IMG/VR virus record: IMGVR_UViG_3300023172_000031
Location: 1 to 59,836 of that record
From: a virus
DNA length: 59,836 nucleotides
Reading direction: 5' to 3' (one strand)
A program made the position numbers and the translations under genes. The notes beneath the pieces are model-generated. The model saw nothing but the letters and a program-made list of their open reading frames with translations. It had not been told where the DNA came from and ran no database searches. Shown one piece after another: positions 1 through 59,836 of this stretch; position 1 is the first letter of the stretch, and each line of letters starts with the position of its first letter.

Positions 1-274
1 CAGGTAGGACGTCACTTCCCAACCTAACCATACGTAATTCATTCGGTAGTCCTCCTACATAGTTAACAAGGTTCCAATAACTTTGTATGTTATGAACCAT
101 AATGTCCCATAGACGCTGTTCAGCAACATCACGTGTTTGCCTATTCAACCAAGCAACAGTTGTTGCTTTTGTATTTAACGGTCGTTGAATCTCCTCTAGC
201 AGTTTCTTCTTCTGCGTTTGATCAGGATGCATATATTTGCAGGCAAAGCCTATACGTTTCGTAGTCGATTCCAT
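1..274 (-). CDS. uvdE: UV damage endonuclease (UvdE/UvsE family), N-terminal part
   Basis: The frame opens at an ATG whose first base is 274 and runs off the left edge, so only about the first 91 residues are present. The opening (IGFACKYMHPDQ), then TTVAWLNRQT, and later a GSDVLP segment resemble the first strands of the UVDE TIM barrel, in which LNRQ- and SSDLLP-like motifs are typical. Such enzymes nick DNA 5' of UV photoproducts and abasic sites, a plausible repair role for a surface-ocean phage. The start overlaps the end of the upstream HAD gene by 25 bases. The metal-binding residues lie outside the window, so the call rests on the N-terminus. Confidence 0.72.
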   Translation of the reverse strand, partial: MESTTKRIGFACKYMHPDQTQKKKLLEEIQRPLNTKATTVAWLNRQTRDVAEQRLWDIMVHNIQSYWNLVNYVGGLPNELRMVRLGSDVLP

Positions 275-951
275 GTGTCTTCCCAGTTTTTAATATTATA
301 GCAAATTCCTAGATCGTTGTCAATGATTTGTTTTTTCAAAGGATAGTCATTTCCTTCAGGATACATAGCATCACCAAAAAAGTGTAGTGTATCATTTGGA
401 CTAAAATCTCTTAAGATTTGTGATTTGTCATTGCCTTTTGGAAAAACATCAATGCCTGTTTCACCGCCAACCTTAGCACTTATCTCTGGGAACATAGTTT
501 CGAACGCTCTTGCTATTCTATCTCGTTCGTTTATCCTTAAATCATGCTCTACATATAGTTTACGTTCACCCACAGTAGCATTACGTCCTACTACACTAAA
601 ATTACACATACCAGGTCTATGCTCAAAGTGTAGTCCTGTACGTAGTGGGAATTCGCTTTCGTTCATGCATTGTGTTAAAAACTGTTCTGCTATTTCAGGT
701 AATTTCCAATCTGTTGTATAAACATTAGTTCCTGCTTCGTAAACATCACTGCCTGAACAGTTGTAAACTTTTTTAACATTTTCGCAAATGTCAGAACCAA
801 TTTGTTCAACAGTTTTTTCGTAATCACTGCCTGTTACAAGATATACATTATTTGAATATGTAAATTCTAAAAACCAACGTTGAAACTCAACGTTCATTTT
901 TTGACGACTCGGAGTCAGAGTACCGTCCACGTCAAATATGAATCTTTCCAT
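250..951 (-). CDS. HAD-superfamily phosphatase/mutase, eukaryotic-type phosphomannomutase-like
   Basis: 233 residues. The N-terminus has the HAD motif I FDVDGTLT (nucleophile Asp about 7). Near residues 170-200 there is a GNDKSQIL segment and then FFGDAMYPEGNDY, which matches the FFGD...GGNDY signature of eukaryotic-type phosphomannomutases (HAD-IIB). The likely reaction is mannose-6-P to mannose-1-P, feeding GDP-mannose, or a related sugar-phosphate dephosphorylation. A glycosyltransferase (1800-2501) and a short nucleotide-sugar dehydrogenase (57845-58582) in the same window suggest glycan synthesis. It is shorter than PMM2, so a plain sugar phosphatase is the alternative. Confidence 0.7.
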   Translation of the reverse strand: MERFIFDVDGTLTPSRQKMNVEFQRWFLEFTYSNNVYLVTGSDYEKTVEQIGSDICENVKKVYNCSGSDVYEAGTNVYTTDWKLPEIAEQFLTQCMNESEFPLRTGLHFEHRPGMCNFSVVGRNATVGERKLYVEHDLRINERDRIARAFETMFPEISAKVGGETGIDVFPKGNDKSQILRDFSPNDTLHFFGDAMYPEGNDYPLKKQIIDNDLGICYNIKNWEDTWNRLRNV

Positions 952-1104
952 TTACTGCTTTTTCCTTACTTGTGGCTTAGGTTTACGTTCTTGCGGTTTT
1001 TCTAAAATGTTACGAATTGTATAAAGTTGTTCAATAACATCTTCAACTAGGTCTATGTCACTTGGCTTGTCTGTATCAAGATCAAGTTCTATTTTAATTT
1101 TCAT
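952..1104 (-). CDS. small acidic/basic hypothetical protein, 50 aa
   Basis: ATG at 1104, TAA at 952-954, directly abutting the HAD start at 951 and overlapping the end of the glucosaminidase gene by 11 bases, as expected inside a phage operon. The protein starts MKIKIELDLDTD, has a short amphipathic helix and a basic tail ending in RKKQ. No family recognised. The tight packing and continuous frame support it being real. Confidence 0.55.
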   Translation of the reverse strand: MKIKIELDLDTDKPSDIDLVEDVIEQLYTIRNILEKPQERKPKPQVRKKQ

Positions 1105-1759
1105 TTTGTTGTCCGTCTAAATATATATGAATTTTCTTTGCTCTATCTTTTACAAGTGTTGTATAATCAGGATTAGTACTCCACTTGTTTAAAAAATCTA
1201 TTTGTTTATCTATATCAAAATTGTGATCGTTAAATTGTTTTACACGTTCTGCTCTAAATTCTGTGTAAGCCGGATGGGTGTTAATAATTCTAATCATGTC
1301 TTTAACACTTGCACATTTACTTCTATACTTTTTAACACCAAAGTCGGCATCAGGTAAGTCAATCGGTTTTAATTGAGGTACGTTAGGATCCCAGGTTCTA
1401 ATGCCAAAAAGGTTATTTCCATCTCTTGCAAATCTACTTTTGCCATAGCCTGTTTCAAGCACAGCCATTGCTATAATAATATCTCTATGAATTCTTTCTC
1501 TAGGTTCAATACCTAAGTTCCAAAAGTCAACACAACGAGCAACACCTTTAACAAATTGTTCGTCGGTAGTATAATCAATTGCAGGTTCTAAAAATCCAAA
1601 CTCAGACCATTCGTTTGCAAATGCTTTTTGCATTTTAGCAGTCCATTTGTCTGTAATCCAATGATTAGGAAACCAAGTGCCTAGCCCAAATGTAGAAATA
1701 ATCACAACTACACCTGCAAGAAAATATGTTATTTGTTTTTTGACTTTTTTACTAATCAT
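1094..1759 (-). CDS. membrane-anchored glucosaminidase-type peptidoglycan hydrolase
   Basis: 221 residues. Residues about 10-30 form one hydrophobic segment (signal anchor), followed by a soluble domain with AVLETGYGKSRFA and GNNLFGIRTW, the hallmark of the FlgJ/Bax-type N-acetylglucosaminidase fold with the catalytic Glu in LETGYGKS. It should cut glycan strands in the periplasm after export. It could be the endolysin with a signal-anchor export mode, or an enzyme for genome entry or spread. A near-perfect sigma70-type promoter lies directly upstream (1768-1796). Confidence 0.75.
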   Translation of the reverse strand: MISKKVKKQITYFLAGVVVIISTFGLGTWFPNHWITDKWTAKMQKAFANEWSEFGFLEPAIDYTTDEQFVKGVARCVDFWNLGIEPRERIHRDIIIAMAVLETGYGKSRFARDGNNLFGIRTWDPNVPQLKPIDLPDADFGVKKYRSKCASVKDMIRIINTHPAYTEFRAERVKQFNDHNFDIDKQIDFLNKWSTNPDYTTLVKDRAKKIHIYLDGQQNEN

Positions 1760-1767
1760 ATGACTAT

Positions 1768-1796
1768 ATTATAACTAACTTTGTTTGAAAAGTCAA
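1768..1796 (-). promoter_or_regulatory. sigma70-type early promoter
   Basis: Minus strand TTGACT (1791-1796), 17-base spacer, TATAAT (1768-1773). It lies 9 bases before the glucosaminidase ATG, so the leader is very short. One of eighteen near-identical sites in the window. Confidence 0.85.
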
Positions 1797-1799
1797 GTC

Positions 1800-2501
1800 C
1801 TATTTCCAATTTTCTTTGCACCAAGGATCAATGCAATCTTTTGGATTCGGATCACCATGAAAAACTGCAACACTTGTTTCGGGTAGAATTTTTGGTACGC
1901 CAGGAGAGACAAAGTTGCGTTTACCTGTAATACGTGTCATTTCGGGTCTGCCACGCATTTCCCATTTATAACTTTGTATCCATTCGTCAGGCCAAAAGTT
2001 AAATTCTGAACGAACATTTTCATATAGCCAATCTTGATCTCCATGATATCTTTTTGAATGATATCCAGGCTGTTCCATAAACCTTTGATATACAACCTTG
2101 TGTTGTCCTGTTTCTAATCTAAATATACTAGAGTTCATTCGAGACCATGTCGATTGCATTGATCTATTAAAATCTCTAATAACACAGAACTCACCTGCCT
2201 TATATGTAAACAGTTTATCTATGTTATCAAAGATAATAACATCTAGATCAATATAAAGTACTGTACCATGTATTCCTAAATTAGGATTAAAGAACATAGT
2301 CTTGTACCACCAACCATTAATTTCAGGATGCTTTTGAATAGGCATAACTTGTATGCCCGGGTTGATTCCTGTAGCATCTTCTGTAAAGCAGACAAAGGTA
2401 TGAGGTACTGTTAGATTACGACTAACCATACTATGCAAAGTGTTTACATACTCAGCACTATATTTGTTACCGTATTTTAAGCAAACAACATAGTTAGCCA
2501 C
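1800..2501 (-). CDS. GT-A fold glycosyltransferase
   Basis: 233 residues. It begins with a strand (NYVVCLKYGNKYS) and carries LYIDLDVIIF near residues 92-101, which holds the DxD motif that binds the metal and nucleotide sugar in GT-A enzymes such as family GT8. WWYKTMFF before the DxD and a C-terminal HGDPNP fit the same fold. It probably transfers a sugar to host surface glycan, phage DNA or a virion protein; the acceptor cannot be told. The gene follows the cupin gene by about 10 bases, so they are probably co-transcribed. Confidence 0.75.
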   Translation of the reverse strand: MANYVVCLKYGNKYSAEYVNTLHSMVSRNLTVPHTFVCFTEDATGINPGIQVMPIQKHPEINGWWYKTMFFNPNLGIHGTVLYIDLDVIIFDNIDKLFTYKAGEFCVIRDFNRSMQSTWSRMNSSIFRLETGQHKVVYQRFMEQPGYHSKRYHGDQDWLYENVRSEFNFWPDEWIQSYKWEMRGRPEMTRITGKRNFVSPGVPKILPETSVAVFHGDPNPKDCIDPWCKENWK

Positions 2502-2511
2502 TGTGCCCTCC

Positions 2512-3063
2512 TTACATTGATGTATTTACTGGACCGTATGATTTAGTATTCATTGCTTTCATAGGATTAGCACCCAAACTTAACGTTACCCTTGGACCTA
2601 TAATCATAGGTTTGTGATTTGTTAGTCTTGGTAATAAAATTGCATCACCCGGATTTAGTGTGTAGATTGTTTTTTCTTGAGTATCTTTATCAGTTACTAA
2701 GTAAGCAACCTGTCCGTATCCTTGAATTAGTAATACAGTTTCATAGTCATTATGAAGCATTAAACTATTGTGTGTGTCACTCATGCTGTAAAATAAACTA
2801 GCATTGAAGTGAGTTTCAGTTTCGTGTCGATCATAGTTTGATTGGAAGTCAAGCATATACTTTTGCAATCTCTTATCAGATCCAACATCGGGCAAGTGCG
2901 ATCCGCCTCTTGCTAATTCATCGACATTAGTAATTGTTGCTTTGTATTGATTTACTTCTACAAGAGTTTCAAAATTAATATCGTTTTTTGCATCGGGAAA
3001 AGCATTACGATAAACAGCAACGTTTAGATTTTTACGATCTTCGTTTACTTGACTCCAATCCAT
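2512..3063 (-). CDS. cupin / JmjC-like (cupin_8 type) protein
   Basis: 183 residues from the ATG at 3063, which directly follows the queD stop; a longer frame to 3105 would overlap queD. The core has an H-N-D group (LMLHNDYETVLLIQGYGQVAYLV) then LNPGDAILLPRLTNHKP, which matches the metal-binding HxD...H layout and the PGD turn of JmjC/cupin_8 2OG-dependent oxygenases. It may be a tenth member of the window's oxygenase set, or a simple sugar cupin. Substrate unknown. Confidence 0.6.
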   Translation of the reverse strand: MDWSQVNEDRKNLNVAVYRNAFPDAKNDINFETLVEVNQYKATITNVDELARGGSHLPDVGSDKRLQKYMLDFQSNYDRHETETHFNASLFYSMSDTHNSLMLHNDYETVLLIQGYGQVAYLVTDKDTQEKTIYTLNPGDAILLPRLTNHKPMIIGPRVTLSLGANPMKAMNTKSYGPVNTSM

Positions 3064-3064
3064 C

Positions 3065-3514
3065 TTACGCCTCGTAGATTGCAGAGTTAGCACCGTGTTC
3101 TGCACATTCTACCTTAACGCAATAACAACGATTATCTGTCTTTTCTCTAATTAGTTTGTCTGCAAAATTAAATGCGTGTTCTGCAAACTTCTCTGCACCA
3201 ACACCATCAAATATTCTTAGTTCTGCTAGACCCAGTGCTTCTAGTTTTTGTAATTCTTCTAAAAATGGATCTGCTCGATCTACTGCTACCTTGTGATCAA
3301 AACTATCTTCTAGCCAAGCCTTTAGTGGTTTTAGTCCTCCAAAGTCTACTGCCCAGTTTTTGTTATCTAGTTCATCACAACCAAATGTGAATGTAAATGC
3401 TAGACTGTAACCGTGTAGTAGATGGCAATGTGAATGATCTGCGTTTGGTTGTCTAAAGACTGCCGATAGGCCAATATTATGACCATAATGTTTTGTACTG
3501 TAATGTTTACCCAT
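3065..3514 (-). CDS. queD: 6-carboxytetrahydropterin synthase / PTPS-like (QueD)
   Basis: 149 residues. It has the zinc-binding His pattern (HSHCHLLHGYSL near 28-38), DFGGLK around 77, a DHK turn, and a C-terminal ECAEHGANSAIYEA, where the family has its conserved acid and Ala-x-Tyr. QueD converts dihydroneopterin triphosphate to carboxytetrahydropterin on the way to preQ0 and queuosine; phages use it for tRNA Q34 or for 7-deazaguanine DNA. No queC, queE or dpdA is visible here. The leader contains a promoter (3587-3615) and a structured element (3534-3562). Confidence 0.82.
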   Translation of the reverse strand: MGKHYSTKHYGHNIGLSAVFRQPNADHSHCHLLHGYSLAFTFTFGCDELDNKNWAVDFGGLKPLKAWLEDSFDHKVAVDRADPFLEELQKLEALGLAELRIFDGVGAEKFAEHAFNFADKLIREKTDNRCYCVKVECAEHGANSAIYEA

Positions 3515-3533
3515 TATTAACTCCTATATATAA

Positions 3534-3562
3534 TGGCGGCAGAATTAGAAGGGGTGACGCCA
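3534..3562 (-). promoter_or_regulatory. structured leader of queD, candidate riboswitch-like element
   Basis: The RNA between the promoter and the queD ribosome-binding site has UGGCG (3558-3562) pairing with CGCCA (3534-3538), enclosing a C-rich asymmetric segment (UCACCCC... CUGC). AGGAG and the ATG follow directly. A pterin-gene leader with a conserved-looking G+C-rich box in an AT-rich genome suggests ligand control, for example a folE/THF-II-like or preQ1-like switch. This is inference: I cannot match it to a covariance model. Confidence 0.35.
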
Positions 3563-3586
3563 AGTCCTATATTAAACATATTGTAT

Positions 3587-3615
3587 AGTATATACAATTT
3601 ATTTGCTTTTGTCAA
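3587..3615 (-). promoter_or_regulatory. sigma70-type early promoter of queD
   Basis: TTGACA (3610-3615), 17-base spacer, TATACT (3587-3592) on the minus strand. The -35 lies inside the end of the upstream oxygenase gene. It would start an RNA with a leader of about 65 bases before queD. Confidence 0.85.
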
Positions 3616-4210
3616 GTCTTTTGTGGTACGTATTAAAACTTATAGTTACTCGTTTTGTAGTTGTGTTTGGTGTTGAATAGTGATACAACCAACTAGGAAA
3701 CAGTATTAACAGTTCGCTTCTAGGTTGAAACTCCATATTATTAGTTGTATAATACGTAGCCTTGTTGTGTATTTCAGCCATTTTAGGTCCAAGTATAGGA
3801 CTTTCAAATACTAGTGGCGCACTACCTTCTTCAACAATTGGATAATATGCTCCGCTAATAATTGATAACTCGTGCCTGTGTTTGTTGATTACACCTTGTT
3901 CCTCTTGTATGTTAAGCCAACTCTTTCCAAGTTCTACAATGTCAAGACCTGCATCTTCACAATACTCGTCAAGACAATCCTGAATGCCTGTTCTTACTTT
4001 TGTTAATTCTTTCGAATGTAGAAAGTTCATTTCATGTTGGCTAGAAGTTTTACCATTGCCAATATCATCAGGCCATACAGTTAGGTCTTTGTAGTTGTTT
4101 AGATATTCTTTTTCTTCAGTGCCAAAAGGAACTTGGTACACCTGTACTAGTGTAGGAAAGATATCATATGTTGCTTTTCTAAACGTTCCGTCAACTATCG
4201 ACGCTCTCAT
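3599..4210 (-). CDS. 2OG-Fe(II) oxygenase, paralogue 1
   Basis: 203 residues. The motif HRHELSIISGAYY (H111, H113) followed about 60 residues later by FPSWLYHYS gives the facial-triad pattern of the phage 2OG-Fe(II) oxygenases grouped as TIGR02466-like, and a late Arg (KRVTISFN) is placed to bind 2-oxoglutarate. It shares layout and motifs with the next gene upstream (4191-4841), which it overlaps by 20 bases, so the pair looks like a tandem duplication. Target unknown: protein side chains, nucleobases and small molecules are all possible. Confidence 0.78.
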   Translation of the reverse strand: MRASIVDGTFRKATYDIFPTLVQVYQVPFGTEEKEYLNNYKDLTVWPDDIGNGKTSSQHEMNFLHSKELTKVRTGIQDCLDEYCEDAGLDIVELGKSWLNIQEEQGVINKHRHELSIISGAYYPIVEEGSAPLVFESPILGPKMAEIHNKATYYTTNNMEFQPRSELLILFPSWLYHYSTPNTTTKRVTISFNTYHKRLDKSK

Positions 4211-4841
4211 GCTTTTCCATCCTATAATCTCTTAGAGTAGAGTAGTAATCTCTGTCCATGTGTCGAACTGTATTAAAACTAATTGTATATCTTTTTTGTG
4301 TAGGATTTCTAGGAACACTATGTCGCAACCAACTTGGGAAAATAACTAATAGTCCTGTCTTTGGCATACATTCAATTTCGTAACGATTATAATTTGTAAG
4401 GTTGATACTGTTAGTGTTCATAAAGTTTGCTTGAATAGGACTTTCAAGAATTAAAGGCGAACTGCCTGGATCAACATAAGGATAGTATGCTCCACTAATA
4501 ACACTTCTTTCGTGTCTGTGAGCATCAACTAAACCACCTTCATACAAACAATTAAACCAACTAGTACTAAGCAATGTATAATCAATACCTGCTTCTTGTG
4601 TATAAATGTCACAGCACTCTTGAATTGTTTTCCATAGGTCTGTTAGTCTTTTGTCATTTAGGAATTGTTCGTCACCTTTAATATAACTACTTTGGCCTTC
4701 GTGAACTAATCTATGATTTCCTGTTGCTTCGAACTTTTCGATTAATTCTAAAACTGTTTTTTCATCTTTGTGTCCTTCTAATTCAAAAGTTGAGATTAGA
4801 GTAGGAAAAGCCTGATGATGAACAAAATCAATTGCTGACAT
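4191..4841 (-). CDS. 2OG-Fe(II) oxygenase, paralogue 2
   Basis: 216 residues from an ATG with a clear AGGAG about 6 bases upstream. HRHERSVISGAYY (H108, H110), SSPLILESP and FPSWLRHSVP follow the same order and spacing as in the downstream paralogue. The final KRYTISFNT carries the probable 2OG-binding Arg. The start overlaps the end of 4828-5400. The two copies differ widely outside the motifs, suggesting divergence of substrate rather than a recent duplication. Confidence 0.78.
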   Translation of the reverse strand: MSAIDFVHHQAFPTLISTFELEGHKDEKTVLELIEKFEATGNHRLVHEGQSSYIKGDEQFLNDKRLTDLWKTIQECCDIYTQEAGIDYTLLSTSWFNCLYEGGLVDAHRHERSVISGAYYPYVDPGSSPLILESPIQANFMNTNSINLTNYNRYEIECMPKTGLLVIFPSWLRHSVPRNPTQKRYTISFNTVRHMDRDYYSTLRDYRMEKHESVDS

Positions 4842-5400
4842 TAAAAACTCCTATATCTAAATTCTTTAAGTTACTGTACTTATCGGGCCAGATTTTTTTA
4901 TTGTAATTCCTGAACTTAATATTGGGAAAGTTCTCTATTACTTTGCCTATTTGGTAAATCCAATAACTTGGATCAACAGGCTTTTTGGTTTCGGCATCGT
5001 AGTTTTTAGTTCCTTTATAAATGTTGTTTACAAACTTTGTTTCGCTATAAAGATCAAATCCGATTAGATCTACAGTATCTTTGGTTAGCATAGCACCAAG
5101 CAATACTGCATAAGGTCCGCTACCCCAATGCCACGGGTCATCTGGCCTAATCCATTCTGATCCACTATAAGGTAATTGCGGTAGTGTATGCACTTCATTA
5201 AATTGATTACTCCAGTCTTTCCTAGTCCAGATCACGCCTTTATAACCACCAGTTTGTGCTTCAATAACCATGCGTTTATCACAGCATACTAGATGATCAA
5301 CAGCATAGTCTCGATATACTGCATTACATCCTACTTTAATACCAGTATATTGTCCTATGTCAATACCTTTTCTAGACTCTCCGTTGCCAATTACAAGCAT
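4828..5400 (-). CDS. putative glycan-related protein (DUF115/sialyltransferase-like N-terminus)
   Basis: 190 residues from the ATG at 5400; a TTG at 5421 would add seven residues. It begins MLVIGNGESRKG, then GCNAVYRDYAVDHLVCCD, a nucleotide-binding pattern (GNGxSR...N..D...D) seen in DUF115 proteins and some bacterial sialyltransferases. A central PDDPWHWGSGPYAVLLGAML segment is also typical of such phage proteins. Function is not certain. It sits at the divergent junction with the tail-fibre genes, which hints at a surface or host-range role. Confidence 0.45.
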   Translation of the reverse strand: MLVIGNGESRKGIDIGQYTGIKVGCNAVYRDYAVDHLVCCDKRMVIEAQTGGYKGVIWTRKDWSNQFNEVHTLPQLPYSGSEWIRPDDPWHWGSGPYAVLLGAMLTKDTVDLIGFDLYSETKFVNNIYKGTKNYDAETKKPVDPSYWIYQIGKVIENFPNIKFRNYNKKIWPDKYSNLKNLDIGVFNVSN

Positions 5401-5411
5401 AGCAATATTTA

Positions 5412-5418
5412 ATAAATA
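5412..5418 (+). promoter_or_regulatory. late-type promoter of the tail-fibre operon
   Basis: Plus-strand ATAAATAC in the context TTAATAAATACAATAG, 26 bases before the ATG at 5445 with an AAGGA ribosome-binding site between. It resembles the T4 late promoter TATAAATA and matches other sites in this window. Confidence 0.6.
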
Positions 5419-5444
5419 CAATAGTTACAAGGAATAATACTGAA

Positions 5445-7565
5445 ATGACAGCGGCATATTACGATTTTTTTAGACAAATAAGACTCTTTAGTCAAGATGG
5501 TACTCTACTGCATACTATGGAAGCAGATAGTACTACAGACTATGTAGATATCCTACCTGGTGAAGGTGTACGTTGGAACAACGTAAATGACTCAACAGTT
5601 GATGGGTTTGTTCTTGATGTCCAGTATAACTTCGAAGTACCCCTTGCTTCAACTACTTTACGATTGTCAGATGTAAATGCAAATGCTAAAGATATTGAAT
5701 TAGTTGCAGGAACTAATATTAGTATTGTTCGTAACAATAGTGGTAGATTAACATTTTCAGCACTAGTTGGTGGTGTTAGTAAAAGTATTCAAACTATTAC
5801 CACAACAAATCCAGTTAGAATTACAACAGTTAATCAACACGACTTTGCGGAAGGTACTCCGGTAACTATTGTAGATGTTGTTGGTACAACAGAATTGAAC
5901 GGTAATGAATACTTTATGGACATTATCGATTCAACAACATTTGATTTATACACAGACGAAGATAGAACTGTTCCACTAGATGGTACAGCATTTACAGCAT
6001 ACGTTTCGGGTGGTGTTGCTACTGCTGACTATGGTGGTGCAAAACAAGCATTTAAAACAATCGCTGTTACAGGGCAATCTCCTATAGTAGCAGACAACGT
6101 TCAAGACACGTTAACAATCACTGGCGGCGGAGGTATTGATATTACAACATTCCCCGGTAGTGATGCAATGACTATCGAAATTGACACAAACGTTATTACA
6201 TCAACAGGTAGTCAAACACTAGTAAACAAAACACTAGCATTCCAAAACAACACGATTACAATGTTGTTAAGTGAATTAAACACGGCAGTTACTGATACAG
6301 ATGTTGTTGGTATTGATGAAACACAAACACTTACAAACAAAACACTAACAGCACCAGTTATTTCAAGTATTAGTAATACAGGTACGTTAACACTTCCAAC
6401 AGATACTGATACACTAGTTGGTAGAGCAACAACAGATACACTTACAAATAAAAGTATTGACTTTAATGATAATACTGTTACAATGACGTTTGCTCAGTTG
6501 AATACTGCAATAAGTGATGCAACAGTTGTTGATCTAGATGATTCTCAAACACTTACAAATAAGTCAATTGATGCAAGTAACAATACACTTTCAAACATTG
6601 CAAACTCGTCATTAACAAACAGCAGTATTACTTTTAGTGACGGTACTACTACAGACGCAACAGCATTAGGCGGAACATTTACAGTTACCGGAGGTACAGG
6701 ACTTACGTCAACTGTAAGCACTGGTGCAGTAACACTTGCTATTGATACTACAGTTGTTACATTAACAGGAACACAAACACTGACAAACAAATCAATTGAT
6801 GCGAGTCAGTTAACAGGCACAGTTGATAATGCTAGACTTGACCAACAATTACAAGATGTTGCAGGAATGACTCCAACAGACAGTAATTTTATTGTTGGTG
6901 ACGGTACAAACTTTGTATTAGAATCTGGTGCAACAGCAAGAACAAGTTTAGGTTTAACTATTGGTACAGATGTACAAGCCTGGGACGCAGACCTTGATGC
7001 ACTTGCTGGGTTAACTTCTGCGGCAGATAAAGGAATTTATTGGACTGGTGCTAATACTGCTGGTACATTTGATTTTTATAACATTGGTAGAACATTCTTA
7101 GGTGCAACTAACGTAGGTAATGCCGCTGGTTCACAGCGTAAGTTATTAGGTTTAGATAATGACGACAATGTTACACACGGTAGTTTAGGTGTTGGTACTA
7201 CAGCAAGTGGTACAGCAGGTGAGATTAGAGCCACAGATAACATCACAGCATACTATTCATCAGACATGGCACTAAAAGAAAATATAACAGTTATTGATAA
7301 TGCACTTGATAAACTTAAACAGTTAAACGGTGTGTTCTTTGACTGGACAAAAGAATATATGGATAAACGTGGAGGCGAAGATGGATACTTTGTCAAGAAG
7401 AAAGACACAGGTATTATTGCACAAGACGTAGAAAAAGTATTACCTGAAATTGTAAGAACCAAACAAGACGGGTTCAAAGGCGTACAATACGAAAAACTTG
7501 CTGGATTACTAATCGAAGCAATTAAAGAACTAAACGAAAAAGTAGATAATTTGAGGAAGTCATAA
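5445..7565 (+). CDS. tail fibre protein with S74 intramolecular chaperone
   Basis: 706 residues. The middle (about 250-470) repeats the phrase TLTNK(T/S) at least six times, the usual trimeric fibre repeat of marine myoviruses. The C-terminus (from about residue 604, SDMALKENI) is a peptidase S74 chaperone domain: the catalytic Ser begins the segment, followed by FDWT, GIIAQDVEKVLPEIV and a final coiled coil. S74 domains trimerise fibres and cleave themselves off. The stop overlaps the next ATG (TAATG), so the two fibre genes are co-translated. Confidence 0.85.
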   Translation: MTAAYYDFFRQIRLFSQDGTLLHTMEADSTTDYVDILPGEGVRWNNVNDSTVDGFVLDVQYNFEVPLASTTLRLSDVNANAKDIELVAGTNISIVRNNSGRLTFSALVGGVSKSIQTITTTNPVRITTVNQHDFAEGTPVTIVDVVGTTELNGNEYFMDIIDSTTFDLYTDEDRTVPLDGTAFTAYVSGGVATADYGGAKQAFKTIAVTGQSPIVADNVQDTLTITGGGGIDITTFPGSDAMTIEIDTNVITSTGSQTLVNKTLAFQNNTITMLLSELNTAVTDTDVVGIDETQTLTNKTLTAPVISSISNTGTLTLPTDTDTLVGRATTDTLTNKSIDFNDNTVTMTFAQLNTAISDATVVDLDDSQTLTNKSIDASNNTLSNIANSSLTNSSITFSDGTTTDATALGGTFTVTGGTGLTSTVSTGAVTLAIDTTVVTLTGTQTLTNKSIDASQLTGTVDNARLDQQLQDVAGMTPTDSNFIVGDGTNFVLESGATARTSLGLTIGTDVQAWDADLDALAGLTSAADKGIYWTGANTAGTFDFYNIGRTFLGATNVGNAAGSQRKLLGLDNDDNVTHGSLGVGTTASGTAGEIRATDNITAYYSSDMALKENITVIDNALDKLKQLNGVFFDWTKEYMDKRGGEDGYFVKKKDTGIIAQDVEKVLPEIVRTKQDGFKGVQYEKLAGLLIEAIKELNEKVDNLRKS

Positions 7566-9130
7566 TGCCCCTTCCTACCACCGGCGCACTATCACTAGAC
7601 GACATTCAACAAGAATATAAACAGGCCGCAAGTGGCACTGAAGTTGCTCTTAATGATTATAGAGCCTACTATGACACATCAAAAATCTTTGTATTTTTAA
7701 GCCTTACAAATGGCAAACTAGCAATTGGTAGTTTTACCGCAGATCAAGATGTTTATTATCCATTTAATCGAATTGAAATAGTTATTAGAGCAGATTCTAC
7801 ACTTACAGGCATTCCGGTCAGGATTAGCAGTAGTGACGAAAATGGCAATGCTGATCTAATAAGTTCTACAAATGGTGTAACAAATAACAATGCAGACACA
7901 GGAAATACTATGATTGCTGTTGACGGAACAAACAGTTATTTTGATAGTTTAACATCAGCCGGGCCAAGCACTAACTCTTTTTATGTAAAAACTGATACTG
8001 CTAGTCACGGATCTTTTAAATTTAGATTTTATCCTGATGTTCCAAGTGGAAATTTAGTATATAGGCACTCACCTAGTTGTGTAATTAATATTCCAACAAA
8101 CATTCTCGGAGGCAGTGAACTTACTTTAGCAAACAACGGTAATTATTTTGCTATTGATAGTAATACTAGTTTTGCTTCAATGTTAAAGAATGGAAGATCC
8201 TGGTCATTCCAGATGACGTGTGATCCTATTCCTAGTTTATATAGTGGGGGATCATATCTTGCAGTATACATTGGACCATTCTATCTTGCGACAGCAACTG
8301 GCGCGGCACCATACACATACTCATTTGGCACAGCATTTAATATGGCTTGGCGACAAACAGGCAGTTATGTTGGGGGCGGCGGATTAGCCAACAACGCTAA
8401 TAACGTAGCACAGGTTATTGCGGCTAACACAGGCCAGGCAACACTCGGTGGTGCTGTTACTGGAATAACGCTATCATGGACGCGAAGCAACTCTTTATTA
8501 ACCGGCACTATTACAAACAACAGTGGAAGTGATTACTTGGTTGGAAAATATACAGGAGGCGGCACTAATAGATTTATGCCTTGTACTGTTGCTTATACCG
8601 ATGCAAACACAGCGAATACATTTACTAATAGTAGTACTACTTGGGGAGACCCTCATGTTAGACAAGCATACGGAAGTTCTTTAAGTTTTCAAGTCCAATT
8701 AACATATACCGATCAAGGTAGTCAACAAACTCAGTATGTTAGAACAGTTAATTGTCCCCATGGTGCAACATTTGGTACTGTTAGAACAACTATTAAAGAA
8801 GCCCTTAAAGAAGTTTATTATACCGGTGATCCTAGATCAATAAATCCGCCACAAGCAGATTATCCTATTTTTGATTTTGAAGATGTAGCAGGTGGATTAA
8901 AAGTAACAAGAGTTGGTGGTAGAGGAACACTAACAGGAACAATAACTTTTATTGATACAAGTCTTGCAACAGTACAACTTTCAAATGATGTAACAACAGG
9001 CGCGGCAAATACCGGCATTACTTACACAGCCGCAGGAAGTCTACAAGCAGACGTTACCAATAACAATGTTGAAAGATCACTTTTAAATATGTCAGTTGAA
9101 GATTATAGGGGAGGTGCAATTGATGTATAA
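7565..9130 (+). CDS. tail fibre / adhesin protein
   Basis: 521 residues. The N-terminus MPLPTTGALSLDDIQQEY is the widespread baseplate-attachment peptide of marine phage fibres (xLPSSGxISLxxI type). The rest is rich in Gly, Thr, Ser and Asn with predicted beta structure and no enzyme motif. It starts one base before the end of the S74 fibre gene and overlaps the small gene at 9123. Probably a host-recognition or fibre-tip component. Confidence 0.72.
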   Translation: MPLPTTGALSLDDIQQEYKQAASGTEVALNDYRAYYDTSKIFVFLSLTNGKLAIGSFTADQDVYYPFNRIEIVIRADSTLTGIPVRISSSDENGNADLISSTNGVTNNNADTGNTMIAVDGTNSYFDSLTSAGPSTNSFYVKTDTASHGSFKFRFYPDVPSGNLVYRHSPSCVINIPTNILGGSELTLANNGNYFAIDSNTSFASMLKNGRSWSFQMTCDPIPSLYSGGSYLAVYIGPFYLATATGAAPYTYSFGTAFNMAWRQTGSYVGGGGLANNANNVAQVIAANTGQATLGGAVTGITLSWTRSNSLLTGTITNNSGSDYLVGKYTGGGTNRFMPCTVAYTDANTANTFTNSSTTWGDPHVRQAYGSSLSFQVQLTYTDQGSQQTQYVRTVNCPHGATFGTVRTTIKEALKEVYYTGDPRSINPPQADYPIFDFEDVAGGLKVTRVGGRGTLTGTITFIDTSLATVQLSNDVTTGAANTGITYTAAGSLQADVTNNNVERSLLNMSVEDYRGGAIDV

Positions 9131-9272
9131 CAAAGAGCATGAAGAATTTTTAAAAGAAAGAAAAAGAATAGCAGAAGAATCTAAAAGAAATCAACCATTC
9201 CTTCCTCCATTGCTACTTCCTGATCAAGAAGAATCTACTTCTTCTGTTCCCGCTTCAGATCTCGACGAATAG
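9123..9272 (+). CDS. small charged protein, 49 aa
   Basis: ATG at 9123 overlapping the previous stop, with a very strong GGGGAGG ribosome-binding site ending 8 bases upstream; TAG at 9270-9272. The protein is helical and charged (EEFLKERKRIAEES), then Pro/Leu rich (FLPPLLLP). It could be a small fibre-assembly factor; unknown. Its last 38 bases overlap the convergent membrane-protein gene on the other strand. Confidence 0.6.
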   Translation: MYNKEHEEFLKERKRIAEESKRNQPFLPPLLLPDQEESTSSVPASDLDE

Positions 9273-9531
9273 TTTTAAGTTCTTTAACAACTTCAAGAAA
9301 TTTTAATCTATTATCTTCAAGCATATCTGTTAAACTTTTTACAGCATAGATAACCCACCACCACCAAGTAAAGGCAGTAACGCCAAATCCAACTGCTATA
9401 ATGAGTAATACCCAATCGTAAAAATGTGCTATGTCAAAGATTAGTACTAGTATTAGTGCGAAAAGTGCTGTTAAAGGAAGCACCCGTCCCATCCACGCCC
9501 ATATTTTGACGTGCTTTTCAAATTTGTTCAT
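9235..9531 (-). CDS. small two-helix membrane protein
   Basis: 98 residues. Two hydrophobic segments (about 15-33 and 40-62, the second ending in a FTWWWWVIYAV belt) are followed by a basic coiled-coil tail. Size and topology would suit a holin or a small membrane effector, but no family motif is visible. It abuts the structural gene at 9533 and is transcribed after it. Confidence 0.55.
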   Translation of the reverse strand: MNKFEKHVKIWAWMGRVLPLTALFALILVLIFDIAHFYDWVLLIIAVGFGVTAFTWWWWVIYAVKSLTDMLEDNRLKFLEVVKELKTIRRDLKREQKK

Positions 9532-9532
9532 T

Positions 9533-10651
9533 CTATGCTCCTATTGTGCCAAATGGTTTCCATTCGCCTGGGGTTCCTTCGCGAATGCAAACCCAACCAA
9601 CATATCCTGTTGGGGTTGGATGTTCATTCCAAACAATATCGCCTCTTGCGTAGATACCAGTTGACGGAGCCTCATTTCCAATTTCGAATTTTTTACCTTG
9701 AAATTTAATAGGTCCACCTACACTTAGTGGAGCATCAGGATTGTTTACGCCAATCCCTAGTTTACCTTTTACAGTAACCTGTGCTTCTACATCTGTTCCT
9801 AGTTCAATCTTTCCGTTAGCCTTAACTTTAATTCTAACTTGATCGTCTGTAACTATTTCCAGATCGTGTGTTGTGTATGTTCCTGTTTTTACACTATTGT
9901 AATCAGGGTCGACAATGTATTCAACTTCATTGCTACAAACACTTAATTGACCGTTAGCGGCTTCAGTACCAATACCAAGACGCATACCATCTCCATCATA
10001 GAAGATAAATTGATCAATTATTAAGTTGCCTTCAGTTCTTAAGTTTCTTAGTGTGCCTACTGATCTTAGGCTACTGTCTTGAATAGACTCACCTAATGCT
10101 GTTTCACTAATTGCTGTTTTATTGTTAATTTTGTATTCTTTACCCTCACGTAGATCAAAGTCTTCAGTAGACCATAATCTATCTGGGTGAGCCTGCATTA
10201 CAAGTTGCCTAGTGTAATCTACTCCAGTCCACATAAGGCCCTTGCCGTATAAACTTTCTTCTTCACAGTTAAAAGTTAAAGGACTAGTTCTTTCATTACG
10301 GACGTCTGCTTGGAGTTCGTTTACTATCATCTTCTGAGCGTGTACAGTACCTACAACGTTTAAGTTACGTTCTACTTGTACATCTCCAAGAAGTTTAACA
10401 GTATCAATACTGTCAACTGAAATCTTACCATTCTCAACAATCAATGACTGCTGACTAGCACGGTCCTGAATACCTACACTAGTAAAATGGCTGATCATAC
10501 CACCGTGTACCCAATCGCCACTAATTTCATCATTAGTGAACGTTGCCTTAGGTGGCTGTCTATTCGCTAGGGTGTCAATTGCTTGACCTAACTGCTGAAG
10601 GCCGTTTTTAACGGCTAGGATTTCTGTTTCTTGAAGATCATTATTGCTCAT
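9533..10651 (-). CDS. virion structural protein (tail fibre/baseplate-like)
   Basis: 372 residues. After a helical N-terminus the protein is a series of beta-strand phrases such as LLGDVQVERNLNVVGTVHAQ, IKVKANGKIELGTDVEAQVTV and KLGIGVNNPDAPLSVGG, the pattern of fibre shafts and short tail-fibre connectors. It ends GTPGEWKPFGTIGA, a common C-terminus of marine phage fibre proteins. Exact part of the tail unknown. Confidence 0.62.
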   Translation of the reverse strand: MSNNDLQETEILAVKNGLQQLGQAIDTLANRQPPKATFTNDEISGDWVHGGMISHFTSVGIQDRASQQSLIVENGKISVDSIDTVKLLGDVQVERNLNVVGTVHAQKMIVNELQADVRNERTSPLTFNCEEESLYGKGLMWTGVDYTRQLVMQAHPDRLWSTEDFDLREGKEYKINNKTAISETALGESIQDSSLRSVGTLRNLRTEGNLIIDQFIFYDGDGMRLGIGTEAANGQLSVCSNEVEYIVDPDYNSVKTGTYTTHDLEIVTDDQVRIKVKANGKIELGTDVEAQVTVKGKLGIGVNNPDAPLSVGGPIKFQGKKFEIGNEAPSTGIYARGDIVWNEHPTPTGYVGWVCIREGTPGEWKPFGTIGA

Positions 10652-10656
10652 ATTAT

Positions 10657-10663
10657 TATTTAT
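10657..10663 (-). promoter_or_regulatory. late-type promoter element close to the start codon
   Basis: Minus-strand GATAAATA, only 5 bases before the ATG of 9533-10651. If used as a T4-like -10 the RNA would be nearly leaderless; it may also be chance in AT-rich DNA. Confidence 0.35.
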
Positions 10664-10671
10664 CTAGATTG

Positions 10672-11979
10672 CTACAGTATGGCTTTTAGCAAAATAGTTT
10701 CAGCATTAATACGGCCGTTTAGTTTGATGTCTACTGCATTGATTTCATCTAAGAATGTAACTATTTTACGTTTACCAGCATCTTGAAACTCTTTAAGTTT
10801 CTCTTCTGGTTTACGTAGTGTTTTTTGAATACTCTTTTCTTCATCAAAGTCTTGTATAGTAGTACCTTTAACACTTAATCCACTACCTTCTCTTCCTTGG
10901 TGTAATGGATCAATAACTCTAGCAACATACTTGCCTAGTTTACGTGTTTTAATGTTAAACACCCACAACTCACTAGCACCAATAATATCCTGTGGATTGA
11001 TACTTACTAGTTGGAACTTGTCATCATTAACTGCATACTTCATTTTAGCAACCATCTTTTCCTTACTACGGATACGTTTACGTGGTTTTCTATTTGCTTT
11101 AGCAGTATTGATAATAACATCTAAAGCACCGTTAAGTGAATCTAGTGCTTTAACTTTAACTTGAATTTGTTTTTTAGGATATACAGAGTATGCTTCACTA
11201 AGTTGATTCCAATCTTCTTGTTCATCTTCGCTTAGTTTAGCAATGGCCGCTTTGGTAGGAATATCTAATACTTTTTGTAATTCCTCTTGTTCAGGAATAT
11301 AAAACTCTTTCATCTTACGAGCGTGTGCCTGTGTACAGTTTACTTCTCGCAAATGCTTGGCAATATCAAACCCTTTTGGATTAAACTTAGCAAAATCTTC
11401 TAACCACACTTCTAGCCATTCGTCAATCTTTTCACTCATTTGATAAGACTGGAGTCGGATACGATCCTGTATGCTCATTTTTACAGGTGCTTCTTTCTTT
11501 TCTTTTTCTTCTTCTGCTTTTTTAACTTCTTCTACCATACTCTCCGCTTGTGTATATAACTCGCTAAGGAATTTATTTACCGATTCTGATAGCGGTTTAG
11601 GAGTACCCATAGTTCCTGCAAGGCTTTCCCAGTACTTATTGTATGCCTCGTGTACATCTGGACATCCTAATGTGAGCATATGACACAATCCACCAACTGT
11701 GGAACCAAAACGACTGTCAGGCAGTTTGGATAATGTTTTAGCCTTTGATTTCCATTGCTCGTTATTTTTACACCAATCAAGAACCCAACGTTTGTAGTCG
11801 CTACCCTTGTACTCCAAACGATAGTTGTCAAACGCAGATTGCTTTAGTCGACCATATGCTTCGCCACTAAGTTCGGCCGCACCAGAAAAATCAATATCAA
11901 AATTCTTATTGGCTCCGCGACGTGCAACAGTTCTTTTTTTCTTCCTAGGGGATCCTTTTAATAGGTTCTTACCTGCCAT
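10672..11979 (-). CDS. conserved phage hypothetical, 435 aa, basic N-terminus
   Basis: I do not recognise a named family. The N-terminus is strongly basic (GSPRKKKRTVARRG), then a helical region with CHMLTLGC, a Glu/Lys coiled coil around 150-165, and a C-terminal beta-rich part (LWVFNIKTRKLGKYVA ... LSVKGTTIQDF). The basic head and coiled coil suggest nucleic-acid binding or a virion role. It has its own early-type promoter (12010-12037), which argues for a function before assembly. Confidence 0.6.
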   Translation of the reverse strand: MAGKNLLKGSPRKKKRTVARRGANKNFDIDFSGAAELSGEAYGRLKQSAFDNYRLEYKGSDYKRWVLDWCKNNEQWKSKAKTLSKLPDSRFGSTVGGLCHMLTLGCPDVHEAYNKYWESLAGTMGTPKPLSESVNKFLSELYTQAESMVEEVKKAEEEKEKKEAPVKMSIQDRIRLQSYQMSEKIDEWLEVWLEDFAKFNPKGFDIAKHLREVNCTQAHARKMKEFYIPEQEELQKVLDIPTKAAIAKLSEDEQEDWNQLSEAYSVYPKKQIQVKVKALDSLNGALDVIINTAKANRKPRKRIRSKEKMVAKMKYAVNDDKFQLVSINPQDIIGASELWVFNIKTRKLGKYVARVIDPLHQGREGSGLSVKGTTIQDFDEEKSIQKTLRKPEEKLKEFQDAGKRKIVTFLDEINAVDIKLNGRINAETILLKAIL

Positions 11980-12009
11980 TTCATCTCCAATACTGTGTGA
12001 TTAGTTAAA

Positions 12010-12037
12010 ACTATATAGCCTAATGTAAAAAAGTCAA
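12010..12037 (-). promoter_or_regulatory. sigma70-type early promoter
   Basis: TTGACT (12032-12037), 16-base spacer, TATAGT (12010-12015), upstream of 10672-11979. Confidence 0.75.
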
Positions 12038-12064
12038 GCAGAAAAAGAATGTTTTTTGTTCTTT

Positions 12065-13378
12065 TTATAATTTTTCACCTACATCAAAGCCGCGAAATGT
12101 TTTGAATCTTGGAAAACGCAAACTGTAAGTACCGTCCTGATTTTGTGTAATTGCGTCTGCTCGTACTTCTACAATATTGCCAATAAGTGTGCTACGATCA
12201 TTCCAAAAATTATCACGATCGCTGTCGCTAAACCCACTCCCAACATTAACTTTGATATCTCTTCCGTCATCAAGTCCTTCACAAACGAGTGCACCAAGTT
12301 TACCAACATTCCGTCCTGTTCCTTCTTCGACATCTTTTACCTCCAATGATACCTCAATAAATGGTTTCATCTTTAACCAACTATGAGATCGTTTACATTC
12401 ATAAGGAGCATCAACGTCCTTAATCATAACTCCTTCATAACCACCGTCTACAGCCGCTTTATTTAGGTCTACAAAGCGTTTTTCGCCTTCAGGAGTACTT
12501 AGGTCTACCTCTTCCCAGTCCAACGCTTGTACGTGCTTTAAAACGCTACTATGCTGGTCTACCCAAGCCTTAACTGCTTGGCTTCTAAACGATTGTGGTT
12601 TGTCCCAGCCACCTTCCAAAAACTTATCCAAAGGACACATATCAAATAAATGGAGAACTGCGTCTGTGGCATTGCCTCCACTCTTTCTGTGTACCTGCTT
12701 CATTAAGTCTTGGAAGTTAGCACTCATTACTTCTCCGTCTAGCACAAGATCGTATGGTGCAGGGTTATCCTTTAATACTGTTTCAAGTTCTTCAATGATG
12801 TGTCCAAAGTTGTGAAACTGTTTACCATTACGGCTAAACGTTTCAACTTTACCATTCTTGCATACTGCAAGAACCCTAACACCATCTAGTTTGATTTCGA
12901 TCTGTTTCTTGCCAATCATTTTCTTTTCATGCTTGGCAGAGTCGTGTGCAAGTTGACAAGTAAACACAGGAACACAACCTGGTACTATTTTGTTTACGGT
13001 CTTTTCACTTACTCCACAACGTAAATCTTTGATAAGAATTCTACGATACCAACCATTCCATTGTTCTGCTGTTGCAACACTCATAGACAATTCAATAGCA
13101 TCACGTGCCGCATGACCGGTTAGTTCTCGATTTTGTAATTTTTCAGCAAGTTCTTTAAACACATTCCAAGCAAGTCCTTGTGCTGATAATACTTCGTTCT
13201 CTGCTTTTTCTGGAACTTGTTTCACACCAAATGTTACAAGTGCGTCAAGACACATACGTACACCATCAAAGAACTCTGGTAGTCCTTCATCGTGTGCTTT
13301 TTGTAGGATTGCTTCTTTGCCCAAACGTGAGTTGTCTGCTTCTAGTTGAGCGATAATATCTTGTGGTTGTGTTCTCAT
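12065..13378 (-). CDS. lig: ATP-dependent DNA ligase
   Basis: 437 residues, close to T4 gp30 in size. Motif I is IEIKLDGVRV (the Lys is adenylated), motif III VLDGEV, motif IV YEGVMIKD, and motif V SWLKMKP; a C-terminal OB domain follows. It seals nicks during phage replication, repair and recombination. It has its own near-consensus promoter at 13412-13440, consistent with expression early in infection. Confidence 0.92.
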   Translation of the reverse strand: MRTQPQDIIAQLEADNSRLGKEAILQKAHDEGLPEFFDGVRMCLDALVTFGVKQVPEKAENEVLSAQGLAWNVFKELAEKLQNRELTGHAARDAIELSMSVATAEQWNGWYRRILIKDLRCGVSEKTVNKIVPGCVPVFTCQLAHDSAKHEKKMIGKKQIEIKLDGVRVLAVCKNGKVETFSRNGKQFHNFGHIIEELETVLKDNPAPYDLVLDGEVMSANFQDLMKQVHRKSGGNATDAVLHLFDMCPLDKFLEGGWDKPQSFRSQAVKAWVDQHSSVLKHVQALDWEEVDLSTPEGEKRFVDLNKAAVDGGYEGVMIKDVDAPYECKRSHSWLKMKPFIEVSLEVKDVEEGTGRNVGKLGALVCEGLDDGRDIKVNVGSGFSDSDRDNFWNDRSTLIGNIVEVRADAITQNQDGTYSLRFPRFKTFRGFDVGEKL

Positions 13379-13411
13379 ACTTGCCTCTCAGTTGCCTTAT
13401 TAATAGTTTAT

Positions 13412-13440
13412 ATTATATATTAAACACATCTAAAAGTCAA
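13412..13440 (-). promoter_or_regulatory. sigma70-type early promoter of the DNA ligase gene
   Basis: TTGACT (13435-13440), 17-base spacer, TATAAT (13412-13417), about 34 bases before the ligase ATG. Confidence 0.85.
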
Positions 13441-14013
13441 CTAAAAATTATCCAAAAATTGTTCTTGCATTTTTATTTTAGCCTCTTTGTAGGATTCTAC
13501 TTCTACATTTTGAATTTGGATATCACTTGGCAAAAACACATACGTAATAATTGAACTTGGTAATTTACTAGTTTTAAGTCCGTCACCTGCAGATATACAG
13601 TATTTGGTTAGTGTTTGTTTATCAATTACTGCGGCACTATTATTATCGCATATAAGCAAGAAGTCTGCATAACTTTCTGGTAAATCTCTACCCTCACTTG
13701 ATCCTCTGCTATTCATAAGTTGTAGATCTGATACGTGCTTTTTTTGTTTCTGTGTTTTGCTGGTAAACAAACAATCTTGTGTGTATTTCATTTCAACTGT
13801 TGTACCGTCGGGCAATACATGATCAATACCTTCAACATTAATATAACGCATTTGACCATTGCTGAATTTTTCTAACGATTTTTCAAACAAGTCGCTTTTA
13901 TCAAAACGTAACTTACGTTCATTTAGTTCATCACCGACTGTTGAAACAAGTGTGCAGAACCTACTCCACTCTATATTTGATCTAAGCCAATCTGCTAATT
14001 CATTAGTGTTCAT
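13441..14013 (-). CDS. PD-(D/E)XK-like nuclease candidate
   Basis: 190 residues. Residues about 63-77 read GIDHVLPDGTTVEMKYT: an Asp, a short loop, then a strand with E-M-K, which is the D-x(n)-ExK layout of restriction-endonuclease-fold nucleases. The following Lys-rich stretch and LQLMNSRG resemble small phage proteins with type II restriction folds. It lies between the ligase and tRNA-Arg. It could be a homing-type, anti-host or recombination nuclease; the assignment rests on one motif. Confidence 0.45.
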   Translation of the reverse strand: MNTNELADWLRSNIEWSRFCTLVSTVGDELNERKLRFDKSDLFEKSLEKFSNGQMRYINVEGIDHVLPDGTTVEMKYTQDCLFTSKTQKQKKHVSDLQLMNSRGSSEGRDLPESYADFLLICDNNSAAVIDKQTLTKYCISAGDGLKTSKLPSSIITYVFLPSDIQIQNVEVESYKEAKIKMQEQFLDNF

Positions 14014-14041
14014 TAACTACTCCATCCACTAATTACTTATT

Positions 14042-14118
14042 TGGCGCACTCGAAGAGATTCGAACTCCTGGCCTCCAGTTCCGCAAACTGGCGTTCTATC
14101 CAACTGAACTACGAGTGC
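14042..14118 (-). tRNA. tRNA-Arg(GCG)
   Basis: 77 bases including an encoded CCA. The acceptor GCACTCG pairs with CGAGTGC, the T loop is TTCGAAT, and the anticodon arm CCAGT/ACTGG encloses TTGCGGA, so the anticodon is GCG (codons CGC/CGU). The gene has its own promoter (14128-14156). CGC is expected to be rare in an AT-rich phage, so decoding of CGU by this tRNA may matter more. Confidence 0.93.
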
Positions 14119-14127
14119 GTAATTATT

Positions 14128-14156
14128 ATACTACAATATTCTTTGGTGAAAGTCAA
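14128..14156 (-). promoter_or_regulatory. sigma70-type promoter of tRNA-Arg
   Basis: TTGACT (14151-14156), 17 bases, TAGTAT (14128-14133); transcription would begin about at the tRNA 5' end. Confidence 0.75.
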
Positions 14157-14159
14157 GAG

Positions 14160-14187
14160 AAAAAAATAGGCGACATAAAGCCGCCTA
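14160..14187 (-). terminator. intrinsic terminator
   Basis: Minus strand TAGGCG, 9-base loop, CGCCTA, then a T run (about 14158-14166 on the plus strand as A). It ends the 14218-14460 transcript before the tRNA-Arg promoter. Confidence 0.75.
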
Positions 14188-14217
14188 CTTTCTTTAAGAT
14201 TGAAATAAGGATTTAGA

Positions 14218-14460
14218 TTATACTAAACCTTTTGCCATTGCTTTGTAACCAGCGGCTACAACTGCTCTTGACGGAGTACCTAATCTGTACTTCTTAACAC
14301 CTTTTTTAGTGTTTAGGTACACAGGGTATCCTGCAAATCTTAGTGATTGAATAACTGCTTGTGGGTTACCAGCACCAAATTTAGAAGCAATTTGCTCTGA
14401 AGTTAGTTCTTTACCGTTTTGTAAAGCAGTTAATACGCTATCTTGAATAGTAGTTTTCAT
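14218..14460 (-). CDS. winged-helix small protein, 80 aa
   Basis: The pattern TSEQIASKFGAGNPQAVIQSLRFAGYPVY, read in parts, is a helix-turn-helix with the beta wing (KYRLGTPSR) after it, as in small wHTH proteins common in T4-like marine phages. It is a single-gene unit: strong promoter (14525-14553), a 5' hairpin at 14495-14517 right at the expected RNA start, AAGGAG, and a terminator. That setup suggests high early expression and a DNA-binding or transcription-modifying role. Confidence 0.65.
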   Translation of the reverse strand: MKTTIQDSVLTALQNGKELTSEQIASKFGAGNPQAVIQSLRFAGYPVYLNTKKGVKKYRLGTPSRAVVAAGYKAMAKGLV

Positions 14461-14524
14461 TAATTTTCTCCTTAATTAAGTTTCAATTAGCAATGAACAG
14501 GGAAAGTCTCCATGTTCTTTATAT

Positions 14525-14553
14525 ATAATACACTAAAAATTTAATAAAGTCAA
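14525..14553 (-). promoter_or_regulatory. sigma70-type early promoter plus 5' hairpin
   Basis: TTGACT (14548-14553), 17 bases, TATTAT (14525-14530). The RNA should begin near 14518, where GAACA...TGTTC (14495-14517) forms a 5' stem-loop. Confidence 0.78.
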
Positions 14554-14568
14554 CGACTTATTTGCCAA

Positions 14569-15168
14569 TTACACAAAATCGGGTCCATGTACCCATCCAA
14601 CTAATGACTTTCGGATGCCTTTAGTTACAGGTGTTACTTTGTGTGGCAAATAACTTGGGAAGAAACAGATTTGATTGTATTGTAGATCACAGTTAATGCC
14701 TTTGTAGTCTACATCAAGAATTAGATCGCCACCTTCAAACTCACTCGGATCGTTCAATAGCAAACTAAAACTTAGTTTTCGTGTATCACCATTTTGTCCT
14801 TTAAGGGCACCATCGCAATGTGTTACATAATGACCTTTCTTTTCTGCGGTATATACACTATACTGGCAAGGTTCTAAATAGGTAATAGCAAATTTGTATA
14901 ATGTATTATTTGCATAATGCACAGCATCGCCTAACCTTGCATAAATTTCTGGAAAACGGTTTGTGTCAATCCAACTAATATCAGTTGATCGAACAGTATC
15001 GTTTGAGCCTACTGCATTGTCATCCTCGATAAATCCAGCGGGTTCTAATGGGTTCTCTTTGTTCACATAGTCAGCCAATTCTTGTATTTGTTCTGGTATT
15101 AGAACATTGTCTAACTTAAAATGCGGAAATGGATTGCTGTTAATTAATGGTGGAACTAAATTATACAT
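14569..15168 (-). CDS. 2OG-Fe(II) oxygenase (PKHD/PiuC-type)
   Basis: 199 residues. YVTHCDGALKGQNGDTRKLS contains the HxD pair; FEGGDLIL and a distal His in SYLPHKVTPV follow, then KGIRKSLVGWVHGP, which in PKHD-type hydroxylases carries the 2OG-binding Arg and a characteristic WvhgP end. Its start overlaps the end of 15161-15682, another oxygenase of a different subgroup. The target is unknown. Confidence 0.82.
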   Translation of the reverse strand: MYNLVPPLINSNPFPHFKLDNVLIPEQIQELADYVNKENPLEPAGFIEDDNAVGSNDTVRSTDISWIDTNRFPEIYARLGDAVHYANNTLYKFAITYLEPCQYSVYTAEKKGHYVTHCDGALKGQNGDTRKLSFSLLLNDPSEFEGGDLILDVDYKGINCDLQYNQICFFPSYLPHKVTPVTKGIRKSLVGWVHGPDFV

Positions 15169-15682
15169 TTGTTGCTCTAATCTGTAGTGTTACTCTTGTC
15201 TGTTTTGCCCACGGAGTAATACTAGTAACCGAGTGCATAACAGGCTTTTCCATTCTATTAATCAAGATCATTTTGTTGTAATTTGGTTCTTCGGCAATAA
15301 TTTTTCCTAGTGTGCTATCTCTATATAAAAACAATCCACCATCGTTAAAATCCCAATCATGATTAAGATAAACTGTTGCACTAGCACCATACCCCATATC
15401 ATCGTGCCAATCTAGCATACTGTTTCTATTCCAAAGGTACACGTATGATTTAAAATCGTAATCTTTTAATCTTGGATCTACTTCAACAATAAGTTTTTTA
15501 AGTTCTTCGTTAAACTCGTCAATTAAAGTCATATTAAAACTAGTTGAGCCTTCGTGAACAATGTTATCAACACTATGGCTTGTCATCCAAGCAAATGAAT
15601 TGCTTTGAATTTTTTCTTTGATATGAAGAGCAATATCTTCAATCATTTTTTGAGGTAGAAAGTTTTCTTTAATTGTAATCAT
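15161..15682 (-). CDS. 2OG-Fe(II) oxygenase
   Basis: 173 residues. LDWHDDMGYGASATVYLN gives HxD, GGLFLY is the usual strand, and MHSVTSITPWAKQTRVTLQ gives the distal His and Arg. It is a compact prolyl-4-hydroxylase-like domain. It overlaps both neighbours by a few bases, so the three genes 14569-15969 are translationally linked. Confidence 0.8.
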   Translation of the reverse strand: MITIKENFLPQKMIEDIALHIKEKIQSNSFAWMTSHSVDNIVHEGSTSFNMTLIDEFNEELKKLIVEVDPRLKDYDFKSYVYLWNRNSMLDWHDDMGYGASATVYLNHDWDFNDGGLFLYRDSTLGKIIAEEPNYNKMILINRMEKPVMHSVTSITPWAKQTRVTLQIRATNV

Positions 15683-15969
15683 ATTATTGTTTTTATAAAC
15701 CCTATTCCATCTATTCCTAAGTATATAACATACATTAGTGTGAAGCCGAACGATTTCCGGCTATATGCGGCGGTCATTAACAATACACTAGCCAGTATAA
15801 AAAACAAGTAGGCCCAAAACATAGGTGGGTTTGGTGAGTACCACATTAAGATTAAACTAGCAATTAAATTGCTAACCATACCTACAACTTCGTAGGCAAA
15901 TCGTTTTGGGTTTGATCTAAAGTCTTTCTTGATCCAGTTTAATGTATCCTTACGACCTATACGACTCAC
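15679..15969 (-). CDS. small membrane protein, 96 aa
   Basis: After a basic N-terminus (IGRKDTLNWIKKDFRSNPKR) there are three to four hydrophobic helices (VVGMVSNLIASLILMWYS; FWAYLFFILASVLLMTAA; LMYVIYLGIDGIGFI). The topology recalls a truncated PnuC-like or small transporter fold but no substrate motif is visible. ATGA overlaps with both flanking genes. Confidence 0.5.
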   Translation of the reverse strand: MSRIGRKDTLNWIKKDFRSNPKRFAYEVVGMVSNLIASLILMWYSPNPPMFWAYLFFILASVLLMTAAYSRKSFGFTLMYVIYLGIDGIGFIKTII

Positions 15970-16700
15970 ACCTGCCTTTCTGCAATGTACTTGTTAGAGT
16001 TTACTTGAACAAAGTAACTTCTAGCAATCATATCGCAAAAACGTTGGAATTCTAATCCAAGACGAGCAGTAGCAGTCATGTATCCTGCTCTTGTTGTTTT
16101 ACTTTCGTTAATAATTTGATATTTGTATCGAGGATTGATTAGATACACACCACCCTCAATCATTGGCATTGATCCGCAGTTTTCAACAACTAGTTTACAA
16201 TCTTTGCCAGGCATTCTAACAGCACAAAGAATTGGTAATGCATCATCAAGAAAATCAAATGCATTGTTAATATTATATTCTTTATCCTGTCTTGGCTCTA
16301 TTGAACTTTCAGCATCCAAAAATTCATATTTAATCCAACCAAATCTTTCAGATGGGAAACGTGTTTCCCACCATTCTCTTGTGTATGGAACTTCGTATGT
16401 TGTTGCAGGTCTATACTGTCCATTGGTTGCTAAGAACACTTCGTTTCGTCCTGGAAACTTTTGCTCAATCTTTTCTAGTTCAATACGTCCTCGGTAGTCT
16501 TGTCCTAATGGAATGAATTCTGGACTGTTAACAGATCGAACAGCAAGATTAATCCATCCAATGTCCTGCTTTATCATTTGTTCCAAATACCATTTAGCAA
16601 CGTGAAATCCTTGATGTGGGTCAACGTCCTCAGGTAAAGGCGGAAAGATTATTTCTTTATCTTTATGTTCGTTATAAAAGTCTGTCATTTTTTCTAGCAC
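15966..16700 (-). CDS. hypothetical protein, possible degenerate oxygenase fold
   Basis: 244 residues, no confident family. The C-terminal third (GGVYLINPRYKYQIINESKT...RAGYMTATARLG) has the order of an aspartyl/asparaginyl beta-hydroxylase-like core (Nt...H...N...R), but the expected His is Tyr or Lys, so iron binding is doubtful. The position next to two 2OG oxygenases makes a relationship plausible. Confidence 0.4.
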   Translation of the reverse strand: MLEKMTDFYNEHKDKEIIFPPLPEDVDPHQGFHVAKWYLEQMIKQDIGWINLAVRSVNSPEFIPLGQDYRGRIELEKIEQKFPGRNEVFLATNGQYRPATTYEVPYTREWWETRFPSERFGWIKYEFLDAESSIEPRQDKEYNINNAFDFLDDALPILCAVRMPGKDCKLVVENCGSMPMIEGGVYLINPRYKYQIINESKTTRAGYMTATARLGLEFQRFCDMIARSYFVQVNSNKYIAERQV

Positions 16701-16845
16701 TTATAAGTTGCCTTTGCAACCTAAATATTTCTTCCTTAACTAACTGTTGCTTCTGAAACTTAACATTACGCTTTTGCATTTTAGTAAGTTCATTAATCTT
16801 TTCTTGAATCCTTTTTTCAAGAGCGTTTATTAAGTTCTGATCCAT
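16672..16845 (-). CDS. small coiled-coil protein, 57 aa
   Basis: ATG at 16845, TAA at 16672-16674, overlapping the next gene by 29 bases. The sequence (ALEKRIQEKINELTKM, then KFQKQQLVKEEIFRLQRQL) is one continuous heptad-like helix. Function unknown. Confidence 0.55.
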   Translation of the reverse strand: MDQNLINALEKRIQEKINELTKMQKRNVKFQKQQLVKEEIFRLQRQLISARKNDRLL

Positions 16846-16865
16846 ACTATATTTAATACAATGTT

Positions 16866-16939
16866 TGGTGCCCAGTGACAGAATCGAACTGCCAATAGAT
16901 GATTACAAATCAACTGTTATACCATTTAACTAACCGGGC
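16866..16939 (-). tRNA. tRNA-Thr(TGT)
   Basis: 74 bases including encoded CCA. Acceptor GCCCGGT pairs with ACTGGGC, the T arm is GGCAG/CTGTC around TTCGATT, and the anticodon loop TTTGTAA gives anticodon TGT (codon ACA, favoured in AT-rich genes). One mismatch (T-T) is present in the anticodon stem. Its 5' end overlaps the end of the 16930-17298 gene by 10 bases. Confidence 0.88.
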
Positions 16940-17298
16940 AAAATTTGAACTGCTGTAATACGATCGTAGCGGAAACTACGGAAACCTTTTGATTCAGTGG
17001 CCCATACAGCAATTACTTTATCTGAAATTTCTCGGACTTTCTTTTGAGTTAACGGCTCGTCTTTTTTAGCGGGTGGTAGCATACTAGGAATTAGTGTGCA
17101 AGGCATTACACGTTTATCGCCGTCTAGTTTAGTAAAGGTTACTTCAACTACGTTTTCCCTTAGCATTTTCAGAAGATCGTCCTTTGTCGGAATCCCCTTC
17201 ATTTCTGCGATCTTTTTTTCCAAAGATTCTGTCGTATCCTTCTGCGTATTTTGCATCGTCTGCACCTTTTCTTCTTCCACTACCTTTGCCTCCGTCAC
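16930..17298 (-). CDS. DUF2693-like small phage protein
   Basis: 122 residues. An acidic/coiled N-terminus is followed by LRENVVEVTFTKLDGDKRVMPCTL, and later VIAVWATESKGFRSFRYDRI. This VTFTKxDG...R.M.CTL ... VWd....g.RSFR.D pattern is typical of the DUF2693 group found in many phages, thought to be a small SH3-like domain. Function unknown. The stop codon lies inside the tRNA-Thr gene. Confidence 0.65.
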   Translation of the reverse strand: MTEAKVVEEEKVQTMQNTQKDTTESLEKKIAEMKGIPTKDDLLKMLRENVVEVTFTKLDGDKRVMPCTLIPSMLPPAKKDEPLTQKKVREISDKVIAVWATESKGFRSFRYDRITAVQILPG

Positions 17299-17559
17299 TC
17301 AATTCAACGTCCTCTTATTTTTAAGTTTATCTTCTTCTGGAATATCCCATGCCATCTGTTCTTCAATAGCATAACGAGCACCTTCGATATAATCTCGATC
17401 TTCGTCGTCTAACGCACTCCAAAACTTACTTACTGTTTGAATGTGTTCTTCAACAACTTCAGGACGTTTTAAATGATAATTATCCTCCATCCACATTTGG
17501 AGAATATCCATACGTTGTTTAATTTTTTCTCTTACACTCAAATCAAAATCCTCGACCAT
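17299..17559 (-). CDS. hypothetical protein, 86 aa
   Basis: Start taken at the ATG at 17559 (MVEDFDLSVREK), which overlaps the previous gene by 17 bases; the longer open frame to 17694 would lie across 17543-17776. Helical, with MWMEDNYHLKRPEVVEEH and FWSALDDEDRDYIEGARYAIEEQ. Conserved phage hypothetical in style; no function seen. Confidence 0.55.
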   Translation of the reverse strand: MVEDFDLSVREKIKQRMDILQMWMEDNYHLKRPEVVEEHIQTVSKFWSALDDEDRDYIEGARYAIEEQMAWDIPEEDKLKNKRTLN

Positions 17560-17776
17560 TTGTGATCTTGTATTCCTGTGGTCCAGGTGTTGTAAACTCC
17601 ATGCCCATTTTATTTCCGACATAAACTTTACCATTCCATTGCATCTTGATTTGATTTTGCACCATGAATACTTCGACAAACTTTCCTTTTTCAAATCTGT
17701 CTACATCTGCTGTAATAGTCTTGTCATTATCTGTACAAGTTACTACACACGTTTTATCATGTTCTGTTCTAATCAT
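17543..17776 (-). CDS. hypothetical protein, 77 aa
   Basis: Begins MIRTEHDKTCVVTCTDN and is mostly beta strand, with VFMVQNQIKMQWNGKVYVG and FTTPGPQEYKI. A sigma70-type promoter at 17796-17824 and an AAGGAG site precede it. No family recognised; many small phage proteins of unknown function look like this. Confidence 0.6.
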   Translation of the reverse strand: MIRTEHDKTCVVTCTDNDKTITADVDRFEKGKFVEVFMVQNQIKMQWNGKVYVGNKMGMEFTTPGPQEYKITNGRGF

Positions 17777-17777
17777 G

Positions 17778-17963
17778 TTATCTCCTTTTTAAATTATTAT
17801 ATTGTAAGTAGATCAAAAAGTCAACTATTAAAAAATTAAAAAACAATCCTGTAGTAGTAAGCATCACTCCAAAAAGCATAGGGATAATAATTAGGAACAA
17901 TCCTAGTTTAATAAGATAATCAAAGGCTAATTCAACCGGAACTGTCCAAAACAACCAAGTCAT
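17778..17963 (-). CDS. small membrane protein, 61 aa
   Basis: Almost wholly hydrophobic with two helices (LAFDYLIKLGLFLIIIPMLFG; TGLFFNFLIVDFLIYL) and a basic tail NNLKRR. The start overlaps the stop of the GNAT-like gene (ATGA type). A promoter for the next gene lies inside its 3' end. Unknown role. Confidence 0.5.
   Translation of the reverse strand: MTWLFWTVPVELAFDYLIKLGLFLIIIPMLFGVMLTTTGLFFNFLIVDFLIYLQYNNLKRR
17796..17824 (-). promoter_or_regulatory. sigma70-type early promoter
   Basis: TTGACT (17819-17824), 17 bases, TATAAT (17796-17801), about 20 bases before the ATG at 17776. Confidence 0.82.
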
Positions 17964-18394
17964 ACAGTATACTCGAAATTATTTGATTCAGTGTTTTCAC
18001 TGACCCATTCAGCACCATTGCGTAGATGAAACTTCATTGCCATTTCAGTCTTAGGACTAAGAGTAACATATCGTTTAACATTCTTAGTGTTCTTAATATG
18101 ATCCGCGGCACGTAATACCATGTCACGCCCTGCACCTTTTGCATAACTCCATACTGTATAGAATATTGCAATATCACCATCAACTGTACTAAACTCTGTT
18201 AGTTCTTGTTCATTAGTTGGAACTTTGTTTGCATAGGCAACACAAATAACCGCTTGTATTACACTATCTTCGTTTTCGAGTGCATAAACTTCTCTACCAT
18301 TACTAATTCGATATGCTAACGGTAAGTGGCCTCGAACAGGATCGTCGGAACAGTGACCAATGTTCCAGTCATCTTGAATTTGAATTAATTCCAT
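17960..18394 (-). CDS. GNAT-like acetyltransferase
   Basis: 144 residues. The second half, IAIFYTVWSYAKGAGRDMVLRAADHIK, has the motif A pattern in which G-x-G-R binds acetyl-CoA pyrophosphate, followed by VTLSPKTEMAMKFHLRNGAEW, the typical motif B with the final A.kFy...GF. It could modify a host protein, aminoglycoside-like molecule or small metabolite. It sits between a GIY-YIG nuclease gene and a membrane-protein gene in one operon. Confidence 0.6.
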   Translation of the reverse strand: MELIQIQDDWNIGHCSDDPVRGHLPLAYRISNGREVYALENEDSVIQAVICVAYANKVPTNEQELTEFSTVDGDIAIFYTVWSYAKGAGRDMVLRAADHIKNTKNVKRYVTLSPKTEMAMKFHLRNGAEWVSENTESNNFEYTV

Positions 18395-19038
18395 TATTTG
18401 ATTCCTAATATCAGTTTGACCCTGCGTAAATCACTTTCTGGATTGCACACAGGAATTCTATTGTACTTTTCGTAGTACTTAACCATCAAAGCCATCTCAT
18501 GATCTTTGACCTGACTGCTATGCATTGGCAAGTATGCTTGATAGCAATGATCGATATCTGCTTTATCAAAGTTTTCTTTAAATGCTGTACCACAACCGTA
18601 AGGCGAAAGCCTTTCGTTTCGTACTGTGCCTTTAAAGTCTGTACGGCGACCGAGCATACAATTACGTGTTACTGCTCTACTTTCGCCAATATAAATTACA
18701 CCTTCATGTAGGAAGTCTGCAGGACCAGTTGGAGGACCGTCCTTATATAATCCGTAAACATAACAACCAGCATCTTTTTTATCAAAACCCCAATTAGCAC
18801 TCCAAGATTCGTCGATGTGATGCCATTTAGTAAACTCTAAACTCCAAGGGTCAACAAGTGTCATTTCTTGGGTACTAAATGCATCTAGGCCACTAGTTGT
18901 GAAAACTTTCTTGAACGTATAACATAGTTCTTCAAGTTTATCTTCGTGTTGTGTAAAAATGGACTCTAGTACTTCTTGTTTGAGTCCATGTCCTCCACTA
19001 GCCTTTGCAATGTTTTCTGCGAGTATCTTCGCTTTCAT
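18394..19038 (-). CDS. GIY-YIG nuclease-like protein
   Basis: 214 residues. GCYVYGLYKDG and, about 20 residues later, GVIYIGESRAVTRNCMLGRR correspond to the GIY and YIG strands followed by the catalytic-region Arg; further on, DHEMALMVKYYEKYNRIPVCN supplies the conserved Glu and final Asn. This is a complete set for the fold. A roughly 90-residue N-terminal extension precedes it. It may be a free-standing homing nuclease, a repair nuclease or a host-DNA nuclease. Confidence 0.7.
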   Translation of the reverse strand: MKAKILAENIAKASGGHGLKQEVLESIFTQHEDKLEELCYTFKKVFTTSGLDAFSTQEMTLVDPWSLEFTKWHHIDESWSANWGFDKKDAGCYVYGLYKDGPPTGPADFLHEGVIYIGESRAVTRNCMLGRRTDFKGTVRNERLSPYGCGTAFKENFDKADIDHCYQAYLPMHSSQVKDHEMALMVKYYEKYNRIPVCNPESDLRRVKLILGIK

Positions 19039-19046
19039 GTTACACC

Positions 19047-19244
19047 TTACATCTTTGCTTCGCGTTCTTTACGAGCCTTGTTTGCTCTAGCAATACCACG
19101 CTTCTTGTCAAGTCTTTTTTGCTCACTTGGCTTAGTATAGTATTGACGTTCTTTAAGTTCAACTAGTAATCCGCTTTTTTTAATTTTACGTTTAAGTTGT
19201 CTTAATGCTTTTTCAACGTTATTATTTTTTACTATTACTTGCAT
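19047..19244 (-). CDS. rpsU: ribosomal protein bS21 homologue 1
   Basis: 65 residues: VEKALRQLKRKIKKSGLLVELKERQYYTKPSEQ, read in parts, is the bS21 signature with a basic C-terminal tail. bS21 binds the 30S platform next to the anti-Shine-Dalgarno region and affects initiation. Phage copies may replace the host protein and bias translation to phage mRNAs. A second, diverged copy is at 31372-31617. Confidence 0.88.
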   Translation of the reverse strand: MQVIVKNNNVEKALRQLKRKIKKSGLLVELKERQYYTKPSEQKRLDKKRGIARANKARKEREAKM

Positions 19245-19260
19245 ACTCCTCCTTTCCGTG

Positions 19261-19470
19261 TTAATGGAGCGTTCTCATTGCTCCTTCATCATTTAAATCA
19301 ATTCCAAAGTATTCTTCACAAATTGTAACGATACTTTCTGGAACTAAATCTTCTTCTTTACCTGCTGGTATATACAAGCCTTTCAAATCTCCATCAGCAC
19401 TAATAATTAGTGCCCAGTCATCATCTTCCATGGCTTCACCAAGTTCAAAATATTCTTGGTTGTCTTGCAT
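19261..19470 (-). CDS. small acidic protein, 69 aa
   Basis: Start at the ATG at 19470, which has GGAG 7 bases upstream; the ATG at 19482 lacks one. Very acidic (EAMEDDDWALIISADGD, CEEYFGIDLNDEG). Such acidic proteins can mimic DNA, but nothing more can be claimed. It has its own early promoter. Confidence 0.6.
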   Translation of the reverse strand: MQDNQEYFELGEAMEDDDWALIISADGDLKGLYIPAGKEEDLVPESIVTICEEYFGIDLNDEGAMRTLH

Positions 19471-19488
19471 TGTACACTCCATAACTAA

Positions 19489-19516
19489 ATTATATACTAT
19501 TACTATTTAATGTCAA
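19489..19516 (-). promoter_or_regulatory. sigma70-type early promoter
   Basis: TTGACA (19511-19516), 16 bases, TATAAT (19489-19494), before the acidic protein gene. Confidence 0.8.
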
Positions 19517-20283
19517 CCTATTTTTACATAATTGATCATTGTTTCGGGGTATTTGGTAATAAAGTTTTTACCGTGGCCTTTTACTTTGCCTTTTATTTTG
19601 AACGTAGTATCTACTTTTGGCAGTTGCTTAGTTTGATCAAAGTTTTTAAAGAAACTGACAAGGTTACCATCAAGTGATCCATTTAATACATGGCAACCGA
19701 AACGTTCTACAAAACGAATTTCATTAAGTGTAAACATACCAAACACTTGTTCACCAATACGCCCAATGTGTTTACTTTCACTAAAGTCGTTTTTAATCTT
19801 TTTCTTTAGTTCTTTCTTTTCGAAACTATCAAAATATACTTTTGGAAGAACTGCTACAACACCAAAGTCGGAACGTTTCAAAGTACTTTTAGTAATAGAT
19901 TCAAGTAGTGACTTCATAAAGTCGTTTAACGAATCAGCAATTACGGCAAATGCGTTTTCTTTGTGCAAATACTCTACACTTTTACGAGCATTCTCACGGT
20001 CTTCATCAATTACTGTAATAGGCTGGAAGTCCGGAGGGTTCATACCGTACGGTGCTAATTGGCATAACATTGATTCTTTATTAGAGAAAAGTGTAGGATT
20101 GTCTTCTGAAAACCTACGTGTATCTCTATAATAGCCACCGTTGTGTCGATGTGTTGCAAATGCAACAGACAATACTTCTAGAGTATCGTATTCTTTTTTC
20201 TTTGTATTCGCCACGGGTTTTACCTTGCCTTCGTTTCTAAGTTCAAATGCTAGTTCTTGTGTTTTGAACTCTTTCTTTGTCAT
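19513..20283 (-). CDS. conserved phage protein, possible OB-type ssDNA-binding C-terminus
   Basis: 256 residues from the ATG at 20283 (MTKKEF); an ATG at 20307 is also possible. The C-terminal part, SKHIGRIGEQVFGMFTLNEI ... GSLDGNLVSFFKNF ... IKGKVKGHGKNF, has the strand order of an OB-fold domain frequent in phage replication proteins. The rest is unassigned. It is preceded by a promoter whose -10 is covered by a perfect inverted repeat, so it appears to be under repressor-type control. Confidence 0.5.
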   Translation of the reverse strand: MTKKEFKTQELAFELRNEGKVKPVANTKKKEYDTLEVLSVAFATHRHNGGYYRDTRRFSEDNPTLFSNKESMLCQLAPYGMNPPDFQPITVIDEDRENARKSVEYLHKENAFAVIADSLNDFMKSLLESITKSTLKRSDFGVVAVLPKVYFDSFEKKELKKKIKNDFSESKHIGRIGEQVFGMFTLNEIRFVERFGCHVLNGSLDGNLVSFFKNFDQTKQLPKVDTTFKIKGKVKGHGKNFITKYPETMINYVKIG

Positions 20284-20322
20284 ATCGCCTATCATTAGAA
20301 GCCTCATTACCTAAGTGTTATA

Positions 20323-20337
20323 GTGTTATAATAACAC
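20323..20337. promoter_or_regulatory. operator-like perfect inverted repeat over a -10 box
   Basis: GTGTTAT-A-ATAACAC, two 7-base arms about a single base, covering the TATTAT -10 box of the promoter at 20328-20356. The half-site-like phrase GTGTTATA is also repeated directly next to it. Size and place fit a dimeric repressor site. Confidence 0.5.
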
Positions 20338-20356
20338 AAAGTATTATATTTGTCAA
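20328..20356 (-). promoter_or_regulatory. sigma70-type early promoter
   Basis: TTGACA (20351-20356), 17 bases, TATTAT (20328-20333), upstream of 19513-20283. Confidence 0.82.
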
Positions 20357-20367
20357 CCAAAAAAATA

Positions 20368-20934
20368 TTAAAATATGTGATCTGCAATACCTAAATCAAC
20401 CATTTGTTTGGCTGTGTAATATTGATCACTTGGGTTCTTAATAAATTTGTTACGTACTTCTTGGATTGTCATTCCGCTGGCATCTTTTAATATTTGTAAA
20501 CAACGCATTTCACAGTTTTGGTTTTCTTTCATCTGTGCTTTCATGTCGTGTACTTTGGCTTCCATTGAGTCGGAATGTTGATGATTCATTGAACCTGCAT
20601 TTTTACCAACATAACGCTCACCCTGTTTGCCACTAGCAAAAATTAAAAAGCCAGCACTCATAACAGCACCAATACCGATAGTGCTAATGTTATGATAACT
20701 GTTCTTCATTACATCAATCAAAGCAAATGCTTCGTATAGGTCTCCGCCATATGTGTTAATGTAAAGTTTAAGGGTACGTTTTGGTTTCTTGTTTAAGTTT
20801 GCAGAAAGAATCCATTTGATTGCTTCACCTACATTTTCACTAGCAATGTCGCCGTGCAGATAATGGATATCACTGTCCAACAGACTTTTATCAATGGCGT
20901 CACTTGCAGTCCAATTATCGTATTTTGTAGGCAT
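20368..20934 (-). CDS. clpP: ClpP-like serine protease
   Basis: 188 residues. INTYGGDLYEAFALIDVM, then GAVMSAGFLIFASG with the nucleophile Ser, then MNHQHS with the His, and a late Asp in NPSDQYYTAKQ: the complete ClpP order. ClpP forms a degradation chamber fed by an AAA+ unfoldase, here presumably host ClpA or ClpX. In T4-like phages ClpP-like proteins can instead act as prohead proteases, but the clpS gene in the same window favours a proteolysis role. A late-type promoter at 20961-20967 precedes it. Confidence 0.82.
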   Translation of the reverse strand: MPTKYDNWTASDAIDKSLLDSDIHYLHGDIASENVGEAIKWILSANLNKKPKRTLKLYINTYGGDLYEAFALIDVMKNSYHNISTIGIGAVMSAGFLIFASGKQGERYVGKNAGSMNHQHSDSMEAKVHDMKAQMKENQNCEMRCLQILKDASGMTIQEVRNKFIKNPSDQYYTAKQMVDLGIADHIF

Positions 20935-20960
20935 ATTTTATTCTATTAGTTATGTACGTA

Positions 20961-20967
20961 TATTTAT
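20961..20967 (-). promoter_or_regulatory. late-type promoter of clpP
   Basis: Minus-strand AATAAATAT, 27 bases before the clpP ATG, inside the end of the upstream gene. Confidence 0.45.
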
Positions 20968-21440
20968 TCGATTGCCCAGGCTTTGTGACCAAGATCGTTT
21001 TGCTCGGCCCATCTAACAAATAGGCCTATTTCACGACCCATTGCTTCAATTTCCCATGGATAATCCCAGTAACTCATTTTGTCACGGTTGTATTCTACTC
21101 CGTCAAATTTAACATATTGACGTCCTTTCATCAGATCCTTCATTTGACCTGTTGCGAACTGTTTGACGTGTACCATTTCGTGACACACTGATTCTAGTGC
21201 TTTACGTAGTGGTTGTGATTTGTCAATTTCTATAGTAAATTCCTTAGGACGAGTATTATCATCTTCCCACATACAAGTACCGCACTCGTTGTGTTTTTCA
21301 TACATATCTTTTGTGTATCGTACTGTAACTTCTAGTGAGTTTGTCATTCGCTTAGACATAAGCATATATGCACAGAAATGAACTAGGCTTTCTGTGTATT
21401 TCTTTTGACTGCGATTAGCATTTACTACGGTAACTTGCAC
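20964..21440 (-). CDS. SprT-like zinc metallopeptidase candidate
   Basis: 158 residues. SVCHEMVHVKQFATG has the HExxH zinc site and, about 45 residues later, YWDYPWEIEAMG supplies a downstream Glu that could be the third ligand. CGTCMWEDD may form part of a second metal site. The arrangement is like SprT/WSS1-type or phage DUF metallopeptidases. Substrate unknown; DNA-protein crosslinks are one possibility. Confidence 0.65.
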   Translation of the reverse strand: MQVTVVNANRSQKKYTESLVHFCAYMLMSKRMTNSLEVTVRYTKDMYEKHNECGTCMWEDDNTRPKEFTIEIDKSQPLRKALESVCHEMVHVKQFATGQMKDLMKGRQYVKFDGVEYNRDKMSYWDYPWEIEAMGREIGLFVRWAEQNDLGHKAWAIE

Positions 21441-21442
21441 TA

Positions 21443-21637
21443 TTACTTTTCCTCTTGTTTAGTGTATGCACTTCTGTCTTGTGAAACCAGATAACAATCG
21501 GCTTGTATCTGTGCAATTAGATTATCAATTTCTAAATTTGAACCCTTGACTGCACCATATTTTAGTTCTCTTAATCTGTCGGCATCTTTTTTAATACCAT
21601 CAATCTTGTCGCACATTTGGCTAATTTTATGAAGCAT
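21443..21637 (-). CDS. small helical protein, 64 aa
   Basis: Begins MLHKISQMCDKIDGIKKD and is helical throughout, probably coiled coil, with a GGAGG site directly before it and its own early promoter at 21667-21695. No function recognised. Confidence 0.55.
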   Translation of the reverse strand: MLHKISQMCDKIDGIKKDADRLRELKYGAVKGSNLEIDNLIAQIQADCYLVSQDRSAYTKQEEK

Positions 21638-21659
21638 TGATCCCTCCTTATTTTTAAAC

Positions 21660-21667
21660 TATAAATA
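21660..21667 (+). promoter_or_regulatory. plus-strand TATAAATA, possible late promoter
   Basis: An exact T4-type TATAAATA, 28 bases before the GTG at 21696. It overlaps the -10 box of the minus-strand promoter (21667-21672), so use of the two might be exclusive. The sequence is nearly palindromic (ACTATAAATAGT), so chance is possible. Confidence 0.45.
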
Positions 21668-21695
21668 GTTTAACAGAACGAAAGGCAAAAGTCAA
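21667..21695 (-). promoter_or_regulatory. sigma70-type early promoter
   Basis: TTGACT (21690-21695), 17 bases, TAAACT (21667-21672), before 21443-21637. Confidence 0.7.
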
Positions 21696-22058
21696 GTGGA
21701 AATTTTCCTATTTTTAATGATAAAACACGCTATTGTTGACCTTGGTTTTCAACCATTTGGTCTCGGTAGTTCCAAAAAATATTATTTTGGTTGGCCCGCT
21801 CACAAACAACATTATGTCCCACACGGACTCTTAACCGTGCTTGTAATGGCGTCTTACACGCACATAAACGTCGCTGTAGCGTTGGGAATACTAGATTATA
21901 TACTACACTGGCATACAGACTTTACTAAGACTAAAATACGTAATTATTTTGAATGGACTAGCAAAGACAGACAGTTTTGGATTTTGAATGCTGTAGATCA
22001 AATACTACACTTTACTGGATACTATATAATTGTGTTGATTGCTACTTCACAAATTTAA
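21696..22058 (+). CDS. DUF3307-like membrane protein
   Basis: 120 residues from a GTG with AAAGG about 10 bases upstream; an ATG at 21717 would remove part of the first helix. Hydrophobic helices alternate with polar residues (MIKHAIVDLGFQ, HGLLTVLVMASY, ILDYILHWHTDFTK, AVDQILHFTGYYI); the H/D-rich pattern D..H...D..K and DQ.LH resembles DUF3307. It is a lone plus-strand gene within minus-strand genes and overlaps the convergent gene by 17 bases. Confidence 0.6.
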   Translation: MEIFLFLMIKHAIVDLGFQPFGLGSSKKYYFGWPAHKQHYVPHGLLTVLVMASYTHINVAVALGILDYILHWHTDFTKTKIRNYFEWTSKDRQFWILNAVDQILHFTGYYIIVLIATSQI

Positions 22059-23409
22059 ACGCAAACTTACCGCCAATACGTGAACTATAATAATTCTTAG
22101 AACCATCTAGTGCAACAGTACCTTGGAAGTTTGGAGGGTAAACAGCCTGGAAGCCAGTTACACGAATGTCGTCACCCTTCTTACCAACTTTGGTATAAAG
22201 TTGTATAATACTTGCTGTGTTTAATAATGAAATTGCTTCTGTAGAAAATTTTGGATTTTCGTTTACCTTGAGTGCAACCTTTTTAGCCAACGCACTTGTG
22301 ATAGCATATCCGGTATTAAACCCTTGAACAGTCATATCAAAGTTAACACCTTCAACCATTTTAGTTGCTTCGTCACTCATGTTTTCAAAGTCTTGTTTAC
22401 CTTGCTTCATATACTCGTCTGCTTCTTTTCTTAGTGCAGGAGTTGATAACTGAAACTTTTCGCCTAAATCAAAAGGTGCTTCTTTTGCACTCTTAGTTGC
22501 AATAGTTGTAACTATGTCTGCAACAAACTTTGTATTTGACATTAGTTCGGCATTGTCTTTGTTCTTTTCTAAAGAGTCATACAAGTTCTTTGCACTAGCA
22601 GATGCACCAGCGCCACCTTTAGAACTAATACCAATCTCTTTGCCGTCTGGAGCAAGGAACACGCTATCGACTAAGTTGTAGTTCATTGCCATAGGCCAAA
22701 AGATATTAAGGTCTTTCCAGTTAGCGCCACCGGCTAACTCTTGTCTTGCCTGTTCGGCGTCACCTTGTACAAGGCCACCCATCATAGCAACCGGACCCAT
22801 AATTTCACCAAAGTAATCTCTAATAGATTCTAGTTTTTCAATCTGCCCTGGGAACTCAGGCATTTGTCCATTAGATGCTGATTCAAGTGCAGTTACAAGA
22901 ACTTCACCTTCCTGGCCAGCATTAGTTCTTACAGTTTGAATAATCTGTTCTGGACCTTTAAATTTGTTTTGAGATTTAATTAGTGTTTGTGGATCTAAAC
23001 CAGTATCAATCTTTAACGCACCCTTGGTACCTAATTTCCAACCTGATGGAATTTGACTGTTACCCCAAACACCCATTAGGTCTGCACCTACTTGTCTAAG
23101 ATATCTACCCCAGTAAATGTCTTTACCATCGCTAGTTCTAATCTGTGCAATACCAAATGCTAGTGTTCCTGCGTTAGCAGTATTAACCCATTCAATTTTA
23201 GCATTGTTATTTTTTTCAAACTCTGCAATGGCTTCGTCACGTTCTTCTGCTGTAGCAAATTTACCACCTTGTGAAAGATCTGGAATTGCAATCGCTTGTA
23301 CGAACTCTGCCTTTTCGCCATTGTCGTGGATATATGGCTCTCCAGGTTTACGCCCGAAAATGCCTTTAGACTCTATTACTTGTGTTTGTTTAAATTCGAA
23401 AAACCTCAT
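22042..23409 (-). CDS. hypothetical protein with head-targeting-like N-terminus, 455 aa
   Basis: No family recognised. It begins MRFFEFKQTQVIES, like several proteins of the virion block (50-56 kb) that start M-[RK]-x-x-E/D-[LIF]. The middle has EWVNTANAGTLAFGIAQI and ISSKGGAGASASAKNLYDSL, and the end is FAFKFVK. The N-terminus suggests packaging into the head; alternatively the similarity is chance. A late-type promoter element lies 8 bases before the ATG. Confidence 0.5.
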   Translation of the reverse strand: MRFFEFKQTQVIESKGIFGRKPGEPYIHDNGEKAEFVQAIAIPDLSQGGKFATAEERDEAIAEFEKNNNAKIEWVNTANAGTLAFGIAQIRTSDGKDIYWGRYLRQVGADLMGVWGNSQIPSGWKLGTKGALKIDTGLDPQTLIKSQNKFKGPEQIIQTVRTNAGQEGEVLVTALESASNGQMPEFPGQIEKLESIRDYFGEIMGPVAMMGGLVQGDAEQARQELAGGANWKDLNIFWPMAMNYNLVDSVFLAPDGKEIGISSKGGAGASASAKNLYDSLEKNKDNAELMSNTKFVADIVTTIATKSAKEAPFDLGEKFQLSTPALRKEADEYMKQGKQDFENMSDEATKMVEGVNFDMTVQGFNTGYAITSALAKKVALKVNENPKFSTEAISLLNTASIIQLYTKVGKKGDDIRVTGFQAVYPPNFQGTVALDGSKNYYSSRIGGKFAFKFVK

Positions 23410-23417
23410 AGCACTAG

Positions 23418-23424
23418 TATTTAT
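23418..23424 (-). promoter_or_regulatory. late-type promoter element of 22042-23409
   Basis: Minus-strand GCATAAATACTAGTGCT immediately before the ATG, inside the end of the bilin reductase gene. With T4 spacing the RNA would be almost leaderless. Confidence 0.45.
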
Positions 23425-24116
23425 GCTATTTTTGGAAATAATGCGTTAGTGCAGAATTCGTCAACATCTGCTTCATTAAGTCCTAATGACTTCATAACTC
23501 TAGGTGTATGTGGATTTTGTTGCTGGTTATGGCAGTAGTAGTTTTGAGCACCTGCTGTAATATCTACACTAGCATTGCCTGTATACTCAGGAACACTATC
23601 AAACCATACACGCAGGTTTTCTAAAGCAAGATCTACAATAGCAGTTGCTTCTTCTTCTGTGCGAACATTACCTGCGGCAACCATTCCTGGTGAAAAGATG
23701 TTCTGTGCCCATTCGGGTAGTTCACGTTGTTTACTAGGAATAAAATCTTTAACAGCATCTAAGTACCATTCTACAAGAGGATGTTCTTCACCGCCTGAAC
23801 TTGCTGAAAAATCATGAAATGCACCTGTCATTTTATTCTTACCTGCAATAACATCAAAGCCGTAAATAGGACCATCATTTGATAACACAGGAAAACAACA
23901 TACGTGCATCATCCACAGTCCGTGCGAGTCTCTTGCGTCTACAACATCAATGTGTGCTCTGCGTACATGATCATTTGCCCATACTCTGTTGATCCAACCG
24001 TTCTCAGGCTGATTAAATTTGTTTAATCCTTTTTCTTCTATTTCAGTGGCTTTCTCATCAAAGATGTTTAATATTTCATTTTGGCATTCAATTAGTTTAT
24101 CCCAAATGACACTCAT
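23421..24116 (-). CDS. pcyX: ferredoxin-dependent bilin reductase (PcyX/PebS-type)
   Basis: 231 residues from the ATG at 24116, whose ATGA overlaps the halogenase stop. The core ANDHVRRAHIDVVDARD, then GLWMMHVCCFPV, then PIYGFDVIAGKNKMTGAFHDFS matches the bilin-reductase family (PIxGFDxxxG.NK.....DfS), where the Asp in GFD is catalytic. These enzymes reduce biliverdin with ferredoxin electrons to pink or blue bilins. Phage forms PebS and PcyX make phycoerythrobilin in one four-electron step, and PcyX is known only from uncultured oceanic phages with predicted alphaproteobacterial hosts. Heme oxygenase lies in the same operon. PcyX versus PebS needs a tree. Confidence 0.75.
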   Translation of the reverse strand: MSVIWDKLIECQNEILNIFDEKATEIEEKGLNKFNQPENGWINRVWANDHVRRAHIDVVDARDSHGLWMMHVCCFPVLSNDGPIYGFDVIAGKNKMTGAFHDFSASSGGEEHPLVEWYLDAVKDFIPSKQRELPEWAQNIFSPGMVAAGNVRTEEEATAIVDLALENLRVWFDSVPEYTGNASVDITAGAQNYYCHNQQQNPHTPRVMKSLGLNEADVDEFCTNALFPKIA

Positions 24117-25633
24117 GATCTGTTTCCCCAATCTCTATTATACATACCAGGTGTTGTCCAATCAACATCGTCTTTGTTCATCTTTTCTAAAAGTTCCATG
24201 GCTTTGTCTTTTTCTAATCCTGGTGATGCTGTTTTAATTCCTGTTGTGTTAAGCCATAGTTTCCAATTCATCTCAGCAAAGATTTCTGTATTACGGGGGA
24301 AAAACTGATAGTCATCGTCCCACATAACTGTAGGTGTATAGTTATGTTTAAAGTTTGTTGCAATCTCTGTAAGTTTATCTGTTTCCTTAAAGTTTTTATA
24401 AACGTGTTCCCAAAACTTACCTTTACGTGGATTATTAAAATAATGTAGTGCTACAAAGTTCATAGTATCTTCATAGACTGCTGTCATATCTTCGTTAAAC
24501 TTTAATCTATCTTCTTCAGTATAACTTAGTTTTTCTAAAACTTTTAGGCCACTAGCACCAATTGTAAGTAATGCAAGTCCTGTTGATTCTAACGGTTCAA
24601 TAAATCCACTAGCAAGTCCTACACTAAAACAGTTGCCTCTCCAGTTGTTTGCATTATATTCTGGCTTGAAAGGAACATGATTAAACTGTCCTGTTCTTAG
24701 TCTGTGTTCACCCCAATGCTGTACAAAGAAATCTTCTGCTTCTTGTTTAGTGGTAAGTTCACTGTTGTAACATAGTCCACTACCAATACGATCTTTAACA
24801 GGTGTTTTCCAAATCCAACCTAGGTCACACGCCTGTGCAGTAACGTATGGAAGTTGTACTTCATCTTCTGTTTCGTAATCTATTTGACTTGCTACTGCGG
24901 CATTAGTAAACAGCATATGACTTCTGTCAATCCATTTACTGTCGGGCAATGCATTTGAAAGTAAACGTTTAAAGCCAGTACAGTCTACAAAAAAATCTGC
25001 TGTAACTTTTGTACCGTCATCTAATGTTACATATTCAATAACACCATCAGTAACCTTTGGAGCATCAATGTGTTTTTGAATATGTGTTAGTCTTGGATAC
25101 TTCTTATTAAGATAATCAGATAAGAAGTTTGCTAGTTTAACAGCATCTAAATGATATCCTACATGAGCAGTACCACCGCAAGGTGTTGTGTTATTTGGAA
25201 TCTTTTTATCTACAACAGAAACTTTATGCCAAGCAATATATTTTTCTAATTCAACCTCATTAATGCCGCCGTCACGAGCAAGGTCAATGCTATCAAGTGT
25301 TCCGTGTTCTGTATGTGTTACAGGAAAAAAGAATGGTTGCCAAATGTTAATGCCGTCGCCCTTCCAGTTTGGAAAGTAAGTCCCTGTTTTAATAGTTGCG
25401 TCACAAGCCTTTGTCCATAGTTCTCTAGGAATATTACAATCGTCTAAAAAATGATCAAACCCTAAAATAGTTGCTTCACCTACGCCAACAATAGGAACAT
25501 TAGGACTTTCAATAAGTGTGATTTGTGTTTCGGGTAAGTTTGATAATGCATAAGCGGCCGTAAGCCAACCAGCACTTCCTCCACCTACAATACAAATGGA
25601 CCTAGCACGGCTACGACCTACTACTTCAGTCAT
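24113..25633 (-). CDS. FAD-dependent tryptophan halogenase family protein
   Basis: 506 residues. Near the N-terminus GGGSAGWLTAAYAL is the FAD Rossmann site, then GVGEATIL; a Lys around 80-110 and the segment LGWIWKTPVKDRIGSGL correspond to the WxWxIP-type region of flavin halogenases, and SVGLASGFIEPLESTGLALL is the usual FAD/Cl site. The family oxidises halide to attach Cl, Br or I to indoles or other substrates; a marine phage member (VirX1) iodinates varied substrates. It is wedged between heme oxygenase and bilin reductase with overlaps on both sides. Confidence 0.88.
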   Translation of the reverse strand: MTEVVGRSRARSICIVGGGSAGWLTAAYALSNLPETQITLIESPNVPIVGVGEATILGFDHFLDDCNIPRELWTKACDATIKTGTYFPNWKGDGINIWQPFFFPVTHTEHGTLDSIDLARDGGINEVELEKYIAWHKVSVVDKKIPNNTTPCGGTAHVGYHLDAVKLANFLSDYLNKKYPRLTHIQKHIDAPKVTDGVIEYVTLDDGTKVTADFFVDCTGFKRLLSNALPDSKWIDRSHMLFTNAAVASQIDYETEDEVQLPYVTAQACDLGWIWKTPVKDRIGSGLCYNSELTTKQEAEDFFVQHWGEHRLRTGQFNHVPFKPEYNANNWRGNCFSVGLASGFIEPLESTGLALLTIGASGLKVLEKLSYTEEDRLKFNEDMTAVYEDTMNFVALHYFNNPRKGKFWEHVYKNFKETDKLTEIATNFKHNYTPTVMWDDDYQFFPRNTEIFAEMNWKLWLNTTGIKTASPGLEKDKAMELLEKMNKDDVDWTTPGMYNRDWGNRS

Positions 25634-26165
25634 TATCGACCTCCATCATTTCTTTGAATGTTTCTGTAGCAAAGTCAAAACATATCTTTGCTTCTTCAGC
25701 CATATCATCGTTCAACTGTTCTCTTATGGCTGTTTTCAGTTCGTCAACAGGAGCATCAAATTGATACAATCTTCCTTCTCCTGGAATTTTCTTTTTAATC
25801 ATTTGTCCACCGCTTAGGTCACCCATGTGTCTAACATATACGTGAGCCATGACTTTATCTGGATCTCCCATAATTGTTCTCATATGTTCTAGATACTTTT
25901 CTGTTACTTTTAAAGTTTTAGGCATTTCTTGTTTAGGCCATAACTCTTTAAAATCATCTAGTATGCTCGGGGAACGTCTAATAGCAGGATGAGGCAATAA
26001 GCCATGTGTCATTGCTATTGCTTCTAAAATATTGTATTGAATATGTTGATTATATAAAAATGTTGCATAAAGTTCTTTGTCAATTTTACCTGACATTAAA
26101 ACTTTTACAAATGCTTGGCGTTCTGCGTTCTTATGGTGTTCCCACGTTGCTTCTTTTAAGTTCAT
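25626..26165 (-). CDS. ho1: heme oxygenase
   Basis: 179 residues. ATWEHHKNAERQAF has the proximal heme His, and VRHMGDLSGGQMIKKK is the distal-helix signature GDLSGGQ. It opens heme to biliverdin, CO and iron. In this operon biliverdin would feed the bilin reductase; iron release is a second benefit in iron-poor seawater. The start overlaps the clpS stop (ATGA type) and the stop overlaps the halogenase start by 8 bases. Confidence 0.9.
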   Translation of the reverse strand: MNLKEATWEHHKNAERQAFVKVLMSGKIDKELYATFLYNQHIQYNILEAIAMTHGLLPHPAIRRSPSILDDFKELWPKQEMPKTLKVTEKYLEHMRTIMGDPDKVMAHVYVRHMGDLSGGQMIKKKIPGEGRLYQFDAPVDELKTAIREQLNDDMAEEAKICFDFATETFKEMMEVDND

Positions 26166-26470
26166 TCTTTTTCCACTTTGATCTGCAATGGGAATCCGTT
26201 TGCTCTGCTCAAAGTGGTTGCTTCTACGCTTTTTTGTTCTGCAATTTCAAATGCGTAAACGCCAACTACTGCACTTCCATCTTCATGAATTTGTAGAGTT
26301 AGATTTTTTGCTGTGTCAACAGAATGCTTAAAAGTAGTTACTAGCACATCGATCACGAAATCCATTGGTGTTTGGTCATCATTAATAAAAATAACTGAGT
26401 ACCTTTCGGGCTCAGCAATTTTTATCTTAATCTTTTCGTCAATTTGTACATCCATATTATTACTTATCAT
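26162..26470 (-). CDS. clpS: ClpS protease adaptor
   Basis: 102 residues from the ATG at 26470, preceded by AGGAG. YSVIFINDDQTPMDFVIDVL carries the ClpS NDD-x-T-x-M/PMxFV signature of the N-degron pocket, and HEDGSAVVGVYAFEIAEQK matches the HxxG..v.G.yt.eiAE.k region. ClpS delivers N-end-rule substrates to ClpAP. It lies directly upstream of, and overlaps, heme oxygenase, and a phage ClpP is in the window. Confidence 0.88.
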   Translation of the reverse strand: MISNNMDVQIDEKIKIKIAEPERYSVIFINDDQTPMDFVIDVLVTTFKHSVDTAKNLTLQIHEDGSAVVGVYAFEIAEQKSVEATTLSRANGFPLQIKVEKE

Positions 26471-26498
26471 TGTATGATCTCCTACCAGTAAATAATGA

Positions 26499-26520
26499 TA
26501 GTGGGGATTGCTCCCCACTA
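26499..26520 (-). terminator. strong hairpin between hsp20 and clpS
   Basis: Nine-base-pair stem TAGTGGGGA/TCCCCACTA closed by a GCAA tetraloop in the minus-strand RNA, followed by a moderately T-rich stretch. It may end hsp20 transcription, or act as an RNA processing/stability element before clpS. Confidence 0.55.
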
Positions 26521-26537
26521 CCGACCTTTTAAGTGTA

Positions 26538-26987
26538 TTACTTAACTTCGATTGATCTTGCTTTTTTAGCCTCTGGAATAATTCTTTCCAAAGCAATTCT
26601 AAGCAAGCCATCTTTTAGTTCAGCACCTTGTACTACTACATCGTCTGCAATAGTAAATGATTTAGTAAAGTGCCTTTTACTAATACCTCTGTATTGTACA
26701 CCATCCGCTTCATCGTCAGTTTTTGACTCTTGGATTGATTTAACAGTTACCACACCGTCTTCGTATGATACGTCAATATCCTTTTTGCCAAAACCAGCAA
26801 GTGCTAATTCAATATCGTAAGTATAGTCGCCTGTTTTTACAATATTGTATGGCGGATAGTTAGTGTTAAAAGTAGGTGCATTGAAGAAGTCGTCTTCAAT
26901 CATTCTTTCGAATCTATCAAAGATAGGATCGAACCCTACTGATACGGGTCTTAGTTGGTTAAAGATTGATAGTGATTTGTTTGTCAT
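26538..26987 (-). CDS. hsp20: Hsp20/IbpA small heat-shock protein
   Basis: 149 residues. The alpha-crystallin domain runs from YPPYNIVKTGDYTYDIELALAGF to LKDGLLRIALERIIPEAKK, with the G-x-L motif (GLLRIAL) and C-terminal basic tail. Small Hsps hold unfolding proteins for DnaK. The gene has a leader with a late-type ATAAATA site and a 5' hairpin like that of dnaK. Confidence 0.88.
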   Translation of the reverse strand: MTNKSLSIFNQLRPVSVGFDPIFDRFERMIEDDFFNAPTFNTNYPPYNIVKTGDYTYDIELALAGFGKKDIDVSYEDGVVTVKSIQESKTDDEADGVQYRGISKRHFTKSFTIADDVVVQGAELKDGLLRIALERIIPEAKKARSIEVK

Positions 26988-27020
26988 TTGTTTTCTCCTT
27001 ATTAAGCAAGTTGTTTGTCA

Positions 27021-27045
27021 TGTAAGACCTATCAAGCATCTTACA
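27021..27045 (-). promoter_or_regulatory. 5' leader hairpin of hsp20 with conserved 11-base loop
   Basis: RNA stem UGUAAGA/UCUUACA (7 pairs) with loop UGCUUGAUAGG. An ATAAATA late-type box at 27050-27056 lies 4 bases upstream, so the hairpin would be at the RNA 5' end. The dnaK leader has the same design with a different stem; after both comes AACUUGCUUAAUAAGGAG-like sequence or part of it. Confidence 0.6.
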
Positions 27046-27048
27046 ATC

Positions 27049-28941
27049 TTATTTATCTACCTCTTCAAACTCGGCGTCTACAACGTTTTCATCTTTCTTA
27101 GATGTTGTTTCTGCTTCTTCTGAAGTGTTAGATTCTTGTTGTGCCTTGTAAACTGCTTCACCTAACTTCATTGCCACTTGTGATAGTGCTTCTGTTTTAG
27201 ATTTAATATCTTCAACATTGTCACCTTTAAGTGCTTCTTGTAAGTTAGTCTTAGCATCTTCAATTGATGTTTTAATATCTTCCGATACTTTATCACCGTG
27301 TTCTTTTAACTGTGATTCAACTGAGTGTACAAGACCGTCAGCATTGTTTCTAGCATCTACGGCTTCTCTCTTTTGTTTGTCAGCCTCTTTATTTGCTTCT
27401 GCATCTTTGACCATTTGTTCAATTTCTGCATCACTCAAACCGCCGTCTGATTTAATAGAGATTGTTTGTTCTTTGCCTGTGCCTTTATCTTTTGCTGATA
27501 CGTTAACAATACCGTTTGCGTCAATATCAAATGTTACTTCAATTTGAGGCATACCTTTTGGTGCTGGTGCAATACCTTCTAGATTAAAGAGACCAAGTTC
27601 TTTATTATCTACAGCCATTTCACGCTCACCTTGTAATACCTTAATAGTAACTGCTGATTGATTATCTTCCGCAGTACTAAACACTTGTGATTGTTTAGTT
27701 GGGATTGTTGTATTCTTTTCAATTAGTTTAGTAGTAACACCGCCTAGTGTTTCAATACCCAATGAAAGCGGAGTAACGTCAAGTAGCAATACATCTTTAA
27801 CATCACCACTTAATACACCTGCTTGAATTGCGGCACCTAGTGCTACAACTTCATCTGGGTTAACACCTTTGTTTGGATCTTTACCAAAGAATGTTTTAAC
27901 AGTTTCTTGTACCTTAGGCATACGTGTCATACCACCTACTAGTACAACGTCTGTAATATCACCTTTGCTTACACCTGCGTCTTTAAGAGCAGTTTCACAA
28001 GGTTTAATTGAACGTTGGATTAGTTCGTCTACAAGACTTTCAAACTTAGCACGAGTAATTTTTAAATTCAAGTGCTTAGGTCCAGAAGCATCTGCTGTAA
28101 TAAATGGTAGACTGATGTCAGTTTGTGTTGTGCTTGACAATTCAATCTTTGTTTTTTCAGCCGCTTCACGTACACGTTGTAGTGCTAGTTTGTCTGTTGA
28201 AATATCTACACCAGACTCTTTCTTAAACTCGTCTACAATGTATTGTGTAAGAACAGCATCAAAGTCTTCACCACCTAATGCTGTGTCACCGTTTGTTGAA
28301 AGTACTTCAAATACTCCGTCACCGAGGTCAAGTACTGATACGTCAAATGTACCACCACCTAAGTCATACACAACAATCTTGCCTGACTCTTTTTTATCTA
28401 GTCCGTAAGCAAGTGCCGCCGCTGTTGGTTCATTTACAATACGTAAAACTTCTAGTCCTGCAATTTTACCTGCATCTTTAGTTGCTTGACGTTGTGCATC
28501 GTTAAAGTATGCTGGTACTGTAATAACTGCTTGTGTTACAGTTGAGCCTGTATACTTTTCAGCAGTTTCTTTCATCTTGGTTAATACTTCTGCTGATACT
28601 TGTTGTGGGGAAAGTTCTTTACCTTTTGTTTCTACCCACGCATCACCGTTCTTTGCTTCTACAATTTTGTATGGAAGCGTTTTAGCATCACGTGTGATTT
28701 CTTTTGATTTAAACTTACGTCCAATTAGACGCTTTGACGCATAGATTGTGTTCTCTGCGTTAGTAACTGCTTGACGCTTTGCTGATACACCTACAAGTGT
28801 ACCATCGTCAGTATAGGCTACAATACTAGGTGTAGTTCTATTACCTTCTACGTTTTCAATTACTTGGGGATCTTTGCCGCTTAGTATAGCAACACATGAA
28901 TTTGTGGTACCCAAATCGATACCAATAACTTTATTAGCCAT
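27049..28941 (-). CDS. dnaK: DnaK (Hsp70) chaperone
   Basis: 630 residues from [16 protein letters not shown] at 28941 (AAGGAG before it); nearly the full length of bacterial DnaK. ATPase signatures [22 protein letters not shown] and [12 protein letters not shown], the linker region [15 protein letters not shown], substrate-binding domain and an acidic C-terminal tail ending EEVDK are present. It is thus complete, not a fragment. Phage DnaK may support folding of fibre and capsid proteins or replace degraded host chaperone. No dnaJ or grpE is visible here. Confidence 0.95.
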
Positions 28942-28969
28942 TTTTTTCTCCTTATTAAGCAAGTTTTAA

Positions 28970-28996
28970 TTACAAAACCTATTCAGCATTTTGTAA
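28970..28996 (-). promoter_or_regulatory. 5' leader hairpin of dnaK with conserved 11-base loop
   Basis: RNA stem UUACAAAA/UUUUGUAA (8 pairs) with loop UGCUGAAUAGG, against UGCUUGAUAGG in hsp20. Stem bases differ but pairing and loop length are kept, which is covariation. It lies 8 bases downstream of an ATAAATA box (29005-29011). Confidence 0.62.
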
Positions 28997-29004
28997 CATA
29001 TAAG

Positions 29005-29011
29005 TATTTAT
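29005..29011 (-). promoter_or_regulatory. late-type promoter of dnaK
   Basis: Minus-strand GATAAATACTTAT. The start of the RNA would fall near 28999, at the base of the leader hairpin. Confidence 0.55.
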
Positions 29012-29024
29012 CACTTATATAGTA

Positions 29025-29053
29025 TATATAGTGTTAAATCGACTATTTTTCAA
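29025..29053 (-). promoter_or_regulatory. sigma70-type promoter of dnaK
   Basis: TTGAAA (29048-29053), 17 bases, TATATA (29025-29030). With the late-type box 14 bases downstream this makes a tandem early/late promoter. Confidence 0.65.
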
Positions 29054-29062
29054 GTCTAAATG

Positions 29063-29623
29063 TTACCGATTTATAAAATAAAACTGATTGATACTATATC
29101 TACCACTTCCTATACACCTAGATACACTATGTTGTAAAAAACTTGGAAATAATATAGTTGTATTATTTTTTAATGTAGGCTTATATCCAAAGTCTGTAAA
29201 CTCTAAATCTCCACCTTCAAATGCTTTTGGTTCTTTCCATAAAACTGTCACGGCAGATAATGTGCCATGATCAGCATGATGATCATATACTGCTCCGTTT
29301 CCATAATAGTTTACCTGTGTTACATCATGGTTAGTGTAAGGTAAGTATCCTGCAAACGGATTGTCTTTTAGTTGCTCTTGCAAATAAAATAGTTTCCTAT
29401 TAAAGTTCAAGACGTAACTTTTTTCTCTGTTATCTTTATAGTGTGTATCCATGTGAATAGCACACATTTTATCATTTGCTCTAGGGTCGCCAGTTTCTGC
29501 TGACGGTCTAAAGTATGCGTCTAGTGAATTAATCTCTACAAGGATTTCTTTTAGTTCCCACGGTTCGTAAAAATCGTAGATGATACTATGATGAAAAGGT
29601 TCATGTAGATTCTTAACAAGCAC
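29063..29623 (-). CDS. 2OG-Fe(II) oxygenase
   Basis: 186 residues. YDHHADHGTLSAVTVLW has the HxD pair, FEGGDLEF the usual strand, FPSFLQHSVSR the distal His, and GRYSINQFYF the Arg. It belongs to the PKHD-like group. It abuts guaC (stop and start share a base), so it is likely translated with it. Confidence 0.78.
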   Translation of the reverse strand: MLVKNLHEPFHHSIIYDFYEPWELKEILVEINSLDAYFRPSAETGDPRANDKMCAIHMDTHYKDNREKSYVLNFNRKLFYLQEQLKDNPFAGYLPYTNHDVTQVNYYGNGAVYDHHADHGTLSAVTVLWKEPKAFEGGDLEFTDFGYKPTLKNNTTILFPSFLQHSVSRCIGSGRYSINQFYFINR

Positions 29624-30774
29624 TAGTTACCTATTGTGTTTTTTTCGTATACAGTATTGTGTGTTTGTGTACAACGTACAAATGTAGCACATCTACTTAG
29701 ATGTTTAAGTCTTATTGCGCCAGCATAAGTACAAGCAGAACGCAACCCACCCAAGATATCTTGAACAGTAGTAGCCACTGCTCCTCGGTAAGGCACAAGA
29801 ATTTCTCTTCCTTCACTGCTTCTATACTCCTTAAGGCCTCCAAAGTGTTTGTCGTTCGCGGCCTTCGAACTCATTCCGTAGAATTGTACAAACTTTTTTT
29901 CTTCAATTTTATTTTGTATACCACCTTGATCAAAAGTAACTTCATCTGTAGTATACATTTTAGTAATTACTTCTCCACCACCTTCATCGTGCCCGGCGAG
30001 CATTCCTCCAAGCATAACAAAATCTGCTCCTGCGGCAAAAGCCTTTGCAACATCTCCAGGCGATACGCATCCTCCATCGGCAATAATGTGTCCACCGAGA
30101 CCGTGTGCGGCGTCGGCACATTCAATGACTGCGGAGAGTTGTGGGAATCCAACCCCAGTTTGAATCCTAGTAGTACACACGCTCCCGGGACCAATACCCA
30201 CCTTAACAATATCCGCTCCACTTAAAATTAACTCCTCTGTCATTTCTCCGGTAACTACATTACCTGCAATAATTACAATATGTGGATATAAACGTCTAAA
30301 CTCTGCAACAAAGTCACGGAAACGATTTGAATATCCGTTAGCAACATCGATACAAACATAACGTAACTTATCACCTGTTTGTTCATATACTTGACGAAAC
30401 TTTTCATGATCGTGATCAGTAATACCAATGCTCATTGCTACATACTGGGTACGTTCATCGTATTCACTATCAAAGTAACATACTAAATCATTTACACTAT
30501 ATGTCTTTTTAAGACAGGTAAACATTTTTACTTCAGCAAGTTTGTCTGCAACTTCAAATGTTCCTACACCATCCATGTTAGCGGCCATAATAGGAATACC
30601 CCGCCAGTGTCTATGATCAGGTCGGATTTGCTCCATGCTCATATCTTGTGGCTTCCAGTTACGCCAAGTAAATCCTCTTTCAAGATCTACTTCTTTACGA
30701 CTTCCTAAAGTTGAACGTTTAGGACGTAGTAATACATCTTTGTAGTCGAGTTTAATGTCTTGGTCGATTCGCAC
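29623..30774 (-). CDS. guaC: GMP reductase / IMP dehydrogenase family (GuaC-like)
   Basis: 383 residues from a GTG at 30774 with CGGAG 6 bases upstream; an ATG at 30804 would overlap the upstream gene by 53 bases. DYKDVLLRPKRST opens the TIM barrel, IPIMAANMDGVGTFE is typical of GMP reductase, and KVGIGPGSVCTTR contains the catalytic Cys loop. IIADGGCVSPGDVAKAF, FVMLGGMLAGHDE follow. It reduces GMP to IMP with NADPH, redirecting purines toward the AT-rich phage genome. No CBS domains are present, which favours GuaC over GuaB. Confidence 0.85.
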   Translation of the reverse strand: MRIDQDIKLDYKDVLLRPKRSTLGSRKEVDLERGFTWRNWKPQDMSMEQIRPDHRHWRGIPIMAANMDGVGTFEVADKLAEVKMFTCLKKTYSVNDLVCYFDSEYDERTQYVAMSIGITDHDHEKFRQVYEQTGDKLRYVCIDVANGYSNRFRDFVAEFRRLYPHIVIIAGNVVTGEMTEELILSGADIVKVGIGPGSVCTTRIQTGVGFPQLSAVIECADAAHGLGGHIIADGGCVSPGDVAKAFAAGADFVMLGGMLAGHDEGGGEVITKMYTTDEVTFDQGGIQNKIEEKKFVQFYGMSSKAANDKHFGGLKEYRSSEGREILVPYRGAVATTVQDILGGLRSACTYAGAIRLKHLSRCATFVRCTQTHNTVYEKNTIGN

Positions 30775-31372
30775 TTTTAACTCCGTAGTTAAACGATACT
30801 GCAATACGTTCGTTGTTGCTTTTGTTTTGTGTTACTTCATGTTTTGCCCAGCCAGGAAATATTGCTACCATGCCAGGTTTAGGCGGATATGTTGCCATTG
30901 TGCTTGTGATAGTATTATACTGACTTAGATTATCGGGAATATAATACTGTGCATCATCAGGACGATAAAATCTTAAATCACCCATATTCTCATCTGGTAC
31001 ATCAATGTAGAATACTCCACTTAGTAATGCATCTTGATGATTGTGTAAAGTGTGATATGCTCCTGGTCCATTAATGTTAATCCAAAAGTTTTGAAATTCA
31101 ACTTCTGGCAATCCGCAGACTTTAGATACATACGCCATAGCCTCATCTAATTCTGTTACAAATTTTCTAAGTACTGGAACGTACTGTGGATCTACTAGAT
31201 CAACATTTTCAATACTACGACTGTGCCACCCACCTTGATTGCTGTTACCATGCAAGTCTGGTTCTTTAGTTCTCCAGTCATGTGCAATATGTTTCATAGC
31301 ATTTCTGTCTACCTTTTCTAAATAGCCGGCAAACACAAATTGCGGAAACCATAAGTCTGCTTTAAATTCCAT
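30752..31372 (-). CDS. 2OG-Fe(II) oxygenase (TIGR02466-like)
   Basis: 206 residues. NINGPGAYHTLHNHQDALLSG carries the HxH/HxD-type pair, VFYIDVPDENMGDLRF the core strand, and FPGWAKHEVTQNKSNNERIAVSFN the distal His and Arg. This subgroup is common in marine phages and its substrate is unknown. It overlaps both guaC and the bS21 gene. Confidence 0.8.
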   Translation of the reverse strand: MEFKADLWFPQFVFAGYLEKVDRNAMKHIAHDWRTKEPDLHGNSNQGGWHSRSIENVDLVDPQYVPVLRKFVTELDEAMAYVSKVCGLPEVEFQNFWININGPGAYHTLHNHQDALLSGVFYIDVPDENMGDLRFYRPDDAQYYIPDNLSQYNTITSTMATYPPKPGMVAIFPGWAKHEVTQNKSNNERIAVSFNYGVKSANRPRH

Positions 31373-31617
31373 TAATAACCAAATTCCCTTTCTTTACGGC
31401 GAACTTCTTTAAGCCAACGGGCACGACCTGCCGCTTTTGCTTTCTTACGTCTTTCACTAGGTTTAATATAGTGTTGACGTTCACGTAGTTCTTGGAGTAC
31501 TCCATCTTGTGAAACTTTTCTTTTGAATGTTCGTAGTGCTTTATTAAAGTCGCCATTTTTTACTTCGACGGTTAACCCTTTGAAATGGTTATCGTCTTTC
31601 TTCCGTTGTCTTGACAA
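31372..31617 (-). CDS. rpsU: ribosomal protein bS21 homologue 2
   Basis: 81 residues from a TTG start with AAGGAG 9 bases upstream. A 20-residue N-terminal extension (MSRQRKKDDNHFKG) precedes the bS21 core FNKALRTFKRKVSQDGVLQELRERQHY and KPSERRKKAKAAGRAR. It differs clearly from the copy at 19047-19244. Two bS21 genes in one phage could serve different growth phases, or one may work outside the ribosome. Confidence 0.82.
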   Translation of the reverse strand: MSRQRKKDDNHFKGLTVEVKNGDFNKALRTFKRKVSQDGVLQELRERQHYIKPSERRKKAKAAGRARWLKEVRRKEREFGY

Positions 31618-31993
31618 AATACTGTTCTCCTTCTGCTATCTGTCGAAGATCGTAGACTCTATTATTACTAATTAAATTATATGGTCTTTCGTTGTTACTT
31701 GTCAAGTAAAAAGTTTTAGATAATGGAAGAAGATATCCAATAAGCCAAACACAACTACTAGGCACATTATCTACATCAATAATAATGTAATCTACGTAAT
31801 TAGAAACCTCAATAACCCAATCCTGTTCTTCTTTGCTATCAAAAAGGTACAGATTAATATCCGCTTTAATATTCTTTGCAACTTCATTAAACTGTTCTTT
31901 TATATTGTCGCTAGGATTAACCAAAAGAAAACTTAAATTATTATTCATAAGTTTATCTGGAGGTGTGATCAGATTAATAATAGGTTCACTCAT
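31589..31993 (-). CDS. hypothetical protein, 134 aa
   Basis: No family recognised. A Rossmann-like alternation is visible (LSFLLVNPSD, DINLYLFDSKEEQDWVIEV, VDYIIIDVDNVP, TFYLTSNNERPY), so a small alpha/beta fold, perhaps a nucleotide-binding or TIR/toprim-like domain, is possible. It overlaps the bS21 gene by 29 bases. Confidence 0.5.
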   Translation of the reverse strand: MSEPIINLITPPDKLMNNNLSFLLVNPSDNIKEQFNEVAKNIKADINLYLFDSKEEQDWVIEVSNYVDYIIIDVDNVPSSCVWLIGYLLPLSKTFYLTSNNERPYNLISNNRVYDLRQIAEGEQYFVKTTEERR

Positions 31994-32083
31994 AACAAAA
32001 TTACTTATTTAATTATTTGTGGATCTTGTGCCAAACTGAATTATCAGTTTGTTCGGAATTTTGAACGTATGTGTCTGGTTCAA

Positions 32084-33784
32084 TTACTGTTGTGAAGTTG
32101 GGTCTTGTTCTTCCGGCTGTGTTTTCTTGCGGATTTGTTTGTTTTCTACTTTGGTTATGTACGAGGTTGCGTTCGCTCTTTTTTTTTGAAACTCTGGTGT
32201 TAACTCTTCTGCGTAAAAAATTCTATTCTTAGTATCTGGAATATCACTTTCTTCTGTTTCTTTTTCTGCTTCTTTGTTTGCGGCGTCAACCCATTCATTC
32301 CATTTGTCTAAGTCTGATGTCATATTAACTTCAGGTTCAAGTTCTTTTTGTTCTTCTTCAAAGTTAGGTGGTTCGTTAACTGCTATCTTTTCAGCACGAA
32401 TTTTTTCATACTCGTCAAAGTTTACTTCTTTATTGTCATCATCTTGTACTTCAACTTGTTCCATTCGCTGATCATGTTCAGTTGTGTTGGAAGTATCATC
32501 CTCTGGTACCACAGTTCCGTCATCTGCATCTGCATCATAACTAGGGTCTTGTAAATCTCTATCATCGTCATTATCCTTGTTTGGACCTTCTGGGTCTGAC
32601 TTTGGGGGCAAACTACCTCCTTTGTCCTCACGGTACCAATTGAATGTGTACTGTGATGCAATTAGAAGCAATACTGCTAATGGGTCAAACACAAAGATAA
32701 TAATAATGATTACCCAACGTACTGCCGCTTCTAATAATGTTTGGTCTGCTTGTTCACCATAGATAAATTCTGCAATATACTTAATAGGTCCTACTTCTGC
32801 TTCTAGTTTACGATATTCGCCTTCAATTTTATATTTCTGTTCTACTAGTGTATCTATTTCTGTATTAGCATTTTTAATTCTTAATGTTTGTGTATCTATT
32901 TCTGCGTCAATGCTATCTGCTTTATCTGTATTACCTAACTGCTTACGTAATCTGTCAATAAGAGCATTTGATTGTTTAACTTGATCTTCAGCAGTCTTAC
33001 GTAGACGTTTAATTTCTTCAGCGGCCGCTTTAGCCTGTGGATTATTTGTTGCTTCTTCAATCTTTTTAATTAGTGCTAAACGTTCTTTCTGTTTTTCGTC
33101 TTGCCAGTCGCCAATTTTATCTGCTGTCTTTTTACCAAAGATGCCATCTGCACTAGCACCAATCATTTGTTGTGCTTTTTTAGTTTCGCCGTTGTCAATA
33201 TAACCTTGTAGTGTTTCAATTTCGGCATCTATTTTAGCAAGTTCACTACGCCATAATGATGCTTGGCTATCAATTATAGCCTGTTGTTCATCGATAGCAG
33301 GTTGAATTCTTTTATAAGCATTGTCGATACGTTCTTGTTCTTTGTCAATTTGTGATTGTATGTTAGCGTCAGAACCTGTACCGCTTGATTCTAGTTTTTT
33401 AATTTGATTTTCTGCACGAACAATAATATCTTCGTTTCGTTTAATTTCGTTCTCAATACGTTCTACTTGTGCAATACTTTCTGTACCTGCACTAGTTTGT
33501 TCAATATGTGCTTTAGATAGGAATCCAAAAATACCCATACTTGTAATAAACATTAATACGAGTACTGCTATAGATAGATACGTCTTAAGCCACCATGCGG
33601 CTCTTTCCCAGTTTCGGTGTAACCATACTGCTGTAACTAGTTTACCTACTTCTAAAGATACACCCATTACAATAATGGGAATTGCGGCCGCGGCAAATAT
33701 AGCCACTAAGCCTGCGACACTATAATATATTGCTACTGCTGAAATTGTCAGAGCAGAAAAGAATGTTAAAAAACCTAATACCAT
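32084..33784 (-). CDS. multi-pass membrane coiled-coil protein with peptidoglycan-binding-like motif
   Basis: 566 residues from the ATG at 33784 (AAGGAA before it). Three to four N-terminal membrane helices include GVSLEVGKLVTAVWLHRNWERAAWW; residues about 100-330 are mostly coiled coil; inside this is ASADGIFGKKTADKIGDWQ, which reads like a PG_binding_1 repeat (aDGiFGxkT...wQ). A last helix (AAVRWVIIIIIFVFDPLAVLLL) is followed by a 180-residue acidic cytoplasmic tail. It resembles a conserved marine myovirus membrane protein without function. It may span the inner membrane and reach the wall, for lysis timing or exclusion. Confidence 0.6.
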   Translation of the reverse strand: MVLGFLTFFSALTISAVAIYYSVAGLVAIFAAAAIPIIVMGVSLEVGKLVTAVWLHRNWERAAWWLKTYLSIAVLVLMFITSMGIFGFLSKAHIEQTSAGTESIAQVERIENEIKRNEDIIVRAENQIKKLESSGTGSDANIQSQIDKEQERIDNAYKRIQPAIDEQQAIIDSQASLWRSELAKIDAEIETLQGYIDNGETKKAQQMIGASADGIFGKKTADKIGDWQDEKQKERLALIKKIEEATNNPQAKAAAEEIKRLRKTAEDQVKQSNALIDRLRKQLGNTDKADSIDAEIDTQTLRIKNANTEIDTLVEQKYKIEGEYRKLEAEVGPIKYIAEFIYGEQADQTLLEAAVRWVIIIIIFVFDPLAVLLLIASQYTFNWYREDKGGSLPPKSDPEGPNKDNDDDRDLQDPSYDADADDGTVVPEDDTSNTTEHDQRMEQVEVQDDDNKEVNFDEYEKIRAEKIAVNEPPNFEEEQKELEPEVNMTSDLDKWNEWVDAANKEAEKETEESDIPDTKNRIFYAEELTPEFQKKRANATSYITKVENKQIRKKTQPEEQDPTSQQ

Positions 33785-33807
33785 GCTGTTCCTTTTTATA
33801 TACATTA

Positions 33808-33814
33808 TATTTAT
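33808..33814 (-). promoter_or_regulatory. late-type promoter
   Basis: Minus-strand GATAAATATAATG, 24 bases before the ATG at 33784. Confidence 0.5.
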
Positions 33815-33845
33815 CGACGCTTTTGATATTAGATAAGTGCTATTT

Positions 33846-34286
33846 TTATCGAATAAAACGCCAACCCTTATGTCCTGACTCTTTACAAGCCGTTTCTTTA
33901 AAGTTTCTAGTTTTGCCTTTATATAACAATGTACTTGCTAGGGTACGACAATACCCGCTACCTTGCGGATAAGTGGATAGAACTAACACTTTGCCGTTAG
34001 TTCCTGTTTGATTATTGTACCATGATGACTCTTCGCCATTCTCTAGTGTGTTAAGAGCAAAAAAGATAGATTGTTCTTGTTTTAATCTATCTTCTTGTGG
34101 AAGTCTATACCAATGCCACTTACCTAGATTAACTAGGATACCTACATACCCGTTGGACGGTTGATATGTTGACTCTACACTAGATAGTGTGCTATCACTT
34201 CTATGATATGTATCTTGTGATGTTGTTGAACACGCCCCTAAAAAACTAGTAAGGACTATTAACAATATACCATCGCGAAGTTTCAT
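33846..34286 (-). CDS. lipoprotein with 17-kDa surface-antigen-like domain
   Basis: 146 residues. Signal peptide with lipobox LGAC (Cys about 19). The C-terminal part SSWYNNQTGTNGKVLVLSTYPQGSGYCRTL ... NFKETACKESGHKGWRFI follows the W.n..tG..G.v...........CR.f.......g.....gtAC....G.W pattern of rickettsial 17-kDa antigen proteins, common in alphaproteobacteria. Probably host-derived and placed in the outer membrane. It overlaps the next lipoprotein gene by 41 bases. Confidence 0.7.
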   Translation of the reverse strand: MKLRDGILLIVLTSFLGACSTTSQDTYHRSDSTLSSVESTYQPSNGYVGILVNLGKWHWYRLPQEDRLKQEQSIFFALNTLENGEESSWYNNQTGTNGKVLVLSTYPQGSGYCRTLASTLLYKGKTRNFKETACKESGHKGWRFIR

Positions 34287-34584
34287 AACTGTTACCCTTT
34301 ACTAGACAAGCATAGCCTTTACGTTCGACCATTTGTCCATTAATGTTAACTTCATACCAATGTTCTCTACAACTTTCTGCTAGACCCATTTTAGGCGGTA
34401 GCATCTTTTTAACTACATTGTCACTACATTGGACAATAGTATTACTAGATACTGTCTTACCATCCTTTATTTGGATTGTTTCGTCTGTTTGGCAGTATTG
34501 TGGTATATGACTTTTTGTTGCCACTTGACCTGTACTGCTACACGCCGACATCAGAATTACAGATAGTAGAAGAACATACTTCAT
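34246..34584 (-). CDS. small lipoprotein, 112 aa
   Basis: Signal peptide with lipobox MSAC (Cys about 15). Five or more cysteines follow in the mature part (QYCQTD, VQCSDN, ESCREH, YACLVKG), so disulphides are likely. No family recognised. One base separates it from the LPP20-like gene, making a three-lipoprotein operon. Confidence 0.65.
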   Translation of the reverse strand: MKYVLLLSVILMSACSSTGQVATKSHIPQYCQTDETIQIKDGKTVSSNTIVQCSDNVVKKMLPPKMGLAESCREHWYEVNINGQMVERKGYACLVKGNSYETSRWYIVNSPY

Positions 34585-34585
34585 A

Positions 34586-35077
34586 TTACTGAGCCTGCTT
34601 TGATTCTAGAATCAGTCTATCAAATACCTCTAAAGGCATTTTAATACGAACGTATGTATGAACCCTATTAGTACTTGCTAACTGATAAGAGTACTTCTTA
34701 ACTTCAAGATGTTCTCTAATAGTTGTGTCCTTAACAAGGTGTTCAACTCTTGTTGAATCGTTTCGTGTGTCGTTTTTAATGTCAACAACTGTAGATGAAT
34801 TTACAGTTCCGTTGATTCTTTCTGCAAAGCCTTTTACTGCGAATGCATAAGCCTGTGATTCACTTGCTTGTTCGTATAGACTTTCGCCCATACCACACGC
34901 ATAAGCATAATCAGTTTTCCAGAATAAAAATCCTTCTGCACCAATTTGCTCACAGTCAGCATACCAATTTGGATTTGCCTTTGTTTCTCTAACTTCGAGT
35001 GTCTTCATCGATGTACAAGCACCTAACATAGATGCAACTACACCAATTAGTAACACATTCTTTAATGTGCCTTTCAT
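34586..35077 (-). CDS. LPP20-like lipoprotein
   Basis: 163 residues with signal peptide and lipobox LGAC (Cys about 21). The mature protein begins near NPNWYADC and contains a mixed alpha/beta domain (SQAYAFAVKGFAERINGTV ... STNRVHTYVRIKMP) as in LPP20 family lipoproteins. It leads an operon from the promoter at 35120-35148. Probably outer membrane. Confidence 0.65.
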   Translation of the reverse strand: MKGTLKNVLLIGVVASMLGACTSMKTLEVRETKANPNWYADCEQIGAEGFLFWKTDYAYACGMGESLYEQASESQAYAFAVKGFAERINGTVNSSTVVDIKNDTRNDSTRVEHLVKDTTIREHLEVKKYSYQLASTNRVHTYVRIKMPLEVFDRLILESKQAQ

Positions 35078-35119
35078 AAATTTAAGCCTCCTTAGCCTAT
35101 TCGTTTAATTTACTATTAC

Positions 35120-35148
35120 AGTATATACAAATATAAATCAAAAGTCAA
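35120..35148 (-). promoter_or_regulatory. sigma70-type promoter of the lipoprotein operon
   Basis: TTGACT (35143-35148), 17 bases, TATACT (35120-35125). Confidence 0.82.
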
Positions 35149-35164
35149 GTGGAAATTTGCCAAT

Positions 35165-35623
35165 TTAATTTCGACGCATTTGTGCGATTTCTGTGGCTTG
35201 TTTCTTACCATTACCGCTATCGTCTTCAAAAATTGGAACCATATTACTTTTGTGCATTGTAGCAATGCCCAAAAGTTTTCTTTCACCTGTGTACTGCATT
35301 GGTTCCTTTTTAGTACAGGGTGAAAAACTTGCTGACGTTTGTAAACTTGGAATGTGTTTTGTTTCACGGGTAACAGTTGGGCCACTATAGTGCCACGGTG
35401 TATTGATAACAGTTTCTGTTTTGGTTTTTGGTTTGTATTCTCCGTGAATGTAATCAATGTACTCGTCCAAAGTCATCATTAGTTTATGAAGTCCTTGTTT
35501 CTTGTATTCTTTATTTCGAATACGTAAATCTTCTTTCCAACGATCTAACTTTGCCTGTGTAATTTTACGCTTCTTCTTAGTTGTGTTAAGAGTAGTTAAG
35601 CCTCGAGCCAAATGCATTGTCAT
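35165..35623 (-). CDS. conserved phage hypothetical, 152 aa
   Basis: Opens MTMHLARGLTTLNTTKKKRKI, has TLDEYIDYIHGEY and ends GIATMHKSNMVPIFEDDSG ... EIAQMRRN, a layout I know from T4-like marine phages without a function. Basic N-terminal half. Own early promoter at 35655-35683. Confidence 0.6.
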   Translation of the reverse strand: MTMHLARGLTTLNTTKKKRKITQAKLDRWKEDLRIRNKEYKKQGLHKLMMTLDEYIDYIHGEYKPKTKTETVINTPWHYSGPTVTRETKHIPSLQTSASFSPCTKKEPMQYTGERKLLGIATMHKSNMVPIFEDDSGNGKKQATEIAQMRRN

Positions 35624-35654
35624 ATTGTCACCTTTATGTTACATTAACACACTT

Positions 35655-35683
35655 ATTGTAGTATATAGATGACAAAAAGTCAA
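35655..35683 (-). promoter_or_regulatory. sigma70-type early promoter
   Basis: TTGACT (35678-35683), 17 bases, TACAAT (35655-35660), before 35165-35623. Confidence 0.75.
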
Positions 35684-35693
35684 GTGAAATTTA

Positions 35694-35720
35694 GCCAAAA
35701 AAATAGGGCCCGAAGGCCCC
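35694..35720 (-). terminator. intrinsic terminator of the porin gene
   Basis: RNA stem GGGGCC/GGCCCU closed by the stable UUCG tetraloop and followed by a run of U. Confidence 0.88.
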
Positions 35721-35736
35721 ATCTTTTATTTTAGTA

Positions 35737-36786
35737 TTAGAATTTGTATTTGACGCTTGCCAATACTTGCTGTGTTTCAGCGTGTTCGGCACCAGTAAAT
35801 ACGGAACGTCCACCTTTATCGTGGTAGTAAAGTCCCATTTCCAACCCGTCCTGTTTGTCAGAACGTTTTGAAGGATCGTAGTTTGTTGCTAGGTTATATA
35901 CTACACCGTAGTAGTTACCATCATATCCTAAGTCATCATTTTCAGTTCTGTGTGCTGTAACATAAACGTTTTTGTTTACGTTATACATTACACCGTAATC
36001 TAAACGATCGTCTTTTGTATATGTGCCTGTATTCTTATCGTCCCACAGTTCAACACCCCAAACTAATGGAACGTTCCATCTGTATAAACTACCACCAATT
36101 GAATAACCTTCTTGGTCACCTTTGCCTGAATCTTCAGGAGAAGTAATACGCATATAAGATACATCTGCATAACCCATTAAACTAATTGTACCTGTTGCAT
36201 AACCTACGTTTCCGTCGTTATCCCAACCAAGTGAAACACCCCAAGGCTGTTCTTTCTTTAGTCTATATGAATCAAAATCAAATTCGTTGTCATATTCCCA
36301 ACCACCAAATGTTAACACAGTTTTTTCTCTGTGATCAATTCTGTAGTTTGTTTCTGTATAGATTAGTGGAACAGAAATTTTAGGAGTCTTTGCGAATCCC
36401 ATTCTTTGTGCGTCAGTTTCACCAATGTACCATCTTGCTACATCATTACCAAAACCTAATTGCTTTTCTTGAACAGTATTGTTTAATGTTGTATCTAATG
36501 AATAGTGAGTGTCGTACTTCATTGATGCCCCAATCCAATCCACTGAAAGTGTTTCAGGAATGTTTGTTGAAATACCTAGTTGCAATTCTGCACGTGAGTC
36601 CCAACCTGAATCATAGGTTTTGTCATCATAGTAACCTTCTACTTCACCATTTACAAAAAAGCCTTGCGGCAAGTTTGGAATATTATTTTCTAAAGCCTCT
36701 ACTCTTTCTTCAAGACTTTTGTCATTAGCCAATGCACCTGTTGCAAATCCAAACAGGATGGCTAACACTAATGTTAGTTGTTTCAT
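35737..36786 (-). CDS. outer-membrane porin-like beta-barrel protein
   Basis: 349 residues. Signal peptide (LTLVLAILFGFATGALA, cut before NDKS), a short coiled coil (LEERVEALENNI), then alternating beta strands with aromatic girdles (VEGYYDD, WGVSLGWDND, YSIGGSLYRW) and a final strand ending in Phe (LASVKYKF), the BAM-recognition end of outer-membrane barrels. It probably replaces or masks a host porin during infection, which could exclude other phages or alter nutrient uptake. Monocistronic, between two strong terminators. Confidence 0.82.
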   Translation of the reverse strand: MKQLTLVLAILFGFATGALANDKSLEERVEALENNIPNLPQGFFVNGEVEGYYDDKTYDSGWDSRAELQLGISTNIPETLSVDWIGASMKYDTHYSLDTTLNNTVQEKQLGFGNDVARWYIGETDAQRMGFAKTPKISVPLIYTETNYRIDHREKTVLTFGGWEYDNEFDFDSYRLKKEQPWGVSLGWDNDGNVGYATGTISLMGYADVSYMRITSPEDSGKGDQEGYSIGGSLYRWNVPLVWGVELWDDKNTGTYTKDDRLDYGVMYNVNKNVYVTAHRTENDDLGYDGNYYGVVYNLATNYDPSKRSDKQDGLEMGLYYHDKGGRSVFTGAEHAETQQVLASVKYKF

Positions 36787-36813
36787 TTTATTTGTTTTTC
36801 CTTATCTTTATTC

Positions 36814-36839
36814 GAATAAAAAAGACACCTAGAGTGTCT
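36814..36839 (-). terminator. hairpin with U run upstream of the porin gene
   Basis: RNA stem AGACAC/GUGUCU, 5-base loop, then UUUUUU. It can end transcription from 36886-37344. Because it lies 8 bases after the ATAAATA box at 36848-36854, it would also be the 5' end hairpin of a late porin RNA, or an attenuator. Confidence 0.7.
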
Positions 36840-36847
36840 TCTGCTTT

Positions 36848-36854
36848 TATTTAT
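36848..36854 (-). promoter_or_regulatory. late-type promoter of the porin gene
   Basis: Minus-strand GCATAAATAAAAG, immediately after a small GCACTC/GAGTGC hairpin and before the 36814-36839 hairpin. Confidence 0.45.
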
Positions 36855-36885
36855 GCACTCAAAGAGTGCAGTTGTTTATTTCTGG

Positions 36886-37344
36886 CTAATCCCACAAATT
36901 TTCGTAGTACTTGCCAAAAAGTCGGAAGCCATTTGAAATACGTTTCTGTTCTTTATCTATTTCTTTTTTATCTTCAAGACGCATCCATACATCGTCTTTG
37001 TTTGCTTTACAATCGAACGCATATATCATTTCGTCAAGGACCCAATCCCAACGCTTAAAATGATTGTCATCTGTTTGGCCTTGATACATTGCACTAATCT
37101 GTTCTTTCGGTGGCCACAGTTCTTTTGGAACATCTTTTTCATCTACATAAGGAGCGCCGTGTTTTGTTTCCTTTAATTGTTTGAGCATAGGTAAGATAAT
37201 TGGAGCAAGTGTATGATCCATACTCCAAGTATCCCACTTGTCAATATGTACTTTTACTTTTTGTTCTGGACTGTATCCAAACTTGTCATACAGCCAATTG
37301 CTCCACGGCCAATGATCCGGGTACTTTCCAATTTTAACCTTCAT
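36886..37344 (-). CDS. conserved phage protein of unknown function, 152 aa
   Basis: Contains WDTWSMDHTLAPIILPMLKQL, KETKHGAPYVD, RWDWVLDEMIYAF and ends NGFRLFGKYYENLWD. This set of phrases recurs in phages of many hosts with no assigned function. It heads an operon of small genes in the direction 38.5 to 36.9 kb and is followed by a terminator. Confidence 0.7.
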   Translation of the reverse strand: MKVKIGKYPDHWPWSNWLYDKFGYSPEQKVKVHIDKWDTWSMDHTLAPIILPMLKQLKETKHGAPYVDEKDVPKELWPPKEQISAMYQGQTDDNHFKRWDWVLDEMIYAFDCKANKDDVWMRLEDKKEIDKEQKRISNGFRLFGKYYENLWD

Positions 37345-37522
37345 AACTTACCACCTTTACGTTTTGTTCTTTGCCGGGCAAAGTAAATCCTCCTGCATAT
37401 TCAAATGCTGTTTCTACATCTTCAAATAGAACAGGCTTAAGATTCCAATCGCATTTACCTGTATTCTCTGTTACAAAAATCCAATCGTCTTTACCATCAA
37501 GGCAAATCATTATAGCGTACAC
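37334..37522 (-). CDS. small hypothetical protein, 62 aa
   Basis: Starts MYAIMICLDGKDDWIFVTE; mostly beta, with VETAFEYAGGF. Overlaps its neighbours by 11 bases downstream and 1 base upstream. Typical small phage operon protein; unknown. Confidence 0.6.
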   Translation of the reverse strand: MYAIMICLDGKDDWIFVTENTGKCDWNLKPVLFEDVETAFEYAGGFTLPGKEQNVKVVSYEG

Positions 37523-37713
37523 TAGTAATCTACCTCTTCAAAACTTTCCTTAATATATGCCATATTGTATTTGGAGGGATAATGTTTTAACAATCTACTT
37601 GCTTCTTCTCTAACTGCTCGTGGCACCCGTGGATACTTCTTAGGATCTCGCAGGTCCATTAGAAATCGTTCTACGTTTAATACTGCATTTGTTCTTTCAA
37701 TTGGTAATGTCAT
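37522..37713 (-). CDS. BPSL0761-like small protein, 63 aa
   Basis: MTLPIERTNAVLNVERFLMDL ... PRVPRAVREEASRLLKHYPS is the pattern of the BPSL0761 family found in phages and proteobacteria. Function unknown; helical, probably nucleic-acid or protein binding. Confidence 0.65.
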   Translation of the reverse strand: MTLPIERTNAVLNVERFLMDLRDPKKYPRVPRAVREEASRLLKHYPSKYNMAYIKESFEEVDY

Positions 37714-38024
37714 AGTTCTACAATCTCTACACCGTCGCCAAACTTTTCTTTAAGTTCGTTGTAAACGCCAGCATTGCTCATACGCAATCCTTGATAATCT
37801 TTACGCAGATTATACACACTTCCGCTGTCAGTTTCAACTGTGATGTAGTCTTTTTCAACATCAATGTTCATTGTTTTAATAGGACTGCTCATACGCCAAC
37901 TGTCACCGTATAGATACGAACCACTCCAGCCTGCGAGAATTTTTTGAAACTGTTCGCCGTTGTGTTTGATTTCTAATACTACCCAAGTATCTGGGGATAT
38001 ACCTTGTTCTGGTTCTAGTTTCAT
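37710..38024 (-). CDS. small hypothetical protein, 104 aa
   Basis: Beta-rich: TWVVLEIKHNGEQFQKILAGW, YLYGDSWRMSS, YITVETDSGSVYNL. It resembles conserved small marine-phage proteins but I know no function. ATGA overlaps on both sides. Confidence 0.55.
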   Translation of the reverse strand: MKLEPEQGISPDTWVVLEIKHNGEQFQKILAGWSGSYLYGDSWRMSSPIKTMNIDVEKDYITVETDSGSVYNLRKDYQGLRMSNAGVYNELKEKFGDGVEIVEL

Positions 38025-38296
38025 TCTATCTCTGCTCCAAAGCCATTTTCAGTAGCGTACAACTTCTTAATTTTTCTACCATCAATTTCCATTCCTAATG
38101 CTACAAATGGTCCACCACTTGGATCAAACATTCCTAAGTCTAAAGTGTCTATACCTTCAACACCTTCTCGTCCACCATAACGGCAGTATTTCAAACTATC
38201 GCCTTCCATAGTAAATTCATATGTGCTTTCTGATACTTTTGTCCAAGTATAAGAATCACTATATCTATTTGTATATTTTACATCAGATTTAAACAT
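38021..38296 (-). CDS. small hypothetical protein, 91 aa
   Basis: Begins MFKSDVKYTNRYSDSYTWTK, beta-rich, with DSLKYCRYGGREGVEGIDTLDLG. No family recognised. Overlaps both neighbours, in the same small-gene operon. Confidence 0.55.
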   Translation of the reverse strand: MFKSDVKYTNRYSDSYTWTKVSESTYEFTMEGDSLKYCRYGGREGVEGIDTLDLGMFDPSGGPFVALGMEIDGRKIKKLYATENGFGAEIE

Positions 38297-38483
38297 CGTC
38301 TTTTTTCTTTAGGCTCCAATTACCATTGTCTAATTCTTCCCAGATAAGTGTATCGCCAATGTCCCAACCTACTTGGGCTAATGCTTCTGGGGGGAGTTCT
38401 AAATATAATTCTTTTGTCTTGCCATCTTCTTGAACTTGAACAGTCCAAGAATTTTCACCGGTCTGTATTGGATTTCGTATCAT
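38289..38483 (-). CDS. AbrB/SpoVT-like small protein, 64 aa
   Basis: Start at the ATG at 38483, with AAAGG upstream. LPPEALAQVGWDIGDTLIWEEL is the swapped-hairpin AbrB-like signature (LPpexl...gw..GD.l). Such proteins are small DNA-binding or antitoxin-like regulators, but widespread phage copies have no known role. First gene of the 38.5-36.9 kb operon. Confidence 0.55.
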   Translation of the reverse strand: MIRNPIQTGENSWTVQVQEDGKTKELYLELPPEALAQVGWDIGDTLIWEELDNGNWSLKKKDDV

Positions 38484-38509
38484 TGCTGTCACCTTTGATA
38501 ATTAAAAAG

Positions 38510-38824
38510 TGCAACTTTTCTGTTGCTAGGGAAGTTGCCACCCCCGAGTGATTATGCCGCTAGGGCAAAATCCTCAGAAAGACGAACGTCTTTTTGCTCA
38601 CCGAAGTTTACAAAAGAAACGTTGTCCAATGCTTTATCGTTTGCATCTATAACGTTTGCTTGATTTACGGTCATCGCCTACCGGTAACTCCACGTTCTCT
38701 AGTACATCAGTCGATCCCGATCACCCCCTCAAAGCACACTCTGTGAATGTGTTTTAAGTGAATGGTGGAGGTGGGGGGAATTGAACCCCCGTCCTGCCTG
38801 TGTTCGATTGGCTTCATCGTTACA
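38510..38824 (-). ncRNA. ssrA: circularly permuted (two-piece) tmRNA
   Basis: On the minus strand the acceptor half comes first: T arm GGGGG/CCCCC with loop TTCAATT (38774-38790), acceptor CACCTCC (38767-38773), A and encoded CCA (38763-38766). About 35 bases later the coding half begins with GGGGGTG (38722-38728), which pairs perfectly (one G-U) with CACCTCC, followed by the D-arm-like GGATCGAC. The tag frame starts with GCA at 38644 (AND...), runs 30 codons and ends ALAA-TAA at 38552-38554. This 3'-before-5' order is the permuted gene of alphaproteobacteria, where the linker is cut out. Exact outer ends are estimates. Confidence 0.93.
38511..38526 (-). terminator. hairpin and U run at the end of the tmRNA gene
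   Basis: RNA stem GCAAC/GUUGC with 6-base loop, then ACUUUUUAAUU. Short, but in the right place to end the tmRNA precursor. Confidence 0.5.
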
Positions 38825-38830
38825 ATACTT

Positions 38831-38859
38831 ATTTAACTACATTTTAACGCACTTGTCAA
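38831..38859 (-). promoter_or_regulatory. sigma70-type promoter of the tmRNA gene
   Basis: TTGACA (38854-38859), 17 bases, TTAAAT (38831-38836). The RNA would start about 35 bases before the T arm. Confidence 0.72.
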
Positions 38860-38953
38860 CCGATATGACTTCATTAAGTGCTACTTTTTTAAATTTTGGA
38901 TAAGTAAAATATATTTCAAACCATAATTCTAACAATGCGAAAGGATTAATGTT

Positions 38954-39100
38954 ATGGCGAAGTTAGCAAAATCATACGTAAAACACGTAAGAACTCCAAA
39001 GAAAACAAGTCAAAGTTCTAGACGTAAATCATGTAAAATGAGTTCTATGAACAAACACAAAAAACGTAATCATAAGTTTAATGTGGGACAAGGACGTTAA
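38954..39100 (+). CDS. small very basic protein, 48 aa
   Basis: ATG at 38954 with AAAGG 7-11 bases upstream, TAA at 39098-39100 overlapping the next ATG (TAATG). About one third of residues are Lys or Arg (HVRTPKKTSQSSRRK, MNKHKKRN), ending VGQGR. Similar KKTS...SSMNKHKKR...GQGR proteins occur in T4-like cyanophages. Probably binds nucleic acid or the ribosome. The two plus-strand genes here form their own unit; no clear promoter was found. Confidence 0.65.
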   Translation: MAKLAKSYVKHVRTPKKTSQSSRRKSCKMSSMNKHKKRNHKFNVGQGR

Positions 39101-39294
39101 TGGCGGTTAAAAAAATAAAAGGTGTAAAATCACACAATTACAAAAGATATATTAATGATGTAGAAGTTAAACCAATTAGGTTTGTATTTACTGGTGGTCG
39201 TAATTTACTTGCAGGAGCAGTTGATGGCGAGATAGTTATGGATCAAAATGGAAACCCAGTTCCTTTTCATAATATAGATTGTGATTTTAGATAA
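39100..39294 (+). CDS. small hypothetical protein, 64 aa
   Basis: Begins MAVKKIKGVKSHNYKRYIN, then beta strands (PIRFVFTGGRNLLAGAV, EIVMDQNGNPVPF). Coupled to the basic protein before it. Unknown; ends three bases before the convergent cold-shock gene. Confidence 0.55.
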   Translation: MAVKKIKGVKSHNYKRYINDVEVKPIRFVFTGGRNLLAGAVDGEIVMDQNGNPVPFHNIDCDFR

Positions 39295-39296
39295 AA

Positions 39297-39524
39297 TTAC
39301 TTATTAAAGTTTTCAGGGCGAGTTAAATTGCCTGCAATCATTCTGCCTCTATTGTCAACAAGTTCATACTCAAGCATCATCTTATTTTGAATTGCTGTTA
39401 TATGAGCATCGTTAAAGGCACTGATATGAACAAAAACGTCCTGACCACCTTCGACAGGTGTTATAAAGCCATAACCCTTCTTCGAGTCAAACCATTTAAG
39501 TTTACCAGTATGTCGTTCTGCCAT
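39297..39524 (-). CDS. csp: cold-shock protein (CspA family)
   Basis: 75 residues. GKLKWFDSKKGYGFITP is RNP1 and DVFVHISAF is RNP2 of the cold-shock OB fold. It binds single-stranded RNA or DNA and melts secondary structure; useful where several phage mRNAs start with hairpins. Leader of 40 bases with a 5' palindromic hairpin below a late-type promoter. Confidence 0.92.
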   Translation of the reverse strand: MAERHTGKLKWFDSKKGYGFITPVEGGQDVFVHISAFNDAHITAIQNKMMLEYELVDNRGRMIAGNLTRPENFNK

Positions 39525-39543
39525 TTATATATTCCTAATTCTC

Positions 39544-39560
39544 TGTTAAATTATTTAACA
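39544..39560 (-). promoter_or_regulatory. 5' leader hairpin of the cold-shock gene
   Basis: TGTTAAAT-A-ATTTAACA, an 8-base perfect inverted repeat with a 1-base centre, starting 3 bases below the ATAAATA box. It could be an RNA 5' hairpin or, as DNA, an operator. Confidence 0.5.
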
Positions 39561-39563
39561 AAG

Positions 39564-39570
39564 TATTTAT
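39564..39570 (-). promoter_or_regulatory. late-type promoter of the cold-shock gene
   Basis: Minus-strand GCATAAATACTTTG, the commonest form of this box in the window. Confidence 0.6.
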
Positions 39571-39648
39571 GCTCTATGCTGGACATTTAAATGCGTAGAT
39601 ACGGCACAGGACGAGCCTGTGCAGTAACTACAATTAATAAAGATTGAA

Positions 39649-39828
39649 TTAAAGTGCGTTCTTACGCTCTTGAATTTCAGCACGTCTAGACTTCGCAAGT
39701 TTACCAATATTACCTAGTGCTTTTCTTGCTCTTGCCGCCGCGGCTTTCACGTTTTTTGAATCAAACGCTTCTGCTTCTTTTAAGTAAGCCTCATATTCGG
39801 CTACGATTTGTTCATGAATTGAAGACAT
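39649..39828 (-). CDS. small histone H1-like/basic helical protein, 59 aa
   Basis: Start at ATG 39828 with AAGGAG. N-terminal acidic helix then NVKAAAARARKALGNIGKLAKSRRAEIQERKNA, an Ala/Lys/Arg helix similar to bacterial H1-like proteins. Probably coats or bends DNA, or joins the nucleoid. A GCACAGG/CCTGTGC hairpin without a U run follows at 39602-39623. Confidence 0.6.
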   Translation of the reverse strand: MSSIHEQIVAEYEAYLKEAEAFDSKNVKAAAARARKALGNIGKLAKSRRAEIQERKNAL

Positions 39829-39916
39829 AATTTTCTCCTTGTCTATTATAATTATCGCCATATTAAAATCATACTCGCAGATCTGGCGTTACGATGTCTA
39901 AAATGGTGAAATTGTT

Positions 39917-40240
39917 TTATTTGGTTTTTAACATATCGCCTAGTCCTGCTGGTGCAGTTACTAAGCCACTCATCTGCTGTGAGTATCCGTCAGCAAATTC
40001 TTTTTTGGTAATTGTAACTAACGTGATAGCAGATTGTTTAATACGATATGACTTTTCTAGTTCAGCAGTAAACAAGAATGGCTGTAAGCCAATGCCTTGC
40101 TGACTAGCAACAAGAGTCAACGGTGTTTTAACTTTAATATGCTGATCGTTTTCTTCTTCAAGTTTACCAACTAACTCTTCTCCAGATACCATTTTAATAG
40201 TAATAATATCTCCAACTTTGTATGGTGCTTCGATTAACAT
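39917..40240 (-). CDS. Sm/Lsm-like small protein, 107 aa
   Basis: YKVGDIITIKMVSGEELVGKLEEENDQHIKVKTPLTL follows the Sm1 pattern (v.l..G.e..G.l......m.l). Similar proteins are conserved in T4-like marine phages next to nucleotide-metabolism genes. RNA binding is possible but unproven. ATGs and stops abut glutaredoxin at 40240. Confidence 0.55.
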   Translation of the reverse strand: MLIEAPYKVGDIITIKMVSGEELVGKLEEENDQHIKVKTPLTLVASQQGIGLQPFLFTAELEKSYRIKQSAITLVTITKKEFADGYSQQMSGLVTAPAGLGDMLKTK

Positions 40241-40512
40241 TATATTGTATGTCCTGTTCCGTTAAATCCTGTATCTTCGATATATTTGACTAACTCTTGA
40301 TAGCCGCCAATATATTTTCCTTGTAGAATAATCTGTGGTACTGACCTTGGTTGTGGTAAGCCATTTACTTCAAATTCTTCTGTAAGTTTCTGTACTGAAA
40401 TGTCAGTACCAACTTGAATTGTTTCAAATTTTACATCTAAGTTTTTCAATACTGCCTTTGCTTTGTCGCAATAAGGACACATTGGTTTTGAGTATACTAC
40501 TGTTCTGCTCAT
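40240..40512 (-). CDS. grx: glutaredoxin
   Basis: 90 residues. The redox site CPYC (residues 12-15), the cis-Pro in SVPQIIL and GGYQEL are all present. It supplies electrons to ribonucleotide reductase, whose two subunits are encoded directly upstream. Start overlaps the nrdB stop (ATGA). Confidence 0.92.
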   Translation of the reverse strand: MSRTVVYSKPMCPYCDKAKAVLKNLDVKFETIQVGTDISVQKLTEEFEVNGLPQPRSVPQIILQGKYIGGYQELVKYIEDTGFNGTGHTI

Positions 40513-41612
40513 AGTTTAAATCCTTTAAGTGATTCTTTATTAACGTCTTGCTTGATGCCTCCAACAATATAACTTTCAACTTCTGTTTCCTGTGGAGCAA
40601 CTTGCAATCCACTACTACTTAACCAGTGCTGGGTCCATGGTAGCGGGTTCTGAGTTGATGATGCGTCAAAAATAGGATCGTAACCTAAAGCCTTTAATCT
40701 TCTATTTGCGATGTACTCGACGTAGTCACCTAACAATCTTTCGTTAAGTCCAATAATTGATCCGTCCTTCATCAAGTGTTTTGCCCATGCTTTTTCTTCT
40801 TCTACACAATTACGCCACATATCATAAACTTCGTCTGTACATGATTTTGCGATCTTTGCCATTTCGGCATCGTCATCACCACGTAGCCAGTTTTTAATAA
40901 CGTGAGAACTAAGTGCTAAATGTTGTGCTTCGTCACGAGCAATAAGTGAAATAATTTTAGCAGAACCTTCCATTAGTTTCAATTCACCAAACGCAAACGT
41001 ACAAGCAAATGAAACATAGAAACGTAGTCCTTCTAAAATATTAACATTCATCATAGCAAGGAACATTTGCTTTTTAACATCTTGTAGTGTTCCTTTCTTA
41101 TGATGGAAGTACTGTTCAGCAGTTTCTGTAAAACTATCATAGTTTTTAGTTACAGAAGTTGCTCTTTTAATAATTTCTTTATCGTCTAAAATTTTGTCTA
41201 ATACTTCACTTGGATCTGGATACACGTTTTTCATAATGTGTGTATAAGAACGTGAGTGAATAGTTTCAAAGAAGTCCCAAGTAACAATACAGCCTTCTAG
41301 TTCAGGTAGTGAACAATAAGGCAAGAAAGCCAAACAAGGTCCGCGACCCTGTACACTATCTAATAGTGTTTGATACTTTAGGTTAGAAGTAAAAATATGT
41401 TTTTGCTCTGGACGGAAATTAGCATAATCTGCTCTGTCTTTTTGTAGACTTACTTCTTCTGGTCTCCAGAAATATCCAAGCATGGTTTGATTTAATTTAT
41501 CAAACACAGGGAACTTGAATACATCATATCGTTGTGTATTCTGATCTGCTCCAAAAAACATATTCTGTTTTGTGAAGTCTACTTTATCTTTATTAAAGAC
41601 AGTTTTTGCCAT
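40509..41612 (-). CDS. nrdB: ribonucleotide reductase class Ia beta subunit
   Basis: 367 residues. WDFFETIHSRSYTHIM holds one pair of iron-ligand Glu/His residues, and LIARDEAQHLALSSHV the second; a Tyr around 120 is placed for the radical. The C-terminus ends in the short tail (NKESLKGFKL) that docks on NrdA. With NrdA and glutaredoxin it makes dNTPs. Own sigma70-type promoter at 41657-41684. Confidence 0.95.
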   Translation of the reverse strand: MAKTVFNKDKVDFTKQNMFFGADQNTQRYDVFKFPVFDKLNQTMLGYFWRPEEVSLQKDRADYANFRPEQKHIFTSNLKYQTLLDSVQGRGPCLAFLPYCSLPELEGCIVTWDFFETIHSRSYTHIMKNVYPDPSEVLDKILDDKEIIKRATSVTKNYDSFTETAEQYFHHKKGTLQDVKKQMFLAMMNVNILEGLRFYVSFACTFAFGELKLMEGSAKIISLIARDEAQHLALSSHVIKNWLRGDDDAEMAKIAKSCTDEVYDMWRNCVEEEKAWAKHLMKDGSIIGLNERLLGDYVEYIANRRLKALGYDPIFDASSTQNPLPWTQHWLSSSGLQVAPQETEVESYIVGGIKQDVNKESLKGFKL

Positions 41613-41656
41613 TTTCCTTTATACCTCTTTCATAACCCAAGTATTATAGTTATCTT

Positions 41657-41684
41657 ATTATACTTGAGAATTAATTTTTGTCAA
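41657..41684 (-). promoter_or_regulatory. sigma70-type promoter of nrdB-grx
   Basis: TTGACA (41679-41684), 16 bases, TATAAT (41657-41662). Confidence 0.8.
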
Positions 41685-41685
41685 C

Positions 41686-44016
41686 CTAAATTGTACAACT
41701 TTCGCAATGCTCTTCGTCCAAATCTCCATTAACCTGAAGTTCTGGTTCAAAACCATTTGGTGTACCTTCAACTCTTGGCTCTTCTTCAATCTCACTTGGA
41801 TCAGTTTTAAAGTCGTAAGTGTTTTGGTAGTAACTTGTTTTCCAACCTAGTTTATATGTGGTTAGCATATCTTGTAACATAACACTCATAGGAACTTCAT
41901 TGTTCTCAAAGTGTGTTGGATTGTATGACCAATTACCACTAATTGCTTGATCAAAGAACTTTTGCATAACAGCAACAACATTAATATAACCTTCGTTGCT
42001 TGGCATATCCCAAAGCAATGTGTAATAGTTTTTTAGAGTTTGGTACTGCGGAACAATCTGCTTAAGAGGCCCTTTCTTTGACTTCTTAACGGACAAGTAA
42101 CCTCTAGGTGGCTCGATGCCATTTGTTGCGTTCGACACAATGGAACTGCTCTCTGAAGGCATCTGTGCGGACAACGTTGAGTGCCGTAATCCGTGTTCCT
42201 TAATATATCTTCTAAGATCTTCCCAATCATATTTTAATGTAATATTACATACCTCGTCTAAATCTTTCTTATAATGATCAATTGGAAGTAAGCCGTCTGC
42301 ATACTTTGTTCTTTCAAAATACTCACACTGACCTTTTTCTTTAGCAAGTGTTGCCGAAGCATGAAGCAAGTAATATTGAAATGCTTCTGTTAACTCGTGT
42401 ACTTTAGTTAGTGCTTTTTTGTCACTATATTTAACTTGATTCTTTGCAAGGTAATGTGCTAATCCAATGTATCCAATACCTAATGAACGTCTTGCTTTAG
42501 TAGATTTTTCAGCCGCTTCTACTGGATAACGTTGATAGTCAATAATTTCATCTAGTGAACGTACAGCAAGATCACATAGGTCTTCTAAGTCATCTAAATT
42601 TTTCAATACACCAACGTTAATAGCACTAAGAATACATAATGCAATTTCACCTTCCTTGTCATCAATATGCTGTAAAGGTTTGGTTGGTAGTGTAATTTCT
42701 TGACATAGGTTACTCATGTAAACTGTGTCTTTAAATGAACTATGTGTGTTAGCATGGTCGACATTCATGATGTAGATACGTCCTGTTTCTGCACGTTCTT
42801 TAATCAATGCAGAAAATAAATCCATTGCTGAAATCTTCTTTTTGCGAAGTGATGTTTTACGCTCATACTTTTCGTATAGTTCTTTAAACTTGTCTTGGTC
42901 TGCAAAAAATGCTTCGTACAAATCAGGTACTTCATGTGGCGAGAAAAGAGTAATATCGCCGTCGGACAATAACCTTTCGTACATTAATTTGTTAAGTTGA
43001 ATCGAATAATCTAATCTACGTACACGGTTATCTTCTGTACCTTTGTTATTTTTTAGCACTAGAATATCTTCAATTTCATAATGCCAAATAGGGAAGTGGG
43101 TAGTTGCATTACCGCCACGCACTCCGTTCTGTGTACAACATCTTACAGTTGATTCAAACTTCTTTAGGAACGGAACTACTCCCGTATGTGCAACTTCGCC
43201 TCCTCTGATCTTCGAATTGATCGCTCTAATTCTTCCTGCGTTGATTCCAATACCTGCTCTTTGGGCAGTATAACGTCCAATAGCCATATCACTGCTAAAA
43301 ATGGAATTGAGAGTATCATCGCTGTCAACAAGAACACAAGAAGCAAACTGACGAAGAGGAGTTCGTACACCTGCCATAACAGGGGTGGGGATGTTGATTT
43401 TAAAAAGTGAGGTCGCATCGTAATATCTCCTTACATATGATAGCCTTGTTTCCTTAGGGTATTCAGCAAATAGTGTTGCCGCAATCATCATATACATCAT
43501 TTGTGGAGATTCAAAAATTTCACCACTACTTCTATCTTGTACTAGATACTTGTCAACTACTTGACGCAAACCTGCATAGGTAAAGTTTTCATCACGTTTG
43601 TGTTTGATGTATTTGTTAAGTTGTTTAATTTCATCTTCAGAATACTTTTCAAGGATAGCAGGATCATACACACCTCTTTCAATATTTTTGTTAATCATTT
43701 CTTGTAAAGTGATTGCATTGTATTGACCAAAAGATTCTTTATAGATAGGATATAATAAAAGTCTTGCCGCCGCAAATTGATAGTTAGGTGCGTCTAACGA
43801 AATAAGATCGTTAGCACTCTTGATTAAAATTTCTTGAATTTCCGCAGTACTCATACCATCGTAAAACTGAATATTTGCATTCATTTCAATTTGTGAACTA
43901 CTTACATGAGCAAGTCCTTCACAAGCCTCTTCCACTACAAAATGAATTTTATTCACGTCGAGTGGCATTAACGATCCATCACGCTTACGAATGTGGATAC
44001 CTGCGCCGTTTGACAT
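41686..44016 (-). CDS. nrdA: ribonucleotide reductase class Ia alpha subunit
   Basis: 776 residues, full length. An N-terminal ATP-cone (HIRKRDGSLMPLDVNKI), active-site region with RQFASCVLVDSDDTL, the NLCQEITLPT and MPSESSS catalytic loop, and the C-terminal redox pair CESC for reduction by glutaredoxin. The ATP cone means activity can be turned down by dATP. It follows a late-type box at 44066-44072. Confidence 0.95.
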   Translation of the reverse strand: MSNGAGIHIRKRDGSLMPLDVNKIHFVVEEACEGLAHVSSSQIEMNANIQFYDGMSTAEIQEILIKSANDLISLDAPNYQFAAARLLLYPIYKESFGQYNAITLQEMINKNIERGVYDPAILEKYSEDEIKQLNKYIKHKRDENFTYAGLRQVVDKYLVQDRSSGEIFESPQMMYMMIAATLFAEYPKETRLSYVRRYYDATSLFKINIPTPVMAGVRTPLRQFASCVLVDSDDTLNSIFSSDMAIGRYTAQRAGIGINAGRIRAINSKIRGGEVAHTGVVPFLKKFESTVRCCTQNGVRGGNATTHFPIWHYEIEDILVLKNNKGTEDNRVRRLDYSIQLNKLMYERLLSDGDITLFSPHEVPDLYEAFFADQDKFKELYEKYERKTSLRKKKISAMDLFSALIKERAETGRIYIMNVDHANTHSSFKDTVYMSNLCQEITLPTKPLQHIDDKEGEIALCILSAINVGVLKNLDDLEDLCDLAVRSLDEIIDYQRYPVEAAEKSTKARRSLGIGYIGLAHYLAKNQVKYSDKKALTKVHELTEAFQYYLLHASATLAKEKGQCEYFERTKYADGLLPIDHYKKDLDEVCNITLKYDWEDLRRYIKEHGLRHSTLSAQMPSESSSIVSNATNGIEPPRGYLSVKKSKKGPLKQIVPQYQTLKNYYTLLWDMPSNEGYINVVAVMQKFFDQAISGNWSYNPTHFENNEVPMSVMLQDMLTTYKLGWKTSYYQNTYDFKTDPSEIEEEPRVEGTPNGFEPELQVNGDLDEEHCESCTI

Positions 44017-44065
44017 CTATCTTCTCCTTAAATTTAATCCTGTTAATCTTTATGATGTTGTAGTG

Positions 44066-44072
44066 TATTTAT
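44066..44072 (-). promoter_or_regulatory. late-type promoter of nrdA
   Basis: Minus-strand CAATAAATACACT, 50 bases before the nrdA ATG. Confidence 0.45.
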
Positions 44073-44497
44073 TGTAGTGGTATCATTGGATATATGCGTT
44101 GTGAAACAATATTAGAGGGTAAATCCGTCTTTTGGCAAACCTCATTTAGTTTGTAACATAATACATATTGATCGTCAATAATGACCGGGTACATTACCTC
44201 ATCGTTTATTGTATCTGTACAGATATGTATCTCAAATTTGCTTTGAGAAAACCTATCAGTTAATTGTAAACTATAACACACTCCAAGGCTATTTGTAAAG
44301 TCACAAATTTTATTTTGGCAAAGTAGTTCCCAAGGATCAGGCCAAGTCTTTTGATCCCAAGGATCAACACTTAATTTACACTTATTAAGTGTGTTATAAT
44401 GTTTTATCACATCTTCAAAGGGAGTCGCACTTGTTTCTAAACGTTTTCTAAAGTTTATCCAACTGGAGAGTTTGGTTTCGAAATTTTCTTCTTGCAT
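44069..44497 (-). CDS. conserved marine phage hypothetical, 142 aa
   Basis: DPWDQKTWPDPWELLCQNKICDF and CYSLQLTDRFSQSKFEIHI, read in parts, are phrases conserved in T4-like marine phages. Function unknown; it lies between the tailspike gene and nrdA, one base from the former, so a virion or assembly role is likely. Confidence 0.6.
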   Translation of the reverse strand: MQEENFETKLSSWINFRKRLETSATPFEDVIKHYNTLNKCKLSVDPWDQKTWPDPWELLCQNKICDFTNSLGVCYSLQLTDRFSQSKFEIHICTDTINDEVMYPVIIDDQYVLCYKLNEVCQKTDLPSNIVSQRIYPMIPLQ

Positions 44498-46126
44498 TTA
44501 CGACTTATATTTTACTTTAAAAAGGATTGAACCAGTATCACTAGTTGTAGTGTTAATCATTTCGATAACGATTGTATCAGTATTACCATCGCCATCTTCA
44601 TCCGAAAGAACAGATCTAAACTGTAGATTATTTCGAACTGTATCATCACCTAAGAAAGTAAAGTCGTCGCTTGTAGTTGTTGTTCCGTCTGCTCTGTTAA
44701 CCAAAATGTCCAAGACACCTTCACGTAGTGCATTCACGTGTGTTGATTTATAAATGTATTCAACTTCAATATTTTTAGATACTTCACCGGATGCTCTTAA
44801 AATTCTTACATAACTGTTCTGTTGTGTAATAGGAATTCTATAAGAAAATCCGTTTTCAAACACCCCTGGACCTTCAATGTCTGGAGTATATTTGTAACCT
44901 GAAATTAATGTTTGGTTAAATGACAAGTCACTTGTTCTATCAAAGAAGTCATTGTTACTGCTGTTCGAAAGAGCAGTACCTTCTGTAAACTTGATAGTTG
45001 AATGAATAGCGTTTGCATTAGCGCCACCTAAGTTACCAACATTTACAAAACTATTGTTTGAACTAGTATTGTAATTACCAATATTAACTAGGATACCGTG
45101 TTGGTCAATATCTCTAAATTTACTATTTGTTATAAGGTTACGTTGTGGACCATGTAGTTGTCCTTGTGATCCAATAATTGTATTCAAGCCAAGTACAACA
45201 CCGTGACCTAATGTAACAAAGTCGACATTTGAAAATGTATTGTCTACAACATCAAAGTCGGAAAACACACCATAAGCAAAACCTTCGATTAAAACATTAT
45301 TAATATAGTTGTCGTTAGTGCTTACACTTGTCGATAAACTGTTTAACCTAATGCCAATTTGGTCTGCGCCAAGAGCATTGTTTGCTTCCCAGATACCTTT
45401 AATTGCTAAATCTTCAAAATGACTGCTACGACAACTTTGCAATTTTAATCCTGTGTTAGTCGTTTGTTGTAGTAGTGTTAATCCTTTAATTGTAATCTTT
45501 TTTGCTTGATTATTAAATGTACTTGTTGCATCAAGAGCATAACTGTTTGGACTACTTGCTTCATTAACTGTTTCCATGATAGGAGCATTTGCTGTTTGTA
45601 CAATAACAGTCTTTTCACTACCTTCACCAATAATGTTTGCATTAGGTGGAATTCTTAATGGAGAAGAAAGGTTATATGTTCCTGCTGGAATCACTAACGC
45701 AATTCTACTAGGTACACTACCTTTACTTGCTGGGTTTAAATATAATTCATCAATTGCTCTTTGAAGAAATACTGTTTGATCTGACCCGTCGCCTGTTGCG
45801 CCAAAACTTTTAACACTAACTGACTCGTCTAATCTTTCTTGTAAGGAACGTGTAACAGGATTTGTAATCGTTGGTCCTGTTTGGATAGTATCAATTTCTG
45901 CTTTATATTCATAAGTGTCTGCAAAGTTAAAAAGATTGTCATGTTCAGTAATAACTTTAGTATTACCAACTGCTGGCGATCCTTCTGAAACAGAGCCATT
46001 ACCAATGTAAAGTTCTCTTGTGTCTACTGCCCAACCAAACTCGCCACCTGCTAATTGCGGTACTCCCGAGCCTTGGTTCTTTTGTCCTCTACGGACTTGA
46101 ATACGTGATATTTGTACTATTGCCAC
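44498..46126 (-). CDS. tailspike/fibre with pectate-lyase-like beta-helix
   Basis: 542 residues. N-terminus IVQISRIQVRRGQKNQGSGVP and LAGGEFGWAVDTRELYIGNG is the Mtd-type virion-attachment domain. From about residue 100, SVKSFGATGDGSDQTVFLQRAID is the start of a pectate-lyase-3-type right-handed beta helix, with many Asn/Gly turns to about 400. A beta-sandwich end follows. It may cleave or bind a host polysaccharide. Late-type promoter at 46148-46154 with GGAG between. Confidence 0.8.
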   Translation of the reverse strand: MAIVQISRIQVRRGQKNQGSGVPQLAGGEFGWAVDTRELYIGNGSVSEGSPAVGNTKVITEHDNLFNFADTYEYKAEIDTIQTGPTITNPVTRSLQERLDESVSVKSFGATGDGSDQTVFLQRAIDELYLNPASKGSVPSRIALVIPAGTYNLSSPLRIPPNANIIGEGSEKTVIVQTANAPIMETVNEASSPNSYALDATSTFNNQAKKITIKGLTLLQQTTNTGLKLQSCRSSHFEDLAIKGIWEANNALGADQIGIRLNSLSTSVSTNDNYINNVLIEGFAYGVFSDFDVVDNTFSNVDFVTLGHGVVLGLNTIIGSQGQLHGPQRNLITNSKFRDIDQHGILVNIGNYNTSSNNSFVNVGNLGGANANAIHSTIKFTEGTALSNSSNNDFFDRTSDLSFNQTLISGYKYTPDIEGPGVFENGFSYRIPITQQNSYVRILRASGEVSKNIEVEYIYKSTHVNALREGVLDILVNRADGTTTTSDDFTFLGDDTVRNNLQFRSVLSDEDGDGNTDTIVIEMINTTTSDTGSILFKVKYKS

Positions 46127-46147
46127 TTTGCTATACTCCTTACATAG

Positions 46148-46154
46148 TATTTAT
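46148..46154 (-). promoter_or_regulatory. late-type promoter of the tailspike gene
   Basis: Minus-strand GCATAAATACTATG, 22 bases before the ATG, with AAGGAG between; the best-spaced late-type site. Confidence 0.68.
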
Positions 46155-46831
46155 GCAAAACGGTCATAGTACATATATACCCTATCCCACCATTTTGATT
46201 CCCAGTGTTTAAATTCGTCTGGTGTTAGATCAAACTGCTGGTATTGTAGGTCTCTACTGCACATAAACACATGGCCTTCTTTAATGTCGGTGCCATACAC
46301 TTCGTTGTGTGCAAGAGCATAGGCTACAAGTTGTAGGTAATAATCTTCAACCCATTCTTTTTTCTTGGGTTTGTTAGTTTGTTTAAAGTCCATGATAGCC
46401 GGCTGGCCTTTGTATGTTCCTACAAGATCAGTCGTTCCTGCGTAAATTTGAGGGTGATACAGGTTGATTTCACTACCCCATATTTCGTCTACATCTACCA
46501 TAGCATTTTCTTTAACTTGCTCAGCCATCTTATGTGCTTGTTGCGAATAAGGATTACTTCCTGGGTGTCCCCATTCACCTGTGTCAATATAATCTTCTAA
46601 AAATTTGTGCATACGTGTTCCAACACTTGCGGCTTCAGTAACAATCTCTTGTGCTTTTTGTTCGCCTACACGTTTCTTCCAAGCAATTAGATGTGTCTTG
46701 TCTTTTGTTTTATCAAGTATAGTTGTAACACTTGCAACAGCATTGCCGTCTGGACAAGCATACAATCGTTTGCCGTCTACTTGCTGTCGTTTGATTTCTT
46801 GGTAATCGTATCTATTAGTAATTAAACTCAT
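46151..46831 (-). CDS. PD-(D/E)XK exonuclease (RecB/Cas4/MGME1-like)
   Basis: 226 residues. VGTRMHKFLEDYI near residue 70, then IYAGTTDLVGTYKGQPAIMDFKQT with the D...D-x-K catalytic core, then EDYYLQLVAYALAHNE with the QxxxY motif IV. Phage members process DNA ends in recombination or replication. A late promoter for the tailspike lies inside its 3' end. Confidence 0.82.
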   Translation of the reverse strand: MSLITNRYDYQEIKRQQVDGKRLYACPDGNAVASVTTILDKTKDKTHLIAWKKRVGEQKAQEIVTEAASVGTRMHKFLEDYIDTGEWGHPGSNPYSQQAHKMAEQVKENAMVDVDEIWGSEINLYHPQIYAGTTDLVGTYKGQPAIMDFKQTNKPKKKEWVEDYYLQLVAYALAHNEVYGTDIKEGHVFMCSRDLQYQQFDLTPDEFKHWESKWWDRVYMYYDRFA

Positions 46832-46839
46832 AATTTATC

Positions 46840-47373
46840 CTATTGGGCAGGTTTCCACTTTGCTTCAAAATTAATAACCAAACAACGCCTCTTGTGTTTA
46901 TAAGGATAAGTTCCGTGATTAACATTACCATTCATGATAATTGTTTTGCCAGGTGCTGGTGGAAATTCGTGGAATTCTATTTGTGTATTCGGGTGTGCCA
47001 TCATGGTATATAGACACCCATCTTGTTTGAACATTTCATCCTGTTCTTTATGATCAAAGTACATAACTGTACTAATTAGATTTTCTTTGCCTGTATGATT
47101 ATGAATGCCTTGGTAGCCATAAGGTTTGTATTCAATATACCAAGATTGATCTGGTTTAATTGATTCTATTGGAATATTTAGGTTTTGTACTTTGTCTAAC
47201 ACCCAGGAAATATATTCAGATGATATCGAATTAAGATCAATGTCGTGCTGTATTCTATCTGGGTATGTTACAGTTTCTTTAAAACTATCAATCATAATCC
47301 TATGCATAATTTCATAGTTATGATATTCAGTTTCAATTAAAAACTGTCCTTCAGCAAAGTAGTTATTATCCAT
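46840..47373 (-). CDS. 2OG-Fe(II) oxygenase, small
   Basis: 177 residues. YGYQGIHNHTGKENLISTVMYFD has the HxH pair and GKTIIMNGNVNHGTYPY the distal His, then RRCLVINF with the Arg. It has the same order as its upstream neighbour (YGYQAIHHHG ... MDGRVWHGVYPC), so the two are paralogues that overlap by 8 bases. Confidence 0.75.
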   Translation of the reverse strand: MDNNYFAEGQFLIETEYHNYEIMHRIMIDSFKETVTYPDRIQHDIDLNSISSEYISWVLDKVQNLNIPIESIKPDQSWYIEYKPYGYQGIHNHTGKENLISTVMYFDHKEQDEMFKQDGCLYTMMAHPNTQIEFHEFPPAPGKTIIMNGNVNHGTYPYKHKRRCLVINFEAKWKPAQ

Positions 47374-48187
47374 TCGGAGTGTCCGGATTTAGTTGAGTTT
47401 GCATTCCTGGAATTGCTTCGTCCGGTTTGTAGTATTCAAAATCAAAATCAACAACAAAACTTCTTCTAGGTGCTTTACATGGATATACTCCATGCCATAC
47501 TCTGCCATCCATTAAGATAGTACGTCCTGGATACGGACCAAATTGATTGTATAACATAGTACCATCTGGATGTGGCATTAGTGTATAAAGCATTCCGTTC
47601 TGAGGAGTCATGCCGTTCTGTGTGCCTGACACTTCTTGTTGGTCATCCATAAACATAACCATACTAATACATAACGGTCCATGATGATGTATTGCTTGAT
47701 ATCCGTAATCATAATAATCAACACACCAAGTCTTACTTACTTTAATACTTTTAATAGGTAGCATATATTTACGGATATTTTTCATAACCCATTCACCTAG
47801 TTTATTCCAATTAATATCGTCAAACTTTTCTTTATCAATTGGCGGAAAGTTAGATGCTACTGAAGGTTCAAATTTTGTTTCTTTAAGTGTTTCACTGCTA
47901 GGAAAGCCTGCAACCTCTGGACTGTCAGGATTTAGTTTGTCTGAGCGTACTACTGAACCGCCAAACTGTGGAAGTATAGCAGGTGTAATATCGTATTGGT
48001 AACCATTAAACGTTGTTTTGATTTCACTTTCATCTTCGCCTCTAAACTTTTCATTTTCAAACAACGGCAAAAACTCTTCGTAGAAAGGACACTTTGCATC
48101 AATAATCCACTGATTATTTGCACTATGGAAATTAGGATCAATACTAAAATCTCTTTGTATATTCTGTCCAACTTTTTTAAATGTCAT
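47366..48187 (-). CDS. 2OG-Fe(II) oxygenase, larger paralogue
   Basis: 273 residues. The catalytic C-terminal half has YGYQAIHHHGPLCISMVMF and GRTILMDGRVWHGVYPCKAPRRSFVVDF. The N-terminal 120 residues are an extension missing from the neighbour. Substrate unknown. Part of three consecutive oxygenase genes (46840-48793). Confidence 0.75.
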   Translation of the reverse strand: MTFKKVGQNIQRDFSIDPNFHSANNQWIIDAKCPFYEEFLPLFENEKFRGEDESEIKTTFNGYQYDITPAILPQFGGSVVRSDKLNPDSPEVAGFPSSETLKETKFEPSVASNFPPIDKEKFDDINWNKLGEWVMKNIRKYMLPIKSIKVSKTWCVDYYDYGYQAIHHHGPLCISMVMFMDDQQEVSGTQNGMTPQNGMLYTLMPHPDGTMLYNQFGPYPGRTILMDGRVWHGVYPCKAPRRSFVVDFDFEYYKPDEAIPGMQTQLNPDTPNG

Positions 48188-48199
48188 TAACTTAACTCC

Positions 48200-48793
48200 T
48201 TAAATGCGGAAATAACTTCTGTTCCGTCCTTCTAGATTAATAGTAAACACAATTCTATCTTCATCTGTTTCATTCTTTTGGGTTTGGTGTGTAAGCCATC
48301 CAGGGAAGATTAAAACGTCATTTGTTTTTACACTAACTTCTCGCCAGTAGTCGTGTATAGTGCTTTTAGGAATACGACTGTATGCTACCCACTTATCTCT
48401 TAATAGTTGTTCAAACTCAATATTACCACCATTAGGAGGATTAACAACGTATGTGCTTACTACCAAACTTGACGATCCATGATCGTGTGGCATAGTCCAT
48501 GCACCTTGTTTATGTAGGTTAGTCCAACTACCTGTAATAACAATGTCTGAAAAATCAACGTCCCATTCACGTAGAGCAATTTCTAACTTTGGATATAACC
48601 ATCTAATAAAGTCTTGGTTACATTCCCATTCGTGTGGAGGGTTTAGATGTCCTGCTGATGAACGTCCGCCATCTGCTTCAGTCTGATGTAGTTCTGCTTC
48701 TTTATCAATATAGGATTTGAACTGTTCGATATCGAATCCTGGTTCATAATGATATTTGTATACCAAATTTGGTACTATTGAAACTTCTGACAT
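48200..48793 (-). CDS. 2OG-Fe(II) oxygenase (TIGR02466-like)
   Basis: 197 residues. GAWTMPHDHGSSSLVVSTYV carries HxH, FPGWLTHQTQKNETDEDRIVFTIN the distal His and Arg. A near-consensus sigma70-type promoter (48813-48841) lies directly before it and probably drives all three oxygenases. Confidence 0.78.
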   Translation of the reverse strand: MSEVSIVPNLVYKYHYEPGFDIEQFKSYIDKEAELHQTEADGGRSSAGHLNPPHEWECNQDFIRWLYPKLEIALREWDVDFSDIVITGSWTNLHKQGAWTMPHDHGSSSLVVSTYVVNPPNGGNIEFEQLLRDKWVAYSRIPKSTIHDYWREVSVKTNDVLIFPGWLTHQTQKNETDEDRIVFTINLEGRNRSYFRI

Positions 48794-48812
48794 TCTTTAC
48801 TCCTTGTGCTAT

Positions 48813-48841
48813 AGTATATAACAAAAGTTACAAGTTGTCAA
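48813..48841 (-). promoter_or_regulatory. sigma70-type promoter of the oxygenase trio
   Basis: TTGACA (48836-48841), 17 bases, TATACT (48813-48818). Confidence 0.85.
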
Positions 48842-48846
48842 GTAAA

Positions 48847-49131
48847 TTATGAGAGTGCGTTATCTGTTGCTCTTTGAGCCATTTGGTCAACTTCGCCGTC
48901 TGCAGGCTCTTCACCACCTGTCATTGGTTCTTCGGAGTCTGTTTTAGTTGCAAGTGTTAATCCCTTATCGTCAAAGTTTTTGATAAGTGGTTGAATATCT
49001 GGATTAGCATCATAAATCATTTTGAAACCATCAAAGTCAAACTGTGGTGCTTTCATATTACGCATGATTTGGTTTAGTGCGTCCCAAGATAGATAGGCAG
49101 GCTGATCTTGATTGTCAGCACTACCTATCAT
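48847..49131 (-). CDS. virion-block protein, 94 aa; possible -1 frameshift extension
   Basis: MIGSADNQDQPAYLSWDALNQIM and DGFKMIYDANPDIQPLIKNFD; phrases like SWDALN and DP.IQ.LIKNFD are conserved in marine T4-like phages. The frame is open upstream of the ATG to the A-run at 49194-49202, so the product may be the -1 frame extension of the preceding gene. It lacks a clear ribosome-binding site of its own (AAGAAAC before the ATG). Confidence 0.6.
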   Translation of the reverse strand: MIGSADNQDQPAYLSWDALNQIMRNMKAPQFDFDGFKMIYDANPDIQPLIKNFDDKGLTLATKTDSEEPMTGGEEPADGEVDQMAQRATDNALS

Positions 49132-49187
49132 GTTTCTTAAAACTTTAATGAGAATGTTTTTGGAAGGTTCTTCTTCCTCAGATAACG

Positions 49188-50087
49188 TTAGGCCTTTTTT
49201 TTTGAATCAGTTAATAACTGACCTAATCTTCTGCTTCTTAGTACGCTTTCTCGTTTGGCCCTGTCTGCCGTTTCTTCTCCGCCTGTTGCTGGTTCACTTG
49301 CGGCAAATTCGTCTGCTACTGGTTCTTCAGCACCGGCTTCTTGATCAACTGTAGGTTCCATTGCTGGTTCCTCTGCTGGAGCCTCACCTTCTGCTCCTGG
49401 CATAGTTTCTGGTCCGCCTTCGCCTGTTACAATGGCTACGCCACTTGTTAGTGCATCACGAGTTGTTTCGAATGTTGTGTAAAGAGATTCAAGTGCTGGT
49501 TTTACAGTATTAACAAATTGCTCACTTACTTCTGAACCTAGTTCGTCTCTAATCTTGTCGCCTAGTTCTAGCATTGATTCTGTTTGCATTTCTGCTGTAT
49601 CTTCCATCCAGCCTGTAATTCTGTCAACCATGTCCTTAGCGGCCATGACCAAAGTTGCTTCTTCTTCAGCACCTTCTTTTACTACAGACTCATCTTTCTT
49701 GCCAAAGTATTTCTTTTGCTTGTCTGACATACCTGAGTCTTTGCCTGATTCTTTATCTTTGATAGCCTTCTTCATAGGCTCTTTTTTGTCACCATCTTTG
49801 TCCATATCAAGGAAGTCTGGTTTTGCTTCATTAGTTTCACGTTCAGAAATTTCAGCGTTAATAACATCAAGGAACATTTTTGCTTTCTGATAAGTGTCGC
49901 TAGTGTTTACAGATTCAAACTTTTCACTCATTTCAACTTGACTAAGTTGTGTACGTAATCTATTACGTGCATCTTCGAGTTGTTCATTAGTAAACTTCTC
50001 TATTGCAATACGTTGTCCAAAGGTCTTAGCAAGGCTCTCATTTAGCGCCTTTGCTGTTAATGGTTTTCTAAGTTCTTTTAATTTCAT
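49188..50087 (-). CDS. virion-block protein, 299 aa, with EF-hand-like loop
   Basis: Starts MKLKELRKPLTAKAL; FTNEQLEDARNRLRTQLSQ is a phrase of conserved marine T4-like virion proteins. PDFLDMDKDGDKKEPMKKA (about 100-118) reads like an EF-hand/dockerin-type Ca loop. A long acidic Glu/Pro/Ala-rich stretch (about 225-270) follows, and the frame ends in ...DSKKKA-stop inside a slippery sequence. Possibly a prohead core or scaffold protein. Confidence 0.6.
   Translation of the reverse strand: MKLKELRKPLTAKALNESLAKTFGQRIAIEKFTNEQLEDARNRLRTQLSQVEMSEKFESVNTSDTYQKAKMFLDVINAEISERETNEAKPDFLDMDKDGDKKEPMKKAIKDKESGKDSGMSDKQKKYFGKKDESVVKEGAEEEATLVMAAKDMVDRITGWMEDTAEMQTESMLELGDKIRDELGSEVSEQFVNTVKPALESLYTTFETTRDALTSGVAIVTGEGGPETMPGAEGEAPAEEPAMEPTVDQEAGAEEPVADEFAASEPATGGEETADRAKRESVLRSRRLGQLLTDSKKKA
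49194..49200 (-). promoter_or_regulatory. candidate programmed -1 ribosomal frameshift site (A AAA AAG)
   Basis: In the zero frame of 49188-50087 the codons read TCA AAA AAA AAG GCC TAA, so A AAA AAG is in the exact frame required for a dnaX-type -1 slip. After the slip the frame GGC CTA ACG ... continues without a stop into the ATG at 49131. A weak GGAAG/CTTCC hairpin lies about 17 bases downstream. Confidence 0.55.
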
Positions 50088-50112
50088 AGTTTTTGTTCCT
50101 TACGCTTAATGT

Positions 50113-50119
50113 TATTTAT
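50113..50119 (-). promoter_or_regulatory. late-type promoter
   Basis: Minus-strand GATAAATAACATT, 26 bases before the ATG at 50087, with AAGGA between. Confidence 0.5.
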
Positions 50120-50121
50120 CA

Positions 50122-50547
50122 TTATTCATCAAATATATAGTGATCAATCTGGTCCATAGTATCGAACGTTTTGTCCTTAGCAATCTCAAATCGTGTAATA
50201 ATTGCTTCTTTACGCCATTCATCTTCTGTTTTTTCGATAACATTCTTATGAAACAGGCTATCCATATAGTGTTTACATAGCAAATTATCCAAACTTAATA
50301 TGTGATCGCAGTCGTGATCACGGTTCTTTTCACGTGCTTTTGCGTATGCTATAGCACCCCTTTTACTAAAGGTTTCTGCTACCCTTTGATGTGTTTTAAC
50401 ATCAAATACTAAAAAGCCATCTCTCGACTTGCGTATAACAGTATTACGTATTCTAATGCTTTTACCTTTTGCATAAGGCAAATGTACTTCTTGCAATCCT
50501 TTTTCCATGATTGCATTAAGTTCTTTAATTATTTCGTGGTTTTTCAT
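50122..50547 (-). CDS. hypothetical protein, 141 aa
   Basis: Basic N-terminal half (GKSIRIRNTVIRKSRDGFLVFDVKTH) and a helical second half with HDCDHILSLDNLLCKHY. No known family. It overlaps 50525-50740 and is the last gene before the 50113 promoter. Confidence 0.55.
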   Translation of the reverse strand: MKNHEIIKELNAIMEKGLQEVHLPYAKGKSIRIRNTVIRKSRDGFLVFDVKTHQRVAETFSKRGAIAYAKAREKNRDHDCDHILSLDNLLCKHYMDSLFHKNVIEKTEDEWRKEAIITRFEIAKDKTFDTMDQIDHYIFDE

Positions 50548-50740
50548 TTGCGATCACCATAGTCATACCGTTATTGCGTATTTTAGTTACCAAAGCCTTG
50601 CGGATAAGGTTTTCAATAATGAACTGTTCATTCTCTGGAAATGCTATTAAAGGAGTAACGTTTTGTAGTCTTTCTAATATTCGAAATTCATCGTTACTCA
50701 TTTGCATAGTAAAACCTTTAAAGATTTCTTTAATCTTCAT
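50525..50740 (-). CDS. small protein with winged-helix-like fold, 71 aa
   Basis: MKIKEIFKGFTMQMSNDEFRIL, then QFIIENLIRKALVTKIRNNGMTMVIAN, a helix-helix-strand-wing order. The MKIKEIF start is like the other proteins in this block. Unknown; overlaps the next gene by one base. Confidence 0.55.
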   Translation of the reverse strand: MKIKEIFKGFTMQMSNDEFRILERLQNVTPLIAFPENEQFIIENLIRKALVTKIRNNGMTMVIANEKPRNN

Positions 50741-51195
50741 TATACTACCTTCTTTGCCGCTGGTGTACCAACTGCCTGATCTGCTTTTTGTTTTACTACA
50801 CTATCTAAATCTTTTTTAGTGTATACAAATGCATTAGGCTCGCCTGGTCCTGGTTTTGGATTCTTCAATATAACTTGATCGCCCTTGACATCATCAATGT
50901 CGAATTCTTCTTCGCCTGCCCCTCCTTGTTTAGGCAAAGATAATTTATTTCCTTTTTTGAGAACACTTTGAGCAATATTATTTTGTGATTTTTGTATTGC
51001 TTTAACTGCTTGTTTTCCTAAGCCTTGTGCAACATTGGCCGCTTTGCCCATTGCTTTAGTACCTAACTTAGCACCTGCTTTAGCCGCCGCACTTCCCATT
51101 GAAGCACCAACACGACCAACAGCCGCCGCAATAGCAGGAACCACTTCTACTACTACTTCTTCTTCTACTGGCTTAGTAAAGTCTTTTGCTCTCAT
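50740..51195 (-). CDS. Ala/Gly-rich virion-block protein, 151 aa
   Basis: Starts MRAKDFTKPVEEEVV, then a long Ala/Gly/Lys helix (about 25-75) and a compact end with EFDIDDVKGDQVILKNPKPG and AFVYTKKDLDSVVKQ. The low-complexity helix resembles internal or scaffold-associated head proteins. No family named. Confidence 0.55.
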   Translation of the reverse strand: MRAKDFTKPVEEEVVVEVVPAIAAAVGRVGASMGSAAAKAGAKLGTKAMGKAANVAQGLGKQAVKAIQKSQNNIAQSVLKKGNKLSLPKQGGAGEEEFDIDDVKGDQVILKNPKPGPGEPNAFVYTKKDLDSVVKQKADQAVGTPAAKKVV

Positions 51196-51533
51196 TATTT
51201 TTTAGTCCTTTTTCCAGATCTAAAGTTTTTCTTTAAGTGAGACTTTTTATAACGTCTCTGTGTTAATGGCTTATTCGCTTTAGTCAAACGTTTTGTTAAA
51301 CCGCCTGCTCTCTTAGTACGAGCAGTTTTAACTTTCATTACACTACTGCGTCTTGCTTTTGCTCTCTTAATATTTAACGAACTTCCAACTTTTTTAGTTG
51401 CTGAACAAGTGCTAGGTTTTGCAACAATACGTCCTTTACGTGTACCAGAGGTGCAACGATACTTACGAGTAAGTTTACCTTTGTCTCTCCCCCAAATTTG
51501 AACAACACCTTCTGTAAGTTCAGCAAATCTCAT
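51195..51533 (-). CDS. small very basic protein A, candidate internal head protein
   Basis: 112 residues. MRFAELTE-G start, where L-T-E before Gly fits the LxE cleavage rule of T4-type prohead protease. Then IWGRDKGKLTRKYRCTSG, RKGRIVAKPSTCSA, and a Lys/Arg-rich tail. The middle matches the protein at 51716-52003 (QIWARSGKKVVRKFRCTTG, RKGRIVKSMAQCFA). A basic, processed protein made next to other virion genes would suit DNA packing inside the head. Confidence 0.6.
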   Translation of the reverse strand: MRFAELTEGVVQIWGRDKGKLTRKYRCTSGTRKGRIVAKPSTCSATKKVGSSLNIKRAKARRSSVMKVKTARTKRAGGLTKRLTKANKPLTQRRYKKSHLKKNFRSGKRTKK

Positions 51534-51534
51534 T

Positions 51535-51714
51535 TTACATCTTCACACAATTATCAACGGTCTTGCCGTTTTTCTTTTTGGTGCCCATTCTTTTGTAGCC
51601 TTTCCAGCATACTTTGCCGTCAACACCTTTTTGCTTTTCTTCTGAAACAAAACGCCAATTTGGATTTCCGCATTCGGAACAAACATAGTTGCTATCTACT
51701 TCATAAATTTTCAT
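51535..51714 (-). CDS. small Cys-containing protein with KKK-GK-NCV tail, 59 aa
   Basis: ATG at 51712-51714, TAA at 51535-51537. MKIYEVDSNYVCSECGNPNW begins with a CxxC; VCWKGYKRMGTKKKNGKTVDNCVKM follows in two parts. The C-W-x-GYKR-x-G-KKK-GK-x-V-x-NC-V tail is widespread in T4-like cyanophage virion proteins. Probably binds zinc. It lies between the two basic paralogues. Confidence 0.65.
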   Translation of the reverse strand: MKIYEVDSNYVCSECGNPNWRFVSEEKQKGVDGKVCWKGYKRMGTKKKNGKTVDNCVKM

Positions 51715-51715
51715 A

Positions 51716-52003
51716 CTATCTTCCTCTTGATGCTTTATTTAATGCTTGTACTCTGCGTGAAGCAGGGTTAATACGTTTTGTTCTACGTGCTTTACGCATC
51801 ATCTTACCGCCTATTCTTGCACGAGTCTTTTTCATAGTAATACGTGCTTTCATATTAGGTGCGGCAAAACACTGAGCCATGCTTTTAACAATACGACCTT
51901 TGCGTCTTCCAGTTGTACAACGAAACTTGCGTACAACCTTCTTGCCAGATCTTGCCCAAATCTGCTTTTCTGATAATGATTCTGTGATTTCTCGTACTAG
52001 CAT
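51716..52003 (-). CDS. small very basic protein B, candidate internal head protein
   Basis: 95 residues. MLVREITE-S start (I-T-E before Ser, an LxE-type cut site), then the CTTG/RKGRIV core shared with 51195-51533, and an Arg/Lys-rich end ALNKASRGR. Paralogue of basic protein A. An ATAAATACT box is 5 bases before the ATG. Confidence 0.6.
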   Translation of the reverse strand: MLVREITESLSEKQIWARSGKKVVRKFRCTTGRRKGRIVKSMAQCFAAPNMKARITMKKTRARIGGKMMRKARRTKRINPASRRVQALNKASRGR

Positions 52004-52008
52004 AACAG

Positions 52009-52015
52009 TATTTAT
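52009..52015 (-). promoter_or_regulatory. late-type promoter element of basic protein B
   Basis: Minus-strand GCATAAATACTGTT directly before the ATG at 52003; RNA would be nearly leaderless. Confidence 0.4.
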
Positions 52016-52027
52016 GCCAGTTAAACG

Positions 52028-52264
52028 TTAGTTTGCGTTCATTAGGATGACAACAATAGTGGAAAGTAGTCCTGCTACGATAGTGCCAGTTGCACCAATT
52101 AGTACTTTAATCATGGACTTGTTGCCGTGTGTAATATCTTCGTGGAGATGCTCGACCTTTTCTTCGATCTTCGCTAAACGTCCTTCTAGGACTTCATATC
52201 TTTGAGCACATAAATCAACGTGTGCTTCTAAGTTTTCTTTTTCTAAGTCAGTGGCTCTTGCCAT
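52028..52264 (-). CDS. coiled-coil protein with C-terminal membrane helix (XhlA-like)
   Basis: 78 residues. RATDLEKENLEAHVDLCAQRYEVLEGRLAKIEEKVEHL, in parts, is coiled coil; SMIKVLIGATGTIVAGLLSTIVVILM is one membrane helix with a short tail. The layout resembles XhlA/holin-accessory proteins and a conserved marine T4-like protein. Could help lysis. Confidence 0.6.
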   Translation of the reverse strand: MARATDLEKENLEAHVDLCAQRYEVLEGRLAKIEEKVEHLHEDITHGNKSMIKVLIGATGTIVAGLLSTIVVILMNAN

Positions 52265-52349
52265 CTTTATCTCTCCGTTCCTTAGTTTATCGTGGAAGGG
52301 GCCTAATAATTGTAACCTATGTTAAGATGTAATGTTTGCCTTATACTAT

Positions 52350-52356
52350 TATTTAT
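52350..52356 (-). promoter_or_regulatory. late-type promoter
   Basis: Minus-strand ATAATAAATAATAG, 86 bases upstream of 52028-52264. Confidence 0.4.
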
Positions 52357-52772
52357 TATACATCCAGGCTAATATTATCTGCTAACATAAAAACTATGTT
52401 AGTTGCTTCACTATCTTTAGTTCTGAATGCACTATTATTTATCGTGATTGTCTCTGTTAACCCAGCAATTACAGGTATTAAATTGAAATCCTCTTTTAGA
52501 GCATCAACACTTGTAGCACCTTCTTGTTCAACAGTAAACTCAAAAGTCCAAATACGTTGCTTACCTGTAAAGTTTGTACCAAACCCTAGTCCGTCTATAT
52601 CTGCGTCTACTGAAACAGGATCATTTTGAAAGTATGGGTTTGCTCTCATACCTAACACTTGTAGAAATGTATTCCAATTTGCCTGTTGATTAATTGCTTG
52701 TCTATCCTCAGACTTAAATTTGGTTAGGCCAGTTTTGGTAATGTCAATTAATGTAATAACTTTGAAGTTCAT
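52356..52772 (-). CDS. conserved virion-block protein, 138 aa
   Basis: Start taken at ATG 52772. MNFKVITLIDITKTGLTKF, NWNTFLQVLGMRANPYF and RIWTFEFTVEQ are conserved phrases of a T4-like marine phage protein family without function. Probably structural or assembly. Follows a terminator, so must be transcribed by read-through or another promoter. Confidence 0.58.
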   Translation of the reverse strand: MNFKVITLIDITKTGLTKFKSEDRQAINQQANWNTFLQVLGMRANPYFQNDPVSVDADIDGLGFGTNFTGKQRIWTFEFTVEQEGATSVDALKEDFNLIPVIAGLTETITINNSAFRTKDSEATNIVFMLADNISLDV

Positions 52773-52790
52773 ACACTTACTTATAGTCAT

Positions 52791-52824
52791 AAAAAAAGGG
52801 CCCGAATAAATCCGAGCCCTTTTC
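52791..52824 (-). terminator. intrinsic terminator after the abundant virion gene
   Basis: RNA stem beginning AAGGGC and ending GCCCUU with inner C-G pairs, then seven U. It ends the 52848-53189 transcript. Confidence 0.8.
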
Positions 52825-52847
52825 GATAGTTTCTTCTAAACTATTAA

Positions 52848-53189
52848 TTAAGCAACAGTTACTGAAGAAGCCGCTGTTACAGTAGCCGCTGAAAGGTCAA
52901 AGTTATTTGGACCAACTGCGTCACCTAATGCACGGATTCTAGCCTGTAAAGAAGCCGCGTCATCTTTGTGACCGTCTACGATTACAGAAACTGTTTGTGC
53001 TGAACCTGCTGAGTAGTACATTAAAGGTGCTACTTCGCGGATGATTGCTTCCATTGCTTCGTTAGCGCCATCGTCTTCATTTGTTAATGCCGCTTGTGCG
53101 TCGATTACGAACGCCGCAATTTGTGCTGTTGAATACACAGTACCCTGTGCATATTGGCCGAAGCCATTTACTCTTGTTACGCCTGCCAT
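52848..53189 (-). CDS. probable abundant small virion protein, 113 aa
   Basis: MAGVTRVNGFGQYAQGTVYS ... YYSAGSAQTVSVIVDG ... ARIRALGDAVGPNNFDL; Ala, Val and Thr rich. The MAGVTRVNG start recurs in marine T4-like structural proteins. It stands alone between a late-type box, two leader hairpins with AGGAG, and a terminator, and its codons are notably regular (GCC, GCT, ACG), as expected for high expression. A capsid decoration role is a guess. Confidence 0.62.
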   Translation of the reverse strand: MAGVTRVNGFGQYAQGTVYSTAQIAAFVIDAQAALTNEDDGANEAMEAIIREVAPLMYYSAGSAQTVSVIVDGHKDDAASLQARIRALGDAVGPNNFDLSAATVTAASSVTVA

Positions 53190-53209
53190 TTTATTTCTCC
53201 TATAAATGT

Positions 53210-53236
53210 GAGTAAAAATAAACGTTATTCTTACTC
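53210..53236 (-). promoter_or_regulatory. 12-bp leader hairpin before the abundant virion gene
   Basis: RNA stem GAGUAAGAAUAA with UUAUUUUUACUC, 3-base loop, one G-U pair, ending 11 bases before AGGAG. A second hairpin GCATC/GATGC is at 53252-53269 and a CTAAATA late-like box at 53284-53290. Probably RNA stabilisers. Confidence 0.55.
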
Positions 53237-53312
53237 GGCTCTAATGGCCACGCATCGTTCTCTTGATGCTTTGTGGTTACTATTATTTAGTCTTTTTTGG
53301 AAAAATATAGGA

Positions 53313-54254
53313 TTAACGGCTCTTTTTGGCTCGATTATGTAATGCTCTTAGCATTTGAACAAATCCCGGTCCTGCTTTAACAATATCATCTACCATTTTA
53401 ACTACAGGTGCGTATGCTTGAACGTAAGGTGCTGGTACAGCCTTGCCGTCTTTTGCTTGGTCTAAAAACTTCTTAGTTCCTACTAGACCTTTTGCACCAA
53501 CTAGGTATCTATAATATTGTAACTCAGGACCGGTTGGAGTAGCCAAGTCAGGTAAACTTACAGTTGGCTCGTTGTCTTTAATTCTTGCATTTTCTAAATC
53601 TTTAGTACGAGCAAGTTCTTCAATGTAAACAATAATATCACTGCTTCTTAGTTTTGCTCTAACAGCAAGTAACAATCGTGTAACTGTATTTTGTTTTTCT
53701 TGTGTGCTAAGGGAGTTGTAGTTAAACAAATTACGTCTAATTGCTTTGTAGTCAGTGTTAGTAATGTTTAGTCCGCCTTCTAAACGGATAAGTGTTTCAG
53801 TAGGTCTTATTGCTGTGTTGTTACCTACTGCACTCAAATATCTATTTAAACCCATTGTAGGCAAGTTAGTTCTCATACGTACTGCTTTTGCACTTTCAGG
53901 GTCTTTAAGTTTTGCTAAGGCTTTGTCGTCACCTATAACAAAATAGATAAAGTTATATAGATCTGTACCAACCATTCTAAACTGTTGGTATGGACCATAT
54001 GATGTTGTTTTCTTTGCGTAGCCTGCCGCATAACCTCTAGTGCTAGGAAATAGTCTTAGAAGTTCTAAACTTAATACAATTAAGTATAGTCGTTCACAAC
54101 AATCTGTATAAGACAACTTGGCCTGATCAGATGAGTTGCGAGTCATTCTCGCTTCTGCTAGGTCATTAAGGAATGAAAACTTTTCTTCCGTAACTGGAAG
54201 TTCGTGTCCACCTTCCATGGTTGCCCACTCCATTGCTGTAAACTTTTCTGCCAT
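53313..54254 (-). CDS. hypothetical protein, 313 aa
   Basis: No family recognised. It is largely helical: YTDCCERLYLIVLSLELLRLFP, TDLYNFIYFVIGDDKALAKL, and ends FVQMLRALHNRAKKSR. The ATG overlaps the stop of the ligase-like gene, so it may be part of the same module. Confidence 0.5.
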   Translation of the reverse strand: MAEKFTAMEWATMEGGHELPVTEEKFSFLNDLAEARMTRNSSDQAKLSYTDCCERLYLIVLSLELLRLFPSTRGYAAGYAKKTTSYGPYQQFRMVGTDLYNFIYFVIGDDKALAKLKDPESAKAVRMRTNLPTMGLNRYLSAVGNNTAIRPTETLIRLEGGLNITNTDYKAIRRNLFNYNSLSTQEKQNTVTRLLLAVRAKLRSSDIIVYIEELARTKDLENARIKDNEPTVSLPDLATPTGPELQYYRYLVGAKGLVGTKKFLDQAKDGKAVPAPYVQAYAPVVKMVDDIVKAGPGFVQMLRALHNRAKKSR

Positions 54255-54670
54255 TATGCGTAGTTACTCTTTTCAACACTTTGTGGTTGATACTTTTTCA
54301 AAAATGCGGCGACCATTTCTTTTTGTCCGCCTGCACCTAGTAGCATACCTAGTGTATCTGCGTTTTGTACATCTTTAGTAAACTGACGTTTAATATCAGG
54401 CTTAACTCTGTCTGTAGTTAATAGCATTTTAATAACAGTGGCTTGTTCAGCATTAATTTCATGCTGTTTGCCATCGTCTGTTGTTACAGCCTTAACTGGA
54501 TTTGGATTGCCTCTTGAGTCAAGTACTTTACCTACTTGTACAATCATAGGTGTTTGTTTGAAGTCTGGATCAAGACCAGCGTCATCGCTGTCTGCTGGAT
54601 CCATTTGTTTCTTCATATCTGCAAAATCATCGTCCATATCTGAATCAATGATAAAGTCTGTTGCTTTCAT
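54254..54670 (-). CDS. possible nested in-frame product of the ligase-like gene
   Basis: Internal ATG at 54670 with AAAGGGAG directly upstream in the RNA; reading from it gives 138 residues starting MKATDFIIDSDMDDDFADM, acidic, ending QPQSVEKSNYA. The strong internal site and the block-specific N-terminus suggest an independent product, or a recent fusion of two genes. Confidence 0.45.
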   Translation of the reverse strand: MKATDFIIDSDMDDDFADMKKQMDPADSDDAGLDPDFKQTPMIVQVGKVLDSRGNPNPVKAVTTDDGKQHEINAEQATVIKMLLTTDRVKPDIKRQFTKDVQNADTLGMLLGAGGQKEMVAAFLKKYQPQSVEKSNYA

Positions 54671-55804
54671 AGTATTCTCCCTTTTTACTGCTCTGTTTGC
54701 TTTACTAAAACCTGAGCGATTTACTAGTTTAATATCACCACCAGGGTGTGCCAACACATAACCTTCACCACCTGGGGTATCACCAATACTTGCTTTAATG
54801 TCTGTGTCTTGCTGTTCTAGTTGATTAATAATATCATCTTTAACTGACATTATACTTGAAACAGTTTCCCACATAACTGAAAACGCTTTAATGTTTTCTT
54901 TAACGTATTGAGTAATCTTTTCTTGTTTAGGCTTACTAACTTTACTACTGCTTAACCATTGAATAAAGTCTTTACCTAAATTAGTTAATCCCGAGTCAAC
55001 TTTGCTGTTCATATACGTATAAAGTATTTTGTCAAAGTCTGACACTTTCATTGCTGTTAGTTTATTTCTATCTAATAAACTATCAATAGCACCTGCATTT
55101 TGAGTTACAAGATTTTTAAGTTTATCAATTCTTGTAGTATCAATCTGTGGTGATTCTTGTGGTGTTATTGGAGGAAACACTAACAAGTTATTTCCTTCAA
55201 ACATACCGTAATCTTTTAATGGTGTTTCACTACCATCTTCGTCTACTTCTCTATGAATAACTACACCAACTTTACTTGCACCAATACGCTTACCAATGTC
55301 GCTCTTAGCGTCAACTGTATAAGTTACAAGTTGTGGTTTAAAAACGTAACGTCCGTCTTTAACAGGCGGTGTGTCAAAATATAACATATCACCTTTAAAG
55401 TATCCTTTGTGTGATAAAGGAACAGCCTTCTCAGCAACAGTATAAGCATTTTTCATATTAGCCGCTAACTGAGCAAAGCCTTCTGGATTCTTTTGTGCGC
55501 CTGGACGATTTAAAAACATTTTTTCAACATCATCTGCTGATTTAGTTTTGCCGTCATATCCTTTTGCACTAAAGCCTGACTTGTCGGTAAACACAAAGTC
55601 GCCATCTTCATTGCGTCCAAAGATAACTGCTGGCGAGCCGTCCCACTTAATAGTAGTAGCACCACGTCCTTCGTCATTAGCCATACTAGCCAATGCATCA
55701 ACAACACGTAGAGCACCTTTACTACCATTAAAGAATATTTCATCTTCTGCGTGTTGAATACGTGCTGGCGCTTCTGTAACTATTTTTATTTCGTCAAATC
55801 TCAT
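54254..55804 (-). CDS. ligase/nucleotidyltransferase-like protein (KWDGSP motif), with in-frame second start
   Basis: 516 residues. Residues 50-62 (TTIKWDGSPAVIF) look like motif I (KxDG) of covalent nucleotidyltransferases (RNA/DNA ligases, capping enzymes), followed at the usual distance by FVFTDKSGFSAKGYDGK. Similar proteins occur in T4-like cyanophages without known function. At residue 379 an ATG has GGGAG 7 bases upstream and starts MKATDFIIDSD, like the head-targeting starts nearby, so a second 138-residue product (54254-54670) may be made. Overlaps the NTase-like gene by ATGA. Confidence 0.6.
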   Translation of the reverse strand: MRFDEIKIVTEAPARIQHAEDEIFFNGSKGALRVVDALASMANDEGRGATTIKWDGSPAVIFGRNEDGDFVFTDKSGFSAKGYDGKTKSADDVEKMFLNRPGAQKNPEGFAQLAANMKNAYTVAEKAVPLSHKGYFKGDMLYFDTPPVKDGRYVFKPQLVTYTVDAKSDIGKRIGASKVGVVIHREVDEDGSETPLKDYGMFEGNNLLVFPPITPQESPQIDTTRIDKLKNLVTQNAGAIDSLLDRNKLTAMKVSDFDKILYTYMNSKVDSGLTNLGKDFIQWLSSSKVSKPKQEKITQYVKENIKAFSVMWETVSSIMSVKDDIINQLEQQDTDIKASIGDTPGGEGYVLAHPGGDIKLVNRSGFSKANRAVKRENTMKATDFIIDSDMDDDFADMKKQMDPADSDDAGLDPDFKQTPMIVQVGKVLDSRGNPNPVKAVTTDDGKQHEINAEQATVIKMLLTTDRVKPDIKRQFTKDVQNADTLGMLLGAGGQKEMVAAFLKKYQPQSVEKSNYA

Positions 55805-56499
55805 TGTGGTAGTACCAATCCTTCTTTTTCAAAAAAGTCTTTAGCATCTTTTACAAGTGCTTCATAGTTTGGATCGCTTTTAATTTTTGCATTGATAGTT
55901 TCAACACTTTTTAAATCACCAGCGTTTGAACCATCACCTAATAAAATCTTAGCAACTTCATCAGGGTCTTTAGTAACTTCTTTGTTTGTTAATCTATCAA
56001 CTAGTCCATTAGTCGGAGACCATTTGTAACCTAATGCTTTTGCAATAGATGCCATCATGATCATTCTATGTTGTCCTTTAAATTCGCTCTTCTCATCACC
56101 TCTTAAAGCAAACTGCATAAACTTAGGATCACCAAACATTAAATCAGTTTGTACAAACCCAAGTTTCTCATTGCCGTTAATAGGAGTTTTAAAATGTACA
56201 CTTATACCACTCTTTGCAATCCATTGTTTAGTATCATCGTCTGGGTGATTCTTTTGTACCCATGCACTTAATTTTGATACAAGTCCGTCTTTGTCAACAC
56301 TTGCTTTATCAACAGCAACATCAAGGTCACCACTAGTTGGTTTAAGTCCTGTACTACCGAGCATATTGTTTACATGATCAAGACCTGTAATTTTTTCAAG
56401 CCATTTAAGTGTAGGCTCAACATCTGCTTTGTTAATACGTTGTGTTGCTGGTTCACCTTCTGGTGACTTAAAAACGTTTCCACCCTCGTTTAAGATCAT
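55801..56499 (-). CDS. DNA polymerase beta-type nucleotidyltransferase candidate
   Basis: 232 residues. MLGSTGLKPTSGDLDVAVD (GS at 48-49, Asp 58 and 60) is the hG[GS]...DhDh signature of the NTase fold, and FVQTDLMFGD gives the third Asp (119). The rest is helical with RMIMMASIAKALGY. It overlaps the ligase-like gene, so the two probably act together, for example in RNA end repair or tailing. Known only as a phage hypothetical. Confidence 0.6.
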   Translation of the reverse strand: MILNEGGNVFKSPEGEPATQRINKADVEPTLKWLEKITGLDHVNNMLGSTGLKPTSGDLDVAVDKASVDKDGLVSKLSAWVQKNHPDDDTKQWIAKSGISVHFKTPINGNEKLGFVQTDLMFGDPKFMQFALRGDEKSEFKGQHRMIMMASIAKALGYKWSPTNGLVDRLTNKEVTKDPDEVAKILLGDGSNAGDLKSVETINAKIKSDPNYEALVKDAKDFFEKEGLVLPQ

Positions 56500-56753
56500 T
56501 TCTTTTCCTTGGATTCAATTATTTTATCAACGCCACGTTTGAATTTACGAGGATCGCCACTTCGGATACTATTAATAAACCTGCGTTCAAGTTCATTAGC
56601 CGTTTCGGTATCATAACTTTCAGCAATACGATTAAGCAAATTAATACTGCTTTCAATAAGATTATTACCAGTGGTCTGGATCAGATGGTCGTTGTTACCA
56701 GTCTGCCTAAAACTACTAAGTTCCTCTAGGATTGATCGTGTACGTTTTCTCAT
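56496..56753 (-). CDS. small basic helical protein, 85 aa
   Basis: MRKRTRSILEELSSFRQTGNN ... ETANELERRFINSIRSGDPRKF. First gene of the 56.7-53.3 kb operon, with its own promoter; overlaps the NTase-like gene. Unknown. Confidence 0.55.
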   Translation of the reverse strand: MRKRTRSILEELSSFRQTGNNDHLIQTTGNNLIESSINLLNRIAESYDTETANELERRFINSIRSGDPRKFKRGVDKIIESKEKK

Positions 56754-56776
56754 TTTCTTTTCCTTATGTTGTATTT

Positions 56777-56805
56777 AGTGTATTAAATAACTTTGTTGTC
56801 GTCAA
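56777..56805 (-). promoter_or_regulatory. sigma70-type promoter, minus strand
   Basis: TTGACG (56800-56805), 17 bases, TACACT (56777-56782), driving 56496-56753. Back to back with the plus-strand tRNA promoter. Confidence 0.65.
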
Positions 56806-56810
56806 ATAGG

Positions 56811-56839
56811 TTGACAGCCATTATAATAGGTTGTATACT
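56811..56839 (+). promoter_or_regulatory. sigma70-type promoter of the tRNA pair
   Basis: TTGACA (56811-56816), 17 bases, TATACT (56834-56839), 18 bases before tRNA-Gly. Confidence 0.85.
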
Positions 56840-56857
56840 AAGCAAACAATATAAAAA

Positions 56858-56931
56858 GCGGGTGTAGCATAATGGTAATGCACTGGCCTTCCAAGCCATG
56901 TATGGGAGTTCGATTCTCCTCACCCGCTCCA
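56858..56931 (+). tRNA. tRNA-Gly(TCC)
   Basis: 74 bases with encoded CCA. Acceptor GCGGGTG pairs with CACCCGC, anticodon loop CTTCCAA gives TCC (codon GGA), T loop TTCGATT. Confidence 0.94.
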
Positions 56932-56937
56932 AACAAT

Positions 56938-57011
56938 GCAGGAATGGTGTAGTGGTAACACGACAGTCTCCAAAACTGTAAACTGAGGTTCGATTCCTTG
57001 TTCCTGTGCCA
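56938..57011 (+). tRNA. tRNA-Trp(CCA)
   Basis: 74 bases with encoded CCA. Acceptor GCAGGAA pairs with TTCCTGT, anticodon stem ACAGT/ACTGT around CTCCAAA gives CCA (codon TGG). Follows tRNA-Gly by six bases, so both come from one precursor. A phage tRNA-Trp is less usual. Confidence 0.9.
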
Positions 57012-57036
57012 ACCCTCTTTTTGCCTCCATAATATA

Positions 57037-57043
57037 ATAAATA
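57037..57043 (+). promoter_or_regulatory. late-type promoter of the lipase gene
   Basis: Plus-strand TAATAAATACACAT, 22 bases before the ATG at 57066 with TAGGAGGG between. Confidence 0.6.
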
Positions 57044-57065
57044 CACATATTATAGGAGGGCAAAA

Positions 57066-57848
57066 ATGGGTATTTCTGCATTTAATTTTAAAGAGCGTAG
57101 TCTTTTATTTGCTAGACTGGCGCAAATAGCATATTCTAATATAGATGTTGCTAAGAAACAAGCAAAGAAGTTAGGGTTTACTACAGTAGAGTTTTACGAA
57201 AAAGACGGAGCACAAGCATATCGCTTTATGAATAAAGAGGATCTTGTTATTGCTTGTAGAGGAACAGAACCAACAGAGTTTAACGATATTAAAGCAGATG
57301 CAAATGCCCTTCCTGTTATTGCTGAAACTATTTCAAGAGTACACAGAGGATTTAAAGCAGAAGTAGATGAACTATGGCCAATGGTGCTAGAAGATTTACA
57401 ACGTAAAGCCAATGACAAGAAAAAGATTTGGTTCTGTGGACACTCACTTGGAGCGGCAATGGCTACTATTATGTCAAGTCGTTGCCACTTATACCCAGAC
57501 GTAGAACCTGTGCAGGAACTTTACACATACGGATCACCAAGAGTAGGCTGGCCTGGATATGTAAAGAGTCTTGGTGTAACACACCATCGTTGGGTTAACA
57601 ATAACGACATTGTAACAAGAGTTCCACTTGCTATTATGGGTTACAAGCATCACGGTGAACAACACTATCTAAATGCATACGGCAATGTTCGTAAACCTAC
57701 AGGGTGGCAACTTGTTAAAGATCGATTCCGTGGAATGTGGATGGGGTTAAAGCAAGGCAAGATTGATAACTTTTCAGATCACAGTATGGTAAACTATTGT
57801 AACTATCTTGAAATGTACGTTTCAGGAAAAGAAAACAGTCAAAGTTAA
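57066..57848 (+). CDS. class 3 lipase-like alpha/beta hydrolase
   Basis: 260 residues. IACRGTEP is the oxyanion strand, WFCGHSLGAAMA carries the nucleophile Ser in GHSLG, NNNDIVTRVP the Asp and NFSDHSMVNY the His: a full triad in fungal-type class 3 order. No signal peptide, so it probably acts in the cytoplasm or at the inner membrane, perhaps in lysis or lipid turnover. Convergent with the dehydrogenase gene, overlapping 4 bases. Confidence 0.85.
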   Translation: MGISAFNFKERSLLFARLAQIAYSNIDVAKKQAKKLGFTTVEFYEKDGAQAYRFMNKEDLVIACRGTEPTEFNDIKADANALPVIAETISRVHRGFKAEVDELWPMVLEDLQRKANDKKKIWFCGHSLGAAMATIMSSRCHLYPDVEPVQELYTYGSPRVGWPGYVKSLGVTHHRWVNNNDIVTRVPLAIMGYKHHGEQHYLNAYGNVRKPTGWQLVKDRFRGMWMGLKQGKIDNFSDHSMVNYCNYLEMYVSGKENSQS

Positions 57849-58582
57849 TCTTTACGAATACGTTTATTATATTCAACTGCTTCTTTTAAAATAGACAGGT
57901 CAACATCATCACGTTGGCCTGTTTTTATGAGTGCATTTATATCTTTAGGAAAACAATGTCCACCAAAGCCACGTTCTTCTGTGATGAAACTATGACTATC
58001 TCCTATACGTTCGTCCATTGTTGTATAGTGTGCTACAGCGTCATATTCGATGTCTAATGCATCACATAGATCATACATCTGATTAAAGAAACTAACCTTT
58101 AGTGCAAGGAAACTATTGCGAACATACTTAGCAAGTATAAGTTCTCTAGGTTCTGCAATTTCGATGCCTACTCCAAACACATTTCCCCAGAAGCAGGTAC
58201 TGGTACCACCGATTAACATTAGATCCATTTTTGCTAGATCTTCTACTGCTGTTTTTGCCCTAAGAAACTCTGGAGAGAAGTTTAACATACGATTAGGAAA
58301 TGTGTCTACCAACATATCCCAACCTTCTACCGAGATTGTGCTTTTGATTAGAATAGGTACATCAGGAGATGATTCAATTACTTCGTAAACATTTTCCATT
58401 TCACAACTGCCATCAGGTCTTTCAGGCGTTGAAACACAAATAATAACTGCATCTGTGTCTTGCGGAATTGGTTTATTGTATTCTGGCCAAGCAGGATCTA
58501 CAATAGTAATGTCATGCTTGTCTTTTAATACTTCTCGATGTGCTTTGCCTACAAAGCCATACCCTGCAATAGTAATTTTCAT
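57845..58582 (-). CDS. short UDP-glucose/GDP-mannose dehydrogenase family protein
   Basis: 245 residues, about half of full UGD. TIAGYGFVGKAH is the NAD site; VIICVSTPERPDG, RMLNFSPEFLRAK, AKYVRNSFLALKVSFFNQM and GFGGHCFPKDINAL follow, the last holding the catalytic Cys. The C-terminal UDP-sugar-binding domain is missing, so it may use another partner or substrate. Fits a phage-coded glycan pathway. Confidence 0.8.
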   Translation of the reverse strand: MKITIAGYGFVGKAHREVLKDKHDITIVDPAWPEYNKPIPQDTDAVIICVSTPERPDGSCEMENVYEVIESSPDVPILIKSTISVEGWDMLVDTFPNRMLNFSPEFLRAKTAVEDLAKMDLMLIGGTSTCFWGNVFGVGIEIAEPRELILAKYVRNSFLALKVSFFNQMYDLCDALDIEYDAVAHYTTMDERIGDSHSFITEERGFGGHCFPKDINALIKTGQRDDVDLSILKEAVEYNKRIRKD

Positions 58583-58590
58583 AACTGTAG

Positions 58591-58971
58591 TTATTTTGCT
58601 TTGTTTTGTAAGTCTGCGATTGCGGCTTTTATGGCATCCTCTGCCAATACTGAGCAGTGAATTTTAACTGGCGGTAAAGCCAATTCTTCAGCGATGTCAG
58701 TGTTCTTAATCTGCTGTGCTTCTTCAAGCGTTCTACCCTTAACCCATTCGGTAAGTAAACTACTTGATGCAATGGCTGACCCACAACCGTATGTTTTAAA
58801 TTTCGCATCTTCAATTACTCCATCATCGCCTACTTGGATCTGTAGACGCATAACATCTCCACAGGCAGGTGCTCCTACCATGCCAGTGCCTATGTTTTCT
58901 TTCTTGGGATCAAAACTACCTACGTTGCGAGGATTCTCATAATGATCCATTACCTTATCGCTGTATGCCAT
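58591..58971 (-). CDS. iscU: IscU/NifU-N iron-sulphur scaffold
   Basis: 126 residues. GAPACGDVMRLQI, TYGCGSAIASSS and KIHCSVLAEDAI give the three cluster Cys residues in IscU order; VMDHYENPRNVGSFD is the typical start. Complete. It could sustain Fe-S clusters for ferredoxin, which the bilin reductase needs, or other phage needs. Overlaps the next gene by 17 bases. Confidence 0.92.
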   Translation of the reverse strand: MAYSDKVMDHYENPRNVGSFDPKKENIGTGMVGAPACGDVMRLQIQVGDDGVIEDAKFKTYGCGSAIASSSLLTEWVKGRTLEEAQQIKNTDIAEELALPPVKIHCSVLAEDAIKAAIADLQNKAK

Positions 58972-59221
58972 CTTTCTCTCCTATTTCACAATATTTTTCT
59001 TGCTGGGTAAAGAAGTCTTCTTCTTCCCAGTCGGGTGCTTGTCTAAACTGTAAGGGATTGCCAGTGCGTTTTGAATACGCTCCACTGTATTTAACAACAA
59101 TTTGATCATCTTCATATAGTATTTCCTCTGCGTAGGCCGGGTGTAATGCAAACGTGTTCAGGACAAACGCATATATCAATACTGCAATCAGTACGCCTAC
59201 TTTTTCTTTGATGTTACCCAT
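58955..59221 (-). CDS. small exported protein, 88 aa
   Basis: Start at ATG 59221 (MGNIKEK). Hydrophobic signal segment VGVLIAVLIYAFVLNTFAL, probable cut after AYA, then a charged 55-residue mature part with YEDDQIVVKYSG. No family recognised. Periplasmic by prediction. Confidence 0.55.
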   Translation of the reverse strand: MGNIKEKVGVLIAVLIYAFVLNTFALHPAYAEEILYEDDQIVVKYSGAYSKRTGNPLQFRQAPDWEEEDFFTQQEKYCEIGEKDGIQR

Positions 59222-59337
59222 TTGTGACTGCACTCTGGTGAACAGAATAATTTGCTTCGATCGGGTGTGTGATAGATTAGACTAAGAAACCTTTTGTTGC
59301 ACGTTGCACAAATAAAAATTGCACTTACACTAGACAT
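59197..59337 (-). CDS. small zinc-ribbon-like protein, 46 aa
   Basis: ATG at 59335-59337, TAG at 59197-59199. FICATCNKRF and later LFCSPECSHKW give a C-x2-C...C-x3-C zinc site, ending VTSKKK. ATG directly follows the stop of 59338-59505. Unknown function. Confidence 0.55.
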   Translation of the reverse strand: MSSVSAIFICATCNKRFLSLIYHTPDRSKLFCSPECSHKWVTSKKK

Positions 59338-59505
59338 TTACTTTTCCGGTGCAAGTTGCCAACATTCTAAATATTCTCCTGTTGGCTGAAGATGAGGTTG
59401 TAGTTCTATTTGCTTCACCAAACACTCCTGATGTGTATCATAAGTTCCTATCAACTTTATTATGGGCACATCTCCTACAAGTAGGAAGAATATGAGCCCA
59501 TACAT
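59338..59505 (-). CDS. small protein with hydrophobic N-terminus, 55 aa
   Basis: ATG at 59503-59505, TAA at 59338-59340. MYGLIFFLLVGDVPIIKLIG then a polar tail with two Cys (HQECLV, LECWQL). Could be membrane anchored or secreted. The start overlaps the previous stop (TAATG). Confidence 0.5.
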   Translation of the reverse strand: MYGLIFFLLVGDVPIIKLIGTYDTHQECLVKQIELQPHLQPTGEYLECWQLAPEK

Positions 59506-59675
59506 TATTCAACTATACGCAAATGATTTCTTTTCTCTATTACGTGTTCTTGATATGCTAAACATATCATTCTTGTGTTAGTGAGACTCCTTCCATACAT
59601 TTGACCAAACCAAACCTTGTTAGTCATAGGAAGTTTGTCCCACCAAGTAAATGCTCTTTTTTGAATAGTATTCAA
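59505..59675 (-). CDS. small hypothetical protein, 56 aa, TTG start
   Basis: A TTG directly follows the TAG of the upstream frame (59676-59678) and the frame runs to TAA at 59505-59507. NTIQKRAFTWWDKLPM, NKVWFGQMYG, RMICLAYQEH. Compact and probably real given its exact fit between neighbours; function unknown. Confidence 0.45.
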   Translation of the reverse strand: MNTIQKRAFTWWDKLPMTNKVWFGQMYGRSLTNTRMICLAYQEHVIEKRNHLRIVE

Positions 59676-59836
59676 CTAGACAGCCTCTTTTTCTGCTTTG
59701 TTTTCAAACCATTTGGTTGCTTCTTCATCCCAACGGTCCATACGAACATAAGACATATAACGAGGTGAGTTAACCATATTAGGATCAACGTCAAGTCCAA
59801 TGCCTTCGAGGAAGTTAACAATACCAATACGCTCAA
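59676..59836 (-). CDS. partial protein, C-terminal 52 residues
   Basis: The frame enters from the right edge and stops at TAG 59676-59678. Readable: ERIGIVNFLEGIGLDVDP, RYMSYVRMDRWDEEATKWF. No family can be named from the fragment. Confidence 0.5.
   Translation of the reverse strand, partial: ERIGIVNFLEGIGLDVDPNMVNSPRYMSYVRMDRWDEEATKWFENKAEKEAV

Follow-up and report, generated by a model that had tools for sequence, protein, structure and literature searches.

A predicted halogenase gene inside the hemO-pcyX bilin cassette of an apparently jumbo-related phage

A hemO-pcyX cassette of aquatic phages was reportedly described by Ledermann in 2016. In the available text of PMC11480375 this cassette consists of a heme oxygenase (HO) gene followed by one for a PcyX reductase carrying the Asp characteristic of that family, the same order as here, which agrees with the earlier note, where HO and bilin reductase are taken as a pair already known from phages. 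HO, PcyA/PebS and halogenases appear as separate cyanophage genes in the available text of the review PMC10452541. ClpA, ClpS, a Clp proteolytic subunit and DnaJ occur together in the phage Atu_ph07, with Hsp20 near ClpS (PMC6102473, available text). The flavin-dependent tryptophan halogenases PrnA, RebH and Thal, together with Xcc4156, have their fold (Z 39 to 42) and K/E/S residues in common with the phage halogenase described here, which is about 24-29% identical to them and whose profile alignment with Thal ends at residue 443 of 534. The fold is also that of VirX1, the halogenase of cyanophage Syn10 (6qgm, Z 36.2; PMC8407142, available text); unlike VirX1, the present gene lies in a bilin cassette and has WIWKTP in place of WxWxIP.

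The locus lies in a window of 59,836 nucleotides, the whole stretch of viral DNA analysed (IMG/VR record IMGVR_UViG_3300023172_000031). Its features are as follows:

20368..20934, minus strand: ClpP-like protease, part of the proteostasis complement (PF00574, 93.9 bits)
23421..24116, minus strand: PcyX-type ferredoxin-dependent bilin reductase, 231 aa (PF05996, 63.6 bits; 5owg match)
24113..25633, minus strand: flavin-dependent (variant A-like) halogenase, 506 aa (PF04820, 301.2 bits; motifs; AF2 model)
25626..26165, minus strand: heme oxygenase, 179 aa (PF01126, 81.2 bits)
26162..26470, minus strand: ClpS N-degron adaptor, 102 aa (PF02617, 95.1 bits)
26497..26522, minus strand: terminator-like 11-bp hairpin in the hsp20/clpS gap (pattern scan)
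26538..26987, minus strand: Hsp20, immediately upstream of clpS (PF00011, 58.3 bits)
27049..28944, minus strand: DnaK (NF001413, 1020 bits, cut-off 648)
38461..38857, minus strand: permuted (two-piece) tmRNA gene (ARAGORN tmRNA*; RF04321, 104 bits; RF01849, 74.4 bits)

In contrast to the known cassette, a halogenase gene separates HO from the reductase, clpS and chaperone genes lie upstream, and the phage looks jumbo-like rather than pelagimyophage. The cassette itself is already known; the halogenase inserted in it appears to be new. As the earlier note had supposed, no halogenase between the two genes was found in the literature searched, as far as the available texts extend.

Gene order and its conservation

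The Pfam scores of clpS, HO, halogenase and bilin reductase all exceed their own cut-offs and, together with conserved residues, bear out the four gene identities first proposed. The overlaps are likewise as first read: 4 bases (ATGA) between clpS and HO, 8 between HO and halogenase and 4 (ATGA) between halogenase and reductase. They are weak evidence for the proposed production in fixed ratio, because this genome has many overlapping genes. A crude gene call on the phage's 117.5 kb record, which took the start closest to the upstream stop and favours abutting genes, gave 143 same-strand adjacent pairs; 49 of these overlap, and 16 do so by 4 bases. Scans of the region revealed no excess of promoter-like sites (14, where shuffled sequences gave 20.4) or of terminator-like sites (3, including the hsp20/clpS hairpin, against 3.1 expected), and Rfam had no match at gathering score over positions 20000-32000.

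The four-gene arrangement is real and seems to be inherited as a block. The recurring unit in the 95 distinct HO-PcyX pairs, which include that of the Pelagibacter phage Mosig, is hsp20/dnaK, clpS, HO and PcyX. Window proteins were the queries by which the loci were found (best 80 of 259 and best 80 of 112 confirmed), so the sample of pairs is not random. Thirteen of the loci L001-L182 yielded no such pair: that of the window itself (L001), that of HTVC008M (L167), two cut by contig ends (L082 and L164) and nine HO loci with no PcyX within the flank covered (L154, L156-L162, L165). We found clpS in 92 of 94 scorable pairs, and in all 92 scored loci that have it the gene precedes HO by at most 141 bases, with a 4-base overlap in 40 of them when the nearest ATG is taken. 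Of 92 distinct clpS loci, 90 have the stop of hsp20 or dnaK 338-558 bases upstream of that of clpS, and halogenase and PcyX overlap by 4 bases in 10 of the 11 loci where the halogenase alone fills the position between HO and PcyX, here called the slot.

Enzymes of the cassette

The reductase exceeds the cut-off of 31 bits for Fe_bilin_red (PF05996), and its top match among solved structures is PcyX_EBK42635 (5owg, E 9.2e-82). It is 52.6% identical to the Mosig protein. D57, H71 and D88, residues expected of an active reductase, are retained, the first aligning with an Asp of PcyX_EBK42635 and a Glu in PcyA. All three are invariant across 14 aligned PcyX proteins, with and without a halogenase, so nothing marks an altered substrate. 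Counting residue 9 of the 5owg chain as Met1, D57 corresponds to the signature Asp55, named as the PcyX-specific catalytic residue in the available text of PMC11480375. The PcyA equivalog NF002760 was not reached (81.1 bits, cut-off 206). The reductase is a predicted phycoerythrobilin synthase, and HO-PcyX should make phycoerythrobilin, a pink pigment, from biliverdin. H11 and GDLSGG of HO align with solved heme oxygenases including HO2; we take H11 to be the proximal His and GDLSGG the GDxSGG distal helix. No NCBIfam family matched HO at E 0.01.

The halogenase has both GGGSAG (GxGxxG) and FIEPLESTG (FxxPxxSxG), and its K82, E349 and S350 align with the catalytic Lys, Glu and Ser of Thal, whose chain numbering is shifted by 3 in our own count; the roles of these residues in flavin-dependent halogenases are given in the available text of PMC7948982. 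At the WxWxIP position both W and P are kept and Ile is replaced by Thr, as in 13 of 13 slot halogenases, compared with Ile in 24 of 26 others. Variants of WxWxIP exist among halogenases, and pyrrole-acting flavin halogenases are known (both PMC8407142, available text). The AF2 model has a pLDDT of 92.3 and matches PDB entries up to Z 41.9 (6y1w), with PrnA at Z 40.4.

The halogenase is under purifying selection: dN/dS is 0.08-0.29 in six close pairs, the only six computed, and slot halogenases retain the catalytic residues down to 53% identity. Its closest cellular relative among the matches listed is 35% identical. In a tree that joins 62 phage rows and 12 of 79 bacterial loci to the 13 slot halogenases, the latter form a single clade (SH-aLRT 100), and the list of 32 residues that distinguish the slot halogenases pointed to no substrate. 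No Fer2 or Flavin_Reduct match was found in seven records, all possibly fragments.

The slot between HO and PcyX

Genes of several kinds have been inserted in the slot, not the halogenase alone. It is empty in 50 of the 95 pairs and holds a small coiled ORF in 24, a halogenase in 11, a halogenase plus CN hydrolase in 3, a CN hydrolase in 3 and other contents in 4, so that a halogenase is present in 14 pairs and absent from 81. Fillers besides the halogenase are a CN hydrolase, a 2OG oxygenase-like ORF, a small coiled ORF and a second HO. The CN hydrolase was rejected as a specific slot partner, only 11 of 80 loci of its family being in the slot. Among the matches listed, every one of the 16 contigs with a halogenase at least 52% identical to this one has it in the slot, and none of the 64 halogenases at most 37% identical lies there. 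The earlier note had held that related halogenases apart from bilin genes would speak against a functional unit; this clade, among the matches listed, occurs only in the HO-PcyX slot. Distant phage halogenases have other contexts, and at least two halogenase matches occur in 41 of the 64 loci, again among the matches listed. That of HTVC008M is located between terminase genes, and a related record whose PcyX is 80% identical (G003) has three halogenases of 29-31% identity, all outside the slot.

Trees of the neighbouring genes bear on how often the halogenase entered the slot. In the ClpS tree (86 rows) halogenase carriers form one clade with support 88. The best HO tree needs four label changes, yet one carrier clade is not rejected (p 0.163); the PcyX tree rejects a single carrier clade (p 5e-5). 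The first PcyX tree used all 95 rows. The trees of ClpS and HO and the second one of PcyX omit eight: five whose end branches are long (L073, L104, L106, L150 and L163), two placed on a long inner branch (L118 and L128), and Mosig (L166). The ClpS tree additionally lacks one row that has no clpS. The HO and ClpS trees weaken the strict linkage as a set of many independent observations, and it may reflect one acquisition.

These data bear on what the halogenase is for. The account we favour, which as a whole we hold at somewhat less than an even chance, is of a jumbo-type phage with a bilin cassette behind hsp20-clpS and a slot halogenase acting on a bilin. Alternatively, the halogenase would be independent cargo in a tolerated insertion site, its target something unrelated to bilins such as an indole, a peptide or a host metabolite, as with other phage halogenases, a serious contender that we nevertheless regard as falling short of probable. 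The varied slot contents, the CN hydrolases found mostly elsewhere and the other contexts of distant phage halogenases are consistent with cargo, as is a single acquisition, since this would explain the linkage. Against it, the clade stays in the slot in every listed case, unlike the CN hydrolases, and its catalytic residues are kept under purifying selection. Our guess is that bilin halogenation leads, with unrelated cargo nearly as likely.

Proposed pathway, ClpS and phage lineage

The reactions of HO, PcyX and halogenase are predicted from their families. In the favoured account the hemO-pcyX cassette would follow immediately on an hsp20-clpS proteostasis block of older origin. HO would open the ring of host heme, giving biliverdin, iron and CO, and PcyX with host ferredoxin would convert biliverdin to phycoerythrobilin. 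A halogenase gene would have entered the slot in some of these phages and remained there intact. With FADH2 made by the host, O2 and a halide the enzyme would form hypohalous acid, which K82 would guide, and it would act on the linear tetrapyrrole of its neighbours, giving a halogenated bilin; ClpS would serve phage or host ClpAP rather than bilin chemistry. The bilin as substrate is a guess, and we consider it rather doubtful that the phage makes a halogenated linear tetrapyrrole by modifying biliverdin, dihydrobiliverdin or phycoerythrobilin. A brief literature search found no report of enzymatic bilin halogenation; if true, a halogenated bilin would be new pigment chemistry. A halogenase kept inside the cassette offers a direct handle on why phages of phycobilisome-less bacteria make phycoerythrobilin.

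It is also conceivable, if unlikely, that the cassette serves iron supply, a role discussed in the available text of PMC11480375: HO would free Fe(II) from host heme for phage iron enzymes, PcyX would clear biliverdin and the halogenase would be secondary. Consistent with this, the window encodes large and small ribonucleotide reductase chains, 6 of 40 Pfam-scanned window proteins are of 2OG-Fe(II)/JmjC type above the cut-off with one just below, and a ferrochelatase and 2OG oxygenases adjoin HO-PcyX in Mosig. However, such phages commonly carry 2OG oxygenases in any case; HO alone would suffice to release iron, yet PcyX keeps D57, H71 and D88 in 14 of 14 proteins, and the halogenase is left unexplained.

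NDDQTPM and H62 of ClpS align with solved ClpS, and we take NDDxTPM and the His to form the N-degron pocket. All 10 NCBIfam models listed fall below their cut-offs (best 88.5 bits against 149), and PF02617 is well above its own. The ClpP-like protease is below NCBIfam cut-offs. The longer record has a gene that we name ClpA-like, because it misses the TIGR02639 cut-off (837 bits against 993, the best of 10 listed families) and no Clp_N domain is among the 25 of 35 Pfam families listed. Phosso and Atu_ph07 have the order Hsp20-thymidine kinase-ClpS, and neither HO nor PcyX was found in them, so clpS fits an older proteostasis block; in the present phage, unlike those two, it is joined to HO-PcyX. 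The earlier note had named clpS carried apart from the bilin genes as something that would refute its reading, and for clpS such cases thus exist. Mosig is the reverse, with HO-PcyX and no clpS. The tie of clpS to the bilin genes is therefore not special, and the idea that ClpS clears host enzymes competing for heme, for which we found no evidence, is highly improbable despite the regular position of clpS before HO, a general role being enough in a phage with ClpA-like and ClpP genes.

Sequence comparison suggests kinship of this phage with Atu_ph07 and Phosso, both jumbo phages. Among the best 12 matches listed from 2590 records, its DNA polymerase is closest to those of Phosso (50.8%), Atu_ph07 (46.8%) and 121Q (43.3%); identity to Mosig and HTVC008M is 29-31%. 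Pelagimyophage kinship was rejected: of nine Mosig and HTVC008M queries for structural and terminase proteins, none matched the 117.5 kb record, which possibly lacks that part. This is the longest record of the phage, and the jumbo class denotes genomes above 200 kb; a relative with a DNA polymerase 79% identical (G006) measures 236.8 kb. This aquatic phage is probably very large, and full jumbo size is a guess. The cassette is thereby placed in an apparently jumbo-related lineage with several Clp genes and an alphaproteobacterial-type tmRNA, widening the question of its hosts past pelagimyophages. An alphaproteobacterial host is our guess as the probable one. The type of the tmRNA provides context for the identity of both host and phage.

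Four overlapping genes and their products

The clpS, heme oxygenase (HO), halogenase and bilin reductase genes are located on the minus strand at 23421-26470 and overlap by 4, 8 and 4 bases, confirming the arrangement and coordinates reported in the earlier note. The overlaps had also been taken to mean production in a fixed ratio. For this they carry little information: 49 of 143 same-strand adjacent pairs overlap in a crude gene call, biased to abutting starts, on a longer record of the window's phage. An 11-bp hairpin (window 26497-26522) separates hsp20 from clpS.

Each of the four products passed its Pfam cut-off, and alignment indicated that all four retain the residues of active proteins. 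The best match of the reductase among solved structures is PcyX_EBK42635 (E 9.2e-82), while its score lies below the PcyA equivalog cut-off (81.1 vs 206 bits). It carries the Asp considered PcyX-specific, which is named in the available text of PMC11480375. The proximal His and the GDLSGG sequence are both present in HO. In the halogenase, the Lys, Glu and Ser typical of flavin-dependent enzymes of this type are conserved, and WxWxIP takes the form WIWKTP. The predicted halogenase model (pLDDT 92.3) gave Z scores of ~40 to Xcc4156, PrnA and others and 36.2 to VirX1. ClpS falls below the NCBIfam equivalog cut-offs and conserves its pocket residues, which we take to be those of the N-degron pocket.

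Distribution of HO-PcyX loci and linkage of the halogenase

Ledermann 2016 is said to have described an HO-PcyX cassette in aquatic phages. The available text of PMC11480375 describes the pair as already known from these phages, in agreement with the earlier note; the words 'halogenase' and 'ClpS' are absent from that text and from PMC7029224, as are four heme-related words from PMC7892664. Cyanophage HO, PcyA/PebS and halogenase genes are reviewed as separate items in the available part of PMC10452541. Among the matches listed in literature searches that covered few subscription papers, we found no publication joining the clpS, HO, halogenase and PcyX genes, as the earlier note had supposed for the halogenase and ClpS.

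Our locus searches were seeded with window proteins and returned the best matches to the window, hence no random sample. Both HO and PcyX were present in 169 of 182 loci, corresponding to 95 distinct pairs with the pelagiphage Mosig included as one; the other 13 gave no pair, and in nine of these 13, all HO loci (L154, L156-L162 and L165), neither PcyX nor clpS was found in the examined flanks. We found clpS in 92 of 94 scorable pairs, in every case ending at most 141 bases from HO. In 90 of the 92, hsp20 or dnaK ends 338-558 bases ahead of the clpS stop, and a chaperone gene is therefore directly upstream of clpS. The space between HO and PcyX (the slot) was empty in 50 of the 95 pairs and otherwise held a small coiled ORF (24), a halogenase (11), a halogenase and a CN hydrolase (3), a CN hydrolase (3) or other ORFs (4). 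Two slots illustrate this range:

L127:6524-6703, coiled-looking ORF (60-80 aa), with ORFs like it at 23 further distinct loci; one PcyX clade
L033:1698-3900, CN hydrolase-like ORF, another HO-like protein scoring 30 bits to PF01126, and an ORF that on visual inspection resembles a 2OG oxygenase

The L127 ORF had no Pfam match. In the slot CN hydrolases the E, K and C residues are invariant (6/6 aligned copies); these genes occur in several PcyX lineages (L101, L124, L136, L360).

A halogenase profile search of viral contigs, with the best 80 loci examined, placed halogenases of at least 52% identity in an HO-PcyX slot in 16 of 16 loci (L005 among these). For those at 37% or below, no HO, PcyX or clpS was found in the examined flanks, some of them short (0/64). 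Two or more halogenase hits were seen in 41 of these 64 distant loci (L183-L246), some also with 2OG oxygenase-like hits. In the pelagiphage HTVC008M the halogenase (L167:6995-8389) lies between the small and large terminase genes, adjoining a dioxygenase. Other halogenases do occur elsewhere in some slot-empty relatives, with a Trp_halogenase match in 4 of 7 records; one relative (G003) has three, 29-31% identical to that of the window, and the nearest bacterial halogenase among the matches listed is 35% identical. The 13 slot halogenases form a single clade (SH-aLRT 100), and dN/dS of 0.08 to 0.29 in six close pairs indicates purifying selection.

The strict linkage of halogenase and slot does not amount to many independent observations. 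Halogenase carriers form two lineages in the PcyX tree (one clade rejected, p 5e-5) and one clade with modest support (88) in the ClpS tree; the best HO tree has four label changes for the halogenase, with one clade not rejected (p 0.163). Taken together, the trees make possible a single halogenase acquisition followed by PcyX exchange.

Proposed chemistry

Judging from their families, HO and PcyX would convert host heme to phycoerythrobilin with electrons from the host, and the halogenase would use FADH2, O2 and a halide to generate hypohalous acid. We found no flavin reductase gene in seven records, so the FADH2 would be supplied by the host. The likeliest halogenase substrate may be the bilin, since members of this clade turned up in no other setting and flavin halogenases acting on pyrroles exist (PMC8407142, available text). 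Nearly as likely, given that the slot also accepts other genes, the halogenase is cargo unrelated to bilins.

ClpS, phage identity and host

The jumbo phages Phosso and Atu_ph07 have the gene order Hsp20-thymidine kinase-ClpS, whereas clpS adjoins HO in the window; neither HO nor PcyX was found in these two phages. The HO-adjacent clpS is thus best read, from gene order, as a boundary gene of an older proteostasis block, and the tie between clpS and the bilin genes proposed earlier was not upheld. Seven Clp proteins are described for Atu_ph07 in the available part of PMC6102473. The window's phage also encodes DnaJ, ClpP and the following:

L255:2992-5133 (extended record of the phage), ClpA-like AAA+ protein, 837 bits, below the cut-off of 993

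With ClpP and ClpS, this protein could possibly form a phage-encoded ClpAPS; phage ClpS has been interpreted as feeding host ClpAP (PMC7824862, available text). Among 18 records, many of them fragments, 9 had ClpA-like and 17 ClpP-like matches.

Window 1-59194 overlaps, at 99.9%, with a 117.5 kb record. The DNA polymerase of that record is nearest to those of Phosso and Atu_ph07 and only 29-31% identical to those of Mosig and HTVC008M. One relative, on a 236.8 kb contig, also carries HO and clpS, and its DNA polymerase is 79% identical. The window also contains a tmRNA gene:

38461-38857, permuted tmRNA, also matching the alphaproteobacterial family (alpha_tmRNA)

The permuted family was detected in 16 of 21 records searched and was not found in Atu_ph07. 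The positive records include Phosso, the two pelagiphages and 13 of the 17 viral records that carry HO; 1 of 14 control genomes exceeded the cut-off. Permuted tmRNA occurs outside alphaproteobacteria too. We infer a probable alphaproteobacterial host from the permuted gene and the alpha_tmRNA match, combined with the hosts that Phosso and Atu_ph07 infect. A GMP reductase is encoded at window 29623-30804 (NF003470, 508 bits vs a cut-off of 397).
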